Source: Nitrospinia bacterium
GTDB lineage: Bacteria; Nitrospinota; Nitrospinia; Nitrospinales; JAJDAT01
Assembly: GCA_029261715.1 (NCBI GenBank)
Contig: JAJDAT010000040.1
Span: forward strand, 1 to 64,000
Reading direction: 5' to 3'
Length of the DNA stretch: 64,000 nt
Position numbers and translations under genes: made by a program. The notes beneath the pieces are model-generated. The model searched no databases. It was not told the origin of the DNA and saw nothing but the letters and a program-made list of their open reading frames with translations. Below are positions 1 through 64,000 of this stretch, one piece after another; within the stretch, counting starts at the first letter, position 1; each line of letters opens with the position of its first letter.

Positions 1-524
1 CACGCTCAGCGACGGGTATTAAAACGCCAATCTCTCGTCGATCATAACTGTCGGATTCCCAAACTAGAATAAAACAACTCCAGTTTCTTATTCAATCAAC
101 ACAGACCCCAGGTCTGGGTCTGACGCTCAGCATGACAATTCATTAAATCGAAGCGAAATCCTTCACTACTTCAGCTCCGCTCAGCACAAGCTGCGAAAAA
201 CACATAAAAAAGATAAAAGAAGTATTAACCTAGATCCTTCTTCGCTTCTTTGAAGCTCATCCAGGATGACAGTGGGTTGGTCTCTTATCTTCAAGCAAGA
301 TTTTACCTTTCGAAAAATTCTGAACTATTTTCTTATTCAACTAAATCACATTCCAAATCTCTCGGTTTAAGTGACGGGCTGAGATTTTTTGTAATACAAT
401 AGGGATAATCACGACTAAATCAGTGTTGTCATTTACTTCATGCCCTGGCTTCTTTTGTCTTTGATCCGTTTTAAAAAACAGGTAAATTGTTTCTCCATTT
501 TTTCTACTCATTTAAAAAAAATTC
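1..524. other. non-coding region upstream of pstS
   Basis: No convincing gene is visible. The stretch holds several small inverted repeats: CAGACCC/GGGTCTG around a 7-nt loop at 102-122, a terminator-like hairpin at 355-390, and at 233-271 a fragment resembling the right half of the palindromic element at 4149-4195 (both end in CCAGGATGAC). This suggests decayed dispersed repeats. The pst promoter must lie in the last ~130 bp, but no clear Pho box could be assigned. Confidence 0.5.
355..390 (+). terminator. possible intrinsic terminator upstream of pst operon
   Basis: AAATCTC at 355-361 pairs with GAGATTT at 381-387, followed by T residues to 390. The loop is long (19 nt) and the stem short, so it is weak. 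It could end transcription of a gene lying left of the window. Confidence 0.3.
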
Positions 525-1382
525 ATGATTCAAAAAGTAAAATTATTTAAAAGCTCACTTTGTGTGGCTATTCTATTTCTGCTCCTATTTTCGTCTACCT
601 CTGCCATCGCTAAGGAAAATAGTTTACGTATTGCGGGATCGACTACGGTGTTACCCATCGTTTCGCGCGCCGCTGAAACATTTAAAATTAAACATCCCAA
701 CATTTCCATCACCGTTAACGCTGGCGGTTCTGGCGTTGGCTTTAGCTCTGTAGCTGATAATCGTGTTGATATCGGAATGATGTCTCGTAAAATTTCTGAA
801 AAAGAACTTAAAAAATATAACAAGCAAAAGTTTAATAGTCACACTCTTGGTAGAGACGGAGTTGCTTGCGTGGTTTCTTCAGAAATTTATTCCGCCGGAA
901 TAACAACGCTTTCTAAAGAGCAAATTGGCGACATCTATTCTGGCAAAATCAAGAACTGGAAAACCCTGGGCGGCCCAGACAAAAAAATCGTAGTTGTCGA
1001 TAAAGAACGACATCGAGGAACGCGTCACGCTTTTATGCATTATGTTTTCGGCAACCCAACCGCAAGAGCTCGCGGAGCGCGCTTGGTATCCGGGTCCAAC
1101 AACGAAGAACAAGCTAAAATTGCGCAAAGCGATTCGGCGATTGGATTGTTATCGCAAGCCTGGGTTAATAAAGATGTTGTAGGCGTTGCCCTTATCCACG
1201 AAGGAAAAAAAATCGAACCTTCTATCGAAAATATTAAATCTGGCGTTTATCCTATTTCCCGAGACTTGGATATTGTGACTCAAAACAACATTTCCGACAC
1301 AGCTAAGCTATTCATAGAATTCCTTCTCGGTTCAGAAGTTCAACCTATTATTGAAAAAAGCGGTTATGTCTCGATTCGCTGA
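525..1382 (+). CDS. pstS: phosphate ABC transporter, periplasmic phosphate-binding protein
   Basis: Periplasmic receptor that captures inorganic phosphate and delivers it to the PstCA channel. The first ~29 residues are a Sec signal peptide (basic start, hydrophobic core, cleavage after SAIA). The mature part starts with LRIAGSTTVLPI, the phosphate-binding N-lobe motif of the PBP_like_2/PstS family, with the expected GGSGVG and RDG segments further on. 285 residues is normal for short PstS proteins. It is the first of four overlapping genes pstS-pstC-pstA-pstB. Expression under phosphate limitation is expected from the family, but no phoB/phoR/phoU lies in the window and no Shine-Dalgarno is obvious before the ATG. 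Confidence 0.95.
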   Translation: MIQKVKLFKSSLCVAILFLLLFSSTSAIAKENSLRIAGSTTVLPIVSRAAETFKIKHPNISITVNAGGSGVGFSSVADNRVDIGMMSRKISEKELKKYNKQKFNSHTLGRDGVACVVSSEIYSAGITTLSKEQIGDIYSGKIKNWKTLGGPDKKIVVVDKERHRGTRHAFMHYVFGNPTARARGARLVSGSNNEEQAKIAQSDSAIGLLSQAWVNKDVVGVALIHEGKKIEPSIENIKSGVYPISRDLDIVTQNNISDTAKLFIEFLLGSEVQPIIEKSGYVSIR

Positions 1383-2232
1383 TATCGATTTTTTCCATTG
1401 GGCCACTTTTGCTATGGCTCTTTTGTCCATGACACTAGGAGTCGGAATTGTCGCCTATCTATTCTGGGAAGGCGGTCCTTTTATTTGGAACCATGGCGCT
1501 CAGTTTTTAATGGGTTTGGATTGGTTTCCTGATGAAGAGTATGGCGCCGCTCCTATGATATTTGGTTCCGCCGCCGTAACTTTTTTGGCTCTCGTCTTCT
1601 CCACTCCCTTAGCTTTAGCCAGCGCAATTTATACTTCGGAGTTTTTAGATCCGCGTCAACGATTGACCGTAAAAGGGATTATGGAAATATTGGCGGGGGT
1701 GCCTGGCATCGTCTACGGATTGCTCGGCGTTTCTTTACTTTCTGTGTGGATTCGCGACGTCTTCAATTTAGTGGATGGTTATACTTTGTTATCAGCTTCT
1801 TTTTTATTAGCTATCATGATTTTGCCGACCATCATGACGTTATCCGAAGACGCGATTCATTCGACTCCTGCCGAATATCGTCAAGCCGCTTCTGGACTGG
1901 GATTATCCAAGATGGAAATTCTTTTCTCCGTCGCTTTGCCGCACGCGACTCCTGGAATTGCTGGAGCTATTTTGCTTGCTATCGGACGAGCCATGGGAGA
2001 AACCATTGCCGTAATGCTTGTTATTGGCGGTCTCGATCGCGTTCCCGAGCCTTGGTACGACGTTTTTTCTTCGGGTCAGAGTATCGCTTCCAAATTAGGA
2101 CGCGAGGCGGCAGAAACATTGGGTTTTGGAGAACATTGGAGCGCGTTGATGGCTTTGGCGTTGATATTATTTTTTCTGGTCATGTTTCTAACGGCATTTG
2201 GCAATTGGCTCATTAAAGGATTCAGAAAATGA
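1366..2232 (+). CDS. pstC: phosphate ABC transporter permease PstC
   Basis: One of the two membrane subunits forming the phosphate channel. About six membrane helices are visible. The cytoplasmic EAA loop that docks on PstB is near residues 160-200 (YRQAASGLGLSK), followed by RAMGETIAVML, typical of PstC. I chose the ATG at 1366, which overlaps the end of pstS by 17 nt and gives 288 residues. An in-frame TTG at 1351 would add five residues. Its stop overlaps the pstA start in an ATGA junction, so translation is probably coupled. Confidence 0.95.
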   Translation: MSRFADIDFFHWATFAMALLSMTLGVGIVAYLFWEGGPFIWNHGAQFLMGLDWFPDEEYGAAPMIFGSAAVTFLALVFSTPLALASAIYTSEFLDPRQRLTVKGIMEILAGVPGIVYGLLGVSLLSVWIRDVFNLVDGYTLLSASFLLAIMILPTIMTLSEDAIHSTPAEYRQAASGLGLSKMEILFSVALPHATPGIAGAILLAIGRAMGETIAVMLVIGGLDRVPEPWYDVFSSGQSIASKLGREAAETLGFGEHWSALMALALILFFLVMFLTAFGNWLIKGFRK

Positions 2233-3077
2233 CGCGAATCCAAAAAGAAAAACTATTTTCAAAAGCTTTGGGCTTCCTAACGCTATTCGCTTGTTCTATT
2301 TTGGCGTTTATCTTATTTGCGGTTTTTTCGCGAGGGTTTTCGGCATTCAGCTGGGAATTTATTTCTTCAGAAGCGACGGACTTCGGCGCGCAGGGTGGCA
2401 TCCTTTATCAAATATTTGGAACACTTTTGCTCATGTTCGCTTCGATCACAATCTGTCTTCCTATCGCTTTAGGAACCGCTTTGTATCAATCTGAATATTT
2501 AAAATCATCTTTTTTCCAAAAAGCGTTCAAAATTTTTATGGCTTCTCTCAACGGGATGCCTACGATTGTATTAGGACTAGCGGGATATTTATTCTTTGGC
2601 AAGTTTTTGGGAATCGGCGTTTCCTGGCTTACGGGCGCCTTGATTCTTGCGGCGATGATACTGCCAACGGCGCACGCCGCCATACTGGAGGCCATTGAAA
2701 CGCTTCCGGAACATTACCAGGAAACCGGGATCTCTCTCGGACTCAAACCCAATCAACGAATCCTCGCTGTCGTCATTCCTCATTCTGTTTACGGCATCGT
2801 GACTGGCGCGCTTCTTGGACTAGCGCGTGCGGGAGGTGAAACCGCCGCTATCATGTTCACCGCCACCGCGTTTTCTGGCGTATCTATTCCACAATCTATT
2901 ACCGAGCCTGTAGCCACATTACAAACGCATATTCTGATTTTAGCTCAGGAAGCAACCAACCCTACCGCTCTTGCTAACGCTTGGGGCGCCGCTTCTGTCT
3001 TGCTTGGAATCGTTTTTTTCCTTATCCTAGGGGCTAAGTCTGTACGCAGCCGCTTATCTTGGGAACCGGAACAATGA
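2229..3077 (+). CDS. pstA: phosphate ABC transporter permease PstA
   Basis: Second membrane subunit of the phosphate importer, 282 residues, with about six hydrophobic helices. The EAA loop (HYQETGISLGLKPNQ) and the following LARAGGETAAIMF are family hallmarks that separate it from PstC. The gene starts inside the pstC stop codon (ATGA at 2229-2232) and ends inside the pstB start, so the three cytoplasmic/membrane subunits are translationally coupled. Confidence 0.95.
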   Translation: MTRIQKEKLFSKALGFLTLFACSILAFILFAVFSRGFSAFSWEFISSEATDFGAQGGILYQIFGTLLLMFASITICLPIALGTALYQSEYLKSSFFQKAFKIFMASLNGMPTIVLGLAGYLFFGKFLGIGVSWLTGALILAAMILPTAHAAILEAIETLPEHYQETGISLGLKPNQRILAVVIPHSVYGIVTGALLGLARAGGETAAIMFTATAFSGVSIPQSITEPVATLQTHILILAQEATNPTALANAWGAASVLLGIVFFLILGAKSVRSRLSWEPEQ

Positions 3078-3835
3078 ACGAAAATCAGTTCGACATTAGA
3101 ATCGAGAATACCAGTCTATATTACGGGTCCGCTTCGGTTTTTAAACAAATCACGCACTATTTTGCTTCCAAAGCTGTCACCAGCGTTATTGGTCCTTCTG
3201 GCACCGGTAAATCAACCTTGCTTAGAACCTTCAACAGGATGAACGACCGTATTGAGGGGTTTCGAGCTACTGGAGACGTTTGGGTCGGTGGACAAAACAT
3301 CTATGAAGAAGATATCGACGTTTACGCTTTGCGACAAAGCGTGGGAATCGTTTTTCAAAAACCTTGTGTTTTCCCTAAATCGATTTATGAAAACGTTATT
3401 TTCGGTATCAAGCGTTTACAACCTGAGAGAAAAAAGGAATTTGCCGACTTAACTGAACAGGCTTTGCGTAAAGTCAGCTTATGGACCGAAGTGAAGGATC
3501 GTCTAAACGAACCTGGGTTATCTCTTTCTCAAGGGCAACAACAACGGCTAGCGCTAGCTAGAACTCTCATTTCCAAGCCTGACATCTTATTAATGGACGA
3601 ACCTACTTCTTCCCTAGACCCCAGGTCGGCTCGCGCGATTGAGGATCTTATCCTTTCCTTAAAAGAAAATCACACCATCGTCCTGGTCACTCACAACATA
3701 GGTCAGGCCAAGCGAGTTTCGGATGAAACCATATTCGTCTGCAACGGAGAAATCTGCGAATCTGGACCCGCTGAAAAACTCTTAGAAAATCCCTGTTGCC
3801 AAGAAACACGCGATTATTTAAACCAAGGCCGATAG
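3074..3835 (+). CDS. pstB: phosphate ABC transporter ATP-binding protein PstB
   Basis: ATPase that powers phosphate import through PstCA. Walker A GPSGTGKST is near residue 40, the ABC signature LSQGQQQRLALARTL near 155-169, Walker B ILLMDEP directly after, then a switch histidine in LVTHN. The ATG at 3074 overlaps the pstA stop (ATGA) and yields 253 residues, the usual PstB size. A TTG at 3059 would only add five residues. A perfect small palindrome overlaps the last base of the stop codon. No phoU follows, unlike many pst operons. Confidence 0.96.
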   Translation: MNENQFDIRIENTSLYYGSASVFKQITHYFASKAVTSVIGPSGTGKSTLLRTFNRMNDRIEGFRATGDVWVGGQNIYEEDIDVYALRQSVGIVFQKPCVFPKSIYENVIFGIKRLQPERKKEFADLTEQALRKVSLWTEVKDRLNEPGLSLSQGQQQRLALARTLISKPDILLMDEPTSSLDPRSARAIEDLILSLKENHTIVLVTHNIGQAKRVSDETIFVCNGEICESGPAEKLLENPCCQETRDYLNQGR

Positions 3836-4135
3836 CGGCAGAGCTGCCGCGAGCAGATTAACGCGGCCACGCCAAGGCGTTAGGCCGAATTTATGGGCAA
3901 TATCCAAAAATAAAGTCCCTCTCCAACGGCGTAACCGTCGCGAACAAATTAACGCGACCATGTCTGGAAAAGCCTCCAGGGGCGACATGATGCGGCTCGG
4001 CGTAACCGCCGATCCCAAAATGACACGGCCATGCTAGCGCATTGAGCCGGGTTTGTGGGCAAACAACGTAGTCGTTGCAGACTACATGATGCGGCCATGC
4101 TAACGCATTGGGCCGGATTTATAGACAATATCTGA
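3835..4135. repeat. cluster of degenerate ~50-bp interspersed repeats after pstB
   Basis: Four related units are visible by eye: 3857-3904, a partial one at 3948-3966, 4018-4064 and 4084-4132. The shared core is roughly CGGCCATGCTAACGCATTG, followed by GGCCGGATTTATGGGCAATATC. Small hairpins sit between the units: GCGGCAGAGCTGCCGC at 3835-3850, CGGCGTAACCG-type at 3926-3936 and 3989-4000, and GTAGTC/GACTAC at about 4069-4086. The stretch is clearly richer in G+C than the flanks and has no coding potential. It looks like a REP/BIME-like cluster or a decayed element. The unit has no name I recognise. Confidence 0.65.
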
Positions 4136-4148
4136 GATTAAGATTCTT

Positions 4149-4195
4149 ATCCTGAGCGAAGCCGAAGGGTCACCCCATTGGGGTTCCTCCAGGAT
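4149..4195. repeat. palindromic dispersed repeat (CCTGAGCGAAG type)
   Basis: The outer arms ATCCTG (4149-4154) and CAGGAT (4190-4195) are complementary. The centre is a second perfect hairpin, ACCCC-ATT-GGGGT (4172-4184). The text CCTGAGCGAAGCCGAAGGGT and the end CCAGGATGACG match a kind of intergenic palindrome common in many bacterial genomes. A degenerate half copy appears at 233-271. Confidence 0.6.
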
Positions 4196-4406
4196 GACGT
4201 CGAATTAAAATTTCTAATTTTGACAAGATTTTATCTTCCGAATAAACCGAATTGTTAATTCTCTGCTCAATCAAAGCGAAGAATTTCTTCTTTTTCCATT
4301 TTCCTTTTAGTTATCGCAATAAAAATTTATAATATTAAAGTCTCAAAAGTCATTGAGGCTATTTTTGTTTTTGCCTTAAATACGAAAAAAATTAAACGAC
4401 CGCATA

Positions 4407-5930
4407 ATGAGACAAGAAACACTCTCGACATTAGGGGAACAATTAGCTAAGACGAATCCGGGCTTAGTCGATAAAATCTCCCAAATACGGACTTCAGACC
4501 AAAGTCTTGAGCGGTTATCTTCTATATTGATCGATTTATTTCCTTTTTCCTGGAACGACCCAACAGCCTATAAAGAGGGAGTCAAGTTTTGCGCCCGAGG
4601 ACAAAATACAGAAGCTTTAGAGCAATTTGAAATTTCCCTCGAAAAAAATCCTGACGCCTATCCAGCTCACCATCTCATGGGATACGTATACGGAAATATT
4701 GGAAAAACAAAAGAGGAATTGGAGCATTATAAAAAAGCCGTTAAGTATGGATCAAGCCGCCCTCAGGTTTTTGTCGATTTGGGACGAGGGCATTGGCGAA
4801 GAGGACAAATCAAAAAGGCTTTGCTTGCTTTTAAAGAAGCGGTTTTACTTGATCCAGAATTTGCGGCGGTTGAACACTGGTTGACCCTGAGTTTTGATCG
4901 ATTGGGTAGATACCCTGATAACCTAAAGGCAAACGACGCAATACTTCGAGAAAAAAATAGCTCGTTAGCTCAGGCTTATTGCATGATAGGAGACGCCTAT
5001 ATTGAATTTGGCTTGCATCCTTCCGCTCGACGCGCCTTTAAAGAAGCCGTTCGCGTTAAACCGGATTATGCCGACGGTTATTTTAAACTAGGTTCGATTC
5101 ATGTCAAAAAATTGAGAAATCCAAAAAGAGCGACTAAATATTTAAAACAAGCCGAAGATTTATTCATCGAACAAAACGATCTACATAGCGCCAATTTAGT
5201 GGGACTATTACTAAGACCAGACGACAAAGAATTACATAAAGATGAAGCTGCGGAAGACTGGCTTAAAGAAGGGTTGCGATTGCAAAACCTGGGATATTAC
5301 CAAGCCGCAGCAGACGCTTACCGCGAAGCGATCCACCAAAAACCAAGTTATCTGGATGCTTATTATAATATGGGCATAGCCTATGGGAGCTTACAAGACG
5401 CGGGTCTCAACAAGATCAATAGCGCAATCGGAGCTTTTAAAGAAGCGCTTCGAATCAATCCTAAGTTTCACCATGCGCACATAGCGCTGGGGGCGTCTTA
5501 CATCAAACAGAACGAATTCTATGAAGCTATGGAAGTTTTGATCCAAGCTTTGGACATTCAACCTGATAATCCTCAAGTTCATTATTATCTTGGAATAGCT
5601 TATCGGATGTCATCTCGATTTTCCGACGCGACTCATTCCTTCAAAATGGCTGTCCAATTAAATCCTTCCTCGGCAGAATGGCACTATAACCTGGCCTTAG
5701 TCTATTTTGACACCATGCAATACCAAGAGTCATGCCATTCGCTTCAAGAAACTATCAGCTTAAAACCAAACTTTGCCGAGGGTCATTATATGTTAGGCAT
5801 TATTTATAACGAGCATATTCCAGATCCTGAAAAATCTGTTTTCCACCTTAAAAAAGCTGAAAAGTTATATACAAAACTGGAAAATTACGTCCATGCCGCA
5901 AGAGCGCGGCAGATGCTCTCTAAACTTTAA
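4407..5930 (+). CDS. tetratricopeptide-repeat protein
   Basis: 507 residues built almost wholly of TPR units. Repeats of the form A-x-x-x-Y-x-x-A-hxxxP run from about residue 55 to 500, for example the units ending in KPSYLDAYYNMG, NPKFHHAHIALG and PNFAEGHYMLG. There is no signal peptide or membrane segment, so it is probably a cytoplasmic scaffold. The N-terminal ~50 residues are non-TPR. The gene stands alone downstream of the repeat cluster and converges with the small membrane protein gene at 5956. The partner cannot be told from sequence. Confidence 0.85.
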   Translation: MRQETLSTLGEQLAKTNPGLVDKISQIRTSDQSLERLSSILIDLFPFSWNDPTAYKEGVKFCARGQNTEALEQFEISLEKNPDAYPAHHLMGYVYGNIGKTKEELEHYKKAVKYGSSRPQVFVDLGRGHWRRGQIKKALLAFKEAVLLDPEFAAVEHWLTLSFDRLGRYPDNLKANDAILREKNSSLAQAYCMIGDAYIEFGLHPSARRAFKEAVRVKPDYADGYFKLGSIHVKKLRNPKRATKYLKQAEDLFIEQNDLHSANLVGLLLRPDDKELHKDEAAEDWLKEGLRLQNLGYYQAAADAYREAIHQKPSYLDAYYNMGIAYGSLQDAGLNKINSAIGAFKEALRINPKFHHAHIALGASYIKQNEFYEAMEVLIQALDIQPDNPQVHYYLGIAYRMSSRFSDATHSFKMAVQLNPSSAEWHYNLALVYFDTMQYQESCHSLQETISLKPNFAEGHYMLGIIYNEHIPDPEKSVFHLKKAEKLYTKLENYVHAARARQMLSKL

Positions 5931-5955
5931 GAGAGGCTTATCATTCCGACTAGAA

Positions 5956-6231
5956 TTAGTCGTCTGATTTAGAAGGCTTGTCTTTTTTGTCGTCTACCGC
6001 ATAAATCGCTAAAATAAGAGCCAAAATAATAAAGAAAGAAAACCATTTAAACGGCGTGTCCATTTTGAAATCGAAGATGTCATACGTTAAAGTTCCGTCT
6101 ATGGCTATATAAACGAAAGGCAAAACGAGAAGCGCGATTATTTTTTTCCATCGCGCTTTTGCCGGTCTTCGAACAGAATCATTTAAATTGGGCGAGGTCT
6201 CCGATTCCGAAGATTTTTGCCTGTCTTCCAT
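5956..6231 (-). CDS. small membrane protein of unknown function
   Basis: 91 residues: a charged N-terminal tail, then two hydrophobic segments (about 28-46 and 58-79) separated by a short aspartate-rich loop, and a lysine/aspartate-rich C-terminus. It converges with the TPR gene. A CGACTA/TAGTCG hairpin at 5947-5962 spans the stop codon and may serve as a shared weak terminator. No family recognised. Confidence 0.6.
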   Translation of the reverse strand: MEDRQKSSESETSPNLNDSVRRPAKARWKKIIALLVLPFVYIAIDGTLTYDIFDFKMDTPFKWFSFFIILALILAIYAVDDKKDKPSKSDD

Positions 6232-6364
6232 CGTTAATTCCTAAATTAAAAACAGATTATCATTGACGGTTGTCTTATTTGCCCAATATAATTAAAAATC
6301 AAATGGATACCCGCTTTGGGAATCTCTATTAAACAAATTTCTCGTAGACATATCTTAAGCTATT

Positions 6365-7369
6365 ATGGCCATCCCAATTAAACAAGCTCTTAAAGTTGGT
6401 TTTTATATTTTTAAACAAAAAATTTCTGGACGGAAAAAATATCCGCTCGTCTTGATGTTAGAACCACTTTTCAGATGTAATTTAGAGTGTGTGGGATGTG
6501 GCAAAATTCAAAAACCAAATGAAATACTGAAACAAAATCTTTCTCTGGAACAATGCTTTAATGCCGTTGAGGATTGCGGCGCTCCAATCGTTTCTATCGC
6601 TGGGGGAGAACCCCTAATGCATCCAGAAATTGTTGAGATTGTTAAAGGACTAATAGATCGAGGGCGTTACGTTTATCTTTGCACCAACGCTTTATTACTG
6701 GATAAATTTTTTGACAAACTTCCCAAATCGCCCTTGCTCACTCTGTCGATTCATTTAGACGGCAATGAAGAGGAACACGATCGGATAGTAGACAAACCTG
6801 GAACTTATAAAATTGCGGTTGACGCTATTAAGACCGCCAAACGGTTGGGTTTTCGCGTTACCTGCAACACAACTCTTTTTGACGGCGTAAGCATTGAAGA
6901 AGCCGAAAGCTTTTTCGATTCGATAGAGCCCTTGAAGATTGACGGTATCACTGTTTCTTCTGGGTTTCAATATCCTGACGCGCCAGATCAAGATCATTTC
7001 ATGGGAAGAAACAAAACTTTTTCGTATTTTAAAGAATTGTTGTCCAAAAACAAAAATAAACGCTGGGATTTTAACCACTCGCCTCTTTATCTTGAGTTTC
7101 TTCAAGGAAAAAGAGATTACGAATGCACCCCCTGGGGAAACCCGAATTATTCTGTCTTAGGGTGGCAAAAACCTTGTTACCTTTTGGATGAAGGATACAC
7201 AGAAACTTTTGATCAGTTAATGAACGAAACGGATTGGGGAAATTACGGCCACCAAAACAACCCTAAATGCGTCGATTGCACAGCCCATTGCGGATATGAA
7301 GCTACAGCAGCGGAAGATGCCTCAAGTAATTTAAAAAGTATGGCTCTTTCTCTTAAAGCTGTTTTTTAA
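6365..7369 (+). CDS. hpnH: adenosyl-hopene transferase, radical SAM (HpnH)
   Basis: HpnH joins the 5'-deoxyadenosyl group of SAM to diploptene, the first step in making side-chain-extended (C35) hopanoids. The radical-SAM cluster motif CxxxCxxC is at C38, C42 and C45 (FRCNLECVGC), followed by the SAM-binding AGGEPL. The 334-residue length and the extra C-terminal cysteines (CVDCTAHCGYEA) match HpnH rather than other SPASM-type proteins. The opening MAIPIKQALKVGFYI is typical of the family. No squalene-hopene cyclase or other hpn gene lies in the window, so the rest of the pathway must be elsewhere. Confidence 0.9.
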   Translation: MAIPIKQALKVGFYIFKQKISGRKKYPLVLMLEPLFRCNLECVGCGKIQKPNEILKQNLSLEQCFNAVEDCGAPIVSIAGGEPLMHPEIVEIVKGLIDRGRYVYLCTNALLLDKFFDKLPKSPLLTLSIHLDGNEEEHDRIVDKPGTYKIAVDAIKTAKRLGFRVTCNTTLFDGVSIEEAESFFDSIEPLKIDGITVSSGFQYPDAPDQDHFMGRNKTFSYFKELLSKNKNKRWDFNHSPLYLEFLQGKRDYECTPWGNPNYSVLGWQKPCYLLDEGYTETFDQLMNETDWGNYGHQNNPKCVDCTAHCGYEATAAEDASSNLKSMALSLKAVF

Positions 7370-7522
7370 AATTACCGTTCATAAATCGAGAGCCTTAAAC
7401 TTAAATCGTATATTTTTTGCTATTAGCAAGGATTTGACTTTTCTAGCTTGACCAAATTTTTTAAGGCGTTTCTCAACTTCCTTCCTTAAAATTTTTTATT
7501 CAGTTTTACCCCACCCCATCTA

Positions 7523-7966
7523 ATGAATTACTTTTATATTTTTTTAGCCTTACTTGGCGGCGCGATATTACCTTATCAAGCGACGGTTAACGCCAGTCTC
7601 GCCCAGATCTCTGGCAACCCAATATTTGCGGCGATTATCTCTTTCATTGTAGGAACTTTGGCTCTTGTTGTTTTTGGCTTATCTTCCAGCATTCCCTGGC
7701 CTTCTATTTCAAAAATGGCTTTGGTTCCATGGTGGCTTTGGACGGGAGGGTTTTGTGGAGCATTTATTGTTTTCTCCGCTATTGTTGCGGCTCCAAAAAT
7801 TGGAACCGCCGCTTTATTCGCATTTATCATTTGCGGACAAATGGTCGGCTCACTGGTTTTCGATCATTTTGGATGGTTTGGTCTAGCCATTCATCCAATA
7901 AACTGGATGCGAGTAATTGGGGCGACTCTTCTTATCCTTGGCGCCATATTGATTCGAAATTCATAA
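7523..7966 (+). CDS. DMT-superfamily small permease (DUF606/YdcZ-like)
   Basis: 147 residues with four to five hydrophobic helices and almost no soluble part. The start (LLGGAILPYQATVNASLAQ), SFIVGTLAL, and the end (RVIGATLLILGAILI) fit the DUF606/YdcZ branch of the drug/metabolite transporter superfamily, whose members are half-size transporters probably acting as dimers. The substrate cannot be inferred. The gene is monocistronic by spacing. Confidence 0.75.
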   Translation: MNYFYIFLALLGGAILPYQATVNASLAQISGNPIFAAIISFIVGTLALVVFGLSSSIPWPSISKMALVPWWLWTGGFCGAFIVFSAIVAAPKIGTAALFAFIICGQMVGSLVFDHFGWFGLAIHPINWMRVIGATLLILGAILIRNS

Positions 7967-8417
7967 AAAATAGAAAATTCCTCAGCAAAATCCTTCGCCC
8001 CCTCCCGCTAAAACTTTGAACTCATTCCCAAAATCAAGCCGAAAACCATTGAATTTCCGATATTAAAAATATTCATAAATGTGACTTAGATCCTTATTTT
8101 TTAATTAAAAAGATCGTACATTACTGAATAAAGGAGCCTATTGAAAAAATACAAATAAGGGACAATATTAATAAGATAAGAAATAAAGCCAGCGAACTGA
8201 TTTTTTGAATTTCAAGAAACTGCCACTTAAACAGTCTCATAAAATGTTATTTATCCAATTAAATGGTTAATATGAAATTTTAGTTCCAATATTTCGACAA
8301 TCGATGTACAATTAACTAACCTAAAAACAATTGCTTCCAGCTAGTTTTGAGAACTAAACATCTTCTGTTTTATTCTTAATATTAGCGGATAAAAATCTAA
8401 ATTAAAGTTTTCATAAA
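7967..8417. other. AT-rich intergenic region
   Basis: About 450 bp between the permease and the pilin-like gene. Very AT-rich, with frequent stops in all frames. TTTTTTAATTAAAAA at 8097-8111 is a palindrome without further context. I see no RNA gene or repeat. It presumably holds the promoter of the pilin-like gene. Confidence 0.4.
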
Positions 8418-9092
8418 TTGTCTAAGTTACATATAAAAAAATTAAAGAACTTATTTCAACCTCTGAAAAACCAAGAGGGATTCACCTTTTTCGAATTCAT
8501 TATGGTTTGTATCGTAATTGGTTTAGTAGGAGCTATCGCAATGCAGAGAGTTATGTCTGTAGCGGAAGATGCTGAAATAACCTCTGAAGACTCAACTGTT
8601 GGAAATCTCAGGCAAAATATCACCAATATTTTTCTTGAAAATCTTGCCCGAGGAAACGCGCCGCAATACGCTCTAAATCCTTTTGAAAACTTAACGAAAG
8701 TCCCTTGGGGTTATGATCGACGCAGAATTTTCCCTCCTAATGGTCTTAGTATTGACGACGAACTATGGGTTTTTGTTCCTGGGGGAGAGACATCCAGTAC
8801 AAAAACAGCCTCAGGACAAACCATAACCACTGCTGTTGGGACAATTTGGCATCAACGCCGCGACCATACCGTAGTTAATTGGGAGTACGACTCTTCTGGG
8901 GGAATTATTGCGGCTAAAAATATTGTGCAAAAAAGCGATTTAAAATTGCTTGCAGACAATCGTAAAAGGCAGTTAAGACTACGTACCGAAGACGATATTC
9001 GGTTTGGACGAAACGAGTTGGATCTCCTAACTCGTCCACAAGATGCGCCACCTGACGCTTTGAGTGGGTTCCAAAATCCGGGAGACCAATAA
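8418..9092 (+). CDS. type IV pilin-like / pseudopilin protein
   Basis: The N-terminus carries a class III (prepilin) signal: a basic leader, then NQEG|FTFFEF with cleavage after Gly, the conserved Glu at +5, and a hydrophobic stretch of ~20 residues. A prepilin peptidase would process it and it would enter a type IV pilus or type II secretion pseudopilus. The remaining ~180 residues form a soluble head with no family I recognise. The start is TTG (8418), giving a leader of normal length. No other pilus gene is nearby, so this is an orphan pilin. A minor pilin or pseudopilin role is possible. Confidence 0.75.
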   Translation: MSKLHIKKLKNLFQPLKNQEGFTFFEFIMVCIVIGLVGAIAMQRVMSVAEDAEITSEDSTVGNLRQNITNIFLENLARGNAPQYALNPFENLTKVPWGYDRRRIFPPNGLSIDDELWVFVPGGETSSTKTASGQTITTAVGTIWHQRRDHTVVNWEYDSSGGIIAAKNIVQKSDLKLLADNRKRQLRLRTEDDIRFGRNELDLLTRPQDAPPDALSGFQNPGDQ

Positions 9093-9154
9093 TCCAGGGG
9101 ACTGGGGGAATGTGTCTCTCCTAGAAAAACTTTATAGGTTCTGCCTGGCTACCT

Positions 9155-9187
9155 AAAAAAAAAGCGAAGGCCTTAAGCCTTCGCTTT
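9155..9187 (-). terminator. intrinsic terminator of the thi operon
   Basis: AAAGCGAAGGC (9161-9171) and GCCTTCGCTTT (9177-9187) are perfectly complementary with a 5-nt loop. On the minus strand the stem is followed by a run of T residues (9155-9163). It lies just after the thiC stop codon. Confidence 0.9.
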
Positions 9188-9201
9188 AGAAAAGATATTA
9201 A

Positions 9202-11779
<2,578 letters not shown>

Positions 11780-11784
11780 GTTTA

Positions 11785-12582
11785 TTAAATGTCGATTAAA
11801 CCATCCAACGGACTACTAGCGGAGGCATATAATTTTTTAGGGATTCTTCCCGCTTCATAGGCTAAGCGCCCACATTCAACGCCTAATTTCATAGCTTTCG
11901 ACATTTTAATCGGGTCTTTAGCTCCGGCAATTGCAGTATTCATCAAAATTCCGTCAACCCCTAGCTCCATGCACCGTGCCGCATCAGAGGCGGTACCCAC
12001 GCCAGCGTCGATGATTACGGGAATAGTAACCGCTTCTTGAATCAACTTGATATTAAAAGGATTTCTTATTCCAAGGCCAGAACCTATAGGAGCCGCTAGC
12101 GGCATTACCGCAGAGCATCCTGCATCTTCTAATTTTTTACAAAGCACCACGTCGTCAATACAATAAGGAAGTACGTGAAACCCGTCTTTAACCAGTATTT
12201 TTGAAGCCTCTAACGTCGCTTCATTATCAGGAAAAAGCGTTTTTTCGTCGCCAATCACCTCTACTTTAACAAAGTTTCCTAATCCCGCTTCGCGAGCAAG
12301 CTGGCAGGTCATTACGGTTTCTTTTACTGAATAACAACCGGCCGTATTTGGTAAAAGCGTATATCGGTTTGTATCGATAAAGTTCAGGATGGAATCTTCC
12401 TTACTTTTATCCAGCTCAATTCTGCGTACCGCGACTGTGACCATTTCCGAGCCGGATAAATCATGAGCTTTTTGCATAGTTTCAAAATCGGCATATTTTC
12501 CGGTGCCAATGATCAAACGCGATTGGAATTTTTTATCGGCAATGACCAGATCTTTAAATTCTGTTTTAGTTTCGTCATTCAT
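11785..12582 (-). CDS. thiG: thiazole synthase ThiG
   Basis: Forms the thiazole ring of thiamine from deoxyxylulose phosphate, dehydroglycine and the sulfur carried by ThiS thiocarboxylate. Visible marks are [10 protein letters not shown] at the start, [17 protein letters not shown] with the reaction-centre region, and the phosphate-binding [19 protein letters not shown]. 265 residues, complete. It follows thiS by 62 bp in the riboswitch-controlled operon. The dehydroglycine-making enzyme (ThiH or ThiO) and the ThiF adenylyltransferase are not in the window. Confidence 0.96.
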
Positions 12583-12644
12583 ATTTTTATTCTCTAAAGG
12601 AATTTTTGAAAACTTGTTGAATTAGTATCTACTTTTTGAACCTC

Positions 12645-12848
12645 TTAAGTACCTCCGCCGACAGCGTGAACAATTTCAATTTTATCGCCTTCTTTAAGAG
12701 CAGTGGAATCATACAGGGATTTTGGAATTACTTGGTAGTTTAACGCAACGGCAAAGTGAGGGGCATTGATTTCGAGTTCCTGAACCAATTCTTCCAAATT
12801 TTGGCTTAATTTGGTCTCACGATCTTCACCATTTATATTAAGAATCAC
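12645..12848 (-). CDS. thiS: sulfur carrier protein ThiS
   Basis: Ubiquitin-like carrier whose C-terminal glycine is converted to a thiocarboxylate and gives sulfur to ThiG. I place the start at the GTG of 12848-12846, preceded by a GGAGATTCC ribosome site. This gives 67 residues beginning VILNINGED. A longer reading would run through the riboswitch and is not credible. The protein has the pattern ALNYQVIPKS...LKEGDKIEIVHAVGGG. It ends GGGT: one threonine follows the glycines, whereas ThiS normally ends in Gly-Gly, so a trimming step may be needed. Confidence 0.9.
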   Translation of the reverse strand: MILNINGEDRETKLSQNLEELVQELEINAPHFAVALNYQVIPKSLYDSTALKEGDKIEIVHAVGGGT

Positions 12849-12869
12849 AAGGAATCTCCAAAAATTTGC

Positions 12870-12904
12870 AAAAAAAAACCGCAACTCCAATGAAGGAACG
12901 CGGT
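12870..12904 (-). terminator. expression-platform terminator of the TPP riboswitch
   Basis: Read on the minus strand, ACCGC (12904-12900) pairs with GCGGT (12882-12878). The stem extends imperfectly inward through CC/GG pairs and is followed by about nine T residues (12878-12870). It lies between the TPP aptamer and the thiS ribosome site, where a transcription-attenuating expression platform should be. Confidence 0.75.
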
Positions 12905-12910
12905 CACAAT

Positions 12911-12993
12911 ACGCTTCCCTATCGCTGGAATTACCCAGATCAGGTTCAAAGGGTTGTCCTCGCGGACTCTCAGTCATAAAACTCCCCTAGCCG
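12911..12993 (-). promoter_or_regulatory. TPP riboswitch (THI element)
   Basis: On the minus strand the segment runs from GGCTAGGGGAG through ACTGAGAG to the conserved AACCTGATCTGGGTAAT, CCAGCG and AGGGAAGC. These are the signature pieces of the thiamine-pyrophosphate aptamer, in the right order and spacing. It precedes thiSGEC. With the terminator just downstream, TPP binding should switch transcription off. Confidence 0.95.
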
Positions 12994-13111
12994 ATTTCTA
13001 ATAATTACCTCAAAAATCTTTTAAGTCAAGAGGTTATTGACCTTTGAAAAAAAAAGAGTATTCTTATCAGAATTACATTTAAAATTTCAATATCTTGTTG
13101 GGTAAATTTCG

Positions 13112-14299
13112 ATGAAACCGCTAAAATCTATCTTGCTAGTTATTCTCATTCTCAGCTTTTTTGGTTGTGCTTCGTTGCAAAATCAGGATGGGGAATCTTT
13201 TTCTGGTAGTCCATATTTTGAAGAGCCCCCTGATAAGATTTTATTTTCTGATAAAGAATTGTTTACGCAAGCTCTTAATCTGCAATATAAGGGACAACTC
13301 CAATCGGCAATTCAATTATGGCAAAAGTTTTTGGCCGAACGCTCACAATCTTTTGAAGCGCTTAACAACCTTGGAATGGCTTACTATTCCAACGATCAAT
13401 TAGACTTCTCGATTCAGTCTTTTGAATCTGCTTTAGCCATTCAACCCGATAACGGAAGAATAAAAAGTAACCTAAGCCGAACTTTACGGTTTCGAGTTAC
13501 TTTGGAAAGAGAAAATAGGGAATACGCAAAGGCAGTAGCGGATTTACAAAAAATAATTCCGCTTAGCGGCAAGGATCAACAAGAAAAAATTCTGAGAGAA
13601 ATTGAGAGCGTCCAAGAAAAAATATTTGAAGAAGCTCAAAAGTCAAATACAACAGTGGCGTACGAGCAATTTATAAAAGCATACCCAGATAGCGTTTACT
13701 CCTCAAAAGCAAAAGAAATGCTGAAGTTGCTAAACCCTGCCGCCGCGATGGCAAAAGAAGCTGTAAAAGAATTTTTACCTCCCATTGCCGAAGAAACAAA
13801 ATCAGCCGAAACTCAATTTGAAGAAGCCGCTCCTTTAGTTGAAGAAAAACTTATGGATAATTCCAGCATGATGGAATCTAAAGCTCCAGAAATGAAAATG
13901 GAAGAAGCTCCCATGATGGGCTCTCAAATGTCCGAACCTAAAATGGAAGACTCAGCAATGATGGAAGATCCTGCAATGATGGATTCCAAAATGTCTGACA
14001 TGGATATGGGAACAGATGGGATGGCTATCGATATACCAGAGTCTGAACTGATGGTCGACAAAAGCGATCCCACAATGGACAGGGGATCAGCTTCAAATGT
14101 TCGACAAGTCAAGATAATGACAAAAAGAACTCCATTAAACATTCGAGCCAAACCTTCTTCTAGCGCTCGGGTAATTGGCAAGATTAAAAAAGGCGCCATC
14201 GTAAGACTGATCGAAGAAACTTCGAGGTGGTATCACGTAGCTTATGCCACGGGTAAAACCGGTTGGATTAGTCGTAAATTTTCAAAGGAAGTAAAATAA
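13112..14299 (+). CDS. TPR / SH3-domain lipoprotein with methionine-rich linker
   Basis: The signal peptide ends in a lipobox (LSFFGC, Cys19), so it is probably membrane-anchored in the envelope. TPR-like helices cover about residues 45-145 and continue as a helical region to ~210. Residues ~245-325 are a low-complexity acidic linker rich in methionine, mostly MM or KM followed by E/D, with about 19 Met in 80 residues. The C-terminal ~65 residues are a bacterial SH3 domain (LNIRAKPSSSARVIGKI, GWISRKF), often peptidoglycan-binding. It is first in a four-gene run with gaps of 6 bp or overlaps, although the following genes are metabolic. The function is unknown. Confidence 0.8.
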   Translation: MKPLKSILLVILILSFFGCASLQNQDGESFSGSPYFEEPPDKILFSDKELFTQALNLQYKGQLQSAIQLWQKFLAERSQSFEALNNLGMAYYSNDQLDFSIQSFESALAIQPDNGRIKSNLSRTLRFRVTLERENREYAKAVADLQKIIPLSGKDQQEKILREIESVQEKIFEEAQKSNTTVAYEQFIKAYPDSVYSSKAKEMLKLLNPAAAMAKEAVKEFLPPIAEETKSAETQFEEAAPLVEEKLMDNSSMMESKAPEMKMEEAPMMGSQMSEPKMEDSAMMEDPAMMDSKMSDMDMGTDGMAIDIPESELMVDKSDPTMDRGSASNVRQVKIMTKRTPLNIRAKPSSSARVIGKIKKGAIVRLIEETSRWYHVAYATGKTGWISRKFSKEVK

Positions 14300-14305
14300 C
14301 TTTTC

Positions 14306-15037
14306 ATGACCGTTCGGTCCGAGCTGGCTTCAGCCATCTCCGCTCTACCTTCTAATACAATTCACCAAGAGTTCGTTTCCCAAGACGAATTTTTTGCGAT
14401 GAAAAACTTCATTCCGCAATCTATTGTAGAACGTATCTGCGACGAGTTTGCTAAATTACGACCTAAAATAAATCGCAATTACATTCCCAAACATAAAAAA
14501 GGCGGGAGCGTTAGTCGGTTTACGTTGGAAAAATATTCGCCCACAATTAAGGAAATCTACGAAACGCCAGAATTTTTCGATTTCCTTAACAATCTTGTCG
14601 GCGGAGATCTGCAAGACTGTCCGCCTGAAGATCCGCACGCCTACGCCTTATACTGCTATACCGAACCAGGCGATCATATTGGTTTCCATTATGACACTTC
14701 ATATTACAAAGGTAGACGCTATACGATTTTGATAGGGATTATCGACAATTCAAGCTGTAAGTTAGAATATGATCTTTTTACAAAAAACCCTCAAAAAGAA
14801 ACGACAACACACTCCACTTCACTCGATCCGGGGGATTTAGTATTTTTTAATGGAGACAACCTTTACCACCGTGTTACTCCGCTCGGTGAAGGGGAAGAAC
14901 GCATAGCGCTCACTTTAGAATATGTCACTGACCAATCTATGGGATGGTTTCCACGATTCGTTTCAAATATGAAAGACTCAATTGCTTATTTTGGATTTAA
15001 GAACGTTTTTCTTGGTAAAAAAGGAACGACACAATAA
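14306..15037 (+). CDS. 2-oxoglutarate/Fe(II)-dependent oxygenase family protein
   Basis: The double-stranded beta-helix iron site can be read directly: H128-x-D130 (FHYDTS), distal H188 (LYHRVTP) and R199, which would hold 2-oxoglutarate. The metal triad is complete, with Asp rather than the Gly seen in halogenases, so hydroxylation is the likely chemistry. 243 residues, no signal peptide, cytoplasmic. It overlaps the following nucleotidyltransferase gene by one base and precedes a CDP-alcohol phosphotransferase. It may therefore modify a small headgroup or its precursor; that is inference. The substrate is unknown. Confidence 0.75.
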   Translation: MTVRSELASAISALPSNTIHQEFVSQDEFFAMKNFIPQSIVERICDEFAKLRPKINRNYIPKHKKGGSVSRFTLEKYSPTIKEIYETPEFFDFLNNLVGGDLQDCPPEDPHAYALYCYTEPGDHIGFHYDTSYYKGRRYTILIGIIDNSSCKLEYDLFTKNPQKETTTHSTSLDPGDLVFFNGDNLYHRVTPLGEGEERIALTLEYVTDQSMGWFPRFVSNMKDSIAYFGFKNVFLGKKGTTQ

Positions 15038-15774
15038 TGAGAGCGGTTATTCTTGCGGCTGGAGTGGGTAGACGTTTAGGCGACGAAGGGGATCTCCCTA
15101 AATGTCTTCTTAGGTTTGGTGAGAAAACTTTACTACAAAGACATTTGGAATTTTTGAAACAATGCGGTATCGAAAAGACAACGATTGCTGTCGGGTTTAA
15201 AAAAGAAACTATTCAATCGGAAATCGTCAAATTGGGAATGGATGACTTTGCAAATACGGTTTTCAACCCAGACTTCGAACAAGGAAGCGTACTAAGCCTT
15301 TGGTCAACTCGCGACCAAATGACCTATGGCGGCGATGTTTTATTGATGGATGCAGACGTTCTATACGGTCATTCTTTATTATCTAGACTCGTAGAAACAC
15401 AACATGCAAGTAGTTTCCTGATGGACAAAAATTTCGAACCAGGGGACGAACCGGTAAAACTTTGTATCCGTAATGGAAAAATCGTCGAGTTTCGAAAAAA
15501 AGTCGAAGTGGAATTTGACGTCTGCGGAGAATCCGTAGGATTTTTCAAATTTTCTTCCGATACGGCTAAAAAATTAATTGAAACCACAGAACGGTTTAAA
15601 ACAAATAGAGAAGAATGTTACGAAGAACCTTTAAGAGACTTGGCCCTAAATTCTCCGTCAGATACATTTGGTGTTGAAGATATTACAGGCATGCCTTGGA
15701 CAGAAATTGACTTCCCAGAAGACGTACACAAAGCCCAAGAAAAAATCTTTACACAGTTGGAGTCTGAGCCTTGA
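15037..15774 (+). CDS. sugar/amino-alcohol phosphate nucleotidyltransferase (LicC/PntC-like)
   Basis: Rossmann-type nucleotidyltransferase. LAAGVGRRLG at residues 6-15 is the nucleotide-binding loop, PKCLL carries the conserved lysine, and LLMDADVLYG holds the metal-binding aspartate. Such enzymes activate phosphocholine, phosphoethanolamine, 2-aminoethylphosphonate or inositol phosphate with CTP. The downstream gene is a CDP-alcohol phosphotransferase, joined by a TTGA overlap, which makes a CDP-activated headgroup the best guess. 245 residues, single domain. In PntC the same domain is fused to an aminoethylphosphonate transaminase; here a transaminase of that type lies separately at 48006-49100. 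Confidence 0.75.
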   Translation: MRAVILAAGVGRRLGDEGDLPKCLLRFGEKTLLQRHLEFLKQCGIEKTTIAVGFKKETIQSEIVKLGMDDFANTVFNPDFEQGSVLSLWSTRDQMTYGGDVLLMDADVLYGHSLLSRLVETQHASSFLMDKNFEPGDEPVKLCIRNGKIVEFRKKVEVEFDVCGESVGFFKFSSDTAKKLIETTERFKTNREECYEEPLRDLALNSPSDTFGVEDITGMPWTEIDFPEDVHKAQEKIFTQLESEP

Positions 15775-16358
15775 GTTTGCCTTTGTGGGATGTAAGGATT
15801 GCGCGATGGATGATAAAACCAATTATTGGGACCTCTATCACCCCTAATCATTTAACAACCGTTCGATTAATAGTTGGATTAGTTGGCGTTGCGTTATTTA
15901 TTCCAGGAGATTGGAAATGGTCTGTTTGGGGATCTTTTGGGTTTGCTCTTTCTAATTTAATTGATCACACCGATGGAGAATTAGCCCGCGAAACAGGGCA
16001 AAGCAGCCGTTGGGGACACATTTACGATTTAGCTTGCGACGCTTTAATTCATATCCTCGTGTTTATATGTATCGGCGTTGGATTAAAAAATTCATCATTA
16101 GGTAATTGGGCGATTCCAATGGGAATCGTTGCAGGTTTCTCAGTAAGCGGTATTTTTTGGTTACGTATTAAAATTGAAGAAAAATTGGGCAAAGAGGCTG
16201 TCGCATTGCCTAACTTTGCTGGATTCGACGCGGAAGATATTTTATATTTTTTACCCGTCGTAGTTTTGCTAAATGGATTGGTTCCTTTCTTATTTCTCGC
16301 CGCAACCATTTCTCCCATTGTGGCAATTGCTCTAATAGCAAAATTAAAAATATTTTAA
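15771..16358 (+). CDS. CDP-alcohol phosphatidyltransferase family membrane enzyme
   Basis: The class motif DxxDGxxARx8GxxxDxxxD is complete (starting DHTDGELAR and ending GHIYDLACD, near residues 65-90). It binds the CDP-alcohol and two metals. Five to six membrane helices surround it. 195 residues is the normal size. The start is TTG at 15771, overlapping the stop of the nucleotidyltransferase gene, so the two are coupled: one makes the CDP-activated headgroup and the other would transfer it to a lipid acceptor. Which alcohol or phosphonate is used cannot be read from sequence. Confidence 0.85.
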   Translation: MSLPLWDVRIARWMIKPIIGTSITPNHLTTVRLIVGLVGVALFIPGDWKWSVWGSFGFALSNLIDHTDGELARETGQSSRWGHIYDLACDALIHILVFICIGVGLKNSSLGNWAIPMGIVAGFSVSGIFWLRIKIEEKLGKEAVALPNFAGFDAEDILYFLPVVVLLNGLVPFLFLAATISPIVAIALIAKLKIF

Positions 16359-16522
16359 GACCTGAAGTTTTTTATCTTCCAGAAAATTATAATAAGAAAA
16401 CAGAATCAATTAAGAAGCGGCTGTATAATCAACAAAGAAAATACTACCACCCAAACACAATGTTATTAGAACTTGCCCATAATCTTTAAACTTTGACCAT
16501 CAATTTCAAAGGCGTTTGAAAT

Positions 16523-17425
16523 ATGGATACAGTTGGCGAATATATGGAATCTCCGATCCCTAGCGTGGATCAGGAAACTACCATTAAAGAAACTGCGGAG
16601 TTTATGAAATCTAATAAAACTGCTTCTGTTTTAGTGAAAAATAAAGAAGATTATATAGGAATTGTTACTGATGCAGATTTTACCCGCAAAGTCGCTCGAG
16701 AAGGATTATCGGTTGAGAACCTTAAAATAGATGTAATAATGTCCTCTCCAATCGTTAAAGTAAAAAAATCTACTTTAATGACAGAGGCAAATGAATTAAT
16801 GCTGAAATCAAATATTCGTCACCTGGCGGTTACCGATGAAGAAAAAATAGTCGGTATGCTATCCATCATAAATTTTTTAAATTACCACAGCAAAGTTGAA
16901 ATAAAATTAAAACAGCTTTCTGTTAGAGATGGGTTGACTGGAATTTTTAATCGCCGTTATTTTGACGAAATTATCGCAAAAGAATGGAAACGCGCGGCCA
17001 GAGAGAAAAAATCTATTTCTCTTATCATGCTCGATATTGACTCGTTCAAATTGTATAACGATTTTTATGGTCACCAAGCTGGCGACGAATGCTTAAAAAA
17101 GGTTTCTAACGTTATTTCCGAAACATTACATCGAGCCTCCGATGTAGCTGCGCGGTACGGAGGCGAAGAGTTTGCAGTAATACTACCAAGTGTCGATAAA
17201 GAAAAAGCCTTACAATTAGCTGAAACAATTCGAAATAAAATTGAGTCGCTTCACATTGAACACAAACAGAACCAAGCAAGCGCTTATGTTACGGCAAGTA
17301 TTGGAACATCCTGCACAATCCCCGTACCGGGATCCTCTACGGAGTCATTGATCGCCAACGCGGATCAAGCTCTCTTTCGCGCCAAAAAAGAAGGAAAGAA
17401 TCGGGTCCAATCTCAATTTATTTGA
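16523..17425 (+). CDS. CBS-pair diguanylate cyclase
   Basis: Residues 1-125 form two CBS motifs (V-G-E-Y-M-E-S-P start, D-V-I-M-S-S-P second), a cytosolic nucleotide-sensing module. Residues ~130-300 are a GGDEF domain that makes cyclic di-GMP from two GTP. The active-site motif is intact as GGEEF at 213-217. The product-inhibition I-site RxxD is at 204-207, exactly five residues before it. No membrane segment. The CBS pair suggests control by adenine nucleotides or similar ligands. The gene is monocistronic and converges with a thioredoxin-fold gene. Confidence 0.92.
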   Translation: MDTVGEYMESPIPSVDQETTIKETAEFMKSNKTASVLVKNKEDYIGIVTDADFTRKVAREGLSVENLKIDVIMSSPIVKVKKSTLMTEANELMLKSNIRHLAVTDEEKIVGMLSIINFLNYHSKVEIKLKQLSVRDGLTGIFNRRYFDEIIAKEWKRAAREKKSISLIMLDIDSFKLYNDFYGHQAGDECLKKVSNVISETLHRASDVAARYGGEEFAVILPSVDKEKALQLAETIRNKIESLHIEHKQNQASAYVTASIGTSCTIPVPGSSTESLIANADQALFRAKKEGKNRVQSQFI

Positions 17426-17459
17426 GCGATTTGATTATCCTAACTTCAAAGTTTTTAAT

Positions 17460-17720
17460 TTATTCCATCAATTTCTGCGTCAAATCAGATTTTTTGGGTA
17501 GGCCCAACGTACACCCTCCCTTTGCAGAATCAATGTTTTGACCAAAGACCAATTTTCCGTCTTTTAAAATTGAGGGTGAACTGAATAATTTTAACGGGTC
17601 CGTTTTTTCAAGGCTGGTTTGTTCGATTTCTTCGTACTTTACTCCAATATTAGACAACAGATTTTTTATTACAGAATAGTTAGGGCATCCTTGAAAGTAA
17701 ATTAGTTGGATACGTTCCAT
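17460..17720 (-). CDS. thioredoxin-fold / glutaredoxin-like small protein
   Basis: 86 residues with a beta-strand start IQLIYFQGCPNY: Cys12 followed by Pro is the position of the thioredoxin active site, but the second cysteine of CxxC is missing. SSPSILKDGKLVFG resembles the cis-Pro segment. A further cysteine occurs near residue 70. This fits the DUF2703-like or GCxN thioredoxin-fold proteins. It lies 21 bp downstream of the RsbU-type phosphatase gene on the same strand, so co-transcription is likely. Confidence 0.65.
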   Translation of the reverse strand: MERIQLIYFQGCPNYSVIKNLLSNIGVKYEEIEQTSLEKTDPLKLFSSPSILKDGKLVFGQNIDSAKGGCTLGLPKKSDLTQKLME

Positions 17721-17741
17721 TAGAAAAATCCGTCGCGTTAA

Positions 17742-19964
17742 TTAAACTTTAAAAACTAATAACGTTAAATCGTCGAATGGCATTCTTCCCTGTGTAAAAC
17801 TGGAAATCGCTTTTTGCAAATTAGCTATCAATAAGTTTGGCGAATTTTCAGTTTCTGAAATAACCGAGCTAAACCGTTCCATCCCAAAATGCTGTTTATC
17901 ATCATTTATCGGTTCAATCGCGCCATCGGAATAAGCGATCACAATATCGCCAGAACTTAACTGAATCTCCTGCTTTTCATATTGAGCGTTCTCAAGTATT
18001 CCGAGTGGAATACCATCCGCTTTTCCTGCCTCCCTTATATCGCCCTTTTTATTTTTAATTAAAATAGAGTGATGACCAGCGTTTGATATATTTAACTTTT
18101 TAGTCTTCATGTCTAACAGCAAAAACAAAGCGGTGGCAAACATACCGTTTCTTGATCTCTTAGCCAAGACGCCATTCACGCTTCTCATTATTTTTTCCGG
18201 ATCTGAGTCCATCATCGATGCGTACCGAAAATCGCTCATCAATCTTGCCATATAGAGAGCCGCCGATACTCCTTTTCCCGAAACGTCGCCTAGTACCATC
18301 CCCAGATGATTGTCACCTAGGGTTATAAAATCGTAAAAATCGCCGCCAACAAATTTAGCGGGAGCTGTGTGCGCCGCAAAAGAAAGACCCGGATAATCGG
18401 GAGGATTCTCCGGTAAAAAACCTTTTTGAACCAAGTTAGCCGTTTCCATTTCCCGTTCAATACGGTCTTTCTCTTCAGCAATGATTTTCAATTTTTCTTC
18501 CGCCCGCCTCGCTTCAGTTACGTCGCGTCCATAAACATTTGCATATTCATTTTCAACAACGGGCATAATTTCAAACGTAAAGATCTTATCTAATCTTTCG
18601 ACCTCTAATCCTTCACTTTTTTCTTCTGAAAAAGAATCTTCTATTGCAGAGTGAAAAATTACAGGTACTGGGTCACCTATTTTGATGTTCCAGTTTTCTA
18701 ATAATTTTAAAGCGGATAAATTTGCATAAAGTAATTGACCGTCTTTTCCAACTCGAAAAACAGGATTGGGGTTTTCGCCGGGAAGCTTGGAAATATTTTT
18801 AATTTCGTCGATATATTTTTTTAACGACTGTTGCATAAACCGGAAGGACTCTCCAAGCCTTCCTACTTCGTCTTGAGAATCGTTAGCGGGAATTGCCGCG
18901 TCAAGCTTTCCAGTCGCTAATTCTTCAGTAGCTTTAGCTAGATTACCTAATGGCCGGGTAATTGAACGGGCTATAAAAGCAATTATTAAAAATAACAATC
19001 CAAGTCCGCTTAATGCATAAATAAAATTTTCTTTTTGAAGTTCATTAATGCCTGCCATCATTTCATCTTTAGGAAAAACGGCTCCTAATGACCAACCATT
19101 AAAGTATAAAGGCGCATAATAAAGACAGGAGTCTTTTCCCATATATAAGTCCTTGATCGTCGTGAAGCCTGTTTTGCCAGCGATCATTTCCTTTGCAATT
19201 TGGGAAAACTTTGAATTATTTTTCTTTTTTGCTAATTCAAAAATATTTTCCTTCATGATCCACTCTTTGACTGGATGAGATATATAAGCTCCTCTTTCCG
19301 AAACTAAAAATGTATAACCCGTTTTGGCAATTTTGAGACTAGACAATAAGTCTTCAAGCCATGACAAAGAAACGTCTGCCGTTACAACGCCCATAAAGAT
19401 TTGTTTACCCAGCTCATCCTTATAAAAAGGAACCGAATAAGTTGTCATAACAATATTTCCGGCTCCTTCATCAAAATATGGCTCGCTCCAACTTGGTTTT
19501 TTAAGCTCTTTCGGCGTTTTATACCAATCTTTATCAAAGTAGTTATAATCTTTGCTTCCTATAAAAGTTAATTTTAACTCTCCGTTGTCGCCTCCTCTAA
19601 AATAATAGGGAGCAAAATATAATTTATCTTTCGCAAATGCGTTAGGTTCAAAAGCGATAGTCGCTCCATATATTTCAGGATGATTTTCTACAATCTGGCG
19701 AGTTAAAAAAACAATGTCGTCTTTTCGATAAGAAGAATGTTGAACAGTATGGGCAATCTGTTGTGGAATTTTTTCAACGGCGGCTAAAACGGATTCAATT
19801 TTATTTAAGGTCGCAAAAGACAAATTTTTGGCATTTTCTTCAACAACTCCCATATAGATCTTTCGGATCTTGTTAGAGTTATGTTTTCCAATTAGAAAAA
19901 AAACCAAAAACACGCTCACTAAAATAAGCGACACTAATTTAAAAGCAATTCCACAATTTTTCAT
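17742..19964 (-). CDS. RsbU-type membrane sensor serine phosphatase (dCache-HAMP-PAS-PP2C)
   Basis: 740 residues. TM helix at ~10-27, periplasmic double-Cache sensor (~40-300, with the GATIAFEP and AKTGYTFLVSERGAYISHP segments), second TM helix at ~315-335, HAMP at ~335-385, a PAS-like segment (~395-480), a short coiled coil, and a SpoIIE/PP2C domain from ~515 to the end. PP2C metal residues are visible in GGDFYDF, LGDVSGKGVSAALYMA and DDLTLLV. Such proteins dephosphorylate an anti-sigma-factor antagonist in partner-switching networks. The antagonist is not encoded nearby. It is transcribed away from comEC. Confidence 0.9.
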   Translation of the reverse strand: MKNCGIAFKLVSLILVSVFLVFFLIGKHNSNKIRKIYMGVVEENAKNLSFATLNKIESVLAAVEKIPQQIAHTVQHSSYRKDDIVFLTRQIVENHPEIYGATIAFEPNAFAKDKLYFAPYYFRGGDNGELKLTFIGSKDYNYFDKDWYKTPKELKKPSWSEPYFDEGAGNIVMTTYSVPFYKDELGKQIFMGVVTADVSLSWLEDLLSSLKIAKTGYTFLVSERGAYISHPVKEWIMKENIFELAKKKNNSKFSQIAKEMIAGKTGFTTIKDLYMGKDSCLYYAPLYFNGWSLGAVFPKDEMMAGINELQKENFIYALSGLGLLFLIIAFIARSITRPLGNLAKATEELATGKLDAAIPANDSQDEVGRLGESFRFMQQSLKKYIDEIKNISKLPGENPNPVFRVGKDGQLLYANLSALKLLENWNIKIGDPVPVIFHSAIEDSFSEEKSEGLEVERLDKIFTFEIMPVVENEYANVYGRDVTEARRAEEKLKIIAEEKDRIEREMETANLVQKGFLPENPPDYPGLSFAAHTAPAKFVGGDFYDFITLGDNHLGMVLGDVSGKGVSAALYMARLMSDFRYASMMDSDPEKIMRSVNGVLAKRSRNGMFATALFLLLDMKTKKLNISNAGHHSILIKNKKGDIREAGKADGIPLGILENAQYEKQEIQLSSGDIVIAYSDGAIEPINDDKQHFGMERFSSVISETENSPNLLIANLQKAISSFTQGRMPFDDLTLLVFKV

Positions 19965-20099
19965 TTATCTGCGAAGCTCGTTTCGAAATATCGAATTCAA
20001 TTTAAAATAATGGCGTGAGGAAATATTGTACACTTCATTTTATTTTTCCATAATGCAAAACATAGTTTTAATTCTTTTTTAAATTAAGTTCATTTAGTT

Positions 20100-22595
20100 A
20101 TGGGACCTTTTTTCCCTTATTTTATTTCATATCTTTGCGGTATTTTGGTCGCTTTCCCAGAATCGCGCGATTTTGTTTTTCCGTTTTTCCTTCCTACAGT
20201 TTGCATCTTAACTTCTGCGTTTTTATTAAAAATTTCTAAGAGATGCTTCTCTTATCGCACGCTAGTTTTAACTTGTTTGATCGGTTTTGGTTATTGGAAT
20301 GCCGCTGTCTTTGAACCAAAAAACCTTAAAGCCTCTCTCGAAAATATTATTGAAGAAGCAAATTACGCTCAAATTGAAGGAAACGTTACTCAAATAACTC
20401 CCATCCAAGAAGGTCCGTTTCGATTAATTATGGAAATTACGAAAATCCGATACGATCAAATATGGACTTCAACGGAAGGAAACGCCCGGATAAATATTTA
20501 TTACGAACATCCTCATTTTCAATTTGGGGACCGAATCCAAATTTCAAAAATTAGATTAAAACGACCGCGAAATTTTAAAAACACAGGTCAATTCGATTAT
20601 CGCCGATACCTAAGTTCTAGCGGGATATCATTTATAGGATCCGTTTCTAATCCCAATCAAATAGAAAAAATTGGAAACTTCATTCCTGGTTTTTTTAATA
20701 AAACCCGACAACGCCTCATTGAATTAATAATCGACTCCACTCAGAAAGTCCTACCGACCAGAGAATTTGGTTTGCTTATAGCCATGACGCTCGGCGACAA
20801 AAATTATTTAGAAAAAGACATAAAAGAAAATTTTAGTAGAACAGGCCTTTCTCACTTAATGGCAGTTTCCGGATTACACATAGGTTTTGTAGCTTTTAGT
20901 TTTTTCTACATCATCAAAAAAATTTTTATGAAAGTTTCCGTTCGATATTTTTTGAATGCGGCTCGGTCGGGGATGATTCCCATTTTTGCGGCGGTTTTAG
21001 CCTTAATTCCAACCTTTTTTTACCTTTTTATAGTTGGGCAAAAAATTTCCGCTCTAAGGGCGAGCTTTCTTGCGGGTTTATTTTTCTTCGCTATCTTGGC
21101 TGGTCGAAAAAATCAAATTCTTCACGCGTTAATTTTAGCCGCTTTTTTTATTTTACTTTGGTCTCCTCAAAGCGTTTTGGACATTGGCTTCCAACTATCA
21201 TTTTCCGGAGCTTTAGTAATACTTGCCGCTTACAAATTAGCGTTCGATCCTCCAAAAGACGCCATTGATCGAATGTTAGAAGAACCTGAATGGAAAAAGC
21301 GCTTAAAAACTTGGACATGGGTTTCATCTGCCGCGTATTTCGGAACATTTCCGTTTATCGTGTTTCACTTCCATTCAATCAGCCTAATTGGACTTTTTTT
21401 AAATATTTTATTGGTACCCTTAGCGGGATTATTTATTCCTTTTGCCATAGCGATTATCTCAATAAACTTTTTTATTCCTTATTTTTTGGAAATTTTTACG
21501 AGTCCAATTTCCTGGTTCTTGAAGTTTTTTATTTCGATAACTGAATACTTTGCAAAATGGCAATACTCAGCGGTATTAGCTCCAAAACCTCCAGAAATTT
21601 GGTTCGTCGTATACCCGTTGGCTTTATTTGGAATCCTTTATAGCGTTTATTTATTTCAAAGAAGACATTTAAAAAACCAAAAAGAAACTGTTGAAAAACG
21701 TTTGCGTATCCTCCTTCCACTTTCAACCTTGATGACTGTATGCGCTATTTTTTGGATCATTTGGCCTCGCCTACTTTTACTAAACTCAAATCAGCTTAAG
21801 ATGACGGTACTAGACGTTGCTCAAGGAGAATCAATTTTTATTGAATTTCCCAATGGAAAAAATCTTTTGGTAGACGGTGGAGGATTTTATAAGAACAGCT
21901 TAGACATTGGACGTAACGTTGTCGCTCCCTTTATATTGAATAAGGGGTACGGCTCAGTTGATTACCTGTTAGCTACACATTCCGATCAAGATCATATTTC
22001 TGGCTTGGAAAGCATTGTCGGTTATTTAGACGTTCAAAATTTTCTTTTTGCAACTATGTTGTCTGAAGACCCTCGGATAAAAAAATTAGCTGAAAACGCC
22101 AAAATTGTAGGAACTAAAATTTCTCAAATCTCTCCTAAAAGTATTTTAAAAATCGGAGATGTTTCTCTAAACTTTCTTCATCCTAGCGAATCATTCGTAA
22201 AAAGTTTAAAAAAGGCTAGGTACAAAAACCGAAATAACCAATCTTTGGTTTTTAGGTTAGATTACAAAAATTTTAGCGCATTGCTAACAGGGGACATTGA
22301 AGCGGAAGCGGAAAACTATTTAGTCGAAACCAAAGTTCATCTATCAACAACCATTCTTAAGTTGCCACATCATGGAAGTAAATCTTCCTCTACATCTAAG
22401 TTCTTAAAAGCAGTACAACCAAAAGCTGTTTTGGTTTCTTCTGGATACTTGAACCGATTTGGCCATCCTCACCCTAGTGTTTTGAATCGAGTGCAGAAAA
22501 ATGGGTCGGAAATTTGGCGAACAGACTTGAATGGGGCTCTTACGGTAATTACTAATGGGAAAACTTACGAAATAAAATCCTTCGAAAACAATTAA
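20100..22595 (+). CDS. comEC: DNA uptake channel / hydrolase ComEC/Rec2 family
   Basis: 831 residues. N-terminal membrane helices and DUF4131 region (~1-190), the competence membrane domain (~215-500, starting LIAMTLGDKNYLEKD and AVSGLHIGFVAF), and a C-terminal metallo-beta-lactamase-like domain (~570-830). Metal ligands are in ATHSDQDHISGL, LLTGDIEAEAE and LPHHGSKSS. ComEC carries single-stranded DNA across the inner membrane during transformation, and the MBL part probably degrades the other strand. The pilin-like gene at 8418 could belong to the same capability, but no ComEA/ComF is here. Confidence 0.93.
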   Translation: MGPFFPYFISYLCGILVAFPESRDFVFPFFLPTVCILTSAFLLKISKRCFSYRTLVLTCLIGFGYWNAAVFEPKNLKASLENIIEEANYAQIEGNVTQITPIQEGPFRLIMEITKIRYDQIWTSTEGNARINIYYEHPHFQFGDRIQISKIRLKRPRNFKNTGQFDYRRYLSSSGISFIGSVSNPNQIEKIGNFIPGFFNKTRQRLIELIIDSTQKVLPTREFGLLIAMTLGDKNYLEKDIKENFSRTGLSHLMAVSGLHIGFVAFSFFYIIKKIFMKVSVRYFLNAARSGMIPIFAAVLALIPTFFYLFIVGQKISALRASFLAGLFFFAILAGRKNQILHALILAAFFILLWSPQSVLDIGFQLSFSGALVILAAYKLAFDPPKDAIDRMLEEPEWKKRLKTWTWVSSAAYFGTFPFIVFHFHSISLIGLFLNILLVPLAGLFIPFAIAIISINFFIPYFLEIFTSPISWFLKFFISITEYFAKWQYSAVLAPKPPEIWFVVYPLALFGILYSVYLFQRRHLKNQKETVEKRLRILLPLSTLMTVCAIFWIIWPRLLLLNSNQLKMTVLDVAQGESIFIEFPNGKNLLVDGGGFYKNSLDIGRNVVAPFILNKGYGSVDYLLATHSDQDHISGLESIVGYLDVQNFLFATMLSEDPRIKKLAENAKIVGTKISQISPKSILKIGDVSLNFLHPSESFVKSLKKARYKNRNNQSLVFRLDYKNFSALLTGDIEAEAENYLVETKVHLSTTILKLPHHGSKSSSTSKFLKAVQPKAVLVSSGYLNRFGHPHPSVLNRVQKNGSEIWRTDLNGALTVITNGKTYEIKSFENN

Positions 22596-22688
22596 CCCCT
22601 TAAAAAACTGTAATAATCATTGAGATTTTAACCTGAATTTGTTATAAAGTTTGTTTCCCTAAATATTAAAAATAGAGACAATCTCAAA

Positions 22689-22892
22689 ATGGCCACTACT
22701 GAAAAATTACAGGAATATGTTAAAGCCGCTAAAGAAAAATTGGCGGAAGCTAAAAAAGGTTCTGAAGGTGTAGAACAAATTCGGAAACTCGTAAAGAAAT
22801 CTAAAAGACTTAGCCGAAAAATCGGTAAAAGAGCCTACGCTCAAAAGAAAATGGAAGAAAAATCCAAATCCAAAAAGGATAAAGCTGCTTAA
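22689..22892 (+). CDS. small lysine-rich helical protein
   Basis: 67 residues, very basic, predicted as a long helix or coiled coil by its heptad-like spacing (EKLQEYVKAAKEKLAEAKK) with a Lys/Ser tail. No cysteine, no membrane segment. It lies 34 bp before gatC in the same direction. The composition suggests nucleic-acid or ribosome association, but no family is recognised. Confidence 0.6.
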   Translation: MATTEKLQEYVKAAKEKLAEAKKGSEGVEQIRKLVKKSKRLSRKIGKRAYAQKKMEEKSKSKKDKAA

Positions 22893-22926
22893 CCACAGTC
22901 TTTAAGCTTTTTTCTACTACCCACCC

Positions 22927-23214
22927 ATGACGGAAAAAAAATTCGATATCGATAATCTTGCCAAATTGGCAAGGATTAATCTTAGCGATTCAGAGAAATC
23001 TAAATTGGAAGGCCACTTGGGCCAAATTTTAGAATACGTTGAATTACTAAGCCAAATCGACACGTCTGACGTGAAGCCAACTTCTCATGTTTTACCTCTT
23101 CGAAACGTTTGTCGAGAAGATAAAGTTACTCCAAAAGATGACACAGTTAACTACTTGGAATTAGCTCCACAAAAAGATAAGGGACATTATGAAGTTCCTC
23201 AAATCATCTCATAA
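22927..23214 (+). CDS. gatC: Asp-tRNA(Asn)/Glu-tRNA(Gln) amidotransferase subunit C
   Basis: 95 residues. GatC wraps around GatA and stabilises the GatCAB complex that amidates mischarged Glu-tRNA(Gln) and Asp-tRNA(Asn). Family marks: LAKLARINLSDSEK near the start, GQILEYVELLSQIDTSDVKPTSHV, and LRNVCREDKV. It is directly followed by gatA (3-bp gap). gatB is not in the window. Confidence 0.95.
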   Translation: MTEKKFDIDNLAKLARINLSDSEKSKLEGHLGQILEYVELLSQIDTSDVKPTSHVLPLRNVCREDKVTPKDDTVNYLELAPQKDKGHYEVPQIIS

Positions 23215-23217
23215 TCC

Positions 23218-24669
23218 ATGCATCGGAAAACCATTCTCCAAGCTAGAGACGATTTAAAAAACAAAAAATATTCCGCTTGTGAATTGCTAGAAGCAATTTA
23301 TAACCGAATAGACTCCGTCGAAGAAAAAGTCCGTTCTTATATTCATTTGTCAAAAGAATTAGCGCTTGAACAAGCGAAAGAGGCAGACGCTCGCCTTGCT
23401 TCTGGAGATGATGCGCCCCTTTTAGGTATCCCTATCGCCTTAAAAGACCTTATTTGCACCAAAGGGTCTCGGACGACCTGTGGTTCCAAAATTTTAGATA
23501 ATTTTGTTTCTCCATATGACGCAACAGTTGTTAAAAAATTAAAAGAAGCTGGAGCGGTAATCATTGGAAAAACAAATATGGACGAATTTGCAATGGGCTC
23601 CACAACAGAGTCCTCTGCTTATTATCCAACAGCAAACCCTTGGGATTTGTCTAGAACCCCTGGCGGTTCTAGCGGTGGCTCTGCTGCTGCTGTAGCGGCT
23701 AACGAATGCATAGCCGCTTTAGGTAGCGATACTGGAGGTTCCATCCGACAACCGGCAAGCTTTTGTGGGGTTACAGGTTTAAAACCCACTTATGGAAGAG
23801 TCTCTCGTTTTGGATTAGTCGCCTTTGCCTCATCTTTTGACCAAATCGGACCGGTAACTAAAACTGTCGCCGATGCAGCCTATCTAAGCGGAATCATTTG
23901 CGGTAACGACCCTATGGACTCTACTTCCGCCAATGTCTCTGTTCCAGATTTTATGGCGGGTTTAGAAAAGAATGTTAAAGGTTTAAAAGTCGGGCTTCCA
24001 AAAGAATACTTTTCATCTGGGGTAGACCCAGAAGTTCTAGAAAATGTCCAAAACTCCATAAAGGCATTGGAAAAGTTGGGAATCGAACCAGTAGAAATCG
24101 AATTGCCACATACCCAATATGCCGTTGCAACTTATTATATTTTAGCTTGCGCAGAAGCTAGTGCGAATCTTTCCCGGTTTGACGGCGTTAAGTATGGATT
24201 CAGGTCTGAGAGTTCGGGAGATTTAAATAAAATGTACACGAATACCCGTCAAGAGGGATTCGGAGACGAAGTTAAACGCAGAATTATATTAGGGGCTTTT
24301 GCTCTTAGCTCTGGGTACTACGATGCGTATTACATCAAAGGACAAAAGGTAAGAACTTTAATTAAAAAAGATTTCGATCAAGCTTTTGAAAAATGCGATT
24401 TTATTGCTGGACCTAATTCCCCTGTACCAGCTTTTAAACTTAATGAGAAATTAAACGACCCTCTTCAGATGTATCTTTCAGATATTTTTACGCTTTCCGT
24501 AAACCTCGCCGGGCTTCCCGGAATGTCTATTCCTTGCGGATTTACTTCTCAAAACTTACCAGTTGGTTTGCAGCTAATTGGCCGCCCTTTTGACGAAGAA
24601 ACCATCCTAAATATTGGAAACCAGTTTCAAAAAGAGACAGATTTCCATAAGAAATTTCCCAATTTATAG
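23218..24669 (+). CDS. gatA: Asp-tRNA(Asn)/Glu-tRNA(Gln) amidotransferase subunit A
   Basis: 483 residues. The glutaminase subunit of GatCAB releases ammonia from glutamine for transamidation. The amidase-signature Ser-cisSer-Lys triad is intact: K76 (IALKDL), S151 (PGGSSGGS) and S175 ([10 protein letters not shown]), at the spacing of characterised GatA proteins. Full length. Its presence implies that this organism makes Gln-tRNA and/or Asn-tRNA indirectly. A GCTTTTT/AAAAAGC hairpin just after the stop (24674-24690) is a weak terminator candidate. Confidence 0.97.
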
Positions 24670-25152
24670 TTAAGCTTTTTGGCAAAAAGCACTAAGAAAA
24701 CGATTTTAATTTTAATTTGATAATCATTTTCAAATTTTTTAAAAAACCTATAAATGCGCCTAAAATAAGGCTGGAAAGAAGGTAATTTTTCTTCCTTGTG
24801 AAAAAAAAATGTTCTCTTACGATATTATAAGCCATAGCAAAGCCAAAAAGCCTGTAACTACTTATTTTTCAACGTTTTTTAATATCGACTATTTTTTAAC
24901 CGAATTGCATTGCAGGTCTATCTTACGGGGTATAGCGCCCCTTGATCGCTTTTTTTCCACAAGTTTTTCACAGTTTTTGTGAAAAACGTTGTAAAGGGTT
25001 GTTTTTCATCAGTTTCTCAATCAATTATCAAAATGATACACAAAAAAACCGTTTATTTAGAATTTTCAAAAATTGAAAAATCAAAAAATTTACAGTCTTT
25101 TTAGCCTTTAATTATTAGTTTTTGGTTCTAATAATTGAGAACTTGTCGAAGT
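24670..25152. other. AT-rich intergenic region with DnaA-box-like cluster
   Basis: About 480 bp between the convergent gatA and glycosyltransferase genes, with no ORF. Three 9-mers matching TTWTNCACA lie within 35 bp: TTTTCCACA (24953-24961), TTTTTCACA (24964-24972) and its reverse complement (24978-24986). The last two form a perfect inverted repeat GTTTTTCAC/GTGAAAAAC. The surroundings are strongly AT-rich. It could be a DnaA-binding region or just an AT-rich hairpin. No dnaA, dnaN or gidA is nearby. Confidence 0.35.
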
Positions 25153-25860
25153 TTAATTAGTTTTTTTTATTCGTTTAAACCGGTACTTGATTAGTACCCA
25201 AATCGCTATGAAACCGTCTTTCCATTGAATCTTTTTACCCTCTTTCCATGACCGTGGCCGGTAGGATATAGGAACTTCATAGATTGGAATTTTACGAAGT
25301 AAGATTTTAGCGGTGACTTCAGGACAAAATTCGAACCCATCGCTACAAAGATCCAGGCTTTTTAATAACTCTGTTTTAAAGACCTTATAACAAGTTGGTT
25401 CGTCCGTAATTTGCGATCCATACAAAAAATTAGTTATTCCACTCAATAATCTTCCTCCCCAATAAAATACAAAAGAAGATCGGGCATTATTGCTTGATAA
25501 AATTCTTGACCCGTAAACAACCTCAAGTTGAGAATCGTCAAAAAAAGGTTTGATCAATTGCGGATATTCTTTTGGATCGTACTCTAGATCTGCGTCTTGA
25601 ATAAGAATTAGATCGCCATTGGCAACATCAAGCCCCGTTCGAATTGCCGCTCCTTTTCCTCTGTTTTTTTCGTGCTTAATAAATTTAAAATCAGGCGCAA
25701 AATCTTGCTCCATTTTTTCTAAAATTTTAGTCGAGTTATCCGAGGAACCATCATCTACAGCGATGATCTCTTTTTCTAAAGGAGTCTCTCTTATTCTTTG
25801 GACAATTTCTTCAAGAGTGGCCTCTTCGTTAAAAACAGGCACAATAATCGAAAGTTTCAT
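25153..25860 (-). CDS. family 2 glycosyltransferase (dolichol-phosphate-mannose-synthase-like)
   Basis: 235 residues, a GT-A fold. LSIIVPVFNEEATLEEIV at the start, VDDGSSDNS for the nucleotide sugar, the metal-binding QDADLEYDP, and a C-terminal YRPRSWKEGKKIQWKDG segment usual in DPM1/polyprenyl-phosphate glycosyltransferases. No C-terminal membrane helices, so it acts at the inner face of the membrane as a peripheral protein. It would load a polyprenyl phosphate with a sugar. The GT-C enzyme at 31959-33881 is a conceivable user of such a donor. Confidence 0.9.
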   Translation of the reverse strand: MKLSIIVPVFNEEATLEEIVQRIRETPLEKEIIAVDDGSSDNSTKILEKMEQDFAPDFKFIKHEKNRGKGAAIRTGLDVANGDLILIQDADLEYDPKEYPQLIKPFFDDSQLEVVYGSRILSSNNARSSFVFYWGGRLLSGITNFLYGSQITDEPTCYKVFKTELLKSLDLCSDGFEFCPEVTAKILLRKIPIYEVPISYRPRSWKEGKKIQWKDGFIAIWVLIKYRFKRIKKTN

Positions 25861-25997
25861 TTATTAATTTAACGTTTAAAAAATGGATTTTAAATTGACT
25901 CAGGGATGAAATTCCACTACTCTTACAGGTTTCTTAACGAAATAATAGACCCAAGAAGGCTTCCGGTTCGTCTGGACGTAACAAAGAGAGGATTCAT

Positions 25998-26168
25998 ATG
26001 AAAGTAGGAGACACCATTAAATTTGAATTTGCGGGGAAGAAAAAAGAAGGCTTAGTTCACAAACTTTTTCCCAACATGGTTTATCTTAAAGTAGATTTTG
26101 AAAAGGATAAAGGAAAGATCGTAAAAAGAAAGCTAAATGTATTACAACCTCCCAAAGGTAAAAAATAA
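25998..26168 (+). CDS. small basic KOW/SH3-like protein
   Basis: A 56-residue gene with an AGAGAGGA ribosome site seven bases before its ATG. The protein starts MKVGDTIKFEFAGKKKEG and alternates hydrophobic and charged residues (GLVHKLFPNMVYLKVDF), as in a small beta-barrel of SH3/KOW type, then ends in a lysine-rich tail. Probably nucleic-acid-binding by composition. It lies between the divergently read glycosyltransferase gene and the convergent SurA-like gene. Too short for routine gene calling, but the ribosome site and composition support it. Confidence 0.6.
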   Translation: MKVGDTIKFEFAGKKKEGLVHKLFPNMVYLKVDFEKDKGKIVKRKLNVLQPPKGKK

Positions 26169-26198
26169 ATTTAGCGCCTAAGAGTTCCAAAGGTATCA

Positions 26199-27224
26199 TT
26201 AAAAATATACTTTTACGTCTGCTTTTTTCCTAAGATGATGCACATATTCTTCAGTTTGCTTTTTTAATTTTTGTGCCCTAATCTTCTTTTCAATACCTTT
26301 TTTAACGGTATCAAAAGGGGTGTAACCGCCAGGTTTTTTATCGGTTACTTTTAGAATATGTAATCCATGGCGGGTTTTAAAAACAGAAGAAACCTCGCCT
26401 ACTTTCATCGAAAAAGCTTTATCTGAAAACGCCGGTAACATTTTCTTGCGGGTAAAAAAACCTAAATCCCCGCCTTTTTTACCCAAGCTGTCTTGAGAAT
26501 GTTTTTTGGCTGCCTCAGCAAAGTCTGCCCCTTTCCGAACTTCTTCCATAACTTTTTCTAGTTCTATTTTAGCTTTTTCTTCAGCTTGAGGGCCTTGACT
26601 CATATCTATTTTTCTTAAAATAACGCTTGCGCGCATTTTGTCATCTTCCCAAAACATGCGCTTGTTTTTTTCGTAAAAACCCTTAGTTTCTTCCGCGTTT
26701 AACTTTACATGGGGGGCAATTTCTCTTTCGACAACCGCGTCGACCAACACTTCTGGCTTTAATTCATCTTTTAACTCTTCTAACGTGATTTTTCTTCTTT
26801 TTAAAGCCATTTCAAATTGATGATCCGATTTAAAATCAGACCTGATCATATATATTTTTTTTTCTAATAGCTCTGAAGTAGCCTTAATTCCTAAAGAGTC
26901 TGCATGTTGCAATAATAATGCTCTTCCAATTTCATTATCAATCAACCGTTTGACTTCCGCCTTTTCTTGATCGGGAGTTACTTTATGACCCCCGCTTTTT
27001 TGATGACGTATATACTGCTTTAGTTTTCCCCAAATGTACTGATTCGAAATATCTTTGCCATTAACTCGAGCCACAACAGCTGGGACTTTAATATTTGGAT
27101 CGTCTTCAGCATGACTATGCCCTGCATGGGCTCCCGCTTGGACGATCCAAGCAAATAAACAAAAAATATTAACAATAAAAATTAGCGATTTCTTTGAATT
27201 GCATGAAAACATATTTTTACTCAC
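26199..27224 (-). CDS. exported parvulin-type peptidyl-prolyl isomerase (SurA/PrsA-like)
   Basis: 341 residues. N-terminal Sec signal (hydrophobic core ~13-30), then a SurA_N-like helical domain (~50-190) and one parvulin domain (~195-300), recognised by KKHSQDSLGKKGGDLGFFTRKKM and FKTRHGLHILKV. It would fold secreted or outer-membrane proteins in the periplasm. The mature N-terminus bears a short histidine-rich piece (HAGHSHAEDD), a possible metal-binding tail. Monocistronic. Confidence 0.88.
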   Translation of the reverse strand: MSKNMFSCNSKKSLIFIVNIFCLFAWIVQAGAHAGHSHAEDDPNIKVPAVVARVNGKDISNQYIWGKLKQYIRHQKSGGHKVTPDQEKAEVKRLIDNEIGRALLLQHADSLGIKATSELLEKKIYMIRSDFKSDHQFEMALKRRKITLEELKDELKPEVLVDAVVEREIAPHVKLNAEETKGFYEKNKRMFWEDDKMRASVILRKIDMSQGPQAEEKAKIELEKVMEEVRKGADFAEAAKKHSQDSLGKKGGDLGFFTRKKMLPAFSDKAFSMKVGEVSSVFKTRHGLHILKVTDKKPGGYTPFDTVKKGIEKKIRAQKLKKQTEEYVHHLRKKADVKVYF

Positions 27225-27383
27225 TTTGGAGTTTATAGGAAATTCATAACCATCTTGTTTTTGATGAAGCCTTTGTATTTTAACCTAATCTTCTGTTGAA
27301 ATAATGTCAACCCGTTTTCGTTAGCTCAGTTTTTATATAGGATATTCCATTTTTCTTTTTCAAAATAATCAGAGGTTCTTAAA

Positions 27384-28595
27384 TTATAAATTTTTTGCCA
27401 ATTGTCGATAGAAAAAAATCGCGACACACGAAATCAAGAAAAGAACAAACACAGCCGCCCGATACTTAAACGTTTCTGTTGAGCTAAACGCCCAAACGAC
27501 CAATCCCCAAATCAAAGGGCCAAAAATCGACGCCATCTTTCCAGCCAGGCTATATAAACCAAAAAATTCGCCTAATTTTTCTTTAGGAGCTAATTCTACT
27601 AAAAAAGACCGACTGACTACCCAAACACCCCCCATACCAATACCCGCAAGCGGACCCACTACCCAAAACATTGCCTCAGTTTGGCTAACTGCAATCATGA
27701 GCAATACCACGGCCCACAGAATCAATACGAACCAATATGATAGGCGATTGCCTTTTGCTTTTACCAACCAACCTATGCCAAAAGAACCCACCATTGCCGC
27801 TAAGGTAGCCACAATCATGAATGTATTGATTTGGTTGTCGTCAAAGCCAATTACTTTATTTGCATAAATCGACATAAACGCGATTATGGTATTAACCACG
27901 TCTAAAATTAAAAAATGAATTAAAACAAATTTAATTAAGTTTTTATATTTAGAAGCTTCTTGGTAGGTTTTTTTTAAAGTTTGGAAAGTTTTAGAAAATT
28001 GAACTTTCGAAACGTTTTCTTGTTCAGGATCTTTTACAAAAATCAAACAAGGCAAAGCAAAAATCAAAAAAATTAACGCAGTCGGGAAAAAAGCGGCTAA
28101 TCTGCCTCCCTCTTCGACAAAAGGTTTAACGGCCAATAAACCTACTACAGAACCAAGGTATCCAAGAGCGACGCCATAACCGGAAATCAAACCAACATTT
28201 GTTCCTTTGGAAATTTGCGGCAGCATCCCATTATAAAAAACCATAGCTGACTGATAACAATAGTTTGCTAAGAAAAAGCAGCAAAGCCCAATTGCCAATT
28301 GATCGAAGAAACCGATTGCGGATGTAGCGGCTACGCAAATTAAGGTTAGGATGGTTAATGGAATTCTTCGGCGACCTGTCTGGTCAGAAATCGTTCCAAA
28401 AATTGGAACGCTTAAAGCGACGGCTAACATTGAACCGGAAAGTACAACGCTATAAAGAAGATCAGAACCCCCTTTGTCTACCGTCACCCACAAAGCAAAA
28501 TAAAGGGAAATGACATTCATCGAAAATATCGTATTGGCAAAGTCGTAAAAAGACCACGATACGATAGCTAAAACGTTTGGTTTTTCAACCTTCAT
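27384..28595 (-). CDS. MFS transporter, UMF1/Atg22-like family
   Basis: 403 residues, about twelve membrane helices. The opening SWSFYDFANTIFSMNVISLYF and the SDQTGRRR loop between helices 2 and 3 are characteristic of the UMF1 (Atg22-like) MFS family, whose bacterial substrates are largely unknown. The start overlaps the end of the FGE-fold gene by 4 bp, and that gene overlaps the zinc-ribbon gene by 4 bp: a coupled three-gene operon. Confidence 0.88.
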   Translation of the reverse strand: MKVEKPNVLAIVSWSFYDFANTIFSMNVISLYFALWVTVDKGGSDLLYSVVLSGSMLAVALSVPIFGTISDQTGRRRIPLTILTLICVAATSAIGFFDQLAIGLCCFFLANYCYQSAMVFYNGMLPQISKGTNVGLISGYGVALGYLGSVVGLLAVKPFVEEGGRLAAFFPTALIFLIFALPCLIFVKDPEQENVSKVQFSKTFQTLKKTYQEASKYKNLIKFVLIHFLILDVVNTIIAFMSIYANKVIGFDDNQINTFMIVATLAAMVGSFGIGWLVKAKGNRLSYWFVLILWAVVLLMIAVSQTEAMFWVVGPLAGIGMGGVWVVSRSFLVELAPKEKLGEFFGLYSLAGKMASIFGPLIWGLVVWAFSSTETFKYRAAVFVLFLISCVAIFFYRQLAKNL

Positions 28596-29386
28596 TTGAT
28601 AGGAAGAACAGTGCGAAAACCATAAATTTCGTTTTTTATGGAAGGATGGTTACGAGCTCTGCGTGTTACCCGGACTCCCTCAATTTCATTAGCCCAAGAA
28701 CCGCCTCGTAAAACTTTTTTTCGCCCAGTTTGAGGTCCTTCAGGATTGCGCTCAGGACTGTACCGGTAATATTCTTTTTGATACCAGTCTTGGCACCATT
28801 CCCAAACATTCCCGGCCATATTAAAAACGCCAAAGGGACTCATCCCGGATTTATAGTAATCCACGGGCGCCGTGTAAGGGTAATTATCGCTTTCTCCATA
28901 AATATTAACAAAATAAAAAAAGAAACCCTTATCCCACTTGCCTCCCCAGGGAAACGCTCTTCCATCAGTTCCACGAGCCGCTTTTTCCCATTCCGCTTCG
29001 CTGGGTAGCCTTCTTCCCAACCAACGTGCATATGCCATAGCGTCAGACCAGTTAACTCCAACTACGGGACTTTTAGGATCGTTAAAACGCTCGTCTTCCC
29101 AATATTTTGGCTGAGGATGACCGGTTGCAAGCATGAATTTTTCATAATCAGCATTGCTCACCTCAAACTGATCAATGTAGTAACTCGATGTGTAAACAAA
29201 ATGGCTTGGACCTTCATCTTCCGAACCCAAAGAAGAAGATCCCATTTCAAAATAACCCTCTGGAATATAAATCATTCCCTCAGGAGTTTGGGACTGGATT
29301 TGGGCAAAAATAGAGGTTGGAAAACTAAAGAAAAATAAACAGGGGAGTAAAAAACTAAGAAAAAAAAGATTGAAAGAATTTCTCAT
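28592..29386 (-). CDS. exported formylglycine-generating-enzyme-fold protein (SUMF1/EgtB family)
   Basis: 264 residues with an N-terminal signal peptide (~1-28). The FGE-sulfatase fold covers the rest: MIYIPEGYFEMGS, VNWSDAMAYARWLGRRLPSEAEWEKAARG, NMAGNVWEWCQDW, LRGGSWAN and YGFRTV. The position where true formylglycine-generating enzymes have a cysteine before the Arg (CRxAxR) reads GVRVTRRAR, so the sulfatase-activating chemistry is unlikely. No sulfatase is nearby. It may be a structural or ligand-binding member. ATGA overlaps with both neighbours. Confidence 0.88.
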   Translation of the reverse strand: MRNSFNLFFLSFLLPCLFFFSFPTSIFAQIQSQTPEGMIYIPEGYFEMGSSSLGSEDEGPSHFVYTSSYYIDQFEVSNADYEKFMLATGHPQPKYWEDERFNDPKSPVVGVNWSDAMAYARWLGRRLPSEAEWEKAARGTDGRAFPWGGKWDKGFFFYFVNIYGESDNYPYTAPVDYYKSGMSPFGVFNMAGNVWEWCQDWYQKEYYRYSPERNPEGPQTGRKKVLRGGSWANEIEGVRVTRRARNHPSIKNEIYGFRTVLPIK

Positions 29387-29598
29387 GAAAGATCGAAAAA
29401 TCCGATATAGGTCACTGGGTTCTCTTTAGGAGGTGTCTTGGGTTGAATTGCTTCTATCTCCTCAATATCTTCAATATGAATCCATTTATAATGGCCATTC
29501 CAGCAATTCAAAGTCAAAACAGAATTACCGTGTAAATCGGTTGTCTTATTTAGAAAGACAGGAGCTTGACATTTTTGGCAACTACCATGGAGTTCCAT
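29383..29598 (-). CDS. small zinc-ribbon-like protein
   Basis: 71 residues. CQKC near residues 7-10 and a later Cys/His set (LNCWNGHYKWIH) could form one zinc site. The C-terminal part is acidic and then proline-rich. No signal peptide. First gene of the operon with the FGE-fold protein and the MFS transporter, with a 4-bp overlap. A perfect 14-bp palindrome lies 90 bp upstream. Function unknown. Confidence 0.6.
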   Translation of the reverse strand: MELHGSCQKCQAPVFLNKTTDLHGNSVLTLNCWNGHYKWIHIEDIEEIEAIQPKTPPKENPVTYIGFFDLS

Positions 29599-29687
29599 CG
29601 ATTTTATCCCTAAAATTTACTGGTATCCGCTTCCTAAGCAAGAAACCGGAATTCGAAGGTCATATTCTTCATATATTCCACAAGTTA

Positions 29688-29701
29688 TTGACAGCTGTCA
29701 A
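29688..29701. promoter_or_regulatory. 14-bp perfect palindrome, candidate operator
   Basis: TTGACAGCTGTCAA is perfectly self-complementary. It lies 90 bp upstream of the zinc-ribbon/FGE-fold/MFS operon and 80 bp downstream of the maf stop codon. The size and symmetry suit a dimeric repressor site, but no regulator gene is adjacent. Confidence 0.35.
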
Positions 29702-29781
29702 TTAAATTCGCAAGCAGAGCCTTGTTTTTCAATGAGATCCATATCTAAAAGTCAATAATAAAAATCAAAAAGAAATTTTTC

Positions 29782-30363
29782 TCAAGCTAAATAACCGGCA
29801 CGAATTAATAGAGGCTTTACTATTTCTAAAGGGAAACCCACGATGTTGGAATAAGAACCCTTATGAGATTCTATCAATTCCGCTCCTTTACCCTGAATGG
29901 CGTATGCGCCAGCCTTATCCATTGGCTCCCCAGTTGCAACATAATCGCTTATTTGATCATCGGTTAAAGTCTTAAACTGTACGATAGAAACTTCTGCCTG
30001 AACAAAGTCATTAATTCCGGGACCCGCTGCAGCAACACCCGTAATGACTTGATGAAGGTTGCCCGAAAGCAACCGTAAAATCCTGCAAGCGTCTTTTTCG
30101 TCTTCAGGCTTGCCTAAAATTTCATCGTCAAAAGCAACGACTGTATCCGCCCCAATGACAAATCGACCTGGGTTACTCTTCGCTACCCATACCATCTTTT
30201 TTTCAGCCAAGTTTTGAACATTTTCTATTGGAGATTTTTTTTGATCTATAATTTCTTCAGCCTCGCTGACCATCACTTCGAAATGAGAAGTCAAAGTTTT
30301 TAGCAACTCGCGTCTTCGAGGAGATTGAGAAGCTAAAATTATAGGTGGCAATGTTTTTGACAA
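29782..30363 (-). CDS. maf: Maf-family nucleoside triphosphate pyrophosphatase
   Basis: 193 residues. Maf enzymes hydrolyse non-canonical or surplus NTPs (dTTP/UTP or m7GTP) to monophosphates. The family motifs are clear: LASQSPRRRELL near the start, GADTVVAFDDEILGKP with the catalytic aspartate, and YAIQGKGAELI followed by SYSNIVGFPLE. Full length. Which of the YhdE or YceF substrate classes applies is not decided here. Read divergently from the parvulin gene at 30463. Confidence 0.94.
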   Translation of the reverse strand: MSKTLPPIILASQSPRRRELLKTLTSHFEVMVSEAEEIIDQKKSPIENVQNLAEKKMVWVAKSNPGRFVIGADTVVAFDDEILGKPEDEKDACRILRLLSGNLHQVITGVAAAGPGINDFVQAEVSIVQFKTLTDDQISDYVATGEPMDKAGAYAIQGKGAELIESHKGSYSNIVGFPLEIVKPLLIRAGYLA

Positions 30364-30462
30364 AATTTTCTCTCCAATGATAGAATTTCTACTTACAAAT
30401 TTAAAGATTCCACTAAAAACAAAAGTCTTAAAAAAATATTAATCAATAATAGGTAAATTTCA

Positions 30463-30852
30463 ATGGTAGGTTATTCGCATCGAGTTCAAATAAGACATGT
30501 CGTTGTAGACAAAGAAGAAGTCGCTAATTTATTAAAAGGATTTTTTGACGACCTTAAAACCCATAAAGCTAAAGTTCAAAGCATGATGAAGTTAGCGGAA
30601 AAATACAGCACATGCTTCTCAAAAGATGATGGAGGCAATTTGGGTTGGCTAGAATTAAGTTCAGATGACCCTAGAAAGCTCAACTATGCGCCTGTTTTTG
30701 AAAATCAGGAATTAGAAAAAACAATCCGAGAAAAAATAGCGGATCATTCCATGAAAAAAGAAGAAGTCTTTGGTCCATTTAAAACCGAACAAGGTTTTCA
30801 TTTAACCATTATAAGCAATTCATTCGGAGGAGATTTCATACCGAATTACTAG
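30463..30852 (+). CDS. short cytoplasmic parvulin-domain protein
   Basis: 129 residues without a signal peptide. The core is parvulin-like: RVQIRHVVVDKEE at the start, MKLAEKYSTCFSKDDGGNLGWLEL, and FGPFKTEQGFHLTII at the end, in the PpiC order. It would be a single-domain cytosolic prolyl isomerase. Its helix between the first strand and the GGxLGW loop is somewhat longer than in minimal parvulins. It lies opposite maf, with the promoters in the ~100-bp gap. Confidence 0.8.
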   Translation: MVGYSHRVQIRHVVVDKEEVANLLKGFFDDLKTHKAKVQSMMKLAEKYSTCFSKDDGGNLGWLELSSDDPRKLNYAPVFENQELEKTIREKIADHSMKKEEVFGPFKTEQGFHLTIISNSFGGDFIPNY

Positions 30853-30887
30853 CTTCGTTAAAAAACAGACAAACATTCTTTTCTTAT

Positions 30888-31172
30888 TTAGGATTCAAAC
30901 TTTTTCCGCCTTCTGATAATTTGAGTGGTTCCTGCATGAACGACCATAGCGCATTCAGAAGGCGAAGTCCGACAAACGTTAACGAACTCTTGAAGACATT
31001 TATCCTTCGCTTCCGCCTCGTCTTCCGCTTCAGTAGGATATTCCCAAGCCGTTTTAAGAGTCGGAATTCTTTCCAAGCCATGCTCTTCTAACCTAAGAGC
31101 TATATTCTTTAAAACATCTTCAGAAATATCTTTAAACTCTGCAACAATAAGAACATTGTAAATCTGTGACAT
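30888..31172 (-). CDS. conserved-looking hypothetical protein
   Basis: 94 residues, start YNVLIVAEFKDISEDVLKNIALRLEEHGL, an acidic alternating helix (EAEDEAEAKDKCLQEF), then two cysteines and a basic end RRRKKF. No signal or membrane segment, an alpha/beta appearance. Just upstream of its ATG is an AGGAG-like ribosome site (GAGGAGAATT). No family recognised. Confidence 0.65.
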   Translation of the reverse strand: MSQIYNVLIVAEFKDISEDVLKNIALRLEEHGLERIPTLKTAWEYPTEAEDEAEAKDKCLQEFVNVCRTSPSECAMVVHAGTTQIIRRRKKFES

Positions 31173-31318
31173 AATTCTCCTCTTCGCGTTATTAAGGGGT
31201 CTACAATAAATTTTGAGGAATCTCTAATAATTCGATATTTTTACTTGCTGCAACTCGCAAGCCCTTATTTCATAAGGCCTGCTCGTGGCCAAAAACAATT
31301 TTTAGAGGTCTCCTTTTT

Positions 31319-31945
31319 TTATTTATAGGGCAAAACCATTTGCGGTTTATATTCTTGGGTTCGAATTAATTTTCCCTGCCGATCAAACGTTTTTCTAAGA
31401 ATCAATTGACTGTTAGAATAAGTGTATTCGTATTCCAGGACGCCGTCTATATCGAAAGTTTCAGCAATACCATCAGGTAAATCCCTCTTAAAATTCATCT
31501 TAGATTTTAAAGTTCCATCTTTTCGATATTTTAAAACAACTCCATCAAGTTTATCGTTTTTATAATATCCCTTATCTTTTAGATTACCATTTTCGTAGTA
31601 ACCGATTGCGATACCTTCGCGCTTATCGTCCTTATAAGCCCACTCAGTCATTATTTTCCCGCTAGAATAATACAGTTTACTAATTCCCTGCAACCTACCA
31701 TCTTCGTATCGTTTTTCAGATATTAAAATACCGTTTTTAGTAAATTCAAGAGCTAAACCGTGAGGCAATCCTACTTCATTGAACTCAATTTTTGAACTAA
31801 GTTTTCCGTTGGGATAATATGAACTAATAGTTTCCGCAACAGCTACTTGGCTTAGAGTAAAAGCAAGAACATTACCTATTAAGATCCAAAAAATTTGCGG
31901 TCTCAGTGAAAACAAAACTATTCGCAAATCAATAAATCCTCTCAT
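31319..31945 (-). CDS. MORN-type repeat protein (YwqK-like)
   Basis: 208 residues. An N-terminal hydrophobic segment (~8-38) looks like a signal peptide or anchor. The rest consists of about six YwqK/MORN-like repeats of ~22 residues with the pattern YYxNGxLxxKxxYKNDKLDGxxxxY. Such proteins are often labelled YwqK family antitoxins, but no toxin gene is adjacent. It follows the TPR glycosyltransferase by 13 bp on the same strand, so the two are probably co-transcribed. Confidence 0.8.
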   Translation of the reverse strand: MRGFIDLRIVLFSLRPQIFWILIGNVLAFTLSQVAVAETISSYYPNGKLSSKIEFNEVGLPHGLALEFTKNGILISEKRYEDGRLQGISKLYYSSGKIMTEWAYKDDKREGIAIGYYENGNLKDKGYYKNDKLDGVVLKYRKDGTLKSKMNFKRDLPDGIAETFDIDGVLEYEYTYSNSQLILRKTFDRQGKLIRTQEYKPQMVLPYK

Positions 31946-31958
31946 CCGTTAAATAATC

Positions 31959-33881
31959 TCAATTGTCGGTTGCTTTCGCTAAAGCCAATTTAGCGGGTTC
32001 ATAATCTGGTTTGAGTTTTAGAATACTTTCCCAAACATGGATAGCCTCTTTCTTTTTACCCGCAATCCAATGGGCTCTACCCAGATTAAAAATAAACCCA
32101 GGCTGACGCGGAGACCATTTTATAGCGTTTTGAAAGGCATTAGTCGCTTCGGAAACTCTACCGACAGATAATAAGAGACCGCCTAAATTATTATAAATTT
32201 CAGGTTGATTGGAATCTAGAGCCAACGCTCGTTTATAGTGATCAATAGCGCCTAAATAGTTTTTGCTAAGCGTTAAAGCTCCCGCTTTGAATATCAACGC
32301 TTCAAAAAAATCTGGTTTAAGCTGCAAAGCATGATCAATTCTTTCCAACGCTTCTTCAATTTTTCCTCTTCTGATCAAAACAGAACCCAAGTTCGCCACG
32401 GTTAAAGCGTCGTCAGGCTGAATTTTTATAGCCAACCTATATTGTTCTTCTGCATTTTCCAATTTCCCTTGCGACGCAAAAGCGTTTCCCAATTCAACCT
32501 TTAACGCAGCAAACTGAGGGTCCATTTCGATAGCTTCACCCCACTTAATATAAGCTCTTTCATAATTTCCTTCTCTAGCTAATTTTTTCGCTTTTTGATT
32601 TATATCAGACGCGTAATTATGAAGGGCTAATTTATTATCTGGATCGATTCCTAAAACATACTGGTAAATAGTTTCATTATTTTTCCATTTACTTGCCTGG
32701 AACCAGGATGAATGACTTAAAACAATAAAAACTGCAAACCCCAAAACGGTTCCCAGCCTTTGCCATCGTTTTTCAATGAAACTGCCAAATCCCCAAACTA
32801 TCAATACAGTAATACCTATCGACGGTATATACGTGTATCTATCAGCCATAGATTGATGACCTACTTGGACAAGGCCTATTACTGGAATCAAAGAGATTAA
32901 AAACCAAACCCATCCCATTAACACAAAAGGAAAACGGTCTTTGATATAAAAAAACAAACCCGTTAAGACAACCAGAAAAAATAAAGCCGAAAGTCCCCCT
33001 AACCAAGTAATCAATTCTTTCGGGTGAGAGTAAAAAAGGATTAAATCTTGAGGCCATATAATCTTCTCTATGTAGAGAAAATAAGATTCAAATGCGTTGG
33101 AAAAGCGAACCCATAATGGAAACTCTTCAAACGATTTGATTGAAGAATCCATAGATTGAGCCTTGATCGTTAACCAAGAAGCAATACCAACTAAAACTAA
33201 TAAGGGGAGTTTTTCGAAAAATTTATTGAGTAAATTCGCAAAACTAGCCGTATCGGTCTCTTTATTAAATAATCTTTGAAGCGGCCAATAATCCAAAGCT
33301 AGTAATAAAATGGGTAGCGTAACTAGCATCGGTTTAGCTAATAGCCCTAGAGTAAATAAAAAAGCGACACACAAATAGCGAGTTAGATTTGGCTTTTCGA
33401 CATACAACAAGTAAACATAAATTGTCAAAAACCCAAAAAATGCGGATAGAACATCTTTACGTTCCGCCGCCCAGGCAACCGATTCTACCCGCAGAGGATG
33501 AACTACAAAAAAAGCGGCCACAAAAGCGCTTTTCCATAAACATCCTGTTGCGTGGCGCAAAATAAAAAACAACAACCAGCCATTAACCAAATGAAGACTT
33601 GCATTGACTAAATGGTGAGCGCCTGGATTCTTTCCAAACGCTTGGATATCTAACATATGGGATATCCAAGTCAAAGGATGCCAATTCCCTCCATAAGCGT
33701 CAGTAAAAGCCCATTTTATATTTTCTTTTGTTAGTCCATCCTTGATATACGGATTTTCATAAATATAAACATCGTCGTCAAAGTTGATAAATTCATGATT
33801 CACTGTTTGCCCATAAATAGCCATAGTAGCTAGCGTTAAAATTAGACAAACAACAAATTCATACCGGTAACGATTTATCAT
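31959..33881 (-). CDS. GT-C-type membrane glycosyltransferase with C-terminal TPR (TMTC-like)
   Basis: 640 residues. The first ~420 form nine to eleven membrane helices. The first periplasmic loop carries NFDDDVYIYENPYI, the acidic motif of GT-C enzymes of the TMTC/PMT-like class, and VHPLRVESVAWAAERKDVL is another hallmark. Residues ~425-640 are five to six TPR units. The family transfers a sugar from a polyprenyl phosphate to proteins or glycans outside the inner membrane. The donor could come from a family 2 enzyme such as that at 25153. First gene of a pair with the MORN-type protein. Confidence 0.85.
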   Translation of the reverse strand: MINRYRYEFVVCLILTLATMAIYGQTVNHEFINFDDDVYIYENPYIKDGLTKENIKWAFTDAYGGNWHPLTWISHMLDIQAFGKNPGAHHLVNASLHLVNGWLLFFILRHATGCLWKSAFVAAFFVVHPLRVESVAWAAERKDVLSAFFGFLTIYVYLLYVEKPNLTRYLCVAFLFTLGLLAKPMLVTLPILLLALDYWPLQRLFNKETDTASFANLLNKFFEKLPLLVLVGIASWLTIKAQSMDSSIKSFEEFPLWVRFSNAFESYFLYIEKIIWPQDLILFYSHPKELITWLGGLSALFFLVVLTGLFFYIKDRFPFVLMGWVWFLISLIPVIGLVQVGHQSMADRYTYIPSIGITVLIVWGFGSFIEKRWQRLGTVLGFAVFIVLSHSSWFQASKWKNNETIYQYVLGIDPDNKLALHNYASDINQKAKKLAREGNYERAYIKWGEAIEMDPQFAALKVELGNAFASQGKLENAEEQYRLAIKIQPDDALTVANLGSVLIRRGKIEEALERIDHALQLKPDFFEALIFKAGALTLSKNYLGAIDHYKRALALDSNQPEIYNNLGGLLLSVGRVSEATNAFQNAIKWSPRQPGFIFNLGRAHWIAGKKKEAIHVWESILKLKPDYEPAKLALAKATDN

Positions 33882-34032
33882 ATTAAATTTAAATATACTT
33901 ATCTGGATCAGTTTATTAGGCTACTGCGTTTTTTGATCGGGCAAATATAATTTAATAATCTTTTGCCGCATCAATGATGTCTTACGAAATTAGAAAATTC
34001 AAGAATATTACTAATCAGTTAATAATGGGGAC

Positions 34033-34051
34033 TTGTCATTCCGAATGACAA
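34033..34051. promoter_or_regulatory. 19-bp inverted repeat upstream of yjbQ
   Basis: TTGTCATTC and GAATGACAA flank a single central C and are perfectly complementary. It lies within 20-70 bp of the yjbQ start. It may be an operator, or a relic of the dispersed GTCAT...ATGAC repeats seen near 233 and 4149. Confidence 0.35.
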
Positions 34052-34117
34052 TAGTAAAATAAAAATAGCGTGGCAAAATATTTAAATTTATTCCCAGCTA
34101 GCCTGGAAAAACTAAAA

Positions 34118-34543
34118 TTGTCTTTAAAAGTACAAACTGAATCTGTCTCCGTCGAAACAAAAGGTTTTGCGGATATTATCGATATCACTCAACCTATCGT
34201 CGATATAACCTCTAAATCTGACTTAAATGATGGTACCGTAACAGTTTTTATTCCTGGGTCTACGGCGGGAATCACAACTATCGAATACGAGCCGGGAGCG
34301 GTGGAAGATCTGCAAAAAGCCATTGACAGATTAGCCCCTATAAATTTACATTATGCTCATGACGCTCGGTGGGGAGACGGTAACGGTTTTTCTCATGTTC
34401 GCGCGGCTTTGATGGGAGCCTCAATAACAATCCCATTTAATAATAAAAACTTATTGTTAGGAACCTGGCAACAAATCGTTTTATGCGATTTCGACAATAG
34501 GCCACGATCCAGAAACGTTTTAATCCAATTAATGGGAGTGTAA
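34118..34543 (+). CDS. yjbQ: YjbQ family protein (UPF0047)
   Basis: Small beta-rich enzyme family, annotated elsewhere as secondary thiamine-phosphate synthase. Seen here: GFADIIDIT, DGTVTVFIPGSTAGITTIEYE, HDARWGDGNGFSHVRAALMG with the conserved histidines, and GTWQQIVLCDFDNRPRSR. I take the TTG at 34118, which gives 141 residues, close to the usual family size. A GTG at 34070 is possible and would add 16 residues. It is 2 bp from the zinc-ribbon gene and forms a compact three-gene set with dtd. The physiological role is unsettled. Confidence 0.88.
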   Translation: MSLKVQTESVSVETKGFADIIDITQPIVDITSKSDLNDGTVTVFIPGSTAGITTIEYEPGAVEDLQKAIDRLAPINLHYAHDARWGDGNGFSHVRAALMGASITIPFNNKNLLLGTWQQIVLCDFDNRPRSRNVLIQLMGV

Positions 34544-34545
34544 AA

Positions 34546-34719
34546 ATGGAGCCGAAAAAATTCCTCGGCGTCATGTTTGAATGCTGCAACGTTTACCAAA
34601 GAATTTACCTCAACAAAGATAAAAACGCCTACGAAGGCCGCTGCCCCAAATGCTACAAACTCGTTAAAGCGCGAGTGGGACCCGGCGGAACCAGCTCTCG
34701 TATGTTTAGGGCGCGATAA
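34546..34719 (+). CDS. small zinc-ribbon protein between yjbQ and dtd
   Basis: 57 residues in a frame different from the longer ORF that overlaps it. It starts 2 bp after the yjbQ stop and ends 1 bp before the dtd GTG. Two cysteine pairs, CC at 13-14 and CPKC at about 34-37, suit one zinc site. The sequence also has FLGVMFECCNVYQRIYLN and ends basic. Its exact fit between two well-defined genes argues that it is real and translationally coupled. No name known. Confidence 0.75.
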   Translation: MEPKKFLGVMFECCNVYQRIYLNKDKNAYEGRCPKCYKLVKARVGPGGTSSRMFRAR

Positions 34720-34720
34720 A

Positions 34721-35158
34721 GTGAGGTTAGTCGTTCAAAGAGTTTTGTCCTCCTCCGTTTCTATAAAAAACGAACAAATTGCTAAAATTGGTCAAGGATT
34801 AACCGTTTTGATTGGGATTGAAAAAGGTGATGTCGAAAGCCAAGCGATTTTTCTCGTCGATAAAATCGCCAATTTACGCATCTTTGCCGATGAAAACGGA
34901 AAAATGAATAAATCCTGTCTGGATATTAACGGCGAAATTTTAGCGGTTTCCCAATTTACTTTAGCTGGGGATTGTTCAAAAGGCCGCAGACCAGGTTTCG
35001 ATAACGCCGCTCCGCCAAAAGAAGCCGAATCTCTATACAATTTTTTTGTAGATCTGCTCCGGCAAACTGGGATTAAGGTTCAAACTGGTGTCTTCGCCGC
35101 TGACATGCTTGTCGATATTCAAAACGACGGCCCTGTTACTTTTCTTTTAGAAAAATAA
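34721..35158 (+). CDS. dtd: D-aminoacyl-tRNA deacylase
   Basis: 145 residues, the standard DTD length, when begun at the GTG of 34721 (MRLVVQRVLSSSV). DTD removes D-amino acids (and glycine from tRNA-Ala) to proofread tRNA charging. The catalytic motifs SQFTLAG and NAAPPKEAESLYNFF (the Gly-cisPro region) are present. A longer reading from 34577 runs through the zinc-ribbon gene in another frame and has no similarity to DTD in its extra part. Last gene of yjbQ-zinc ribbon-dtd. Confidence 0.94.
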   Translation: MRLVVQRVLSSSVSIKNEQIAKIGQGLTVLIGIEKGDVESQAIFLVDKIANLRIFADENGKMNKSCLDINGEILAVSQFTLAGDCSKGRRPGFDNAAPPKEAESLYNFFVDLLRQTGIKVQTGVFAADMLVDIQNDGPVTFLLEK

Positions 35159-35178
35159 ATCTCTTCTCGGTAACTCTT

Positions 35179-36375
35179 TTATCGAGTGGCAATGTTGGTT
35201 GCCCCAGAAGAGGATGCAGGAAGAGCTTTTCCTTTAATAATTGCGGCAAAACTTTCTGGTTTGAGCTTATATATTCTGTAGTATTCCTTTAAATTTTTCG
35301 CTGCTTTATCGGCAATATCTGTTTGCTTATCCGCTCGAAACAGTTTTTCAGCCCAAATAGAATTCATTACGGCGCTGTTTCCATCCTGTTTTACATGATA
35401 AAGTTTGCCCAAACTAAAATAAGCGAATTTATTTCGAGGGTTCATTTCGATCACCTTTTTGTAAGCCGCAATCGAAAGAGAAAACTTTTTTAGTTCCGCA
35501 TACACTTTACCCAAAGTCTGGTAGCTCTTTTCATCTTTGGGGTTTAACCGAACGGCTTCTTTTAAAGAATCCATCGCTCTTCTATAATCCCCTTGTTTTT
35601 CATAAACCCAACCTAAAACCGCATGCGGCTTAGCAATTTCATAGTCAACTTGTAACGCTCCTCTTAGTACAGATATGGCTTTGCTATATTCTTCCATCTT
35701 GGCTAATACAACACCTTTATTAAATCTCCCGTTTAGATAATCAGGTTGTATTTTTAATATTTCGTCAAATTGTTCTAAGGCTTTTTCCAGTTCCCCCACC
35801 TTTTGATAAGCAACCCCTAAATTATTTCTCGCTTCAATATAATTAGGATCAATTTTGATGAAGTCTTCCCAAATTTTTATGGCTTTTTGTGTCTGACCTT
35901 GCGCGTCATACGCTAATGCAAGACCGTTGTTAGCGTCAGGTTGTTTTGGATCTTTTTTTAGAGCCATTTTGAATAAAGAAACAGCTTTTTTAGGATTACT
36001 CTTTTTTAAAGCCACCGTTGCAAAAACCGATATTGAATCGACGTCTTTTGGATTTAAAGCGACTGCTTTTTTAAGCTGGGTTTCGGCTTTATCATATTTC
36101 CCTAAATAATAAAAAGCTAAGCCATATTTGGCGAGGGTATCAAGGTAATTCTTTTTTTTGCGAACAACATTCCTAAAACTCTCGGCGGCCTTGTCATATT
36201 GCTTCTGGTTCATATACAGCATGCCTAGCTTGTAATAAGATTCGTAATCGCTTTCGTCTTTTTTTACGTATGAGGAATATCTCGCTATTTGTTGCTCTGG
36301 AGTTTCAGGTTCGCTTGCGCAGGCTGAAATTAGAAAAGTAATTAAAATGAAAATAGGAAAATTTACGCTTTTCAT
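35179..36375 (-). CDS. TPR lipoprotein
   Basis: 398 residues. The signal peptide ends in a lipobox LISAC (Cys19), followed by ASEPE, so it should reach the outer membrane. About nine TPR units from residue ~40 to ~360, of the type YDKAAESFRNVVRKKKNYLD. Similar proteins act as pilus assembly (PilF-like) or envelope scaffolds, which would fit an organism with a pilin-like gene, but the family cannot be fixed. It converges with dtd with a 20-bp gap. Confidence 0.85.
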   Translation of the reverse strand: MKSVNFPIFILITFLISACASEPETPEQQIARYSSYVKKDESDYESYYKLGMLYMNQKQYDKAAESFRNVVRKKKNYLDTLAKYGLAFYYLGKYDKAETQLKKAVALNPKDVDSISVFATVALKKSNPKKAVSLFKMALKKDPKQPDANNGLALAYDAQGQTQKAIKIWEDFIKIDPNYIEARNNLGVAYQKVGELEKALEQFDEILKIQPDYLNGRFNKGVVLAKMEEYSKAISVLRGALQVDYEIAKPHAVLGWVYEKQGDYRRAMDSLKEAVRLNPKDEKSYQTLGKVYAELKKFSLSIAAYKKVIEMNPRNKFAYFSLGKLYHVKQDGNSAVMNSIWAEKLFRADKQTDIADKAAKNLKEYYRIYKLKPESFAAIIKGKALPASSSGATNIATR

Positions 36376-36551
36376 ATTTTTATAGGAGACAATTTTTGGA
36401 GGTTCTTCTTTAAAAATCTTATTGGGGTTTTTCTAGATTAATCCAATGCTTCTTTTCAAGCATAGAAAAGAGAAGCCATTAAATTCATTATAGACAATCC
36501 AGAAACTTCTAAGGAGATTTTTATGAAAGATAAAGGGTAGGGATAAACTTA

Positions 36552-36761
36552 CTAAAAAGAGGTAAACGTTTTTCGTTCGCTTTCGTACTCCCAGCGGTAA
36601 CCGTAACCATAGGACATTTGCAGGTCACCACCGGTTACAACGTTCCAAGAGACGATGAAAAACTCTTTAAACTTAATTTGCTCTGAGGGAAAATAAAAAA
36701 AGAGAGGATTTACTGCGCAAGGTGCGGCTCTAAGACCACGGGTTGCCAGTGAAAGTTTTGT
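36552..36761 (-). pseudogene. start-less coding remnant downstream of the nuclease gene
   Basis: On the minus strand there is an open frame of 69 codons ending at a TAG (36554-36552), with no start codon before its middle. Its text is protein-like: FKEFFIVSWNVVTGG, then DLQMSYGYGYRWEYESERKTF. It overlaps the last 32 bp of the nuclease gene in a different frame. It may be the original C-terminus cut off by a frameshift, or the tail of a neighbouring gene that was lost. No family recognised. The rest of the 36376-36729 gap holds nothing I can identify. Confidence 0.4.
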
Positions 36762-37374
36762 TCAAAAAAGTTTTTTCCTTATTTTTCCCCGTTTTATCGC
36801 AAAAGGTCGCGACCATTTTCCATTGCTTGGGATACCCCCACCGATTAATGTTAGTGGTATAGATAATGTCGTTCGTAAACCCCACGTAACTGACGAAGAC
36901 CTCATAATAAATATGATCGTAGGGCATTTTTAAAGTTAGACTATATTCTGCCAGCGTTTTTGTATCGTTATCGATCAAGGCCTTTGCAATTTTTTTGAGG
37001 TATCGTTCATATTCTCTCCACTTTTGCCGCTGATTCATAGTCGACCATTGAGGGACAACGTTTTCTGAAAAATTGGGGCCCCCCAGCTCCAAAGCAAATA
37101 TATGGCCTTTATCCGTATCCCATTCCCCGACAGTAATCCAATTAGCTTGCGGATTGGGATTGGTATGCTTCCCGACCCTTAATTTTGGAATAATCACGCC
37201 TCCGGCATATATCGGACGATCTCCACAGTTGATGAGTGGCGAATTTTTTATCGGTTGTAATTTTTGCGCTTTTATCGTGACAGGCGGATAGTTAAATTTC
37301 GATCTTTTTTGGTTAGACGCGTTTCGGAAGCACCAATCATAAGATTTAGTTTGGGTTACTAATTGATAGGGCAT
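36730..37374 (-). CDS. DNA/RNA non-specific endonuclease domain protein (toxin-type)
   Basis: 214 residues. KGHIFALELGGPNFSENVVPQ followed by MNQRQKWREYE matches the catalytic strand-helix pattern of the DNA/RNA non-specific endonuclease family (Endonuclea_NS_2 type), where the DxGH histidine is the general base and the later Asn binds the metal. Such domains often form the C-terminal warhead of polymorphic toxins. Here it stands alone, without a signal peptide or delivery domain and without a clear ribosome site before the ATG. A protein-like remnant in another frame follows it. No immunity gene is evident. Confidence 0.65.
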   Translation of the reverse strand: MPYQLVTQTKSYDWCFRNASNQKRSKFNYPPVTIKAQKLQPIKNSPLINCGDRPIYAGGVIIPKLRVGKHTNPNPQANWITVGEWDTDKGHIFALELGGPNFSENVVPQWSTMNQRQKWREYERYLKKIAKALIDNDTKTLAEYSLTLKMPYDHIYYEVFVSYVGFTNDIIYTTNINRWGYPKQWKMVATFCDKTGKNKEKTFLNKTFTGNPWS

Positions 37375-37555
37375 TCAGGAGATTTTTGGTGTTGAAGTTT
37401 AAAATAATGGTTCAGGTCGAACCCATCACCAATCCATTTGCGAGTTCATGAAATTTCCTGCAGATGGCGAGGTTTTTCCATCCCGATGCCTATTTTCAGC
37501 AGCCAGGAGCCTCTTGAAACACCACTGATGGCTTTTTTAAATAGAAAATGCGGGC

Positions 37556-39085
37556 TTAAAATGGAATCGATGAAAGAGCCAAATGCATGAAACCTGACGG
37601 GAAAATACCAATCATAAGTATGGCTGCCGAGCTGAAGGCAATCAATGCTCCCATACCTGTTGTGATCTCAATGGAATCCTCTGATTCTGAGCTTTCCCGA
37701 AAATACATTAGAACAATGATTCTCAAATAAAAATAAACAGAAATCATACTAGCCACTACAGCGAGAAGCGCCAAAAGCTCATATCCTTCTTTAATGGCGG
37801 ATATGAACAGGTAAAACTTTGCAAAAAATCCTGCGGTAGGCGGAAAACCTGCAAGGGAAGCCATAAATAAAGCCATCGCAAAAGCAAGGTAAGGATTTCG
37901 CTTCGAAAGGCCTTTGAACCGATTGATTGAATTCGCTTCTTCACCTTCGCCTTCTAAAATATACACAATGGCAAAAGCCCCCAGATTCATGCACAAATAT
38001 ATTCCAAGGTAGAAGATGACGCTAGCCATGCCTTCTTGATTATTGGCTACTATACCAATCAACAGATAACCAGCATGCGCAATACCAGAATAAGCCAGCA
38101 TGCGTTTAACATTAGTTTGGAAGATAGCTGCAGTGTTTCCAACCAACATAGTGATGACAGAGATTCCAAATAGGAAAGGCATCCAAACGCTTTGTAACTC
38201 TGGCAATGCTCCATAAAAAATTCGACCTATAAAGGCAAATGCAGCGGCTTTGGTTGCTACCGACATAAATCCAGTAATAGGAGTCGGCGAGCCTTGATAA
38301 ACGTCAGGGGTCCAGGAGTGAAATGGAACTAATGAAACTTTAAAGGCCAATCCTGCAAATAATAAGGCAATTCCCATATAGACCAATAAGTTACTGCTAT
38401 AGGGATTATTATGAATTTCTTCGGCAAGTTTATGAATTTCGGTCGTGCCAGTACCGGCATAAATCAAAGCCATTCCGTAAATAAGTATTGCGGAAGCAAA
38501 AGCGCCAGTTAAAAAATATTTAATCGCAGACTCTTGAGAGGTTTTGCACTCCCAGCTTAATTTTGAATAGTCCCCAGGACCTTCCGAGCCCGTTCCATGT
38601 TTTGCCGAAAAACCACAAAGGATATAGAGCGCGATCGAAAATAGTTCCAGCGAAACAAAAGCGGCTATCATGGTGCCCGATTTGGCCAAAAACATCATTC
38701 CGACAACAGCTAATAATACTAACGCAAAATATTCCGGTTTATTTTGATGATCTGATTTAGGAAAGCGAAAAGTAGCAAAAATAGCGAAAAGCGACATCAA
38801 TAGAAAAATAATATTGAAAGTCTGAGCAAACCGGTCATTTATCAAAGCGGAACTAAAAATGGCAGGGTTTTCATTACTAAGAACTGAAGGAACCTGTCCC
38901 CACAATATTAAGGAAACAATGAGAGAAATCCCAACTCCAATTATGGACGCTCTAGACAAAAAGGCATTGGAATCGAAATCCTTTTTTAGCCCTAAAATCA
39001 ATAGACTAAAAGCCGTCGCTAAAAGGACCAATTCGGGGGTCAAAACCCACCAGTTCATATCGGCAAAATTAATGTTGGCTGTCAT
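37556..39085 (-). CDS. nuoN: NADH-quinone oxidoreductase subunit N
   Basis: 509 residues with ~14 membrane helices, one of the three antiporter-like proton-pumping subunits of complex I. Recognisable parts: FVSLELFSIALYIL, ESAIKYFLTGAFASAILIYGMALIY, FKVSLVPFHSWTPDVYQGSPTP (broken-helix lysine region) and KRMLAYSGIAHAGYLL. It is last in the usual nuo order, but here nuoM and the others are not on the right: the giant CHAT gene is read divergently. So nuoN is detached from the operon or the operon is split. Confidence 0.95.
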   Translation of the reverse strand: MTANINFADMNWWVLTPELVLLATAFSLLILGLKKDFDSNAFLSRASIIGVGISLIVSLILWGQVPSVLSNENPAIFSSALINDRFAQTFNIIFLLMSLFAIFATFRFPKSDHQNKPEYFALVLLAVVGMMFLAKSGTMIAAFVSLELFSIALYILCGFSAKHGTGSEGPGDYSKLSWECKTSQESAIKYFLTGAFASAILIYGMALIYAGTGTTEIHKLAEEIHNNPYSSNLLVYMGIALLFAGLAFKVSLVPFHSWTPDVYQGSPTPITGFMSVATKAAAFAFIGRIFYGALPELQSVWMPFLFGISVITMLVGNTAAIFQTNVKRMLAYSGIAHAGYLLIGIVANNQEGMASVIFYLGIYLCMNLGAFAIVYILEGEGEEANSINRFKGLSKRNPYLAFAMALFMASLAGFPPTAGFFAKFYLFISAIKEGYELLALLAVVASMISVYFYLRIIVLMYFRESSESEDSIEITTGMGALIAFSSAAILMIGIFPSGFMHLALSSIPF

Positions 39086-39311
39086 TTTCCTCGACCTAAA
39101 TCGCTTTCTATAGATTGAAACATTTTGACCGGATTATTTATGCGTAAACGATCTTTTTAAAGCATTTTCCCCACTTTTACAAGGAAATGTTTGTCGTAAG
39201 AACCGCTATATTGACTTAATCCACATATAATTAACTCATCTCAGACTTTTATATTCCGTTATAATTAATAAAACGTTACCTGCTTTCAATCAATGGAGAG
39301 TCAAAACAAAG

Positions 39312-42300
39312 ATGAAGGGATTTAAAACAAAAAAAATATTATTAGTCGTTTTTTTCATCCTTCTTCCGGTAATTTTTTATCCCGGATGGGTTATCGCTAA
39401 TAATATCAATGATAAAGCGATACAAATAGTCTCCAACCCAGGAGAAGACTTTGCCGCCGCTGTTTCGCGCGATGAACAAACCTTGGTTTATGTGTCGGAA
39501 AAATCTGGCAATTTAGATCTCTGGTTAAAAAAATTGGAACCAGCTCCCCCGCCTGATCGACAATTGACTTTCCATAACGCAGGAGATAATTCTCCTGCTA
39601 TTAGTCCCAACGGCGAATGGCTTGCATTTATTTCTAACCGGTCAGATCCAAAAGGGGATCTTTATATCCTTCCTTTAAAATTTGCGGCCCCTCAAAAGGG
39701 AATTGACAACGCTCGCAGGCTAACCGATGGCAAAACCCAAGACAAAAACCCAACCTGGTCGGCTGATGGTAAGTTTATTTATTTCTCCTCTAAAAGCTCT
39801 GGATCATTTGAAACTCAAATCAAAAAAATCGATATCGATACAAAAATTGAAATTGGAATAGATAAAGTTAAAGGACTCAATCCATCTGTCTCGCACGACG
39901 GTCGCTATTTGGCGTTTGTTTCTCGGAAAAGAAACACTAAACCTTCGATTTGGGTCAAAGATTTAAAAACAAACTCTTTGGTTCAAATTACTAAAGGAAC
40001 AGACATCGACGTTTCGCCAAATTGGTCACCCGATGGAAAAGAAATATACTTTGCGCGTTACCGTGACGATACAAACCGCGATAGCGCCGTAACGATTGAA
40101 GATAGACCTAATATATGGTCGGCCTCCTTCCCACCTTCAAAGTTACCTGTTCAATTAACTGATAGCGCTGCATACGACTTATTTCCTCAAGCTTCCAAAA
40201 ATAGTTTGTACATTACTTCCGATCGGAAAAAAGACATAGATATTTGGAAAATTCCACAAAAGGGATTGATACCTTTTCCCAACGATTATGGACAAGCTCT
40301 TCAAATTACGGCAGACCTTTGTCCAAAAACAGACCAAACCTCATATTCTTGTTTAATGGCTTACAACAACCTCATCGCCTTATTTCCTGACGAGGGAGGA
40401 AGTACGCGAAGTAACTATCTAATGGGATTAGGTTATTTGAGTTTGGGTCATGTTGATTATGCTGAAAAAATATTCTCTCGAATTGCCAAAAATAAACAAA
40501 AGAACCCCTTATACAGAGGATTGGCCGAGGTTGAGAACCTTATACTTCAAACAGAAAAATTCAAAACCAAAGGCAGCTCTGCGTACCTGAAAAAAGCAAC
40601 TCAAACCCTAGCCGATTTAAACAACATAAAAATTAAATACAAAGACGAGCGTAGAGTGAACGCTCGGGTCCTTTTAGAAAAAGGAAGAATTCTTTTCAAA
40701 ACTGACGAATTGGATAAAGCCCTTAAATTTTACAAAGAAACTATTAAGAATTATCCGGAACAAAGAACTGTTGCCGCCGAAGCTGCGTTTCTACAAAACG
40801 AGGTGTATCAAACTCTAGGCGACAATCGAAAAGTAATAAACTCATTTATTCAAGTTGTCAGGGATTTTTACGATGTCGAATACTGGACAGACAAAGCGAC
40901 CAGAGAAATTTTTGCTCTTCATGAAGGCCAACCTACTTTTGAAAAAAAAGTCTCTAAGTTGCGGAACCTTTCAATTCAGTACGAAAAATTGCCTCGCCTT
41001 GCCGGCGCTATTCAAAATCGCGTTGGCGAACTCTATAAACAAGCAAACGAAAATCTATTGGCTAAGGAAGCCTACCGAGCCACTGTAGACCGATTTCCAG
41101 ATTCCATTAAAAGTAAAAACGCTGCGTTGTTTGCATTAGCCAATATTTATGCAGAAGAAGAAAATTTTGAACAAAGTTTAAGAGTGTATGAACAAATTGC
41201 CGACGACTCTAAGGATCTAAAAGAGGCGGTTAAAAATTCACGAAAAGGTTATATCCGAAAGTCTATAGCTAAAGGAAAATGGGAACTAAAAGTTGGAGAG
41301 GTAAAACTTGCCGTAAAAACTTTTTTGAATCTGATTCGTTTTTCTCCAGAAACAATCGAAGGACATCGAGGGTTTGTACAAGCAAAAGCCGCTTTGAAGG
41401 GAATAGACGAAACGATCTCGTTTTACAAAAACCGATTGAAAGAAAACCCCGGTTCTGCTCCGGATAGATACGCTCTTGGTCTAACTTATACGTATCTTAA
41501 AAAACCAGATTTAGATACGGCAGAGAAAGAAATTCGCGAAGCTATTCGAACCGACTCTCAACAAATCTATTATCACCAAACTCTGGGCTATGTTTACGAG
41601 CAAATGGAGTCAATTCTAAAACGATCCGATTATTTGGAAAGAGCTTTGCAAGAATACCAAACAGCTCTTTCCCTTGCCGATCCAACCGAAACACCAAGAA
41701 ACGAAGCCGATTTATTATTAAATTTGGGAAATGGAAATTTCCTGCTGAATAATTTTTCTGCGGCATACCGCTATTACAAAAAACGCGAAGAAACGGGATT
41801 AGACTTTTTAAACGAATCGCGAGAAGCAATTTATTTTTCCAGATATGGAGAAAGCGCTTTTAAATCTGGAGAGCCAAAAGAAGCGATAAAAACTCTAAAA
41901 AAATCTTTAAAAATATTTTCGAAGAAAAAAGATCAAACCAGAATGGCTGAGTTGAACGATCGCATAGCCTTAGCATACCAAGATGTAGAAAATTACTCTG
42001 AAGCGGTAAACCATTTCGCTGAAGCAATGGAAATTAATCGAGCTTCAGGAAATACTTCTTCTCTTTCACGTTCTCTTCGTAATATCGCAAACAACCTCTT
42101 TTGGCTAAATAAAAAAGAAAAAACTAAAAAGTCTGGACAATTAACGCAAGCTCTAAATAATTATTTTGAAGCGATAGAAAAAATCGAAAAATTTGGAGTT
42201 ATCCAAAAAAAGAAAAGTCAATCAGGTCTATTGAACATTCAGATCGAAACGCCTCTAGATCAAAACGCTTCAGCTGCCGCTTCTGGCTTCGATACAGTAG

Positions 42301-45300
42301 GAGAACAAAAATTAATTTTTCATTACGTAGGAAAAATATACGGAGATTTCAAAGAATACGGGCGCGCCACAGAATATTTCGAGAAAAAATTGGCCCTGAT
42401 TCCCGATAAATTGGATATTGAAAAAAATGTACCCGTTTTATTAGAAAAAGCTTTGCTGCAAAACCAAATCGGCAATTTCAACTATCTTAAAGGAGATTAC
42501 GAAGCCGCCGGTCGCTATTTCAAAAACTCGTATCAATTAAGCAAATCTTTAAAAAATAGACATGGAACGGCTGTAAACGCGGCTAATCTAGGTAAATTGC
42601 TGTTGGCTAAATTAGAAAATCGACCAACGGCTCAACCTTCTCAAGAAATAGAAAATACGATATCGTTACTCACAGAAACCTCTAAATGGCTCACCGAATT
42701 CAAGGAGTATTCAAACCCCGAGTATCAAGCCTATCTGCAAAATTATATTGGAATTTTTAAATACTACAAAACTTTTCAATTATCTAGTACGACAAAGACG
42801 ACAAATGAAAAAGACGACAACCTGTCTTTCCTCTCAAGTCTTAACGATTTAAAGAATGACGCCGACAACCTTAGTTTAGCGGCTCAAAACTTTAAAGAGG
42901 CCATTAAAAATCTTGAAGCGGCAAAAGACATTCCACAAAAAAAAGAAATGCTTGCGGCTCTGAAGCAAAATTTAAAATTATCCAACAACTTTGAAACTTC
43001 CGAAAAAAAAGCGAATTCCAATACTGTTCCTACTGACCCTGCATTTTCAATACGATGGCAGCATCGCTACTTAAAAGCCTTACGGGCAGCATCCTCGAAA
43101 GAAAAATTAAATTTACTTTTAGAATCTGAAAAACTCTTTTCAAAGATTCCATATGGATTTTCTCCTCTTAAAGACGATGGAATAACCATGCTGGCCCAGC
43201 TTTATCGGGATATCACGGCGGCCTACTTTGAAGATAAGCGATTTGCTGAAGCATTATTTTTCTCTGAAAAAGGCAGTCGACAATTGGCCATCGCCAACCA
43301 ACAAGTTTTTCCAATAAAATTTTCCGGCGAAAATCGGCAGATGTATTGGGACGAATTAATGACATTTTCTGACCGCTTAAGAAAAGCGGTTGAAGGGACT
43401 TCTGAAGAAGATGCGAAATCCATTTTAGAGGAACAAGAAGAATTTTTAACTCTCGTTAAAGAAGACGACAAAGAACTAGCCGCGCTCTATAGCCCCTATA
43501 TTCCAGATATAGACGAAATTCGTAGCGCAATGAAAAAAGAAGGGGCTATTCTAAAATATGAATGGATTGGCGATAAAATATTTATCTGGGTTATAAACTC
43601 AAAAATTATAAGAGCTGGGGCAGTCACCGCCACTTCCGAATTGACCAGGGTTATTTCACAATATGCAGCCAACCCAAAAAACTATTCCCGCTCAGATATT
43701 GAACTACTAAGCAAGGCGTTAACTCAGCCTATCAAAGATTTTGTCAAAAACTCAAAAGCTTTATACATACTGGCAAATGGACCTCTAGAGTATTTACCGT
43801 GGCCAGCTATGAAAATAAACGCTAAGCCCATAGTTGAAACGATTCCAATAACCTATATATCTTCGTTTTCTCATTTAATATTTTCTAAAGAAAAACGAAA
43901 TTTATACAACGCCCGCTTACTAAATATAGGAAATTCATTCGAAACAATGGAAGGTTTGGAAAGTAGTTTTTCTACTATTAAAAATCTAAACAGTCGAACT
44001 AAAGAAATTGACGCCTTCTCTAAATTACGAAGAAATTTTGGATTAATAAATATTGAAAATAGAACTGTTTTAAATGGACGAAAACTATGGGACTCATATA
44101 TTGGAATTTCTGATAACCCTAGAAGATTTGACCGATGGCGACCTGAAGAGCTTTTTGAAGAATCGTTATCTGGTCATTTAATTGCCCTTCAAAATATTCA
44201 ATCAGATTACGAACGAGGGAACAATTTATCGCCTTCTGTTTTTTTAACAGAAGCTTTAACATTTGCCGGATTTCCGGGAATACTACTAAATTGGACTCAA
44301 AACGGATTAATTATCCAAAAAAGTTTATTCAAATCCTTTCTAAAAAAAGTCCGTAATGGAAACCCTTCTGAAGCTTTACGTTTGGCTCAATTAGAAACCG
44401 CAAAAAAATTTCCAGATTCCTTAGATTGGGCGGGATATCGATTTTATGGTTTTCCTGGAATGGAAGAAGACGAAAAAAAGGAATTTGCAAAAACTAATTT
44501 TGATACAAACGTTCAAAAAGGTCTTCAAGCTTTTAAACAAAAAGAGTGGGATGGCTCAATCGGGTATTTTGAAAAAGCCCTCGCTCTTATTTCATTTTTA
44601 GAAAATAAAGACTCAGAAAATCAGATTCGCAAAACTCTCGCTCTCGCCGCTTACAATCAAGGCGATTATCAAAAAGCCATTCAATACCAAAAAGGATTAG
44701 TCAAAATGATGGAGCTTCGGGAAGACCCCGAGCTTTTAGCTGAATCGATCTATTTTTTAGGAATATTACATTCCCGAGCCGAAAACTACGGAGAAGCCGT
44801 TAAGCTTTTACAAAAATCTTTAAACATTTATAAGGAAAACGAAATCCTTGATAAATTAGCGGAAAGCTATAGCGCTTTAGGTATTATCGAAGAAAACGCA
44901 TTGGATTACGACAAAGCCCTTCAGGCTTTCAGTTCATCTTTAAAGATCAGTGAAGAGATTGGCGAAGATTTAAATCGAGGCCGCGAATTAAGAAGAATTG
45001 GGCGAATTTTTTATCTTAGATTGAGTCGCTACAATCAAGCAAAAGCGTATTTCCAACAAGCTTACGATCTATTTAAGGAAATCGACCAATTAGACCAAGT
45101 AGTCGAATCTCTTTTGGAATTGGGTTTAGTTGCCGAAAAACAAGGCGACTTTGACGTTGCCTTAAATCGCTATCAGGAAGCTCAAAATCTAGCAAAAGAA
45201 ATAGATATGAAACCAGGCTTATCTAAAGCGTTTTTATATCAAGCAAATAGTCATTGGTTTCAGGGAAATTATCAGAAAGCGTTTAAGTTCCAGAGAAAAG

Positions 45301-47330
45301 CTTTGGCTATTGCAGAAGAGATTACCGATAAACGTCAAAAAACATTTGTATATAACACGCTGGGTTTAATTTATTGGACTCTTAACAACTCTTCGCAAGC
45401 CCTGGGAAATCTAAATAAAAGTCTTAAACTTGCTGAGGAAATCGAATCGCCATTAGATATTGCGACGGCATATAACAATATTGGTTTGGTGTATCGCAAA
45501 GACAAAAAATATGAAAAATCGATAGAATTTTTTCAAAAAGCGCTAAAAAAAGACGAAGAATTAAAATCAAAATGGGGTCAGGGATATACTCATAGAAATT
45601 TAGGTATGAGTTATCTGCGTTTGGAGCAACTAGATTCCGCATCAACCCATATTCAAAAAGCCGTTGCCTTAAGCCGTGAGATTGGTAATCAAACCAACCT
45701 GGTTAAGTCTATGTTGGAAATGGGAAACCTTGCCATGAAACGGAAAAACTGTTCTAAAGCTATATCCGCTTTCAAAGAAACAGAAGCATTGGCCGGAAAA
45801 CTAAAAATTTCTGAAGTTCATTGGAGGGCTCTTAGAGGACAAGGAAAATGCCTTGCTATGAATGGAAAATTAAACTCAGCAACTGAAGCTTACAAAAAAG
45901 CCACCGAAATCGTAGAAGATATGCGAGCGGCTATCAAAATTGAAGAATTCCAAAATGGCTTTCTAACCGATAAACAAGACGTATTTAAAGAACTCGTTTT
46001 ACTTCTTCTCGACCAAAACAAAACTGCGGAAGCTTTTTCCTATGCGGAGAAGGCGAAATCTAGAAGTTTTATTGATTTACTGGGAAACCAAAAAGTAAGC
46101 CTCAAAAACGATGTAAGCCAAAAACTTTACGATTCGCTAACAAAGCAAAAAAACCAAATCAGAAAAATAGAAGAAACTTTAGGGAAAACAGAAGAGGAAG
46201 ATAAAAGAAACCAACTGCTAAAAGACTTAGTAGCCGCTAGGAATAACTATCAAGAAATTTTGATAAAGGTTAAAGAACAAAGCCCTCAGTTGTCGAGCTT
46301 TGTTACGGTAGAAACTCTCAACATTTCAGAAATTCAAAAGTTATTAGAACCTAAAGTAGCTCTAATAGAATATTTAGCGACTCCAAAGGAATTAGTTATT
46401 TGGGTTGTTTCTCAAAATAGTTTACAAGTCACAAGAGTTCCCATAGAAGAAAAAGAATTAGAGAAGCTAGTAAATGATTATCGAAGTCGGATGCAAAGCT
46501 TAGCTCCATTGGAAGAGCAAACAGGAAAACTTTACGACATCACTATTAAACCTATCGAACCATGGATCGAAACCCAAAAAACACTCGGGATTATACCTAA
46601 CGGAGTTCTCCATTATATTTCTTTTTCTTCATTGAGAGGACCTAATGGTTACTTGTTTGAAAAACATCCCCTATTTTATGCTCCAAGCGCATCCGTTTTA
46701 AAATTTACCTTTGGAAGAAAATACGAGAAAAAATCTGGCCCGGTCAAAGTACTCGCTTTAGGCAACCCGGATTTAGGCAGCTTAAATTATGATTTACCGC
46801 TGGCGGAATTGGAAGCCAACGCCATTAAATGGGATTTTCCAAAAATTGACGTGTTAACCCGAGAAAAAGCCACAGAAAGTTGGCTCAAAAAACACATTAG
46901 CGAATATCAAATTATCCATATCGCATCGCATGGAGAATTCGATCCCATCAATCCTTTGTTTTCTTCTTTAAAGCTAACTCGCGATCAATCAGAAGATGGA
47001 AACTTTGAAGTTAATGAAGTGTTCTCTCTCGATATTAAAGCCGACTTAGTTACTTTAAGCGCCTGTCAAACTGGTCTTGGAAAAATTGAAGGGGGCGACG
47101 AATTAATGGGTCTTAATCGAGCGTTCTTTTATGCCGGAACTCACGCTCTTATTTCGTCGCTGTGGCGGGTAAGTGATATTTCTACAGCTATTTTAATCAA
47201 ACATTTCTATCGAAACTACGCAACCAACTTAAAAGCTGAAAGTTTAAGAAAAGCTCAATTGTTGGTTAAACAATCTTACCCACATCCAGCTTATTGGTCG
47301 GCTTTCAGCTTAACTGGGGACTATCGGTAA
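39312..47330 (+). CDS. giant exported propeller-TPR-CHAT-TPR-CHAT protein
   Basis: 2672 residues. A hydrophobic signal at ~8-30, then PD40/TolB-type propeller repeats (~35-330; PTWSADGKFIYFSS, PNWSPDGKEIYFARY). First TPR array ~335-1330. First CHAT-like domain ~1400-1725: the fold's landmarks are there (ILKYEWIGDKIFIWVI; GPLEYLPWPAM; EALRLAQLETAKKFP) but the HxxSHG and SACxTG motifs are absent. Second TPR array ~1750-2260, then a complete CHAT domain ~2330-2672 with His2540 (IASHGEF) and Cys2585 (LSACQTGLG), the caspase-type dyad, and the end YWSAFSLTGDYR. CHAT proteases cut a partner when their TPR part senses a signal. Location outside the cytoplasm and the target are inference. A GGAG ribosome site lies rather far (~12 nt) from the ATG. 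Read divergently from nuoN. Confidence 0.9.
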   Translation: MKGFKTKKILLVVFFILLPVIFYPGWVIANNINDKAIQIVSNPGEDFAAAVSRDEQTLVYVSEKSGNLDLWLKKLEPAPPPDRQLTFHNAGDNSPAISPNGEWLAFISNRSDPKGDLYILPLKFAAPQKGIDNARRLTDGKTQDKNPTWSADGKFIYFSSKSSGSFETQIKKIDIDTKIEIGIDKVKGLNPSVSHDGRYLAFVSRKRNTKPSIWVKDLKTNSLVQITKGTDIDVSPNWSPDGKEIYFARYRDDTNRDSAVTIEDRPNIWSASFPPSKLPVQLTDSAAYDLFPQASKNSLYITSDRKKDIDIWKIPQKGLIPFPNDYGQALQITADLCPKTDQTSYSCLMAYNNLIALFPDEGGSTRSNYLMGLGYLSLGHVDYAEKIFSRIAKNKQKNPLYRGLAEVENLILQTEKFKTKGSSAYLKKATQTLADLNNIKIKYKDERRVNARVLLEKGRILFKTDELDKALKFYKETIKNYPEQRTVAAEAAFLQNEVYQTLGDNRKVINSFIQVVRDFYDVEYWTDKATREIFALHEGQPTFEKKVSKLRNLSIQYEKLPRLAGAIQNRVGELYKQANENLLAKEAYRATVDRFPDSIKSKNAALFALANIYAEEENFEQSLRVYEQIADDSKDLKEAVKNSRKGYIRKSIAKGKWELKVGEVKLAVKTFLNLIRFSPETIEGHRGFVQAKAALKGIDETISFYKNRLKENPGSAPDRYALGLTYTYLKKPDLDTAEKEIREAIRTDSQQIYYHQTLGYVYEQMESILKRSDYLERALQEYQTALSLADPTETPRNEADLLLNLGNGNFLLNNFSAAYRYYKKREETGLDFLNESREAIYFSRYGESAFKSGEPKEAIKTLKKSLKIFSKKKDQTRMAELNDRIALAYQDVENYSEAVNHFAEAMEINRASGNTSSLSRSLRNIANNLFWLNKKEKTKKSGQLTQALNNYFEAIEKIEKFGVIQKKKSQSGLLNIQIETPLDQNASAAASGFDTVGEQKLIFHYVGKIYGDFKEYGRATEYFEKKLALIPDKLDIEKNVPVLLEKALLQNQIGNFNYLKGDYEAAGRYFKNSYQLSKSLKNRHGTAVNAANLGKLLLAKLENRPTAQPSQEIENTISLLTETSKWLTEFKEYSNPEYQAYLQNYIGIFKYYKTFQLSSTTKTTNEKDDNLSFLSSLNDLKNDADNLSLAAQNFKEAIKNLEAAKDIPQKKEMLAALKQNLKLSNNFETSEKKANSNTVPTDPAFSIRWQHRYLKALRAASSKEKLNLLLESEKLFSKIPYGFSPLKDDGITMLAQLYRDITAAYFEDKRFAEALFFSEKGSRQLAIANQQVFPIKFSGENRQMYWDELMTFSDRLRKAVEGTSEEDAKSILEEQEEFLTLVKEDDKELAALYSPYIPDIDEIRSAMKKEGAILKYEWIGDKIFIWVINSKIIRAGAVTATSELTRVISQYAANPKNYSRSDIELLSKALTQPIKDFVKNSKALYILANGPLEYLPWPAMKINAKPIVETIPITYISSFSHLIFSKEKRNLYNARLLNIGNSFETMEGLESSFSTIKNLNSRTKEIDAFSKLRRNFGLINIENRTVLNGRKLWDSYIGISDNPRRFDRWRPEELFEESLSGHLIALQNIQSDYERGNNLSPSVFLTEALTFAGFPGILLNWTQNGLIIQKSLFKSFLKKVRNGNPSEALRLAQLETAKKFPDSLDWAGYRFYGFPGMEEDEKKEFAKTNFDTNVQKGLQAFKQKEWDGSIGYFEKALALISFLENKDSENQIRKTLALAAYNQGDYQKAIQYQKGLVKMMELREDPELLAESIYFLGILHSRAENYGEAVKLLQKSLNIYKENEILDKLAESYSALGIIEENALDYDKALQAFSSSLKISEEIGEDLNRGRELRRIGRIFYLRLSRYNQAKAYFQQAYDLFKEIDQLDQVVESLLELGLVAEKQGDFDVALNRYQEAQNLAKEIDMKPGLSKAFLYQANSHWFQGNYQKAFKFQRKALAIAEEITDKRQKTFVYNTLGLIYWTLNNSSQALGNLNKSLKLAEEIESPLDIATAYNNIGLVYRKDKKYEKSIEFFQKALKKDEELKSKWGQGYTHRNLGMSYLRLEQLDSASTHIQKAVALSREIGNQTNLVKSMLEMGNLAMKRKNCSKAISAFKETEALAGKLKISEVHWRALRGQGKCLAMNGKLNSATEAYKKATEIVEDMRAAIKIEEFQNGFLTDKQDVFKELVLLLLDQNKTAEAFSYAEKAKSRSFIDLLGNQKVSLKNDVSQKLYDSLTKQKNQIRKIEETLGKTEEEDKRNQLLKDLVAARNNYQEILIKVKEQSPQLSSFVTVETLNISEIQKLLEPKVALIEYLATPKELVIWVVSQNSLQVTRVPIEEKELEKLVNDYRSRMQSLAPLEEQTGKLYDITIKPIEPWIETQKTLGIIPNGVLHYISFSSLRGPNGYLFEKHPLFYAPSASVLKFTFGRKYEKKSGPVKVLALGNPDLGSLNYDLPLAELEANAIKWDFPKIDVLTREKATESWLKKHISEYQIIHIASHGEFDPINPLFSSLKLTRDQSEDGNFEVNEVFSLDIKADLVTLSACQTGLGKIEGGDELMGLNRAFFYAGTHALISSLWRVSDISTAILIKHFYRNYATNLKAESLRKAQLLVKQSYPHPAYWSAFSLTGDYR

Positions 47331-47985
47331 CTTCTCCTGGAAAAACATCGCCACCTTCAAGAATTACCCATTTTTCGGAGGTGTCACCTAAAGTTAAATC
47401 CAATCGATCATTCTGCCTAATTAATTTAATCGCTTGGTCAGGTAATCTAAAGCGAATGGGTTCGGATAAATCCTCCCCAGATACATGAACAAAATCGCGT
47501 CTAGTCTTATCTACTTCCAAAACGCAATGAAGAGCATTTATAATATTTGGAGGATCTTCTAATATTTTTGCCGCCGCTTCGTCAATAAAACTACTTAACT
47601 GACGGCACCTTTCCCTTTGACCCATAAGATCTTTCACAGATTTTTGAAAATCAATTTTGGATAACCCATGAGAAATTTCCCGTTTATCCATCCATTTAAG
47701 AAGAGAAAATATTTCAAATAATATTTCATTTGTTTCGTATGATTCTTTTCCTTGCTTAAAGGGGATATAACAAACTACAAAGCGACTTAAACAATCATAT
47801 TTTATGTTTTCAGGCCGTGCACATACTAATGGATTGCCAGAAATTTCTTCGGCATCTAATCCAGCTTCCACCAGGCAAGAATGAAATAAAGATAAACCAA
47901 AACCTAGAACAGGGGTCGAAGAATCGGGATCTTCAGGAACATTAGTTTCCTGGGCATATTGTTTTAATAACTCATAAACTTCCAT
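47305..47985 (-). CDS. hypothetical protein convergent with the CHAT gene
   Basis: 226 residues, acidic N-terminus, cysteines at several points (HSCLVEAG, LVCARPE, YDCLSRFVVCYIPF). The middle is helical and the end beta-rich (LDLTLGDTSEKWVILEGGDVFPGEV). No signal or membrane segment. Its last 26 bp overlap the 3' end of the giant CHAT gene tail to tail. It starts 20 bp after the aminotransferase gene at 48006, so those two are likely one transcript. No family recognised. A functional link to the CHAT protein is only a possibility. Confidence 0.65.
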   Translation of the reverse strand: MEVYELLKQYAQETNVPEDPDSSTPVLGFGLSLFHSCLVEAGLDAEEISGNPLVCARPENIKYDCLSRFVVCYIPFKQGKESYETNEILFEIFSLLKWMDKREISHGLSKIDFQKSVKDLMGQRERCRQLSSFIDEAAAKILEDPPNIINALHCVLEVDKTRRDFVHVSGEDLSEPIRFRLPDQAIKLIRQNDRLDLTLGDTSEKWVILEGGDVFPGEVTDSPQLS

Positions 47986-48005
47986 CGTATAAATAACGCC
48001 TTTTT

Positions 48006-49100
48006 TTATTTAGCTTGAATAGAAAGACAATTTCCCAGTTCTGTCAAAAGCTCTTGAAATTCTTCTTGCCGGATATCCCCAATATTTGCAATTCGAAATA
48101 TAGTTTTACTCAAGTTACCTTGGCCAGCATAAATTACAAAGCCTCTTTCTTTCAAATCATCGTGTAATTTTGTATAAGTTACCCCGTTAGGTAACTTTAG
48201 AGAAGTTAAGGTGTTGGAATAATTTTCAAGCGGCAATAAGAATTCCAAATTCAAACTCTGAAAACCTTGTCTTAAAAAATTTGCAGCTTTACCATATCTC
48301 CTAACTCTACCAGCCACAGTTTCATCCTTCAATTCTTCTAAGGCTTCATCTAAAGCATAATGGACTTGTATAGCGGGAGTAAACAAAGTATTTCCTTTAT
48401 CCTGAGCTTTAACGTGAGCGGGTAAATCAAAATAAAGGGACCTCGGAGAGATTTTTTCAATTCGAGGTAAATCGTCCTTTTTCATGAGGACGAAGGAGAC
48501 TCCCGGAAAACCTTGAACGCATTTATTTGCCGTTCCAACACATATTTCTGGTTGCCAAAGACTAAAGTCTAGTTCGTCGCCGCCTAGAGAGCTGATACAA
48601 TCGACCAACAGGACTCTTTCATGCCGATGGACAATTTCCGCAATAGCTCCTAGAGGATTTAACAACCCCGTTGTCGTTTCATGATGGACGACCATGACAA
48701 CTTCAATTTTTGGATCATTTTTTAAGGCGTTATCAATTTCATCCAGTTGAGGTAAATCACCCCAAGTATATTCAAGAACTTTTGTTTCCAAACCATAGCA
48801 CTGCGCTATCTTAGCGATTCGTTCGCCATAAATACCATTATTTATAACGAGAGCTTTTCTATCAGAACTAACGCTTGCCGAAACCGCCATTTCCAATGCA
48901 GCTGTTCCAGAGCCAGAAACTAGAGCGGAAGTATAATTTTTTTCAATATCAAAAACCTTTACGAGTTTTTCACGAATAGAAGCTATCAAATCGGTGCATT
49001 CTTTTTCGCGATGACACAAGTCTCCTCTTAGCAGAGCGGATTCTACTCGCTTTGTTACGTTCACAGGTCCAGGGTTTAATAAAACGACTCTTTTTTGCAT
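48006..49100 (-). CDS. PLP aminotransferase, 2-aminoethylphosphonate transaminase-like
   Basis: 364 residues, fold type I, class V. LLNPGPVNVT, DLCHREKE, SGSGTAALE, VVHHETTTGLLNP and GTANKCVQGFPG are close to the PhnW/PntC transaminase pattern. K193 would hold the pyridoxal phosphate and D167 (VDCISS) the ring nitrogen. PhnW-type enzymes interconvert 2-aminoethylphosphonate and phosphonoacetaldehyde; related enzymes are serine/alanine-glyoxylate transaminases, so the substrate is not certain. The LicC/PntC-like cytidylyltransferase and CDP-alcohol enzyme at 15-16 kb make a phosphonate-headgroup pathway thinkable. Confidence 0.8.
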   Translation of the reverse strand: MQKRVVLLNPGPVNVTKRVESALLRGDLCHREKECTDLIASIREKLVKVFDIEKNYTSALVSGSGTAALEMAVSASVSSDRKALVINNGIYGERIAKIAQCYGLETKVLEYTWGDLPQLDEIDNALKNDPKIEVVMVVHHETTTGLLNPLGAIAEIVHRHERVLLVDCISSLGGDELDFSLWQPEICVGTANKCVQGFPGVSFVLMKKDDLPRIEKISPRSLYFDLPAHVKAQDKGNTLFTPAIQVHYALDEALEELKDETVAGRVRRYGKAANFLRQGFQSLNLEFLLPLENYSNTLTSLKLPNGVTYTKLHDDLKERGFVIYAGQGNLSKTIFRIANIGDIRQEEFQELLTELGNCLSIQAK

Positions 49101-49394
49101 AGAATGTAATTTATTGAATTAAAATTAATTTTGGCAAGTCTATTCTATTTACAGTCAACGTCCAAAAAAATAAATTTAGTATGAATTATAAAATCAGATT
49201 TCGACAGATTGAATTAAGGAATTTCTAAAAATCTAGTGAGTAATAAACTTAAAACCAATAAAGGTTTTTGAGACTTTCTTGATAAATTAACTTTCAGTTT
49301 TTTTTTTATTCATTTACACTAATTTATCAACTTCTAACGATATAATTACGCGATTCTAACTGTTTTCCAATCTGTTTTTCCTATATTTATCCCA

Positions 49395-50171
49395 TTGTTA
49401 CCAAAATTTAAAAAATATTATTTTTTCTTAGCTTTTTTGACCTTAACAAGCGCAATAATTCCCTCTAAAGCATGGGCTATTGGAGAAAGCTCCAAGTTTC
49501 GAATTCCTCAAATTTTATACGAGGGAGGAAACCCGAAACCTCGTCCTGATGCAATTATTAGCCTTCTTGCACAGCTCGCTAAACGAACTTCGGTGAATGT
49601 TAAAAGACAGGAAATTAATTTAAAGATTTCTGACCCTTCTTTGTTTCGCTATCCTCTTATTTACTTGGCTGGTGATTCTGGGTTTAAACCTTTTCCAAAA
49701 AAAGAAATAAAAATCTTAAGAAATTATCTGAATTTTGGAGGATTTTTATTCATCGACGACAATTCCGCTAAAACAAACTCGGAATTTAATAAATCGGTTA
49801 AAAACTTAATTTCAGAACTTTTCCCTCGGTCTCCAATACGAAAAATTCGCCGCGATCACTCGATTTTTAGATCATTTTATCTTATCAATCGTGTAGCTGG
49901 AAGGGCAGAAATCCAACCTTACCTTGAAGGAATTTCTATTAAAGGACGCACTGTTTTAGTTTACTCGTCAAATGATTTAGGCGGAGCCTGGTCTCGGAAT
50001 AAATTAGGGTATTGGAACTACGACATGGTTGGTGGCGGAAGGACTCAAAGAGATTTAAGCATACGTTTAGGCGTCAATATAACTCTTTACGCTCTAACTC
50101 TAGACTATAAAAAGGATATGGTTCACCTTCCTATCATCCTAGAACGTTTACGGAGATACAATTCACCGTGA
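49395..50171 (+). CDS. DUF4159 exported protein
   Basis: 258 residues with a Sec signal peptide (~1-28). The DUF4159 core follows: RIPQILYEGGNPKPRPDA, YPLIYLAGDSGFKPF, YLNFGGFLFIDD and DHSIFRSFY, a flavodoxin/GATase-like alpha-beta fold. The start is TTG. It overlaps the next gene by 4 bp (GTGA). In other bacteria DUF4159 proteins occur with MoxR ATPase, DUF58 and von Willebrand A proteins, which suggests envelope assembly or chaperone work. The MoxR and DUF58 partners are missing here. Confidence 0.8.
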   Translation: MLPKFKKYYFFLAFLTLTSAIIPSKAWAIGESSKFRIPQILYEGGNPKPRPDAIISLLAQLAKRTSVNVKRQEINLKISDPSLFRYPLIYLAGDSGFKPFPKKEIKILRNYLNFGGFLFIDDNSAKTNSEFNKSVKNLISELFPRSPIRKIRRDHSIFRSFYLINRVAGRAEIQPYLEGISIKGRTVLVYSSNDLGGAWSRNKLGYWNYDMVGGGRTQRDLSIRLGVNITLYALTLDYKKDMVHLPIILERLRRYNSP

Positions 50172-52477
50172 ACTTTCTTCTCAATCTTTTTAATATTCCA
50201 TCATCAGAATATAACGATTGGGAGATCCGTGTAACAAGCGGCCTGAGTTATGTTACTTGGACAATTCTGGCAATTCTTTTTATCGGAGCTCTTTTCTGTT
50301 TTTGGTCTGGACTGTCCAGAATTCAATCGCCACGTAAAAAATTCCTTATATTTGGACTTCGAGTTTTAACTTTTATATTCATTTCAGCGATTTTATTCCA
50401 ACCTGAATTAGAATTAAAAAAAACCCGTGAACTTAAAAATACCGTCGCCGTTCTATTGGATAACAGCAAAAGTATGTCCATTAAAACATTCCCCGAGGAA
50501 ATTACTCGCGCGACTATTTTAACTAAAGCGTTTCAGGCAAACCGTCAATATTTCGAAGACTTAAAGAAAAAATTTAGGTTAGAAATTTACTATTCTTCCA
50601 ATCAATTGGAACCTGTTTCCTTAAACGACGCGATTAGATTGTATAAACCTAATGGCGTTGGAACAGATTTTAAAAATGTTTTTAAAGAATTAAAAAAGCG
50701 CCACGACGGCAGATCTTTAAAAGGTATCGTACTATTCTCCGATGGAGGAGATTTAGAAGAAGGATTCGAAGAAATTTCTCCAGTTATGATGGAGATAGTC
50801 GATTCTCTAGAAGCTCCAATTTATTCGTTACAAACTGGAAGTAACGAATCGTTCAAAGATTTAAGCGTCTCTAGACTAGATGCTCCCGATTTTGGCTTTT
50901 TATATCAACCAATAAAAGTAGAAGCGGTAATTGACGCTTTTGCAGTCGGCAATAAAAATATTCCTGTCACGTTGAAAGAAGGGAACAAGATTTTAATTTC
51001 CAAAAATCTTGAAATTAAAGAAGGACAAACACGATACCGCGTTCAATTAGAATTCATCCCAAATACGCTTGGCGTAAACGTCTACAAGATATCTGTTCCT
51101 CTGATTTCTGGAGAATCCATAATCTCCAACAATACTAAGGAATTTCGAATTAAAACTGTCAAAGACAGAATGCGAATTTTACACTTAACCGGAAGACCCG
51201 GTTGGGATTCGCGATTTTTAAGAGAAGTGTTAATCAATAATCCCAAAGTAGATTTACTCTCATTTTTTATCCTTCGCTCCTTGTCAGACGACGTTGCGGC
51301 TTCAACATCGGAGCTGAGTTTAATACCTTTTCCCTCAAATCTATTGTTCAGCGATTATCTAGCTTCCTTTGATTTGGTTATATTTCAAAATTTTAAATTT
51401 GAACCCTTCATTGAGAAAAAGTTTCTAGAAAACATCCGCGCTTATGTTCATAACGGAGGAGCTTTTTTAATGATCGGCGGAGAACTTTCTTTTCAAGGCG
51501 GCGGTTATGAAAAAACTCCTGTTGAAAAAGTTTTACCTTTAAAAATTCACGACAGAATGGAACTTTTTTCCGAAGCGGAATTCAACGCTCAAATTGGCGA
51601 GCAATATTGGAGACATCCAATTCTAAGATTAGAAAAAAATGAAAAACAAAATCAAGTTGCTTGGAATTCTCTTCCTAAACTAAATGGCTTAAATGCTGGA
51701 TTGAAAGCTGTTCCTGGAGCCCAGGTATTAATCCACGATGGTTCTTCTAAAACGACGGGTAGCTCGCCAGTTTTCTCCATTTTAAAATTTGGAAAAGGGA
51801 AGTCCATGGCCATGGCAACCGACTCCTCCTGGAATTGGAATTTTTTAAAAATAGGAGAGGGCGGAAGCGGAAGATATTATCAAACATTTTGGAACAATGT
51901 CGTTGCTTGGGTTGCGGGAGGTCCAGAAACCCAATCGCTACTTATTGAAACCGATAGAGAAAGATACGCAGAAAAAGAAAAAGTTTTAATGAAAATTAAA
52001 ACATTGGGCGAAGATTTTAATCCATTTAAAAAAGCAGATATTGAAATAGTAATTCGTTCTATTTCTAAAAAAATTGAAATCCTTCGAAAACGTTTAACAA
52101 CCGATGAAAATGGCGAAGCAAACTTTGAGTTTCTTCCAAAAAGTGAAGGATTTTTCTCCGCAGAAGTAAAATGGAAAAAAGAAAGCGAAACCTTAAATAG
52201 CGAAACACGATTTGGTGTTTTTAGTAACAGCGCCGAATTCGAAAAACCCAAAATAAATAACATTTTACTAGAAACTTTTGCAAAAATTTCTGGAGGAGGT
52301 TACCGCGTTCTTAAAGAAAACTCCGATTTAAAAGATATCGTATTTTCGGCTTCAAAAGTTCGCGAGAAAACAGGAAGCGCAACATTTGGATTATGGGATA
52401 ATTGGTTTTCCTTCGGTTTAATAGTTGGATTACTCGCTTTAGATTGGCTACTAAGAAGGCGATCCGGCTTGAGCTAA
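50168..52477 (+). CDS. membrane protein with von Willebrand A and GATase1-like domains
   Basis: 769 residues. Two N-terminal helices (~28-48, ~58-78), a VWA domain with an intact metal site DxSxS at D98/S100/S102 (LLDNSKSMS) and VLFSDGGD. Then come immunoglobulin-like beta regions, a glutamine-amidotransferase-like segment (~330-590; LHLTGRPGWDSRFL, NGGAFLMIGGELSFQGGG) and a single C-terminal helix (~745-762) ending in RRR. The start is GTG overlapping the DUF4159 stop. It is a BatA/DUF4159-associated type of protein, mostly periplasmic. Confidence 0.82.
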   Translation: MNFLLNLFNIPSSEYNDWEIRVTSGLSYVTWTILAILFIGALFCFWSGLSRIQSPRKKFLIFGLRVLTFIFISAILFQPELELKKTRELKNTVAVLLDNSKSMSIKTFPEEITRATILTKAFQANRQYFEDLKKKFRLEIYYSSNQLEPVSLNDAIRLYKPNGVGTDFKNVFKELKKRHDGRSLKGIVLFSDGGDLEEGFEEISPVMMEIVDSLEAPIYSLQTGSNESFKDLSVSRLDAPDFGFLYQPIKVEAVIDAFAVGNKNIPVTLKEGNKILISKNLEIKEGQTRYRVQLEFIPNTLGVNVYKISVPLISGESIISNNTKEFRIKTVKDRMRILHLTGRPGWDSRFLREVLINNPKVDLLSFFILRSLSDDVAASTSELSLIPFPSNLLFSDYLASFDLVIFQNFKFEPFIEKKFLENIRAYVHNGGAFLMIGGELSFQGGGYEKTPVEKVLPLKIHDRMELFSEAEFNAQIGEQYWRHPILRLEKNEKQNQVAWNSLPKLNGLNAGLKAVPGAQVLIHDGSSKTTGSSPVFSILKFGKGKSMAMATDSSWNWNFLKIGEGGSGRYYQTFWNNVVAWVAGGPETQSLLIETDRERYAEKEKVLMKIKTLGEDFNPFKKADIEIVIRSISKKIEILRKRLTTDENGEANFEFLPKSEGFFSAEVKWKKESETLNSETRFGVFSNSAEFEKPKINNILLETFAKISGGGYRVLKENSDLKDIVFSASKVREKTGSATFGLWDNWFSFGLIVGLLALDWLLRRRSGLS

Positions 52478-52731
52478 AACAATAAAAACCCATTTCCGAT
52501 TGGTCCAAGACTTGAATTTATAGTAATATCTAGACTAAATTATTACGAGAACGATTAAATGCCTAACATGAATGGATCAAAACACATCTATTTAAAGCCT
52601 TGTTTCTATATGACGTGTCTAGACTGATGTCAGCTATTTAAGTATCCGGTTAATAAGAACAAAAAATACATTTTGAGTTACCCAGGCTTTGCCAATCCTT
52701 GGGAACAAATTATTAAAGAGAGGTTTAAAGA

Positions 52732-54048
52732 GTGACAAAGGCTAATTTAAAATCCTGGGTTCAGGACCGTATCGTTTTTATGGCAGTACTTATCTTCACA
52801 ATCGGTGGAGCATGCTACATAGCGGCTGGAAAAATATTTTCACATGAGAGTATTTGGTTACATCCTTTTAAGGAATTTTCTCTGCTGATTTCAATGATTG
52901 GAGTCGTCTCATTTGGGTATGAACTATTTCTTAGAGAGCTAACCTTCAACGAATATAAAGACGCTCTTCGGGAAATTGTAAATCCAGACGCTGTCCGCCT
53001 TGGAATTACTGGATTTTATAAAAATAGATCAGAGTTAGGTCGAGCTTATTCATTTGAAGCTCTATTTCAAGATGTTAAGAAAGAAATTTTTATTGGCGGT
53101 TCTTCATTGCTCTCAATTGCGACAAATAGTCGAGATCTGCTACACGATAAAGTGATGTCTGGAATCACCATTAAATTGCTTTTAATGGATCCAAACTCTC
53201 CTGTTGTCGACTTAATCACACGGCAAGCAAGCGGTAAAGCGACATTTAAAAACGAAATCCGAACCTCGCTCTTATTATTACAAAAATTGCAGGATGAAAT
53301 TGCCGAAGTCCAAAATTCAAAAAAAGGCGAGTTCATTGTCAAAACTTATGACATGATCCCCTCTCATTCATTCATCGCAGTCGACTCTGAAAGCCCCACA
53401 GGTCTAATATTGGCCGATATTGGACCTTATTTAGGTCGTAACCTGCCGAGGCCAAGCATGGCGGTGACAAAGAAAAAAAATGGAATGTTTGATTATTGGC
53501 AGGAAATGAACGATCTCATGTGGAAAGAAGGAAAATCGGTCATCGGCGAAAGTCATGAGGATTCTTCAAATATTAAAACACTTCTTTTAGTAAGCGGCAG
53601 CGAGACAGAATATTTCGACAAACAAGAAGATACCTGGTTGCCTGCCACCATTTGCCAAATGAATCCAAAATGGCGATCCATGAAAGGTAGTCAATGGGTT
53701 TGGGTAGAAGAATCTGTTACCTTGGAAGAAGCCAAAACCGGAAGCAGAAATAAATTACGGGCTCAGTTTGATGTTCCAACTCATGGCCCGGGAAATATTA
53801 TTCGAGCAGAATTGTTTCTTCGAAGCGACGATAATTGCAGAATTTCCATAAATAACAACGAGCAAGCTGCGAGCTATGGCGGCGCTGAATATCCTGATCC
53901 TTTCATTGTAGATATTGCTTCTATGTTGAAACCAGGTAAAAACTCTCTACAATTTGAAGTTAATAATTTCGCCAAGCCAACGTCACAAAGCCCAGAAGAT
54001 AATCCCGCAGGCCTAATTTACCGACTTCATATAGAATATCAAGAATAG
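52732..54048 (+). CDS. membrane protein with DUF5919-like and C-terminal jelly-roll-like parts
   Basis: 438 residues, GTG start with a good ribosome site (AAAGAGAGG). Two N-terminal helices (~14-32, ~45-62). Residues ~110-250 resemble the DUF5919/phospholipase-D-like domain (EIFIGGSSLLSI, GITIKLLLMDPNSP, HSFIAVD), but without a clear HxK motif. The C-terminal ~130 residues look like a beta-sandwich with a galactose-binding flavour (AELFLRSDDNCRISINNN, LKPGKNSLQFEVNN). It is 17 bp upstream of the class V aminotransferase gene, so co-transcription is probable. Function unknown. Confidence 0.7.
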   Translation: MTKANLKSWVQDRIVFMAVLIFTIGGACYIAAGKIFSHESIWLHPFKEFSLLISMIGVVSFGYELFLRELTFNEYKDALREIVNPDAVRLGITGFYKNRSELGRAYSFEALFQDVKKEIFIGGSSLLSIATNSRDLLHDKVMSGITIKLLLMDPNSPVVDLITRQASGKATFKNEIRTSLLLLQKLQDEIAEVQNSKKGEFIVKTYDMIPSHSFIAVDSESPTGLILADIGPYLGRNLPRPSMAVTKKKNGMFDYWQEMNDLMWKEGKSVIGESHEDSSNIKTLLLVSGSETEYFDKQEDTWLPATICQMNPKWRSMKGSQWVWVEESVTLEEAKTGSRNKLRAQFDVPTHGPGNIIRAELFLRSDDNCRISINNNEQAASYGGAEYPDPFIVDIASMLKPGKNSLQFEVNNFAKPTSQSPEDNPAGLIYRLHIEYQE

Positions 54049-54065
54049 AAATTCTAACCAGCTTC

Positions 54066-55193
54066 ATGAAAAATCAAACTATACGGGAAGAGTTTCCCAT
54101 AACGAAAAATAGAATATTTTTCGATCACGCCAAAGTTGCTCCCATTCCTAAAAGAACACAAGAAGTTGTCACTGCTTTCGTTGAAGACACTTCAAACTTT
54201 GGCACGGCTAATTACCCAGAGTGGATGGATAAGGTCCAAAAGGTACGCGAAAGCTTTGCCCTCTTAATTGGAGCAACACCAGAAGAAGTAGCTTTCGTCA
54301 AAAATACTTCTGAAGGATTATCTATTGTCGCTAATGGAATTGATTGGAAGCCCGGCGAAAATGTCGTGGTACCCAACATTGAATTTCCCGCAAATATTTA
54401 TCCCTGGCAAAACCTGAAACGCCACGGGGTAGAAACCAGGATGATTCCTTGCTCAAATGGCCGGGTAGATTTTGATAAAATTGTCGACGCAGTCGATGAA
54501 AAAACGCGGGTTTTATCAATCAGCTCTGTTGAGTGCAATAGCGGTTTTCGCAACGATTTAGCGCGGCTTGGAGAATTTTGCAAAAAAAAGGAAATTTATT
54601 TTTGTGTAGACGCTATCCAAAGTTTAGGGGCCCTACAAATAAACGTTAAAGATTACCACATCGATTTTTTAGCCGCCGATGGACATAAATGGCTATTAAG
54701 CGTTGAAGGTTTAGGCGGTTTTTATATCGACGAAAAAATGTTAGAAAAAATATATCCAGTAACGGTGGGTTGGAATAGCATGATCGACGCATTTAACTTC
54801 ATGGACTATAACTTTACCTTCCGGCCAGACGCTCGGCGTTTTGAAGAAGGAACCTTCAACACTATGAGTATCCTGGCTTTTGGAGCGTCTCTATCTTTAT
54901 TTCACGAAATCGGTATGGAAACTGTAGAAGCTCGTATCATGGAACTTGGAGATTACCTTATAGAAGGAATCAAAAAACGAGATCTATCGATTTACAATTC
55001 CGAAAAACCAAATGAGCGTTCTGGTATTGTGGCCTTTTCTTTCAGTGATCAAAATATCCTACCGTTCATGAATCAACGAGAAATATCCCTTACGGTTCGC
55101 GATGGGCTTGTCCGACTTTCTCCACATGTCTATAACACAAAAGAAGATGTCGACCAGTTTTTCGAAGTTTTAGACGATTACCTTTCTAAGTAA
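54066..55193 (+). CDS. class V PLP aminotransferase / cysteine-desulfurase-like enzyme
   Basis: 375 residues. Fold type I marks: FFDHAKVAPIP at the start, FVKNTSEGLSIVANG, FCVDAIQSLGAL with D182, and AADGHKWLL with K208 as the pyridoxal-phosphate lysine. This arrangement belongs to the class V family near isopenicillin-N epimerase and SufS-like enzymes. No conserved catalytic cysteine loop near residue ~330 is evident, so cysteine desulfuration is not assured. Followed by a strong hairpin at 55203-55235. Confidence 0.85.
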   Translation: MKNQTIREEFPITKNRIFFDHAKVAPIPKRTQEVVTAFVEDTSNFGTANYPEWMDKVQKVRESFALLIGATPEEVAFVKNTSEGLSIVANGIDWKPGENVVVPNIEFPANIYPWQNLKRHGVETRMIPCSNGRVDFDKIVDAVDEKTRVLSISSVECNSGFRNDLARLGEFCKKKEIYFCVDAIQSLGALQINVKDYHIDFLAADGHKWLLSVEGLGGFYIDEKMLEKIYPVTVGWNSMIDAFNFMDYNFTFRPDARRFEEGTFNTMSILAFGASLSLFHEIGMETVEARIMELGDYLIEGIKKRDLSIYNSEKPNERSGIVAFSFSDQNILPFMNQREISLTVRDGLVRLSPHVYNTKEDVDQFFEVLDDYLSK

Positions 55194-55202
55194 AATTTTG
55201 CT

Positions 55203-55235
55203 AGAGCCTGATCTTTAAATCAAAAATCAGGCTCT
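55203..55235. terminator. bidirectional hairpin between convergent genes
   Basis: AGAGCCTGAT (55203-55212) and ATCAGGCTCT (55226-55235) are perfect 10-bp arms around a 13-nt loop. It sits between the aminotransferase (+) and peptidase (-) stops. T-runs are weak on both sides, so it may be an imperfect terminator for both genes. Confidence 0.65.
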
Positions 55236-55242
55236 CAACAAT

Positions 55243-55731
55243 TTAAACGTCTTTGCTCATTTTTGAATCGGATTCCATATAAAGAATCAAATCCCGTAAG
55301 CATTGGTAAAATCTATTATAGGAATAGTAATGATATTTTCCTAAATCATCTCTAAACCAAACAACCTTTTCTTTCCCTATAGCGCTACGATCGTCAAGAT
55401 GCAGGCCAGGCCGATTCCAATAAGGATAAATTCCTATACTTAAAAAAGTCCATTTATAGGCTAGTAAAGCTTGCTCAATAACATCGCGCGGACCAACCGC
55501 CTCAGTTATATGAAGATCCGCCGCTAATCCGTCGTAATGCAGAGAGTTTTCCGAATGCCCGGAAACTGCATACCCTCCGTTATTGTGCACATGCATTGGC
55601 GAACCCACTTGCGATCGAAAAAGATCTAATTTTAATACAAACCCCAAGCTCATATCTAATTCGCCAGAATAATTTTTTGGACGGAATTCGCTTTCCGAAA
55701 AATGTTTCACCTCCGACCAATTGAACGTCAT
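55243..55731 (-). CDS. M15-family peptidase (phage endolysin-like)
   Basis: 162 residues. The zinc-peptidase motif HxxGxAxD is exact at H65-D72 (HYDGLAAD), preceded by SGHSENS, and a third ligand is likely H111 (PGLHLDD). This is the Peptidase_M15_3 arrangement of D,D-carboxypeptidase/endolysin-type cell-wall hydrolases. There is no signal peptide, as in phage-type enzymes. It is downstream of and co-directional with the two tail-fibre-like genes, so a lytic or tail-associated muralytic role in the same module is the best guess. Confidence 0.82.
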   Translation of the reverse strand: MTFNWSEVKHFSESEFRPKNYSGELDMSLGFVLKLDLFRSQVGSPMHVHNNGGYAVSGHSENSLHYDGLAADLHITEAVGPRDVIEQALLAYKWTFLSIGIYPYWNRPGLHLDDRSAIGKEKVVWFRDDLGKYHYYSYNRFYQCLRDLILYMESDSKMSKDV

Positions 55732-55756
55732 AACTTTTCCTATGATTTTTGTAGAC

Positions 55757-55794
55757 GCCCTTTACCTTTTATTAATGGGGTAAAGGCAAAGGGC
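55757..55794. repeat. hairpin in the fibre-peptidase spacer, shared with the second spacer
   Basis: CCTTTACC (55759-55766) pairs with GGTAAAGG (55779-55786). The surrounding text TTATTAATGGGGTAAAG recurs in the spacer after the other fibre gene at ~58218-58234. It lies between the smaller fibre gene and the M15 gene and may act as an RNA hairpin that sets expression levels. Confidence 0.55.
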
Positions 55795-55829
55795 AATCTA
55801 GTTTAGTGGCGGGAGTTTTAAAAAAAATT

Positions 55830-58175
55830 TTAAGGCTTAGCTTGTAATCCCCACGAATGCAGGAATTGATCTTTGCCCTGAGACGATTGATATCGGCAAC
55901 GTAAATCTTGGCCAGAGGCTTGGCCGTTTACGTCAACCGTTCCACGATAAATACGAATATCTCCCGAAAGAGGTAACCCTTGTTGAGCCATAGGCGCTAC
56001 CGTCCATTCGGATCCACCGTTTCGAGAAACATAAAATGTCCCCGAACCATCAGAATCCGAGTGCTCAACTCGAGACCAAACGTAACCTTCAGAGGGAACA
56101 AAACCAGGATCATAAGTTTTGGAACGAAGATCCATCGCTCCGCGTTCAGAATCATAACTCAAGCGATATTGAGAAACAGAAGGATTTTGACCGTTACTAT
56201 TCGAATACAAAGTAATACCTCGGGAAATGGATGATACAGATGTAGACCATCCTCCGGATTCTTCCCATTGCGTATCCGAGATAGCCGCGAAGTTAACTCC
56301 CGTCATACGATTACCAACCTGTTCCGAGATCGCTTGCGAAACAGCATGAAGCATATCGTTAACCGTGGCAACGGTTCCAGAGTATGTTGCGCTATTACTA
56401 CTGTCGTTATTGTATTCCCAGATCCCCGCATTGTTTTTAGCGATAACGCGCCAAACAGAATCTGCCGGGTTAAATATTTTAATTTCAGTACCATCACCAA
56501 AACCAGAAGCAGGCCCAAAAGCTAACCAATAATAAATGTTTTGAGAATCTAGGTTTTCAGTCACAGAACCTGAGTTTATATTGGACCATGCAGAGGAATT
56601 AGTATTTTGAATTTCATTATCGCATATAGAAACGTATTCGCTGATAACGCTACTTTCTGTTTCAGGTATCAGATAAATTTTGTGAAGATTTTTGTAGCTA
56701 TTAGATATTGCGGTCCAAGATCCTTCCGATGAGCTTACCGCCCAATTATGTGGATTACCTGTTGATAAACCCGCTTTGGAGCGATAAAAATCTGAGCTAG
56801 AAGTGGAAACGGTTTCCAGGCTTATCGCATAAAGTGTATTTGCAGAAACTTGAATACCAGGATTAAAAATGAAATCAACCCAAGTCGCAGAAGTGCCACT
56901 ACCAGTAGTTGAGACTTCTGAAGAAGTATGAACGTCTGACGTTCCAATAGAAGAACCTGTTGGTATACCTCCAGCAATGTTATAAATCTTTACAAAAAAA
57001 TCTGAAGGACTGCCAGTTCTCCAAATCATGAAATTAACTTTACTTATATACCCATCCGCAGTCGGTCTAACAAATGCCGCTATTTTTTCGCCATTTCCAT
57101 TGCTACCCGAAGTTTGTCCAAAATTCCAATCGTGACCACCGTATGTACTGTAATCAAGATGTAACTCTTCTGGGTCTGTAATAACCAAATCGCTAAGTTG
57201 AACGCTACCGGTGTTAAACTCGCTTAAACGAATTGTGTAGTCATAACCTCCTGTGGTTCCAGTGAAGTTAGTTTGTAAAGTAATTTGCTCATCAGTATCG
57301 CGGCTTTGAATATGATACCAGCTACCGTCTAACAATATCCGGCCATCAGAACAGTTTATTGGCCATGTATCTGGATTAGTTAAAGTAACCGTAGCGCTAC
57401 TATTAGTCGCAGAACATTGACCGGTTTGCTGATTCACATTGGTCCATTCTTGTTGTAAAAAATTGGATTCAGTATCGTAATCTTTATCTGAATTCAAACC
57501 AATACCAGGATCGGTTCCTTTATAAAGAGTATTAGTTGGATCATGTTGAAACCCACTAGAACTTCCCTCATCGGCTCCTTGCTCATCAGGATTTGAAAAA
57601 GAATCTGACCAACCTGCTTCCATCAATAATGAACCGCCATGATTCTCTTGAATTTCCTCAAATGCTCTCATGAGATTGCTATTGATAACCTCCATTTGAG
57701 CTTGATCTACTTTAGGGTTGATCAACTGAAAGCTTATTCCATCATAAACTAAGAAACAAAAAGAACCAGATAACATATCTCCCGCTTTTAAATCGCTTCC
57801 ATCGGTTTTTTTTATGGTTTTTATTCCTAGCGAGTTTACATTCAAAGTTGCTGGCCCCGTGTTTTGAGTATGGGCTTTCACATGAAGCAGCAATCCAGGG
57901 TTTAAAACGGTTGGGGCAGGATTTAAAACAACTTGATAAGCTGTTCCATCGCCAGTTGAATCAGCGTACAAAAGAGATCCGTTTTGAGTATCTTGAATTA
58001 ACGACGCTACCTGGGTGGAAAGAGCGGTAGAAAGAGTCCCCGTAGTAGCGTATAAATCGTTAACGTCTGTATCAATGTCTACAAAGGCGTCGTTAATTCT
58101 TACAACGTCTTCTCTCAACTTGTTATCTGCGTGAGGTAGAGGATACTCACGGTTAACTGTTTTCTGATCAATCAT
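55830..58175 (-). CDS. phage-tail-fibre-like protein, smaller paralogue
   Basis: 781 residues, no signal peptide. The N-terminus (MIDQKTVNREYPLPHADNKL, then DVVRINDAFVDIDTDVNDLY) looks like the baseplate-binding start of tail fibres, and residues ~60-160 like the short beta repeats of fibre shafts. The middle is Ser/Thr/Gly-rich beta sandwich. The C-terminal ~200 residues (YDSERGAMDLRSKTYDPGF, GTFYVSRNGGSEWT, IRIYRGTVDVNGQ) are nearly the same as in the larger paralogue at 58289. Probably a receptor- or glycan-binding fibre of a phage, tailocin or similar particle. No other tail genes are in the window. Confidence 0.75.
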   Translation of the reverse strand: MIDQKTVNREYPLPHADNKLREDVVRINDAFVDIDTDVNDLYATTGTLSTALSTQVASLIQDTQNGSLLYADSTGDGTAYQVVLNPAPTVLNPGLLLHVKAHTQNTGPATLNVNSLGIKTIKKTDGSDLKAGDMLSGSFCFLVYDGISFQLINPKVDQAQMEVINSNLMRAFEEIQENHGGSLLMEAGWSDSFSNPDEQGADEGSSSGFQHDPTNTLYKGTDPGIGLNSDKDYDTESNFLQQEWTNVNQQTGQCSATNSSATVTLTNPDTWPINCSDGRILLDGSWYHIQSRDTDEQITLQTNFTGTTGGYDYTIRLSEFNTGSVQLSDLVITDPEELHLDYSTYGGHDWNFGQTSGSNGNGEKIAAFVRPTADGYISKVNFMIWRTGSPSDFFVKIYNIAGGIPTGSSIGTSDVHTSSEVSTTGSGTSATWVDFIFNPGIQVSANTLYAISLETVSTSSSDFYRSKAGLSTGNPHNWAVSSSEGSWTAISNSYKNLHKIYLIPETESSVISEYVSICDNEIQNTNSSAWSNINSGSVTENLDSQNIYYWLAFGPASGFGDGTEIKIFNPADSVWRVIAKNNAGIWEYNNDSSNSATYSGTVATVNDMLHAVSQAISEQVGNRMTGVNFAAISDTQWEESGGWSTSVSSISRGITLYSNSNGQNPSVSQYRLSYDSERGAMDLRSKTYDPGFVPSEGYVWSRVEHSDSDGSGTFYVSRNGGSEWTVAPMAQQGLPLSGDIRIYRGTVDVNGQASGQDLRCRYQSSQGKDQFLHSWGLQAKP

Positions 58176-58209
58176 TGTTAGTCATTCCTATAGATATATA
58201 AAATCATCC

Positions 58210-58275
58210 TTAGCCTTATATTAATGGGGTAAAGACAAAGGACGACTTAGTAGATTTGTGGCGGAAGTTTTTTAT
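58210..58275. repeat. spacer repeat between the two fibre genes
   Basis: TTATATTAATGGGGTAAAG with ACAAAGGACGACTTAG, then TGTGGCGGAAGTTTT, matches the spacer at about 55768-55819 (TTTTATTAATGGGGTAAAG, GTGGCGGGAGTTTT). The first hairpin arm is eroded here. The copy suggests that the fibre gene was duplicated together with its 3' flank. Confidence 0.55.
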
Positions 58276-58288
58276 TCTAAAAAGCCTA

Positions 58289-61200
58289 TTAAGACTTAAC
58301 TTGTAATCCCCACGAGTGCAGGAACTGATCTTTTCCTTGCTCCGTTTCATATCGACAACGTAAATCTTGGCCAGAGGTTTGGCCGTTTATGTCAACAGTA
58401 CCTCGGTAGATTCTGACGTCGCCAGAAATCGGCAAACCTTGTTGGGCCATAGGCGCCACAGTCCATTCAGCTCCACCGTTTCGAGAAACGTAAAAAGTCC
58501 CCGGGCCGTCGGAATCAGTATGTTCAATCCGCGACCAAACATAACCTTCCGAAGGCTCAAACCCAGGATCGTAAGCTTTAGAACGAAGATCCATTGCTCC
58601 GCGCTCCGAATCATAATTCAAGCGGTATTGTGATACGGATGGGCTTTGAGTTGAAGAGTTGGAATATAGCGTGACACCGCGAACGATCGAATCGACTGAA
58701 GTAGACCAGCCGCCAGTTCCTTCCCATTCAGTATCTGTTATTGATGCAAGGTTATCTCGAGTCATTCTATTAGAAGATTGAGAACTAATCGCTTGCGATA
58801 CGGCGTGAAGCATATCGTCAATTGTAGAGGGTACCCAGTCTTCTGCCGCTGTATCCGTCGCATCGTTATTGTATTTCCAGATGCCATCATTTTTAGCTAT
58901 CTTTCGCCAAACTGAAGGAGTTGCGCCATGATGCTTATAACTCGTCGCTATTTGACCGCCGCCATTAGAAAATGTAACGTCATTTCCCGTAGGAGCCGAT
59001 CCTGTTCTATACACCATTGTCGCTGGGTCATTTTGGTAATATTTAAGAGTCCCTGCAGTTCCATTATGATAACCAATGCGAATCGTTCCCGATGCTGGGG
59101 TCACAAAAGGAGTTGAAAGAGTAAACCATTCAAGTTCTCCTCCTCCCGTATGGGTAAAACCTGCTTCTGAATATAAAACGTCATATTGAGTGATACTGTC
59201 TTCATTAAATATCATTATTGTTAAATCAACTGGAGACACACACTCTACTTTAATACCTATTTGAGTAACTGTTTGATTGTTGCCAACGGAATAAAATAAA
59301 TCGACTAAGGTTCTATTATGGGCGTCATTTTGATCTGGAACATACGACGATGAATTCCCAGCAACCTCAGAATCTATATTTTTGCAAATATTAATTTCTG
59401 TACCAGGACCAAAGTTAGGAGCGGGATCAAAACCCAACCAGTAATAAGCATTTTGAGAATTTAATTTTTCAGTCGCAGATCCTGAATTAATATCGAGCCA
59501 ACCGGAAACGCTGGTTTTATGAGACTCAGAATCGCAAACCGAAACATATTCCAATGCAGGATTTGGAGCTCCTGAATACGCAGAATTTGGCGGGGTAAAG
59601 TTGGAAGTCCATCGAGCAATATTAGAAATTCTAAATTCATCCAGCCAGCCATCAAGATCTTTGCCATATGAGGGGTCTCCAATAAAAACTTCTGTTCTTG
59701 GGGCAAGAATTCCCGCTTCTATAGAAGTAGATCCTACTTGTGAACCATTAACGAACGTATACCAGCTGGCGCCACTACGTACAAAAGCAATGTGATACCA
59801 AGTATTGACGGAAGGATTCCATGTATTTGCAAAAGCATGACCCAAAGTGGTGTCATCCACCTGGAGACGTGTATTGGTATGGTAATATTGAAACCTTGAA
59901 TAATTGGAGCCGGTGGTATGATATTGGTAAAAAGTTGTATCTTTTAATGTGGCAAAACGAACCCAAAAATCGATAGTAAAATCCCCTGAACCAAAATCAA
60001 AAATAGTACTATGAGTCACTTCAATATTAGGACTAGACCCACTGTCAATCATTGAAGCCACGCCAAATTGAGATTGTGCCGTATCCACTTCAACATTACT
60101 TGGCGTTAGGGTGTGACCATATTGTGAACTGTCTGTAAATGTTGTGGATCCATCAATACCGTCCATATGGACTAGTAATATAGTATTTTCGTCAAGTCCA
60201 TTTGGAGAACCTGCGGCATTTAGTTTCACTTTGCCCGAATTTAGCTCGCTCAAACGAATAATATAATCATACGTTCCATCGGTTGGAATATGTAACATTT
60301 CCATTTCCCGAATAATTACATAACTGCCTCCTGTTTTAGCTGTAATATTTATTCGATAACATTTATAGGCTGTCGTATTAACAAATGTCTCGGACGTTAA
60401 GGTATTTGCGGTATATGACTTAGCGGTGATTGTTAATAAAGTGTCGTAACTAGCATCGTCGTTGCTACCTTCAAATGTATACGTATAAGTGGCCGTATCG
60501 TACCAATTCAAATTAATTTTATTGATAACGGTCGCCGAAGAGTATTCCACCTTTAACCATTGTGGAAGAGAATTGCTGTTTGTTGGATTCCAATAAGTTC
60601 CTGAGTTATCGTCAAACGGTTTACTTTCGTTTTCGCTAGCGCTGCCGCTAGTTGACGCTGAATATGTTTGACCCTTTGTAAGATCTCCTACTAGGGCCAG
60701 TTGTGTATCGGAATCTCTATTTTCAATATCAAACCAGGATGTCCCGTTATCAAAACTTATGCGGGCGTTTTCGCAATTTGTAGGAAAAGTTCCGCTTGAA
60801 AGCTTTGCTCGTTTTTCTGTTACGAATACGCTATCAACATAGGTTTTAAAAGCATAGTCATAATTACTGAATGAAAACCAGCTAATGCCATCCGAGCCGT
60901 GATAGCCACTGCCATTTGCGTAAGTGTTGGTGTTGTTATCGTTGGACCATCCGATAGCATTACCGCCAGCAACATATGATGCGGTGACAACAATAGCGTA
61001 TTTAACGCCAGAAGTGAGACTTGGTTTTGAACTAAAGGTAAAGTCATACCAAGCTGCGGATGAAGAAATAGAACCAACGCTTATCGCTTCGGTAGAAGAT
61101 AAAACGGTTGTGGTAGGTTGACCGCCACCAGTCGATCGAATTTCTGCCGTAAACGTTGCTCCAGCATCTGGGTTCCCATTCTTTATAAGATTCAACGATA

Positions 61201-62074
61201 TCTTGGAAAGATCTCCCGTCACTCCTGCCGTAAAAGTCATAGCCCTATAGAGACCGCCAGAGTTATTATTGACAGGCTCATTAGCGCTTATAGTAGTATT
61301 ACTTTGATCCAAGGTAGGTACACCCACACTGGTATCTGAAAAATCAACCTGACCTGTAGATTGATTTGCGTTTGTCCATTCTTGTTGTAGGTAGTCAGAT
61401 TCGGTGTCGTAATTTTTGTCGGAATTCAAACTTGTACCAGATTCGGACCCTTTATAAAGCATGTTAGATGGATCGTGTTTATAACCTGAGGAACTTGCTT
61501 CATCAGCTCCTTGTTCGTTAGGATTGGAAAATGAATCCGACCAACCCGCTTCCATCAGTAACGACCCGCCATGATTCTCTTGAATTTCTTCAAATGCTCT
61601 CATGATGTTGCTCGTATTCACTCCTGTTTGCTCTTTATCCATTGCTGAACTAACTAATTGGAAATTGGTTCCGTCATAAACTAAAGTGACTATTCCATTT
61701 TCAGGAATATCTCCTTGCTTCAAATCGCTGCCATCAATTTTTTTGACATTTTTTGGATCTAAGGTATTTATTTTCACAGTCGCCGATCCCGAATTCTTAG
61801 CATGGGCTTTCATATAAATGAACATACCCATGTTTAAAGCTGTGGGAGCAGGGTTCAAATTTATTTCATAAGCCGATCCCGTCCCGGTAGAGCTTCCAAA
61901 CCAATACGCCCCAGATTGAGCATTTTCGATGGATTGAGTTGTGGTTTCATATAAATCATTCACATCAATATCAATTTTTTCGAAAGAGTCTTTTATTCTT
62001 GTAACGTCTTCATCCAGCATATTATCGGGATGCGGTACTAGATAGTTACGATTTATTGTCCTTTGGTCGATCAT
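58289..62074 (-). CDS. phage-tail-fibre-like protein with discoidin and LamG-type domains
   Basis: 1261 residues, no signal peptide. The N-terminus (MIDQRTINRNYLVPHPDNML, then DVNDLY) and C-terminus (YDSERGAMDLRSKAYDPGF, DVRIYRGTVDINGQ) are paralogous to the 781-residue neighbour. The extra middle contains beta-sandwich units at ~250-420, a discoidin/F5-8C-like part (~485-605; WLKVEYSSATVINKINLNWY) and a LamG/concanavalin-like part (~635-835; FDFGSGDFTIDFWVRF, WLDEFRISNIARW). These are carbohydrate-binding folds, so it probably recognises cell-surface glycans. The gene is first in the run fibre-fibre-M15 peptidase. Confidence 0.78.
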   Translation of the reverse strand: MIDQRTINRNYLVPHPDNMLDEDVTRIKDSFEKIDIDVNDLYETTTQSIENAQSGAYWFGSSTGTGSAYEINLNPAPTALNMGMFIYMKAHAKNSGSATVKINTLDPKNVKKIDGSDLKQGDIPENGIVTLVYDGTNFQLVSSAMDKEQTGVNTSNIMRAFEEIQENHGGSLLMEAGWSDSFSNPNEQGADEASSSGYKHDPSNMLYKGSESGTSLNSDKNYDTESDYLQQEWTNANQSTGQVDFSDTSVGVPTLDQSNTTISANEPVNNNSGGLYRAMTFTAGVTGDLSKISLNLIKNGNPDAGATFTAEIRSTGGGQPTTTVLSSTEAISVGSISSSAAWYDFTFSSKPSLTSGVKYAIVVTASYVAGGNAIGWSNDNNTNTYANGSGYHGSDGISWFSFSNYDYAFKTYVDSVFVTEKRAKLSSGTFPTNCENARISFDNGTSWFDIENRDSDTQLALVGDLTKGQTYSASTSGSASENESKPFDDNSGTYWNPTNSNSLPQWLKVEYSSATVINKINLNWYDTATYTYTFEGSNDDASYDTLLTITAKSYTANTLTSETFVNTTAYKCYRINITAKTGGSYVIIREMEMLHIPTDGTYDYIIRLSELNSGKVKLNAAGSPNGLDENTILLVHMDGIDGSTTFTDSSQYGHTLTPSNVEVDTAQSQFGVASMIDSGSSPNIEVTHSTIFDFGSGDFTIDFWVRFATLKDTTFYQYHTTGSNYSRFQYYHTNTRLQVDDTTLGHAFANTWNPSVNTWYHIAFVRSGASWYTFVNGSQVGSTSIEAGILAPRTEVFIGDPSYGKDLDGWLDEFRISNIARWTSNFTPPNSAYSGAPNPALEYVSVCDSESHKTSVSGWLDINSGSATEKLNSQNAYYWLGFDPAPNFGPGTEINICKNIDSEVAGNSSSYVPDQNDAHNRTLVDLFYSVGNNQTVTQIGIKVECVSPVDLTIMIFNEDSITQYDVLYSEAGFTHTGGGELEWFTLSTPFVTPASGTIRIGYHNGTAGTLKYYQNDPATMVYRTGSAPTGNDVTFSNGGGQIATSYKHHGATPSVWRKIAKNDGIWKYNNDATDTAAEDWVPSTIDDMLHAVSQAISSQSSNRMTRDNLASITDTEWEGTGGWSTSVDSIVRGVTLYSNSSTQSPSVSQYRLNYDSERGAMDLRSKAYDPGFEPSEGYVWSRIEHTDSDGPGTFYVSRNGGAEWTVAPMAQQGLPISGDVRIYRGTVDINGQTSGQDLRCRYETEQGKDQFLHSWGLQVKS

Positions 62075-62357
62075 TATTAGCGCTCCTAATTTAAAAATTA
62101 AAAATTTGGCGGATTTAGCTTTTATTTAATTCACAATAATTTTTATCAAAAAGATAAAACTTTTCGTTTGAATATGAAATTCAGCAAAAATAATATTGAT
62201 ATACTTATGTAAATAAATTCGAATTTTATTGTTTACAATTAATTATTCGCTGACTCATTTCTTTGATAAAGCTCCCTACCTATTGTGATTGGCTTAGGGG
62301 TCCATGCTAATAAAACGATTTAATTCAATTATTTATAGGAGAAAAAGGGTAGGGAAC

Positions 62358-62453
62358 GTGTCAAAATTGTCAAACCAGATGGACAGGAGTTTAAAAACTG
62401 GTTTAATAACAATTGCCCGAAAGGAAGCAATAAAAACTAAAACAACAGATTAA
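62358..62453 (+). CDS. possible 31-residue peptide
   Basis: A GTG frame with an AGGAG-type ribosome site upstream (TAGGAGAAAAAGG). It encodes a short basic helix-like peptide starting MSKLSNQMDRSLKTGLITIA and ending in Lys/Thr. Its stop is followed 4 bp later by the next small ORF. It could be a real small gene of the accessory island or a remnant. Low certainty. Confidence 0.3.
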   Translation: MSKLSNQMDRSLKTGLITIARKEAIKTKTTD

Positions 62454-62457
62454 GTGG

Positions 62458-62595
62458 ATGGAAAAAGAGTCAGCAAAAAAGATTTTAGAAAATATCAAAA
62501 ACTTGAGGCCAAGTTTTAAAGAAAGTACTAATCAACTTCAAAAAGAATTATTAGGGGAAAAAAATTTTCTCTTAATAAGGAAGGTCGGAAGGTAA
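62458..62595 (+). CDS. possible 45-residue helical peptide
   Basis: An ATG frame 4 bp after the preceding small ORF. It encodes a charged, probably alpha-helical peptide (MEKESAKKILENIKNLRPSF, then KESTNQLQKELLGE). No strong ribosome site, so it would depend on coupling to the upstream frame. It converges with the UPF0104-type gene. Low certainty. Confidence 0.3.
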   Translation: MEKESAKKILENIKNLRPSFKESTNQLQKELLGEKNFLLIRKVGR

Positions 62596-62602
62596 ACGGC
62601 GA

Positions 62603-63574
62603 TTATTTTTCTTTTCCGTTTGTTTTTTGCTGGAAGGACACCAGTTCTGGCTTGAACTTTTTGAAGTAAAAAAACACTCCAAAAGAAGAAAGGAGGATTA
62701 CTGCGGCTCGCATCAGCATTACTACTTCCGCTCCTTGAACCGCATCGAATAAAGAAAAAATTTCCGATCCCACCGTATCGCTAACTCCTAATCCCAATGG
62801 GGTAAGTGGGACAACTCGAGACAAGATAACAAAAGGCATCACGCATGAGACAACAAGAGGACCGACCAAAGACCCAAATGTCATAAAGCTAAAGTAAGCG
62901 GCAAAAATAACGCAGACATGCCCTAAAATTGATAATAAAAGAGAAACCGCTAAGGTGGAAAAATGATTGCGATAACTTTGCATTGCTAAAGCGAAATTTG
63001 CGACCGCATTAATCCGCTTTAAAAATGGTAGTTTTTGAAACCCTCTTCGGCTGCATATCAAAGCCAGTCCGGCCACCGAAACCAATAAAAGTAAAACGCT
63101 AAACCACAAAAGATATTCCAGGTTTTTTTGACCGCCGTTCATAAATAACAACAGCCCACCAGATATTGGAGCAATAAGCATAAGGCCCAAAAGTCCAGCT
63201 GAACGATCCATAATGATACTTGAAAGAATTAAACTTTTTCTTGATGATAGATTTTCGCATTTTGATAAATGATAAAACCGTATCGCTTCAATACCCAAGC
63301 TACCTGGAACAAAGATATTAGCAAAATATCCCATGAAACCCAGGTGAATCGTTTCAAAAAATTTTAGGTAAATACCATGAGGACGCAATAATATCTGCCA
63401 GCGTAGCAATGTAATTATCAACATAGCTAACTGACCAACGAACACACAGAGTAGAGGTAGGCTAAATTGAAGAGCTAAGAATCTTCCAACGTCGAGTCGA
63501 TCAGAAACAACAAGCCAGTAAAGCAATCCCAATGCGACTCCTAGTCGAAGTATATTTTTTATTATGGGATTCAT
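62603..63574 (-). CDS. lysylphosphatidylglycerol-synthase-TM / UPF0104 family membrane protein
   Basis: 323 residues with seven to eight membrane helices. LRWQILLRPHGI, HLGFMGYFANIFVPGSLGIEAIRFYHLSK, IIMDRSAGLLGL and the C-terminal VPLTPLGLGVSDTVG are the conserved blocks of the LPG_synthase_TM (UPF0104, AglD-like) family. Members flip or help to transfer lipid-linked compounds. The soluble aminoacyltransferase domain of MprF is absent, so it is a stand-alone membrane unit. It starts 17 bp after the end of the partial gene on the same strand. Confidence 0.88.
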   Translation of the reverse strand: MNPIIKNILRLGVALGLLYWLVVSDRLDVGRFLALQFSLPLLCVFVGQLAMLIITLLRWQILLRPHGIYLKFFETIHLGFMGYFANIFVPGSLGIEAIRFYHLSKCENLSSRKSLILSSIIMDRSAGLLGLMLIAPISGGLLLFMNGGQKNLEYLLWFSVLLLLVSVAGLALICSRRGFQKLPFLKRINAVANFALAMQSYRNHFSTLAVSLLLSILGHVCVIFAAYFSFMTFGSLVGPLVVSCVMPFVILSRVVPLTPLGLGVSDTVGSEIFSLFDAVQGAEVVMLMRAAVILLSSFGVFFYFKKFKPELVSFQQKTNGKEK

Positions 63575-63591
63575 TTGGAAGTTAGATAAAA

Positions 63592-64000
63592 TTAATGGAC
63601 TCTCATGCCATACTTCTCTTTTTCAACAAGAGAAAGCGCCTCTTCAACAGAACTTCCTTCTTTACGCGCATTGAAAAGGATCTGACCAACCTTCAACCCA
63701 CCGGATTGAAGCCTAACTATCGGTTCGACTCCTAAAGAAGAAAGTATAAGTCCCATGTGGCCCGGCTCAGGTTCCTGTTCAGGAAGCCATTGCGTTTCGA
63801 AGTAGGAGCGATCAACATCTCCCCAAAGTTGGCAACATACTGGAGATTTATTCGGTAGGTTTAGCGACATAAGATCAAGATGTCCGCCTGCAATGGATGG
63901 TGTATGAGAAAAAACAATCGCGTCAATAGCGCAATTAGAAAAGTTTTTTTGGTTTAACACTTTTGCTCCCATTCCTACTAGCGTCTTCTTTACATAAGGG
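63592..64000 (-). CDS. C-terminal part of an unrecognised protein, cut by the window edge
   Basis: The frame stays open to the window end (codons before the ATG at 63972 read PYVKKTLVG), so the true start lies outside and only the last ~136 residues are seen. Visible text includes AIVFSHTPSIAGGHLDLMS, CCQLWGDVDRSYFETQW, and SGGLKVGQILFNARKEG near the end. The predicted fold is alpha/beta with several cysteines; no family could be named. Followed by the UPF0104-type membrane protein gene, probably in one operon. Confidence 0.6.
   Translation of the reverse strand, partial: PYVKKTLVGMGAKVLNQKNFSNCAIDAIVFSHTPSIAGGHLDLMSLNLPNKSPVCCQLWGDVDRSYFETQWLPEQEPEPGHMGLILSSLGVEPIVRLQSGGLKVGQILFNARKEGSSVEEALSLVEKEKYGMRVH

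What the first reader, a model, noticed from the sequence alone, without database searches (positions are those of the whole stretch)
13112..16358. Coupled operon for an unusual CDP-activated headgroup, possibly a phosphonolipid
2OG-Fe(II) oxygenase, LicC/PntC-like nucleotidyltransferase and a CDP-alcohol phosphotransferase overlap each other by 1-4 bp. A 2-aminoethylphosphonate-transaminase-like gene is in the same window at 48006. Known: PntC couples such a cytidylyltransferase to that transaminase for phosphonate-modified lipids and glycans. The oxygenase could hydroxylate the headgroup. The combination is not a standard phosphatidylcholine or inositol set.
Basis: inference. Interest (0 to 1): 0.55.

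Follow-up and report, generated by a model that had tools for sequence, protein, structure and literature searches.

The report
Phosphonate headgroup operon, perhaps for hopanoids
Three coupled genes look like the last steps that attach a rare carbon-phosphorus headgroup (an aminoethylphosphonate) to a membrane lipid, and in distant bacteria the same genes sit among hopanoid (bacterial sterol-like lipid) genes, which points to a lipid class for which we found no report.

Summary
The genome has pepM (canonical EDKxxxxxNS), a two-gene phosphonopyruvate-decarboxylase candidate and the transaminase at 48006. The nucleotidyltransferase model is closest to PntC (Z 30.7; IPCT-DIPPS 26.2, LicC 25.7). 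Relatives give the strongest evidence: in Nitrococcus mobilis and a gammaproteobacterial MAG, orthologues of all three genes lie with a pepM-NTP fusion, ppd and AEP transaminase; partial versions occur in Rokubacteria and Nitrospirota. The oxygenase keeps the H-x-D...H triad in 81 of 81 sequences, so it should hydroxylate, not halogenate. New lead: in two gammaproteobacterial MAGs the phosphotransferase gene sits inside a hopanoid gene run; in four Rokubacteria the cluster lies near squalene-hopene cyclase; Nitrococcus has HpnR next door. Best reading: (hydroxy)aminoethylphosphonate is CMP-activated and put on a lipid (about 0.75), quite possibly a hopanoid (about 0.45). Against: AEP genes are scattered in this genome, 70 of 80 oxygenase loci lack the partners, and some cluster pepM homologues are non-canonical. 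No chemistry was tested.

The parts
13112..14299 (+). TPR + C-terminal SH3 lipoprotein-like gene, probable first gene of the transcript; not part of the conserved set
   Evidence: 6-base gap to the oxygenase
14306..15037 (+). 2OG-Fe(II) oxygenase of the BesD/HalD/HalB fold with hydroxylase-type triad H128-x-D130...H188 and R199; probable hydroxylase of a small amine such as AEP or CMP-AEP
15037..15774 (+). PntC-like cytidylyltransferase, probable CTP:(hydroxy)AEP cytidylyltransferase
15771..16358 (+). small CDP-alcohol phosphotransferase, motif DHTDGELARETGQSSRWGHIYDLACD intact; probable transfer of the CMP-activated phosphonate to a lipid alcohol
48006..49100 (-). AepZ/PhnW-type 2-aminoethylphosphonate transaminase; strong match (E <= 1e-80) in 48 of 61 genomes of the order set, own genome included
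6365..7369 (+). HpnH adenosyl-hopene transferase (503 bits, cut-off 225.05): first step of the extended hopanoid side chain; about 7 kb upstream, separate transcription unit

Best explanation
The trio makes a phosphonolipid headgroup. Elsewhere in the genome PEP is turned by PEP mutase, phosphonopyruvate decarboxylase and the transaminase (48006) into 2-aminoethylphosphonate (AEP). The operon's nucleotidyltransferase joins AEP to CMP; the oxygenase hydroxylates the small amine, either as AEP or as CMP-AEP (probably giving hydroxy-AEP); the membrane CDP-alcohol phosphotransferase moves the phosphonate from CMP to the hydroxyl of a lipid. The likeliest acceptor, from the company the genes keep in other phyla, is a hopanoid. 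Shown by sequence or model: gene order, family membership, catalytic residues, presence of the AEP genes, conserved clusters. Inferred: every substrate, the order of hydroxylation and activation, and the acceptor. My estimates: phosphonate headgroup 0.75, hydroxylation of it 0.5, hopanoid acceptor 0.45.
For: (1) Own genome: PepM-NTP fusion C5:72289-74013 with EDKVFPKRNS; split decarboxylase C49:63660-64650, 44% and 47-52% identical to the split pair inside the Nitrospira clusters; transaminase in the window. (2) Clusters: Nitrococcus mobilis L041 and gammaproteobacterial MAG L118 hold CDP-alcohol PT, oxygenase, NTP, PepM-NTP, Ppd and AEP transaminase in 7-8 kb; L105 the same up to its contig end. 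Nitrospira moscoviensis L130 and Nitrospira MAG L138: PepM-like-NTP, split Ppd, transaminase, NTP, CDP-alcohol PT, HpnL-like protein. L048: PepM-NTP, oxygenase, NTP. (3) The window NTP groups with the L041/L105/L118 NTPs (99/99) and with all cluster NTPs (86/86), apart from other NTPs of the order. (4) NTP model: PntC Z 30.7, rmsd 1.8, 236 aligned; next IPCT-DIPPS 26.2, LicC 25.7; profile: PntC 97.7, LicC 74.8, IPCT 67.8 bits. (5) 47 of 50 oxygenase-bearing genomes have a PepM-NTP match at E <= 1e-50. (6) Hopanoid link: CDP-alcohol PT gene between hpnN (8-base overlap as called in L118) and hpnA; HpnR 896.9 bits beside L041; membrane protein best matches HpnL; SHC, HpnH, HpnA near the cluster in four Rokubacteria, HpnA and HpnH by homology; own genome has SHC and HpnH.
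Against: In this genome the AEP genes are not adjacent to the trio. 70 of 80 oxygenase loci show none of NTP, CDP-alcohol PT, PepM, Ppd or transaminase in the stretch held. Cluster PepM homologues in L130, L138 and L064 read EDN...CS, not EDK...NS, and L130 and L064 score under the PEP-mutase cut-off (275.1 and 272.4 against 319.55). Two Rokubacteria with the cluster (G064, G090) show no PepM-NTP. The own decarboxylase alpha subunit scores higher as sulfopyruvate decarboxylase (132.7 against 119.0) though beta favours phosphonopyruvate (204.0 against 188.3). PepM carries its own NTP domain, so a second one is not needed on its face. SHC is in 58 of 61 genomes of the order set while the oxygenase is in 2 of 61, so co-occurrence with SHC says little here, and in Nitrospira moscoviensis and the own genome SHC is far from the cluster.
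Confidence: 0.7

Rival explanations
1. Same phosphonate chemistry, but the acceptor is diacylglycerol (a Kennedy-type phosphonolipid) or a glycan carrier lipid; the hopanoid neighbours only mark a lipid gene island.
For: Solved relatives of the phosphotransferase include choline/ethanolamine phosphotransferases, which use diacylglycerol (substrate recalled). In Nitrospira moscoviensis the cluster is about 120 kb from SHC, and in the own genome SHC is on another contig.
Against: In L118 and L105 the phosphotransferase gene lies inside an hpn gene run; two further lineages place the cluster beside hopanoid genes.
Confidence: 0.35
2. An IPCT/DIPPS-like pair: CTP activates inositol-1-phosphate or another polyol phosphate, and the phosphotransferase makes a phosphodiester lipid or solute; no phosphonate.
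For: Best NCBIfam hit of the NTP is the bifunctional inositol-1-phosphate cytidylyltransferase/DIPP synthase (82.5 bits, cut-off 580), and the phosphotransferase also hits it weakly. Nearest sequence in the PDB for the phosphotransferase is AF2299.
Against: Structure and profile put PntC first; orthologous clusters carry pepM, ppd and AEP transaminase.
Confidence: 0.08
3. The oxygenase does not touch the headgroup: it acts on another small amine or amino acid and is only co-transcribed here; Nitrospira moscoviensis carries it next to ftsK and lolA.
For: 70 of 80 loci without partners; Nitrospira moscoviensis neighbours are FtsK and LolA; nearest folds are lysine/ornithine halogenases and a lysine hydroxylase.
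Against: Directly next to the NTP gene in the window, in the gammaproteobacterial clusters and in L048; 47 of 50 genomes with it have PepM-NTP.
Confidence: 0.35

Closest known systems
PntC, AEP cytidylyltransferase (Treponema denticola PntC-AEPT, 6PD1/6PD2; Rice et al. 2019, PMC6697681)
   Same: Fold over the whole length, one of two AEP-amine Glu residues, association with AEP transaminase and PepM in relatives
   Different: 23-24% identity, separate gene not fused to the transaminase, Asp at the other Glu position, GVGRR in place of GxG(T/S)R
BesD/HalD/HalB amino-acid halogenases and the BesD-like lysine hydroxylase (7JSD)
   Same: Fold (Z 21.9-23.8), size, free amino-acid substrates in the known enzymes
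   Different: Full H-x-D...H triad (hydroxylase type), 16-22% identity, a conserved residue set of its own
AF2299 / IPCT-DIPPS CDP-alcohol phosphotransferases
   Same: Pairing of a cytidylyltransferase with a CDP-alcohol phosphotransferase; intact catalytic motif
   Different: Two separate genes; neighbours in relatives are AEP and hopanoid genes
PepM-nucleotidyltransferase fusions (PMC6697681)
   Same: Own genome has one, with the PEP-mutase motif
   Different: Its NTP domain lacks the GxGxR loop (reads AGEDEIL) and is in another clade than the operon's NTP
Terpene-phosphonate suggestion for Acetobacteraceae (PMC8776678)
   Same: pepM linked to terpenoid genes, product predicted
   Different: Other taxa; the passages seen name no hopanoid acceptor, oxygenase or CDP-alcohol phosphotransferase

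Membership tests
PntC AEP cytidylyltransferases | Fold nearest to solved PntC rather than LicC or IPCT | tested here: met
   Z 30.7 against 26.2 (IPCT-DIPPS) and 25.7 (LicC); profile bits 97.7 / 74.8 / 67.8 (PntC / LicC / IPCT)
PntC AEP cytidylyltransferases | GxG(T/S)RX4-8PK motif | tested here: inconclusive
   GVGRRLGDEGDLPK: spacing, R and PK kept, R in place of T/S
PntC AEP cytidylyltransferases | Two Glu near the AEP amine (E104, E196 in Tde-PntC; Asp in LicC) | tested here: inconclusive
   E196 kept, E104 position is D105; both invariant among the cluster NTPs aligned (residues from PMC6697681 section 8)
PntC AEP cytidylyltransferases | Turns over CTP and AEP | not testable with these tools
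   needs protein
PEP mutase (own C5 gene) | EDKxxxxxNS motif and score over the PEP_mutase cut-off | tested here: met
   EDKVFPKRNS; 352.8 bits, cut-off 319.55; 20 of 20 fetched order copies, own included, have the motif
PEP mutase (L130, L138, L064 cluster copies) | EDKxxxxxNS motif | tested here: not met
   EDN...CS in 3 of 12 copies aligned
BesD/HalD halogenases | H-x-G/A in place of H-x-D, leaving room for chloride | tested here: not met
   H128-x-D130 in 81 of 81 sequences; the halogenase rule is recalled, the HWG of HalD and BesD is seen
CDP-alcohol phosphotransferases | D-x2-D-G-x2-A-R-x8-G-x3-D-x3-D | tested here: met
   (motif recalled); Pfam PF01066 58.1 bits
Phosphonopyruvate decarboxylase (own C49 pair) | Score over TIGR03297 cut-off | tested here: inconclusive
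   119.0 and 204.0 bits on two genes, cut-off 312.5 for the one-chain form; sulfopyruvate decarboxylase 132.7 and 188.3
AEP transaminase (window 48006) | Score over TIGR03301 cut-off | tested here: inconclusive
   360.5 bits, cut-off 360.8; best PDB relatives are AEP transaminases

The most novel reading that the evidence does not exclude
A new class of membrane lipid: hopanoids capped with aminoethylphosphonate or its hydroxylated form, made by Nitrococcus, Nitrospira, Rokubacteria and this Nitrospinales-related bacterium. The operon in the window is its activation, hydroxylation and transfer module.
Probability: 0.4. Interest if true: 0.86.

Novelty: new variant of a known kind. Interest (0 to 1): 0.72.

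Why it matters
Most bacterial phosphonate capacity is thought to decorate cell surfaces, but the tailoring steps after C-P bond formation are called enigmatic in PMC6697681 (abstract). These clusters name a candidate transferase, a candidate hydroxylase and a candidate acceptor. If hopanoids carry phosphonate headgroups in nitrite oxidisers, it links the marine and soil phosphonate pool, the nitrogen cycle and the hopane fossil record, and gives a lipid marker that can be looked for at once in cultured Nitrococcus mobilis and Nitrospira moscoviensis.

Tried and rejected
Halogenase reading of the oxygenase: dropped, since the Asp of the triad is kept in 81 of 81. Plain inositol or phosphocholine headgroup: down-weighted. 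A broken decarboxylase gene on C49 (first seen as two frames): dropped, because Nitrospira moscoviensis and L138 have the same two-gene form inside the cluster and the own halves are 44% and 47-52% identical to them. SHC co-occurrence as proof of a hopanoid link: 17 of 18 oxygenase genomes have it but so do 58 of 61 in the order set (three of the 58, G038, G043 and G054, only weakly), so I give it no weight inside the order. Promoter and terminator scan: 5 promoter-like sites against 7.7 expected, 4 terminator-like against 3.1: not informative. PhnY*-type oxygenases (recalled AEP hydroxylases) did not appear among the listed structural matches; that is no evidence either way. Literature: searches in the open-access library listed no paper on phosphonate-bearing hopanoids; the nearest is the terpene-phosphonate sentence in PMC8776678 (passages seen). 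Subscription journals are mostly not held, so this is a limited negative.
Full report
WHAT IS THERE. The window is the first 64 kb of contig C40 of a 5.33 Mb genome in 52 contigs. The trio is oxygenase 14306-15037, nucleotidyltransferase (NTP) 15037-15774 and CDP-alcohol phosphotransferase 15771-16358 (TTG start), overlapping by 1 and 4 bases. Thiamine genes (named from sequence, not scanned) run the other way upstream; a CBS-GGDEF protein follows after a gap of 164 bases. The genome is in the same order as G003, which appears to be the record 'Nitrospina sp. isolate MSP' (same contig numbers and open-frame lengths); so a Nitrospinales-related bacterium is inferred, not stated by any tool.

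THE GENOME CAN MAKE AEP. PEP mutase: C5:72289-74013, fused to a C-terminal NTP domain, motif EDKVFPKRNS, 352.8 bits against a cut-off of 319.55. Decarboxylase: two adjacent genes on C49, matching the two halves of phosphonopyruvate decarboxylase (119.0 and 204.0 bits) and also sulfopyruvate decarboxylase alpha and beta (132.7 and 188.3); they resemble the split pair in the Nitrospira cluster. Transaminase: window 48006-49100. In the order set PepM-NTP is found at E <= 1e-150 in 51 of 61 genomes and the transaminase at E <= 1e-80 in 48 of 61, whereas the oxygenase is found at E <= 1e-50 in 2 of 61, G000 and G003 (61 includes the own genome; seven further oxygenase matches lie between 3e-6 and 1e-3). 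The NTP's best-scoring hit in the 60 relatives is 35% identical and falls outside the cluster clade, as do the 8 other relative NTPs put in the tree (9 of 19 fetched relative loci were used). So AEP synthesis is old in the order and the trio is a later addition (inference).

THE SAME GENES IN OTHER PHYLA. One scan of named genomes with the oxygenase kept 80 of 159 confirmed relatives, mostly Nitrospira, with Rokubacteria, Nitrococcus mobilis, Nitrospina MSP, Symploca, a verrucomicrobial MAG and two proteobacterial MAGs. An NTP homologue lies in 10 of the 80 loci (L041, L043, L048, L049, L051, L064, L065, L075, L105, L118), PepM in 7, CDP-alcohol phosphotransferase in 8; 70 of 80 show none of the set (contig ends cut some loci short). 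L041 (Nitrococcus) and L118 hold the entire set: CDP-alcohol phosphotransferase, an HpnL-like membrane protein on the other strand, oxygenase, NTP, PepM-NTP, Ppd, AEP transaminase. L105 has the same order up to its contig end. L048 has PepM-NTP, oxygenase, NTP. In N. moscoviensis (L130) and L138 the set lacks the oxygenase locally but the genome has it elsewhere. Of 50 genomes searched (50 of the 80 loci given), 47 have a PepM-NTP match at E <= 1e-50; G064, G090 and G099 do not, and some of the 47 are cut by contig ends.

ENZYME EVIDENCE. Oxygenase: model pLDDT 92.1; nearest solved folds are HalB, HalD and a BesD-like hydroxylase, Z 22.7-23.8, enzymes solved with lysine or ornithine. H128, D130, H188 and R199 are invariant in 81 of 81. 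A small primary amine such as AEP or CMP-AEP is therefore a fair guess for the substrate. NTP: model pLDDT 91.0; PntC first by Foldseek (E 4.7e-20, TM 0.87) and by VIA-align (Z 30.7, rmsd 1.8, 236 aligned). In the tree of 38 NTP sequences the window NTP is with L041, L105 and L118 (99/99), all cluster NTPs form one clade (86/86), and the PepM-fused domains form another together with the own C16 NTP (100/99); PntC and IPCT sit on long branches and their place is unsure. The fused domain of the own PepM lacks the GxGxR loop, which may be why a separate NTP is used (inference). Phosphotransferase: catalytic motif intact, 42-45% identical to the L041, L105 and L118 copies; Nitrospira and Rokubacteria copies are longer or drawn from long ORFs, with an N-terminal part without a Pfam match in the two scanned.

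THE HOPANOID LINK. In L118 the run is a squalene-synthase-family protein (best TIGR01559 123.1 bits, HpnD 67.3, both under cut-off), HpnG (named by eye; not scanned), HpnN (778.5 bits, cut-off 751.85), CDP-alcohol phosphotransferase, HpnA (463.4, cut-off 367.65), then across a divergent HpnL-like gene the oxygenase-NTP-PepM-Ppd-transaminase run, then DXS (by eye) and HpnH (553.7, cut-off 225.05). The phosphotransferase ORF as called overlaps hpnN by 8 coding bases. Beside the Nitrococcus cluster lies HpnR, 896.9 bits, cut-off 650. In four Rokubacteria (L181-L184) SHC, HpnH and HpnA homologues lie on the same contig within about 12 kb of the oxygenase/phosphotransferase/NTP genes (these four are related and count as one lineage). 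The HpnL model is the best match of the membrane protein in L041, L118 and L138, always under its cut-off (154.4, 145.1, 160.2 against 195.65). The window itself has HpnH at 6365-7369, about 7 kb upstream but in another transcription unit, and SHC is on C49. So three lineages tie the set to hopanoids, while N. moscoviensis and the own genome do not tie it closely.

MECHANISM AND LIMITS. PEP to phosphonopyruvate to phosphonoacetaldehyde to AEP is established chemistry for these families (recalled; PMC6697681 seen in abstract, passages and section 8). CMP-AEP formation by PntC is established there. What is inferred is that this NTP does the same, that the oxygenase hydroxylates AEP or CMP-AEP, and that the phosphotransferase hands the group to a lipid. 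The weakest points are the non-canonical PepM motif in three cluster copies, the clusters without PepM in G064 and G090, and the many oxygenase loci without partners.

NOVELTY. PntC-type activation and PepM-NTP fusions are known (PMC6697681). A terpene-phosphonate was suggested for Acetobacteraceae from gene linkage (PMC8776678, passages). I found no paper in the library on phosphonate-bearing hopanoids or on this oxygenase-NTP-phosphotransferase set (searches; the two marine phosphonate papers looked into by word search, PMC8931226 and PMC9381506, do not hold the word hopanoid). I file it as a new variant of phosphonyl tailoring, with a new lipid class as the bold reading.

Noticed in passing
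L035 (G000:C16:304000-321000), 6231-10555: Second CDP-alcohol phosphotransferase + NTP set in the own genome, with an iron alcohol dehydrogenase whose best NCBIfam hit is the phosphonate-associated TIGR03405 (287.6 bits, cut-off 423.7). It could make a hydroxyethylphosphonate branch; its NTP groups with the PepM-fused domains. The strict phosphotransferase motif was not found in this copy.
   Followed up: partly
L130 7786-9462, L138 9368-11131, L064 11970-13973: PepM-like proteins with EDN...CS where PEP mutase has EDK...NS, sitting in otherwise rather complete AEP clusters: either a different reaction or an unrecognised PEP mutase type.
   Followed up: partly
L017 460-2994, and similar pairs in many relatives: A 322-aa protein like the squalene-hopene cyclase C-terminal domain, an NTP transferase and a HAD hydrolase in a row, recurring across the order; function unknown.
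   Followed up: no
G000:C49:63660-64650: Phosphonopyruvate (or sulfopyruvate) decarboxylase as two overlapping genes rather than one, as in Nitrospira moscoviensis.
   Followed up: yes
window 39312-47330: A single 2672-aa open reading frame beside the transaminase gene; not analysed.
   Followed up: no
L042 7998-9910 (Nitrospina MSP): There the oxygenase is directly followed by a glycosyltransferase gene instead of the NTP, so the enzyme may serve more than one kind of conjugate.
   Followed up: no

Follow-up and report, generated by a model that had tools for sequence, protein, structure and literature searches.

The best-described CHAT proteases are cytoplasmic and act in immunity or cell death. 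Csx29, the cytoplasmic partner of Cas7-11 in type III-E CRISPR, joins a TPR solenoid to a single CHAT module in which a pseudo-caspase part (CHAT1) precedes an active caspase part (CHAT2), resembling separase (PMC10028731). Upon target binding, the TPR region shifts the catalytic residues into place, and the assembled Craspase, whose Csx29 is encoded with Cas7-11 and Csx30, cleaves a sigma-factor inhibitor (PMC10028731). Separase similarly combines a helical-repeat region with one caspase-like protease module, and is a nuclear/cytoplasmic protein regulated by securin. DdvA (PDB 8rot, 8rw5), a protein of about 990 aa called a transmembrane anti-sigma factor, also combines TPR and CHAT; its CHAT probably lies outside the cytoplasm, and we know of no propeller or double CHAT in it. 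A further point of comparison is a lipid-transport system of the bacterial envelope. In E. coli, the AsmA-like proteins YhdP, TamB and YdbH are required for outer-membrane lipid homeostasis, with ydbH sitting in a ydbH-ynbE-ydbL locus (PMC8593681), and YnbE acts with YdbH in lipid transport (PMC11784454).

The window analysed here, a stretch of 64,000 nucleotides from a Nitrospinia bacterium (contig JAJDAT010000040.1), carries a giant gene at 39312..47330 (+), a single 2,672-aa ORF with an ATG start and zero internal stops. Pfam, alignment and orthologues give the layout PD40 propeller, TPR, dead CHAT (CHAT-1), TPR and live CHAT (CHAT-2), confirming the domain order proposed in a preliminary description made from the sequence alone. 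PD40 is matched in five stretches (best at residues 83-119; whole-protein E 7.9e-33), which together with a partial NCBIfam match to a TolB propeller recovers the PD40/TolB-like beta-propeller of that description at about residues 33-330 (39408..40301, +). TPRs are numerous along the protein, and the Pfam TPR families outline a first array at about residues 331-1330 (40302..43301, +) and a second at residues 1740-2300 (44529..46211, +), the latter also appearing as a confident helical repeat in a model of residues 1473-2672. CHAT (PF12770) is found twice, at residues 2405-2670 with 202 bits (whole-protein E 1.2e-66) and at residues 1464-1713 with 35 bits (E 1.4e-8 in a scan of these residues by themselves), both above the curated cut-off of 24. 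Compared with each other, the two modules share 20% identity with a BLAST E of 3e-15.

Residues 1-29 (39312..39398, +) resemble a signal peptide, with a K-rich start (MKGFKTKK) and a hydrophobic stretch followed by VIA|NN. Hydropathy over 19 residues exceeds 1.6 here and nowhere else in the protein, and a basic n-region, hydrophobic core and small-residue site are common to complete orthologues and most distant homologues. Hydropathy and motif thus support the signal-like N-terminus and the location outside the cytoplasm that had been suggested for this protein, and we predict that it is exported by Sec. Directly after the propeller, Cys337 and Cys347 (40320..40352, +) form a possible disulfide; they are invariant, at 30/30 and 31/31, among the order members whose sequence covers these positions, and the remaining invariant cysteine in the order is the catalytic Cys2585 only, a pattern that fits an oxidising compartment. 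As a general feature of the family the disulfide was rejected, since the pair is confined to the order and absent in other phyla.

CHAT-2 (Pfam 2405-2670; 46524..47321, +) has intact catalytic residues. His2540 (HIASHGEF; 46929..46931, +) and Cys2585 (SACQTG; 47064..47066, +), placed exactly by the preliminary description, are invariant in the order and kept in 58/59 second CHATs overall, the exception being L107. The His-Cys spacing is 45 residues, versus 43 in Csx29, and a profile of CHAT-2 matches TPR-CHAT in the PDB weakly (E 0.015). From the intact dyad, CHAT-2 is predicted to be a working caspase-like protease.

CHAT-1 (residues 1395-1735; 43494..44516, +) presents a different picture. 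At the places of the catalytic His and Cys, alignment puts Arg1584 (44061..44063, +) and Ile1629 (44196..44198, +). Searching the PDB by sequence, with single sequences, gave no useful match for CHAT-1. An AlphaFold2 model of residues 1331-1760 built with 32 homologues reached a pLDDT of 89.5 and a pTM of 0.90, and its top Foldseek matches in the PDB were TPR-CHAT/Csx29 (E 1.9e-12) and then human separase (E 1.3e-10), with DdvA and SAVED-CHAT also matched. The model, these matches and the missing dyad together identify the first module as a real CHAT fold that lacks the catalytic pair. The preliminary description had called this module catalytically dead and suggested structure prediction as a check, and both the fold and the loss are borne out: in an alignment across phyla, both catalytic residues occur together in none of about 56 first CHATs (three rows that seem to have both, L111, L040 and L192, are single or second CHATs). 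Judged from sequence and model, CHAT-1 is a conserved pseudo-protease in which the fold is kept and both catalytic residues are gone. The residues of the dead pocket vary freely among homologues. The fold of CHAT-1 has been retained, its pocket and most of its sequence have not, and this suits a role in scaffolding or docking better than that of a conserved inhibitor. The CHAT-1 model also matches large axonemal central pair proteins (PDB 7n6g_1N, E 3.6e-7; 9ijj, E 4.9e-6), which suggests that CHAT-like folds may occur in proteins of eukaryotic cilia.

The gene is present in 37/64 genomes of the window's order, and the named public records that contain it are Nitrospinota, mostly Nitrospina/Nitrospinaceae. 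Order members on complete contigs are about 2,560-2,790 aa long and keep the domain order, with CHAT-1 always without the dyad and CHAT-2 always with it. Mean identity to orthologues is highest for CHAT-2 (74%) and falls through TPR-2 (62%), the propeller (46%), TPR-1 (45%) and CHAT-1 (36%) to the stretch before CHAT-1 (29%). Profile searches found long homologues in five further phyla (those of genomes G196, G180, G268, G098 and G120), so that the same domain order, whose search elsewhere had been proposed with the original observation, is now known from many genomes within and beyond the order. In the phylum of G120, 76/82 genomes have a match, many with frames of 2,500-2,900 aa and two CHATs. 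In four of the five further phyla a dead CHAT-1 can be recognised; in the phylum of G268, as in loci L041 and L189, the region is too diverged to call. In a maximum-likelihood tree, a single branch (SH-aLRT 90) sets off 57 CHAT-1 rows from the CHAT-2 rows, a split that takes 1 change versus 39 when shuffled, and the two halves show similar organism groupings. Such a split is expected from one old duplication. A single origin of CHAT-1 is likely rather than proven, because long branches may pull dead copies together. On sequence evidence, the dead-plus-live layout is old and inherited in several phyla, and no quirk of one genome. Within the tree, the CHAT-1 of the window has an end branch of 1.32, longer than those of its relatives in the order, which suggests that it diverged faster than they did.

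Three homologues depart from this layout. L107 (G180:C165) is full-length and has lost the dyad in both CHATs. L110 (G120:C160) and L193 (G600:C41) are complete at 1815 and 1831 aa, end directly after the dead CHAT, and adjoin a DUF1318 lipoprotein gene, so that a first half does occur on its own, with no protease half behind it. Together, these homologues suggest that protease activity is not always needed.

In the window, the giant gene has no operon partner, as both neighbours lie on the opposite strand. The divergent neighbour encodes a NuoN-like NADH-quinone oxidoreductase subunit (37556..39085, -) and holds the same position in 24 flank sets, the window included. On the other side, a convergent 226-aa gene with no family match in Pfam (47305..47985, -) overlaps the giant's 3′ end by 26 bases. 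Past it lie a PhnW-like aminotransferase gene (48006..49100, -), which flank comparison marks as conserved synteny and not part of the system, and DUF4159 and GATase1-like genes. Gene order here is largely retained across Nitrospinales, making the locus an ordinary conserved chromosomal one. In eleven Nitrospina-type loci (L089, L090, L091, L093, L094, L095, L097, L099, L100, L102 and L105) a same-strand gene of about 411 aa, not found in the window, stands upstream of the giant and ends mostly 48-106 bp before it; a fragment of this gene has no Pfam match.

Outside Nitrospinota, the gene neighbourhood is of another kind. Recurrent neighbours were identified by all-against-all BLAST comparison of flanking genes, and in three other phyla the giant gene lies downstream of a same-strand AsmA-like gene, in most cases accompanied by one for a DUF1318 lipoprotein; the usual order is AsmA-like, DUF1318, giant. 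The giant is accompanied in 27 loci by the DUF1318 gene, whose product is lipoprotein-like and about 190 aa long; the two share a strand in 27/27 and lie within 600 bp of each other in 25. Upstream of the giant, 19 loci have the AsmA-like gene, which shares its strand in 19/19. Some of these rows also went into the profiles used for counting; the clusters themselves come from BLAST. In the phylum of G098, DUF1318 (L187, L189) and an M48 peptidase gene are found downstream of the giant, the latter also in L041, and in L190, from the phylum of G268, an AsmA-like gene is directly upstream. These clusters recall the E. coli YdbH-YnbE-YdbL system of AsmA-like bridge, lipoprotein and DUF1318 protein, and the DUF1318 search matches E. 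coli among the control genomes, in what we take to be YdbL. They differ in that the E. coli locus is without a giant CHAT protein, and the DUF1318 protein of the genomes studied here, unlike the E. coli system, has a lipobox-like start of its own.

In Nitrospinota, the giant, AsmA-like and DUF1318 genes are unlinked. The window's genome encodes an AsmA-like protein of 1,469 aa on contig C18 (L214:5677-10086, -), which is kin to AsmA by a profile built in this analysis (E 7.1e-48) and has no match in a Pfam scan, and a DUF1318 lipoprotein on contig C20 (C20:25543-26124). About 3 kb from the latter is a gene whose peptidase-like product carries an HExxH motif (M48-like; L201:12115-12909, -), and an M48 gene is part of the giant's own cluster in another phylum. 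The unlinked genes nevertheless co-occur. Across the 64 genomes of the order, the giant and the AsmA-like gene are both present in 34, with the giant only in 3, AsmA only in 1 and neither in 26 (Fisher p 1.5e-13, ignoring kinship); the corresponding counts for the giant and DUF1318 are 31/6/4/23. Restricting the comparison to the 28 genomes at least 90% complete gives 19/0/1/8 for AsmA-like and 18/1/1/8 for DUF1318. Among these good genomes, joint absences fall in three genera (g7, g2 and g12), so that the p-values overstate independence.

As a control we used the second TPR-CHAT protein of the window's genome (G000:C40:111640-114813; L072:3641-6817), an exported protein of 1058 aa with a lipobox-like start, TPRs and one CHAT with intact dyad, and no propeller. 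Clear orthologues, at about 50% identity, are found in just two other genomes of the order (G012 and G015), showing that not every accessory gene follows the giant. A search with this lipoprotein found no CHAT in giant-lacking genomes at least 90% complete. Its gene is followed directly by that of a CHASE2-adenylate/guanylate cyclase (L072:6821-8881), and the ORF upstream of it (L072:305-3457) combines a P-loop motif, GGPGSGKSS, with pentapeptide-like repeats.

Its genomic ties to AsmA-like and DUF1318 genes shift the likely role of the giant to envelope lipid homeostasis. There are several possible explanations for how it acts. The one we favor, with its chances of being right and wrong in rough balance, is that the giant is an exported caspase-like envelope protease, gated by its TPRs and tied to an AsmA-type lipid bridge, with the dead CHAT as scaffold. 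The likeness of its TPR-CHAT layout to Csx29 suggests that the protease is latent until a partner binds upstream and switches it. The giant would act in the periplasm with a YdbH/YhdP-like bridge between inner and outer membrane, where the propeller and first TPR array may have the bridge, the lipoprotein or an outer-membrane component as their binding partner. The solenoid would be held together by the dead CHAT, which would add a docking surface, and the second TPR array would relay the state of the partner to the live CHAT. As with the TPR domain of Csx29, this could move the catalytic Cys loop into place, upon which the live CHAT would specifically cleave an envelope protein; the number or activity of bridges, or else a stress signal, would in this way track the status of lipid transport. 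Every step beyond export, the intact dyad and the genetic tie to AsmA/DUF1318 is one that we infer. Counting against the lipid-bridge reading are the lack of linkage in Nitrospinota, the clustering of losses in few genera, and the existence of CHAT proteins that are exported or lipid-anchored yet differ in function, such as the TPR-CHAT lipoprotein beside the CHASE2-cyclase.

The preliminary description had likened the two modules to caspase-8/cFLIP-like regulation. In a switch of this kind, CHAT-1 would dock on CHAT-2 and directly inhibit or activate it, with no special tie to lipid transport. A universal dead-first, live-second order is in keeping with such a switch, as is the pairing of pseudo-caspase and active caspase in Csx29 (PMC10028731), but CHAT-1 and the stretch before it evolve fast relative to CHAT-2, and the pocket residues vary in a manner unlike that of a strict conserved interface. 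Moreover, a whole TPR array separates the modules, which are about 700-800 residues apart, and the AlphaFold2 model of the dead-TPR-live segment (residues 1473-2672; pLDDT 73.9, pTM 0.60, with a poor CHAT-2 part) does not place the CHATs relative to each other. Given the unconserved pocket and a model without usable geometry, direct regulation of CHAT-2 by CHAT-1 is a possibility that we consider unlikely. The giant could instead be a periplasmic scaffold that keeps an envelope complex together by binding through its propeller, its TPRs and the folds of both CHATs, with proteolysis secondary or lost in some lineages. Its size and repeat content would suit this role, and L107, L110 and L193, which count against a protease role in all homologues, would be accounted for; yet the near-complete retention of the CHAT-2 dyad, in what is the most conserved part of the protein, is as expected for an enzyme and makes such a scaffold quite unlikely.

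Two further readings borrow the function of known CHAT proteins. In one, the live CHAT would cut an anti-sigma or similar membrane regulator upon envelope damage reported by the propeller, and AsmA/DUF1318 would merely be co-regulated. Cleavage of a sigma-factor inhibitor by Craspase (PMC10028731) offers a precedent, and DdvA is what the 1473-2672 model matches most closely in the PDB; against this, a scan of the window's neighbours found no sigma or anti-sigma gene, and we regard such a signaller as improbable. In the other, the giant would be a cell-death or anti-phage protease, like Craspase or the gasdermin-cutting CHAT proteases, relocated outside the cytoplasm. Such proteases exist and the fold matches, but the protein is exported from a locus whose synteny with NuoN-like, PhnW-like and DUF4159 genes is order-wide and chromosomal, with no defence island. 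There is no cas-like or gasdermin family among the neighbours scanned, and PADLOC returns a TPR match and one chance-level match. The defence reading is unsupported by these data, and we consider it very improbable.

Csx29 already offers a case of a pseudo-caspase next to an active caspase (PMC10028731), so the arrangement is less new than the preliminary description supposed; what stands as unusual is a second complete dead module some 700-800 residues off, past its own TPR array. Neither this module nor the propeller and signal peptide is found in Csx29; separase has no propeller either, and it and DdvA differ further as described above. In the literature, of which coverage was incomplete, we found no account of any of the following: a complete dead CHAT ahead of its live counterpart, a fusion of CHAT with a TolB-type propeller, or a tie between CHAT and AsmA/DUF1318. 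The novelty lies in the gene cluster and co-occurrence with AsmA-like and DUF1318 genes. It is possible, although we put the chance somewhat below even, that this reflects a widespread envelope system in which an exported caspase/separase-like protease, with a dead copy of its own module as scaffold, monitors or controls an AsmA-type bridge and its DUF1318 lipoprotein, amounting to regulated proteolysis of the outer-membrane lipid supply.

An exported double-CHAT protein with an old dead module thus resides on ordinary chromosomes of several phyla and travels with the AsmA/DUF1318 lipid-transport families. Live and dead copies on one chain, along with homologues in which the live copy is lost, provide a natural series for pseudo-protease function. 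If the link to AsmA/DUF1318 holds, the giant would be a candidate regulator of phospholipid delivery to the outer membrane.
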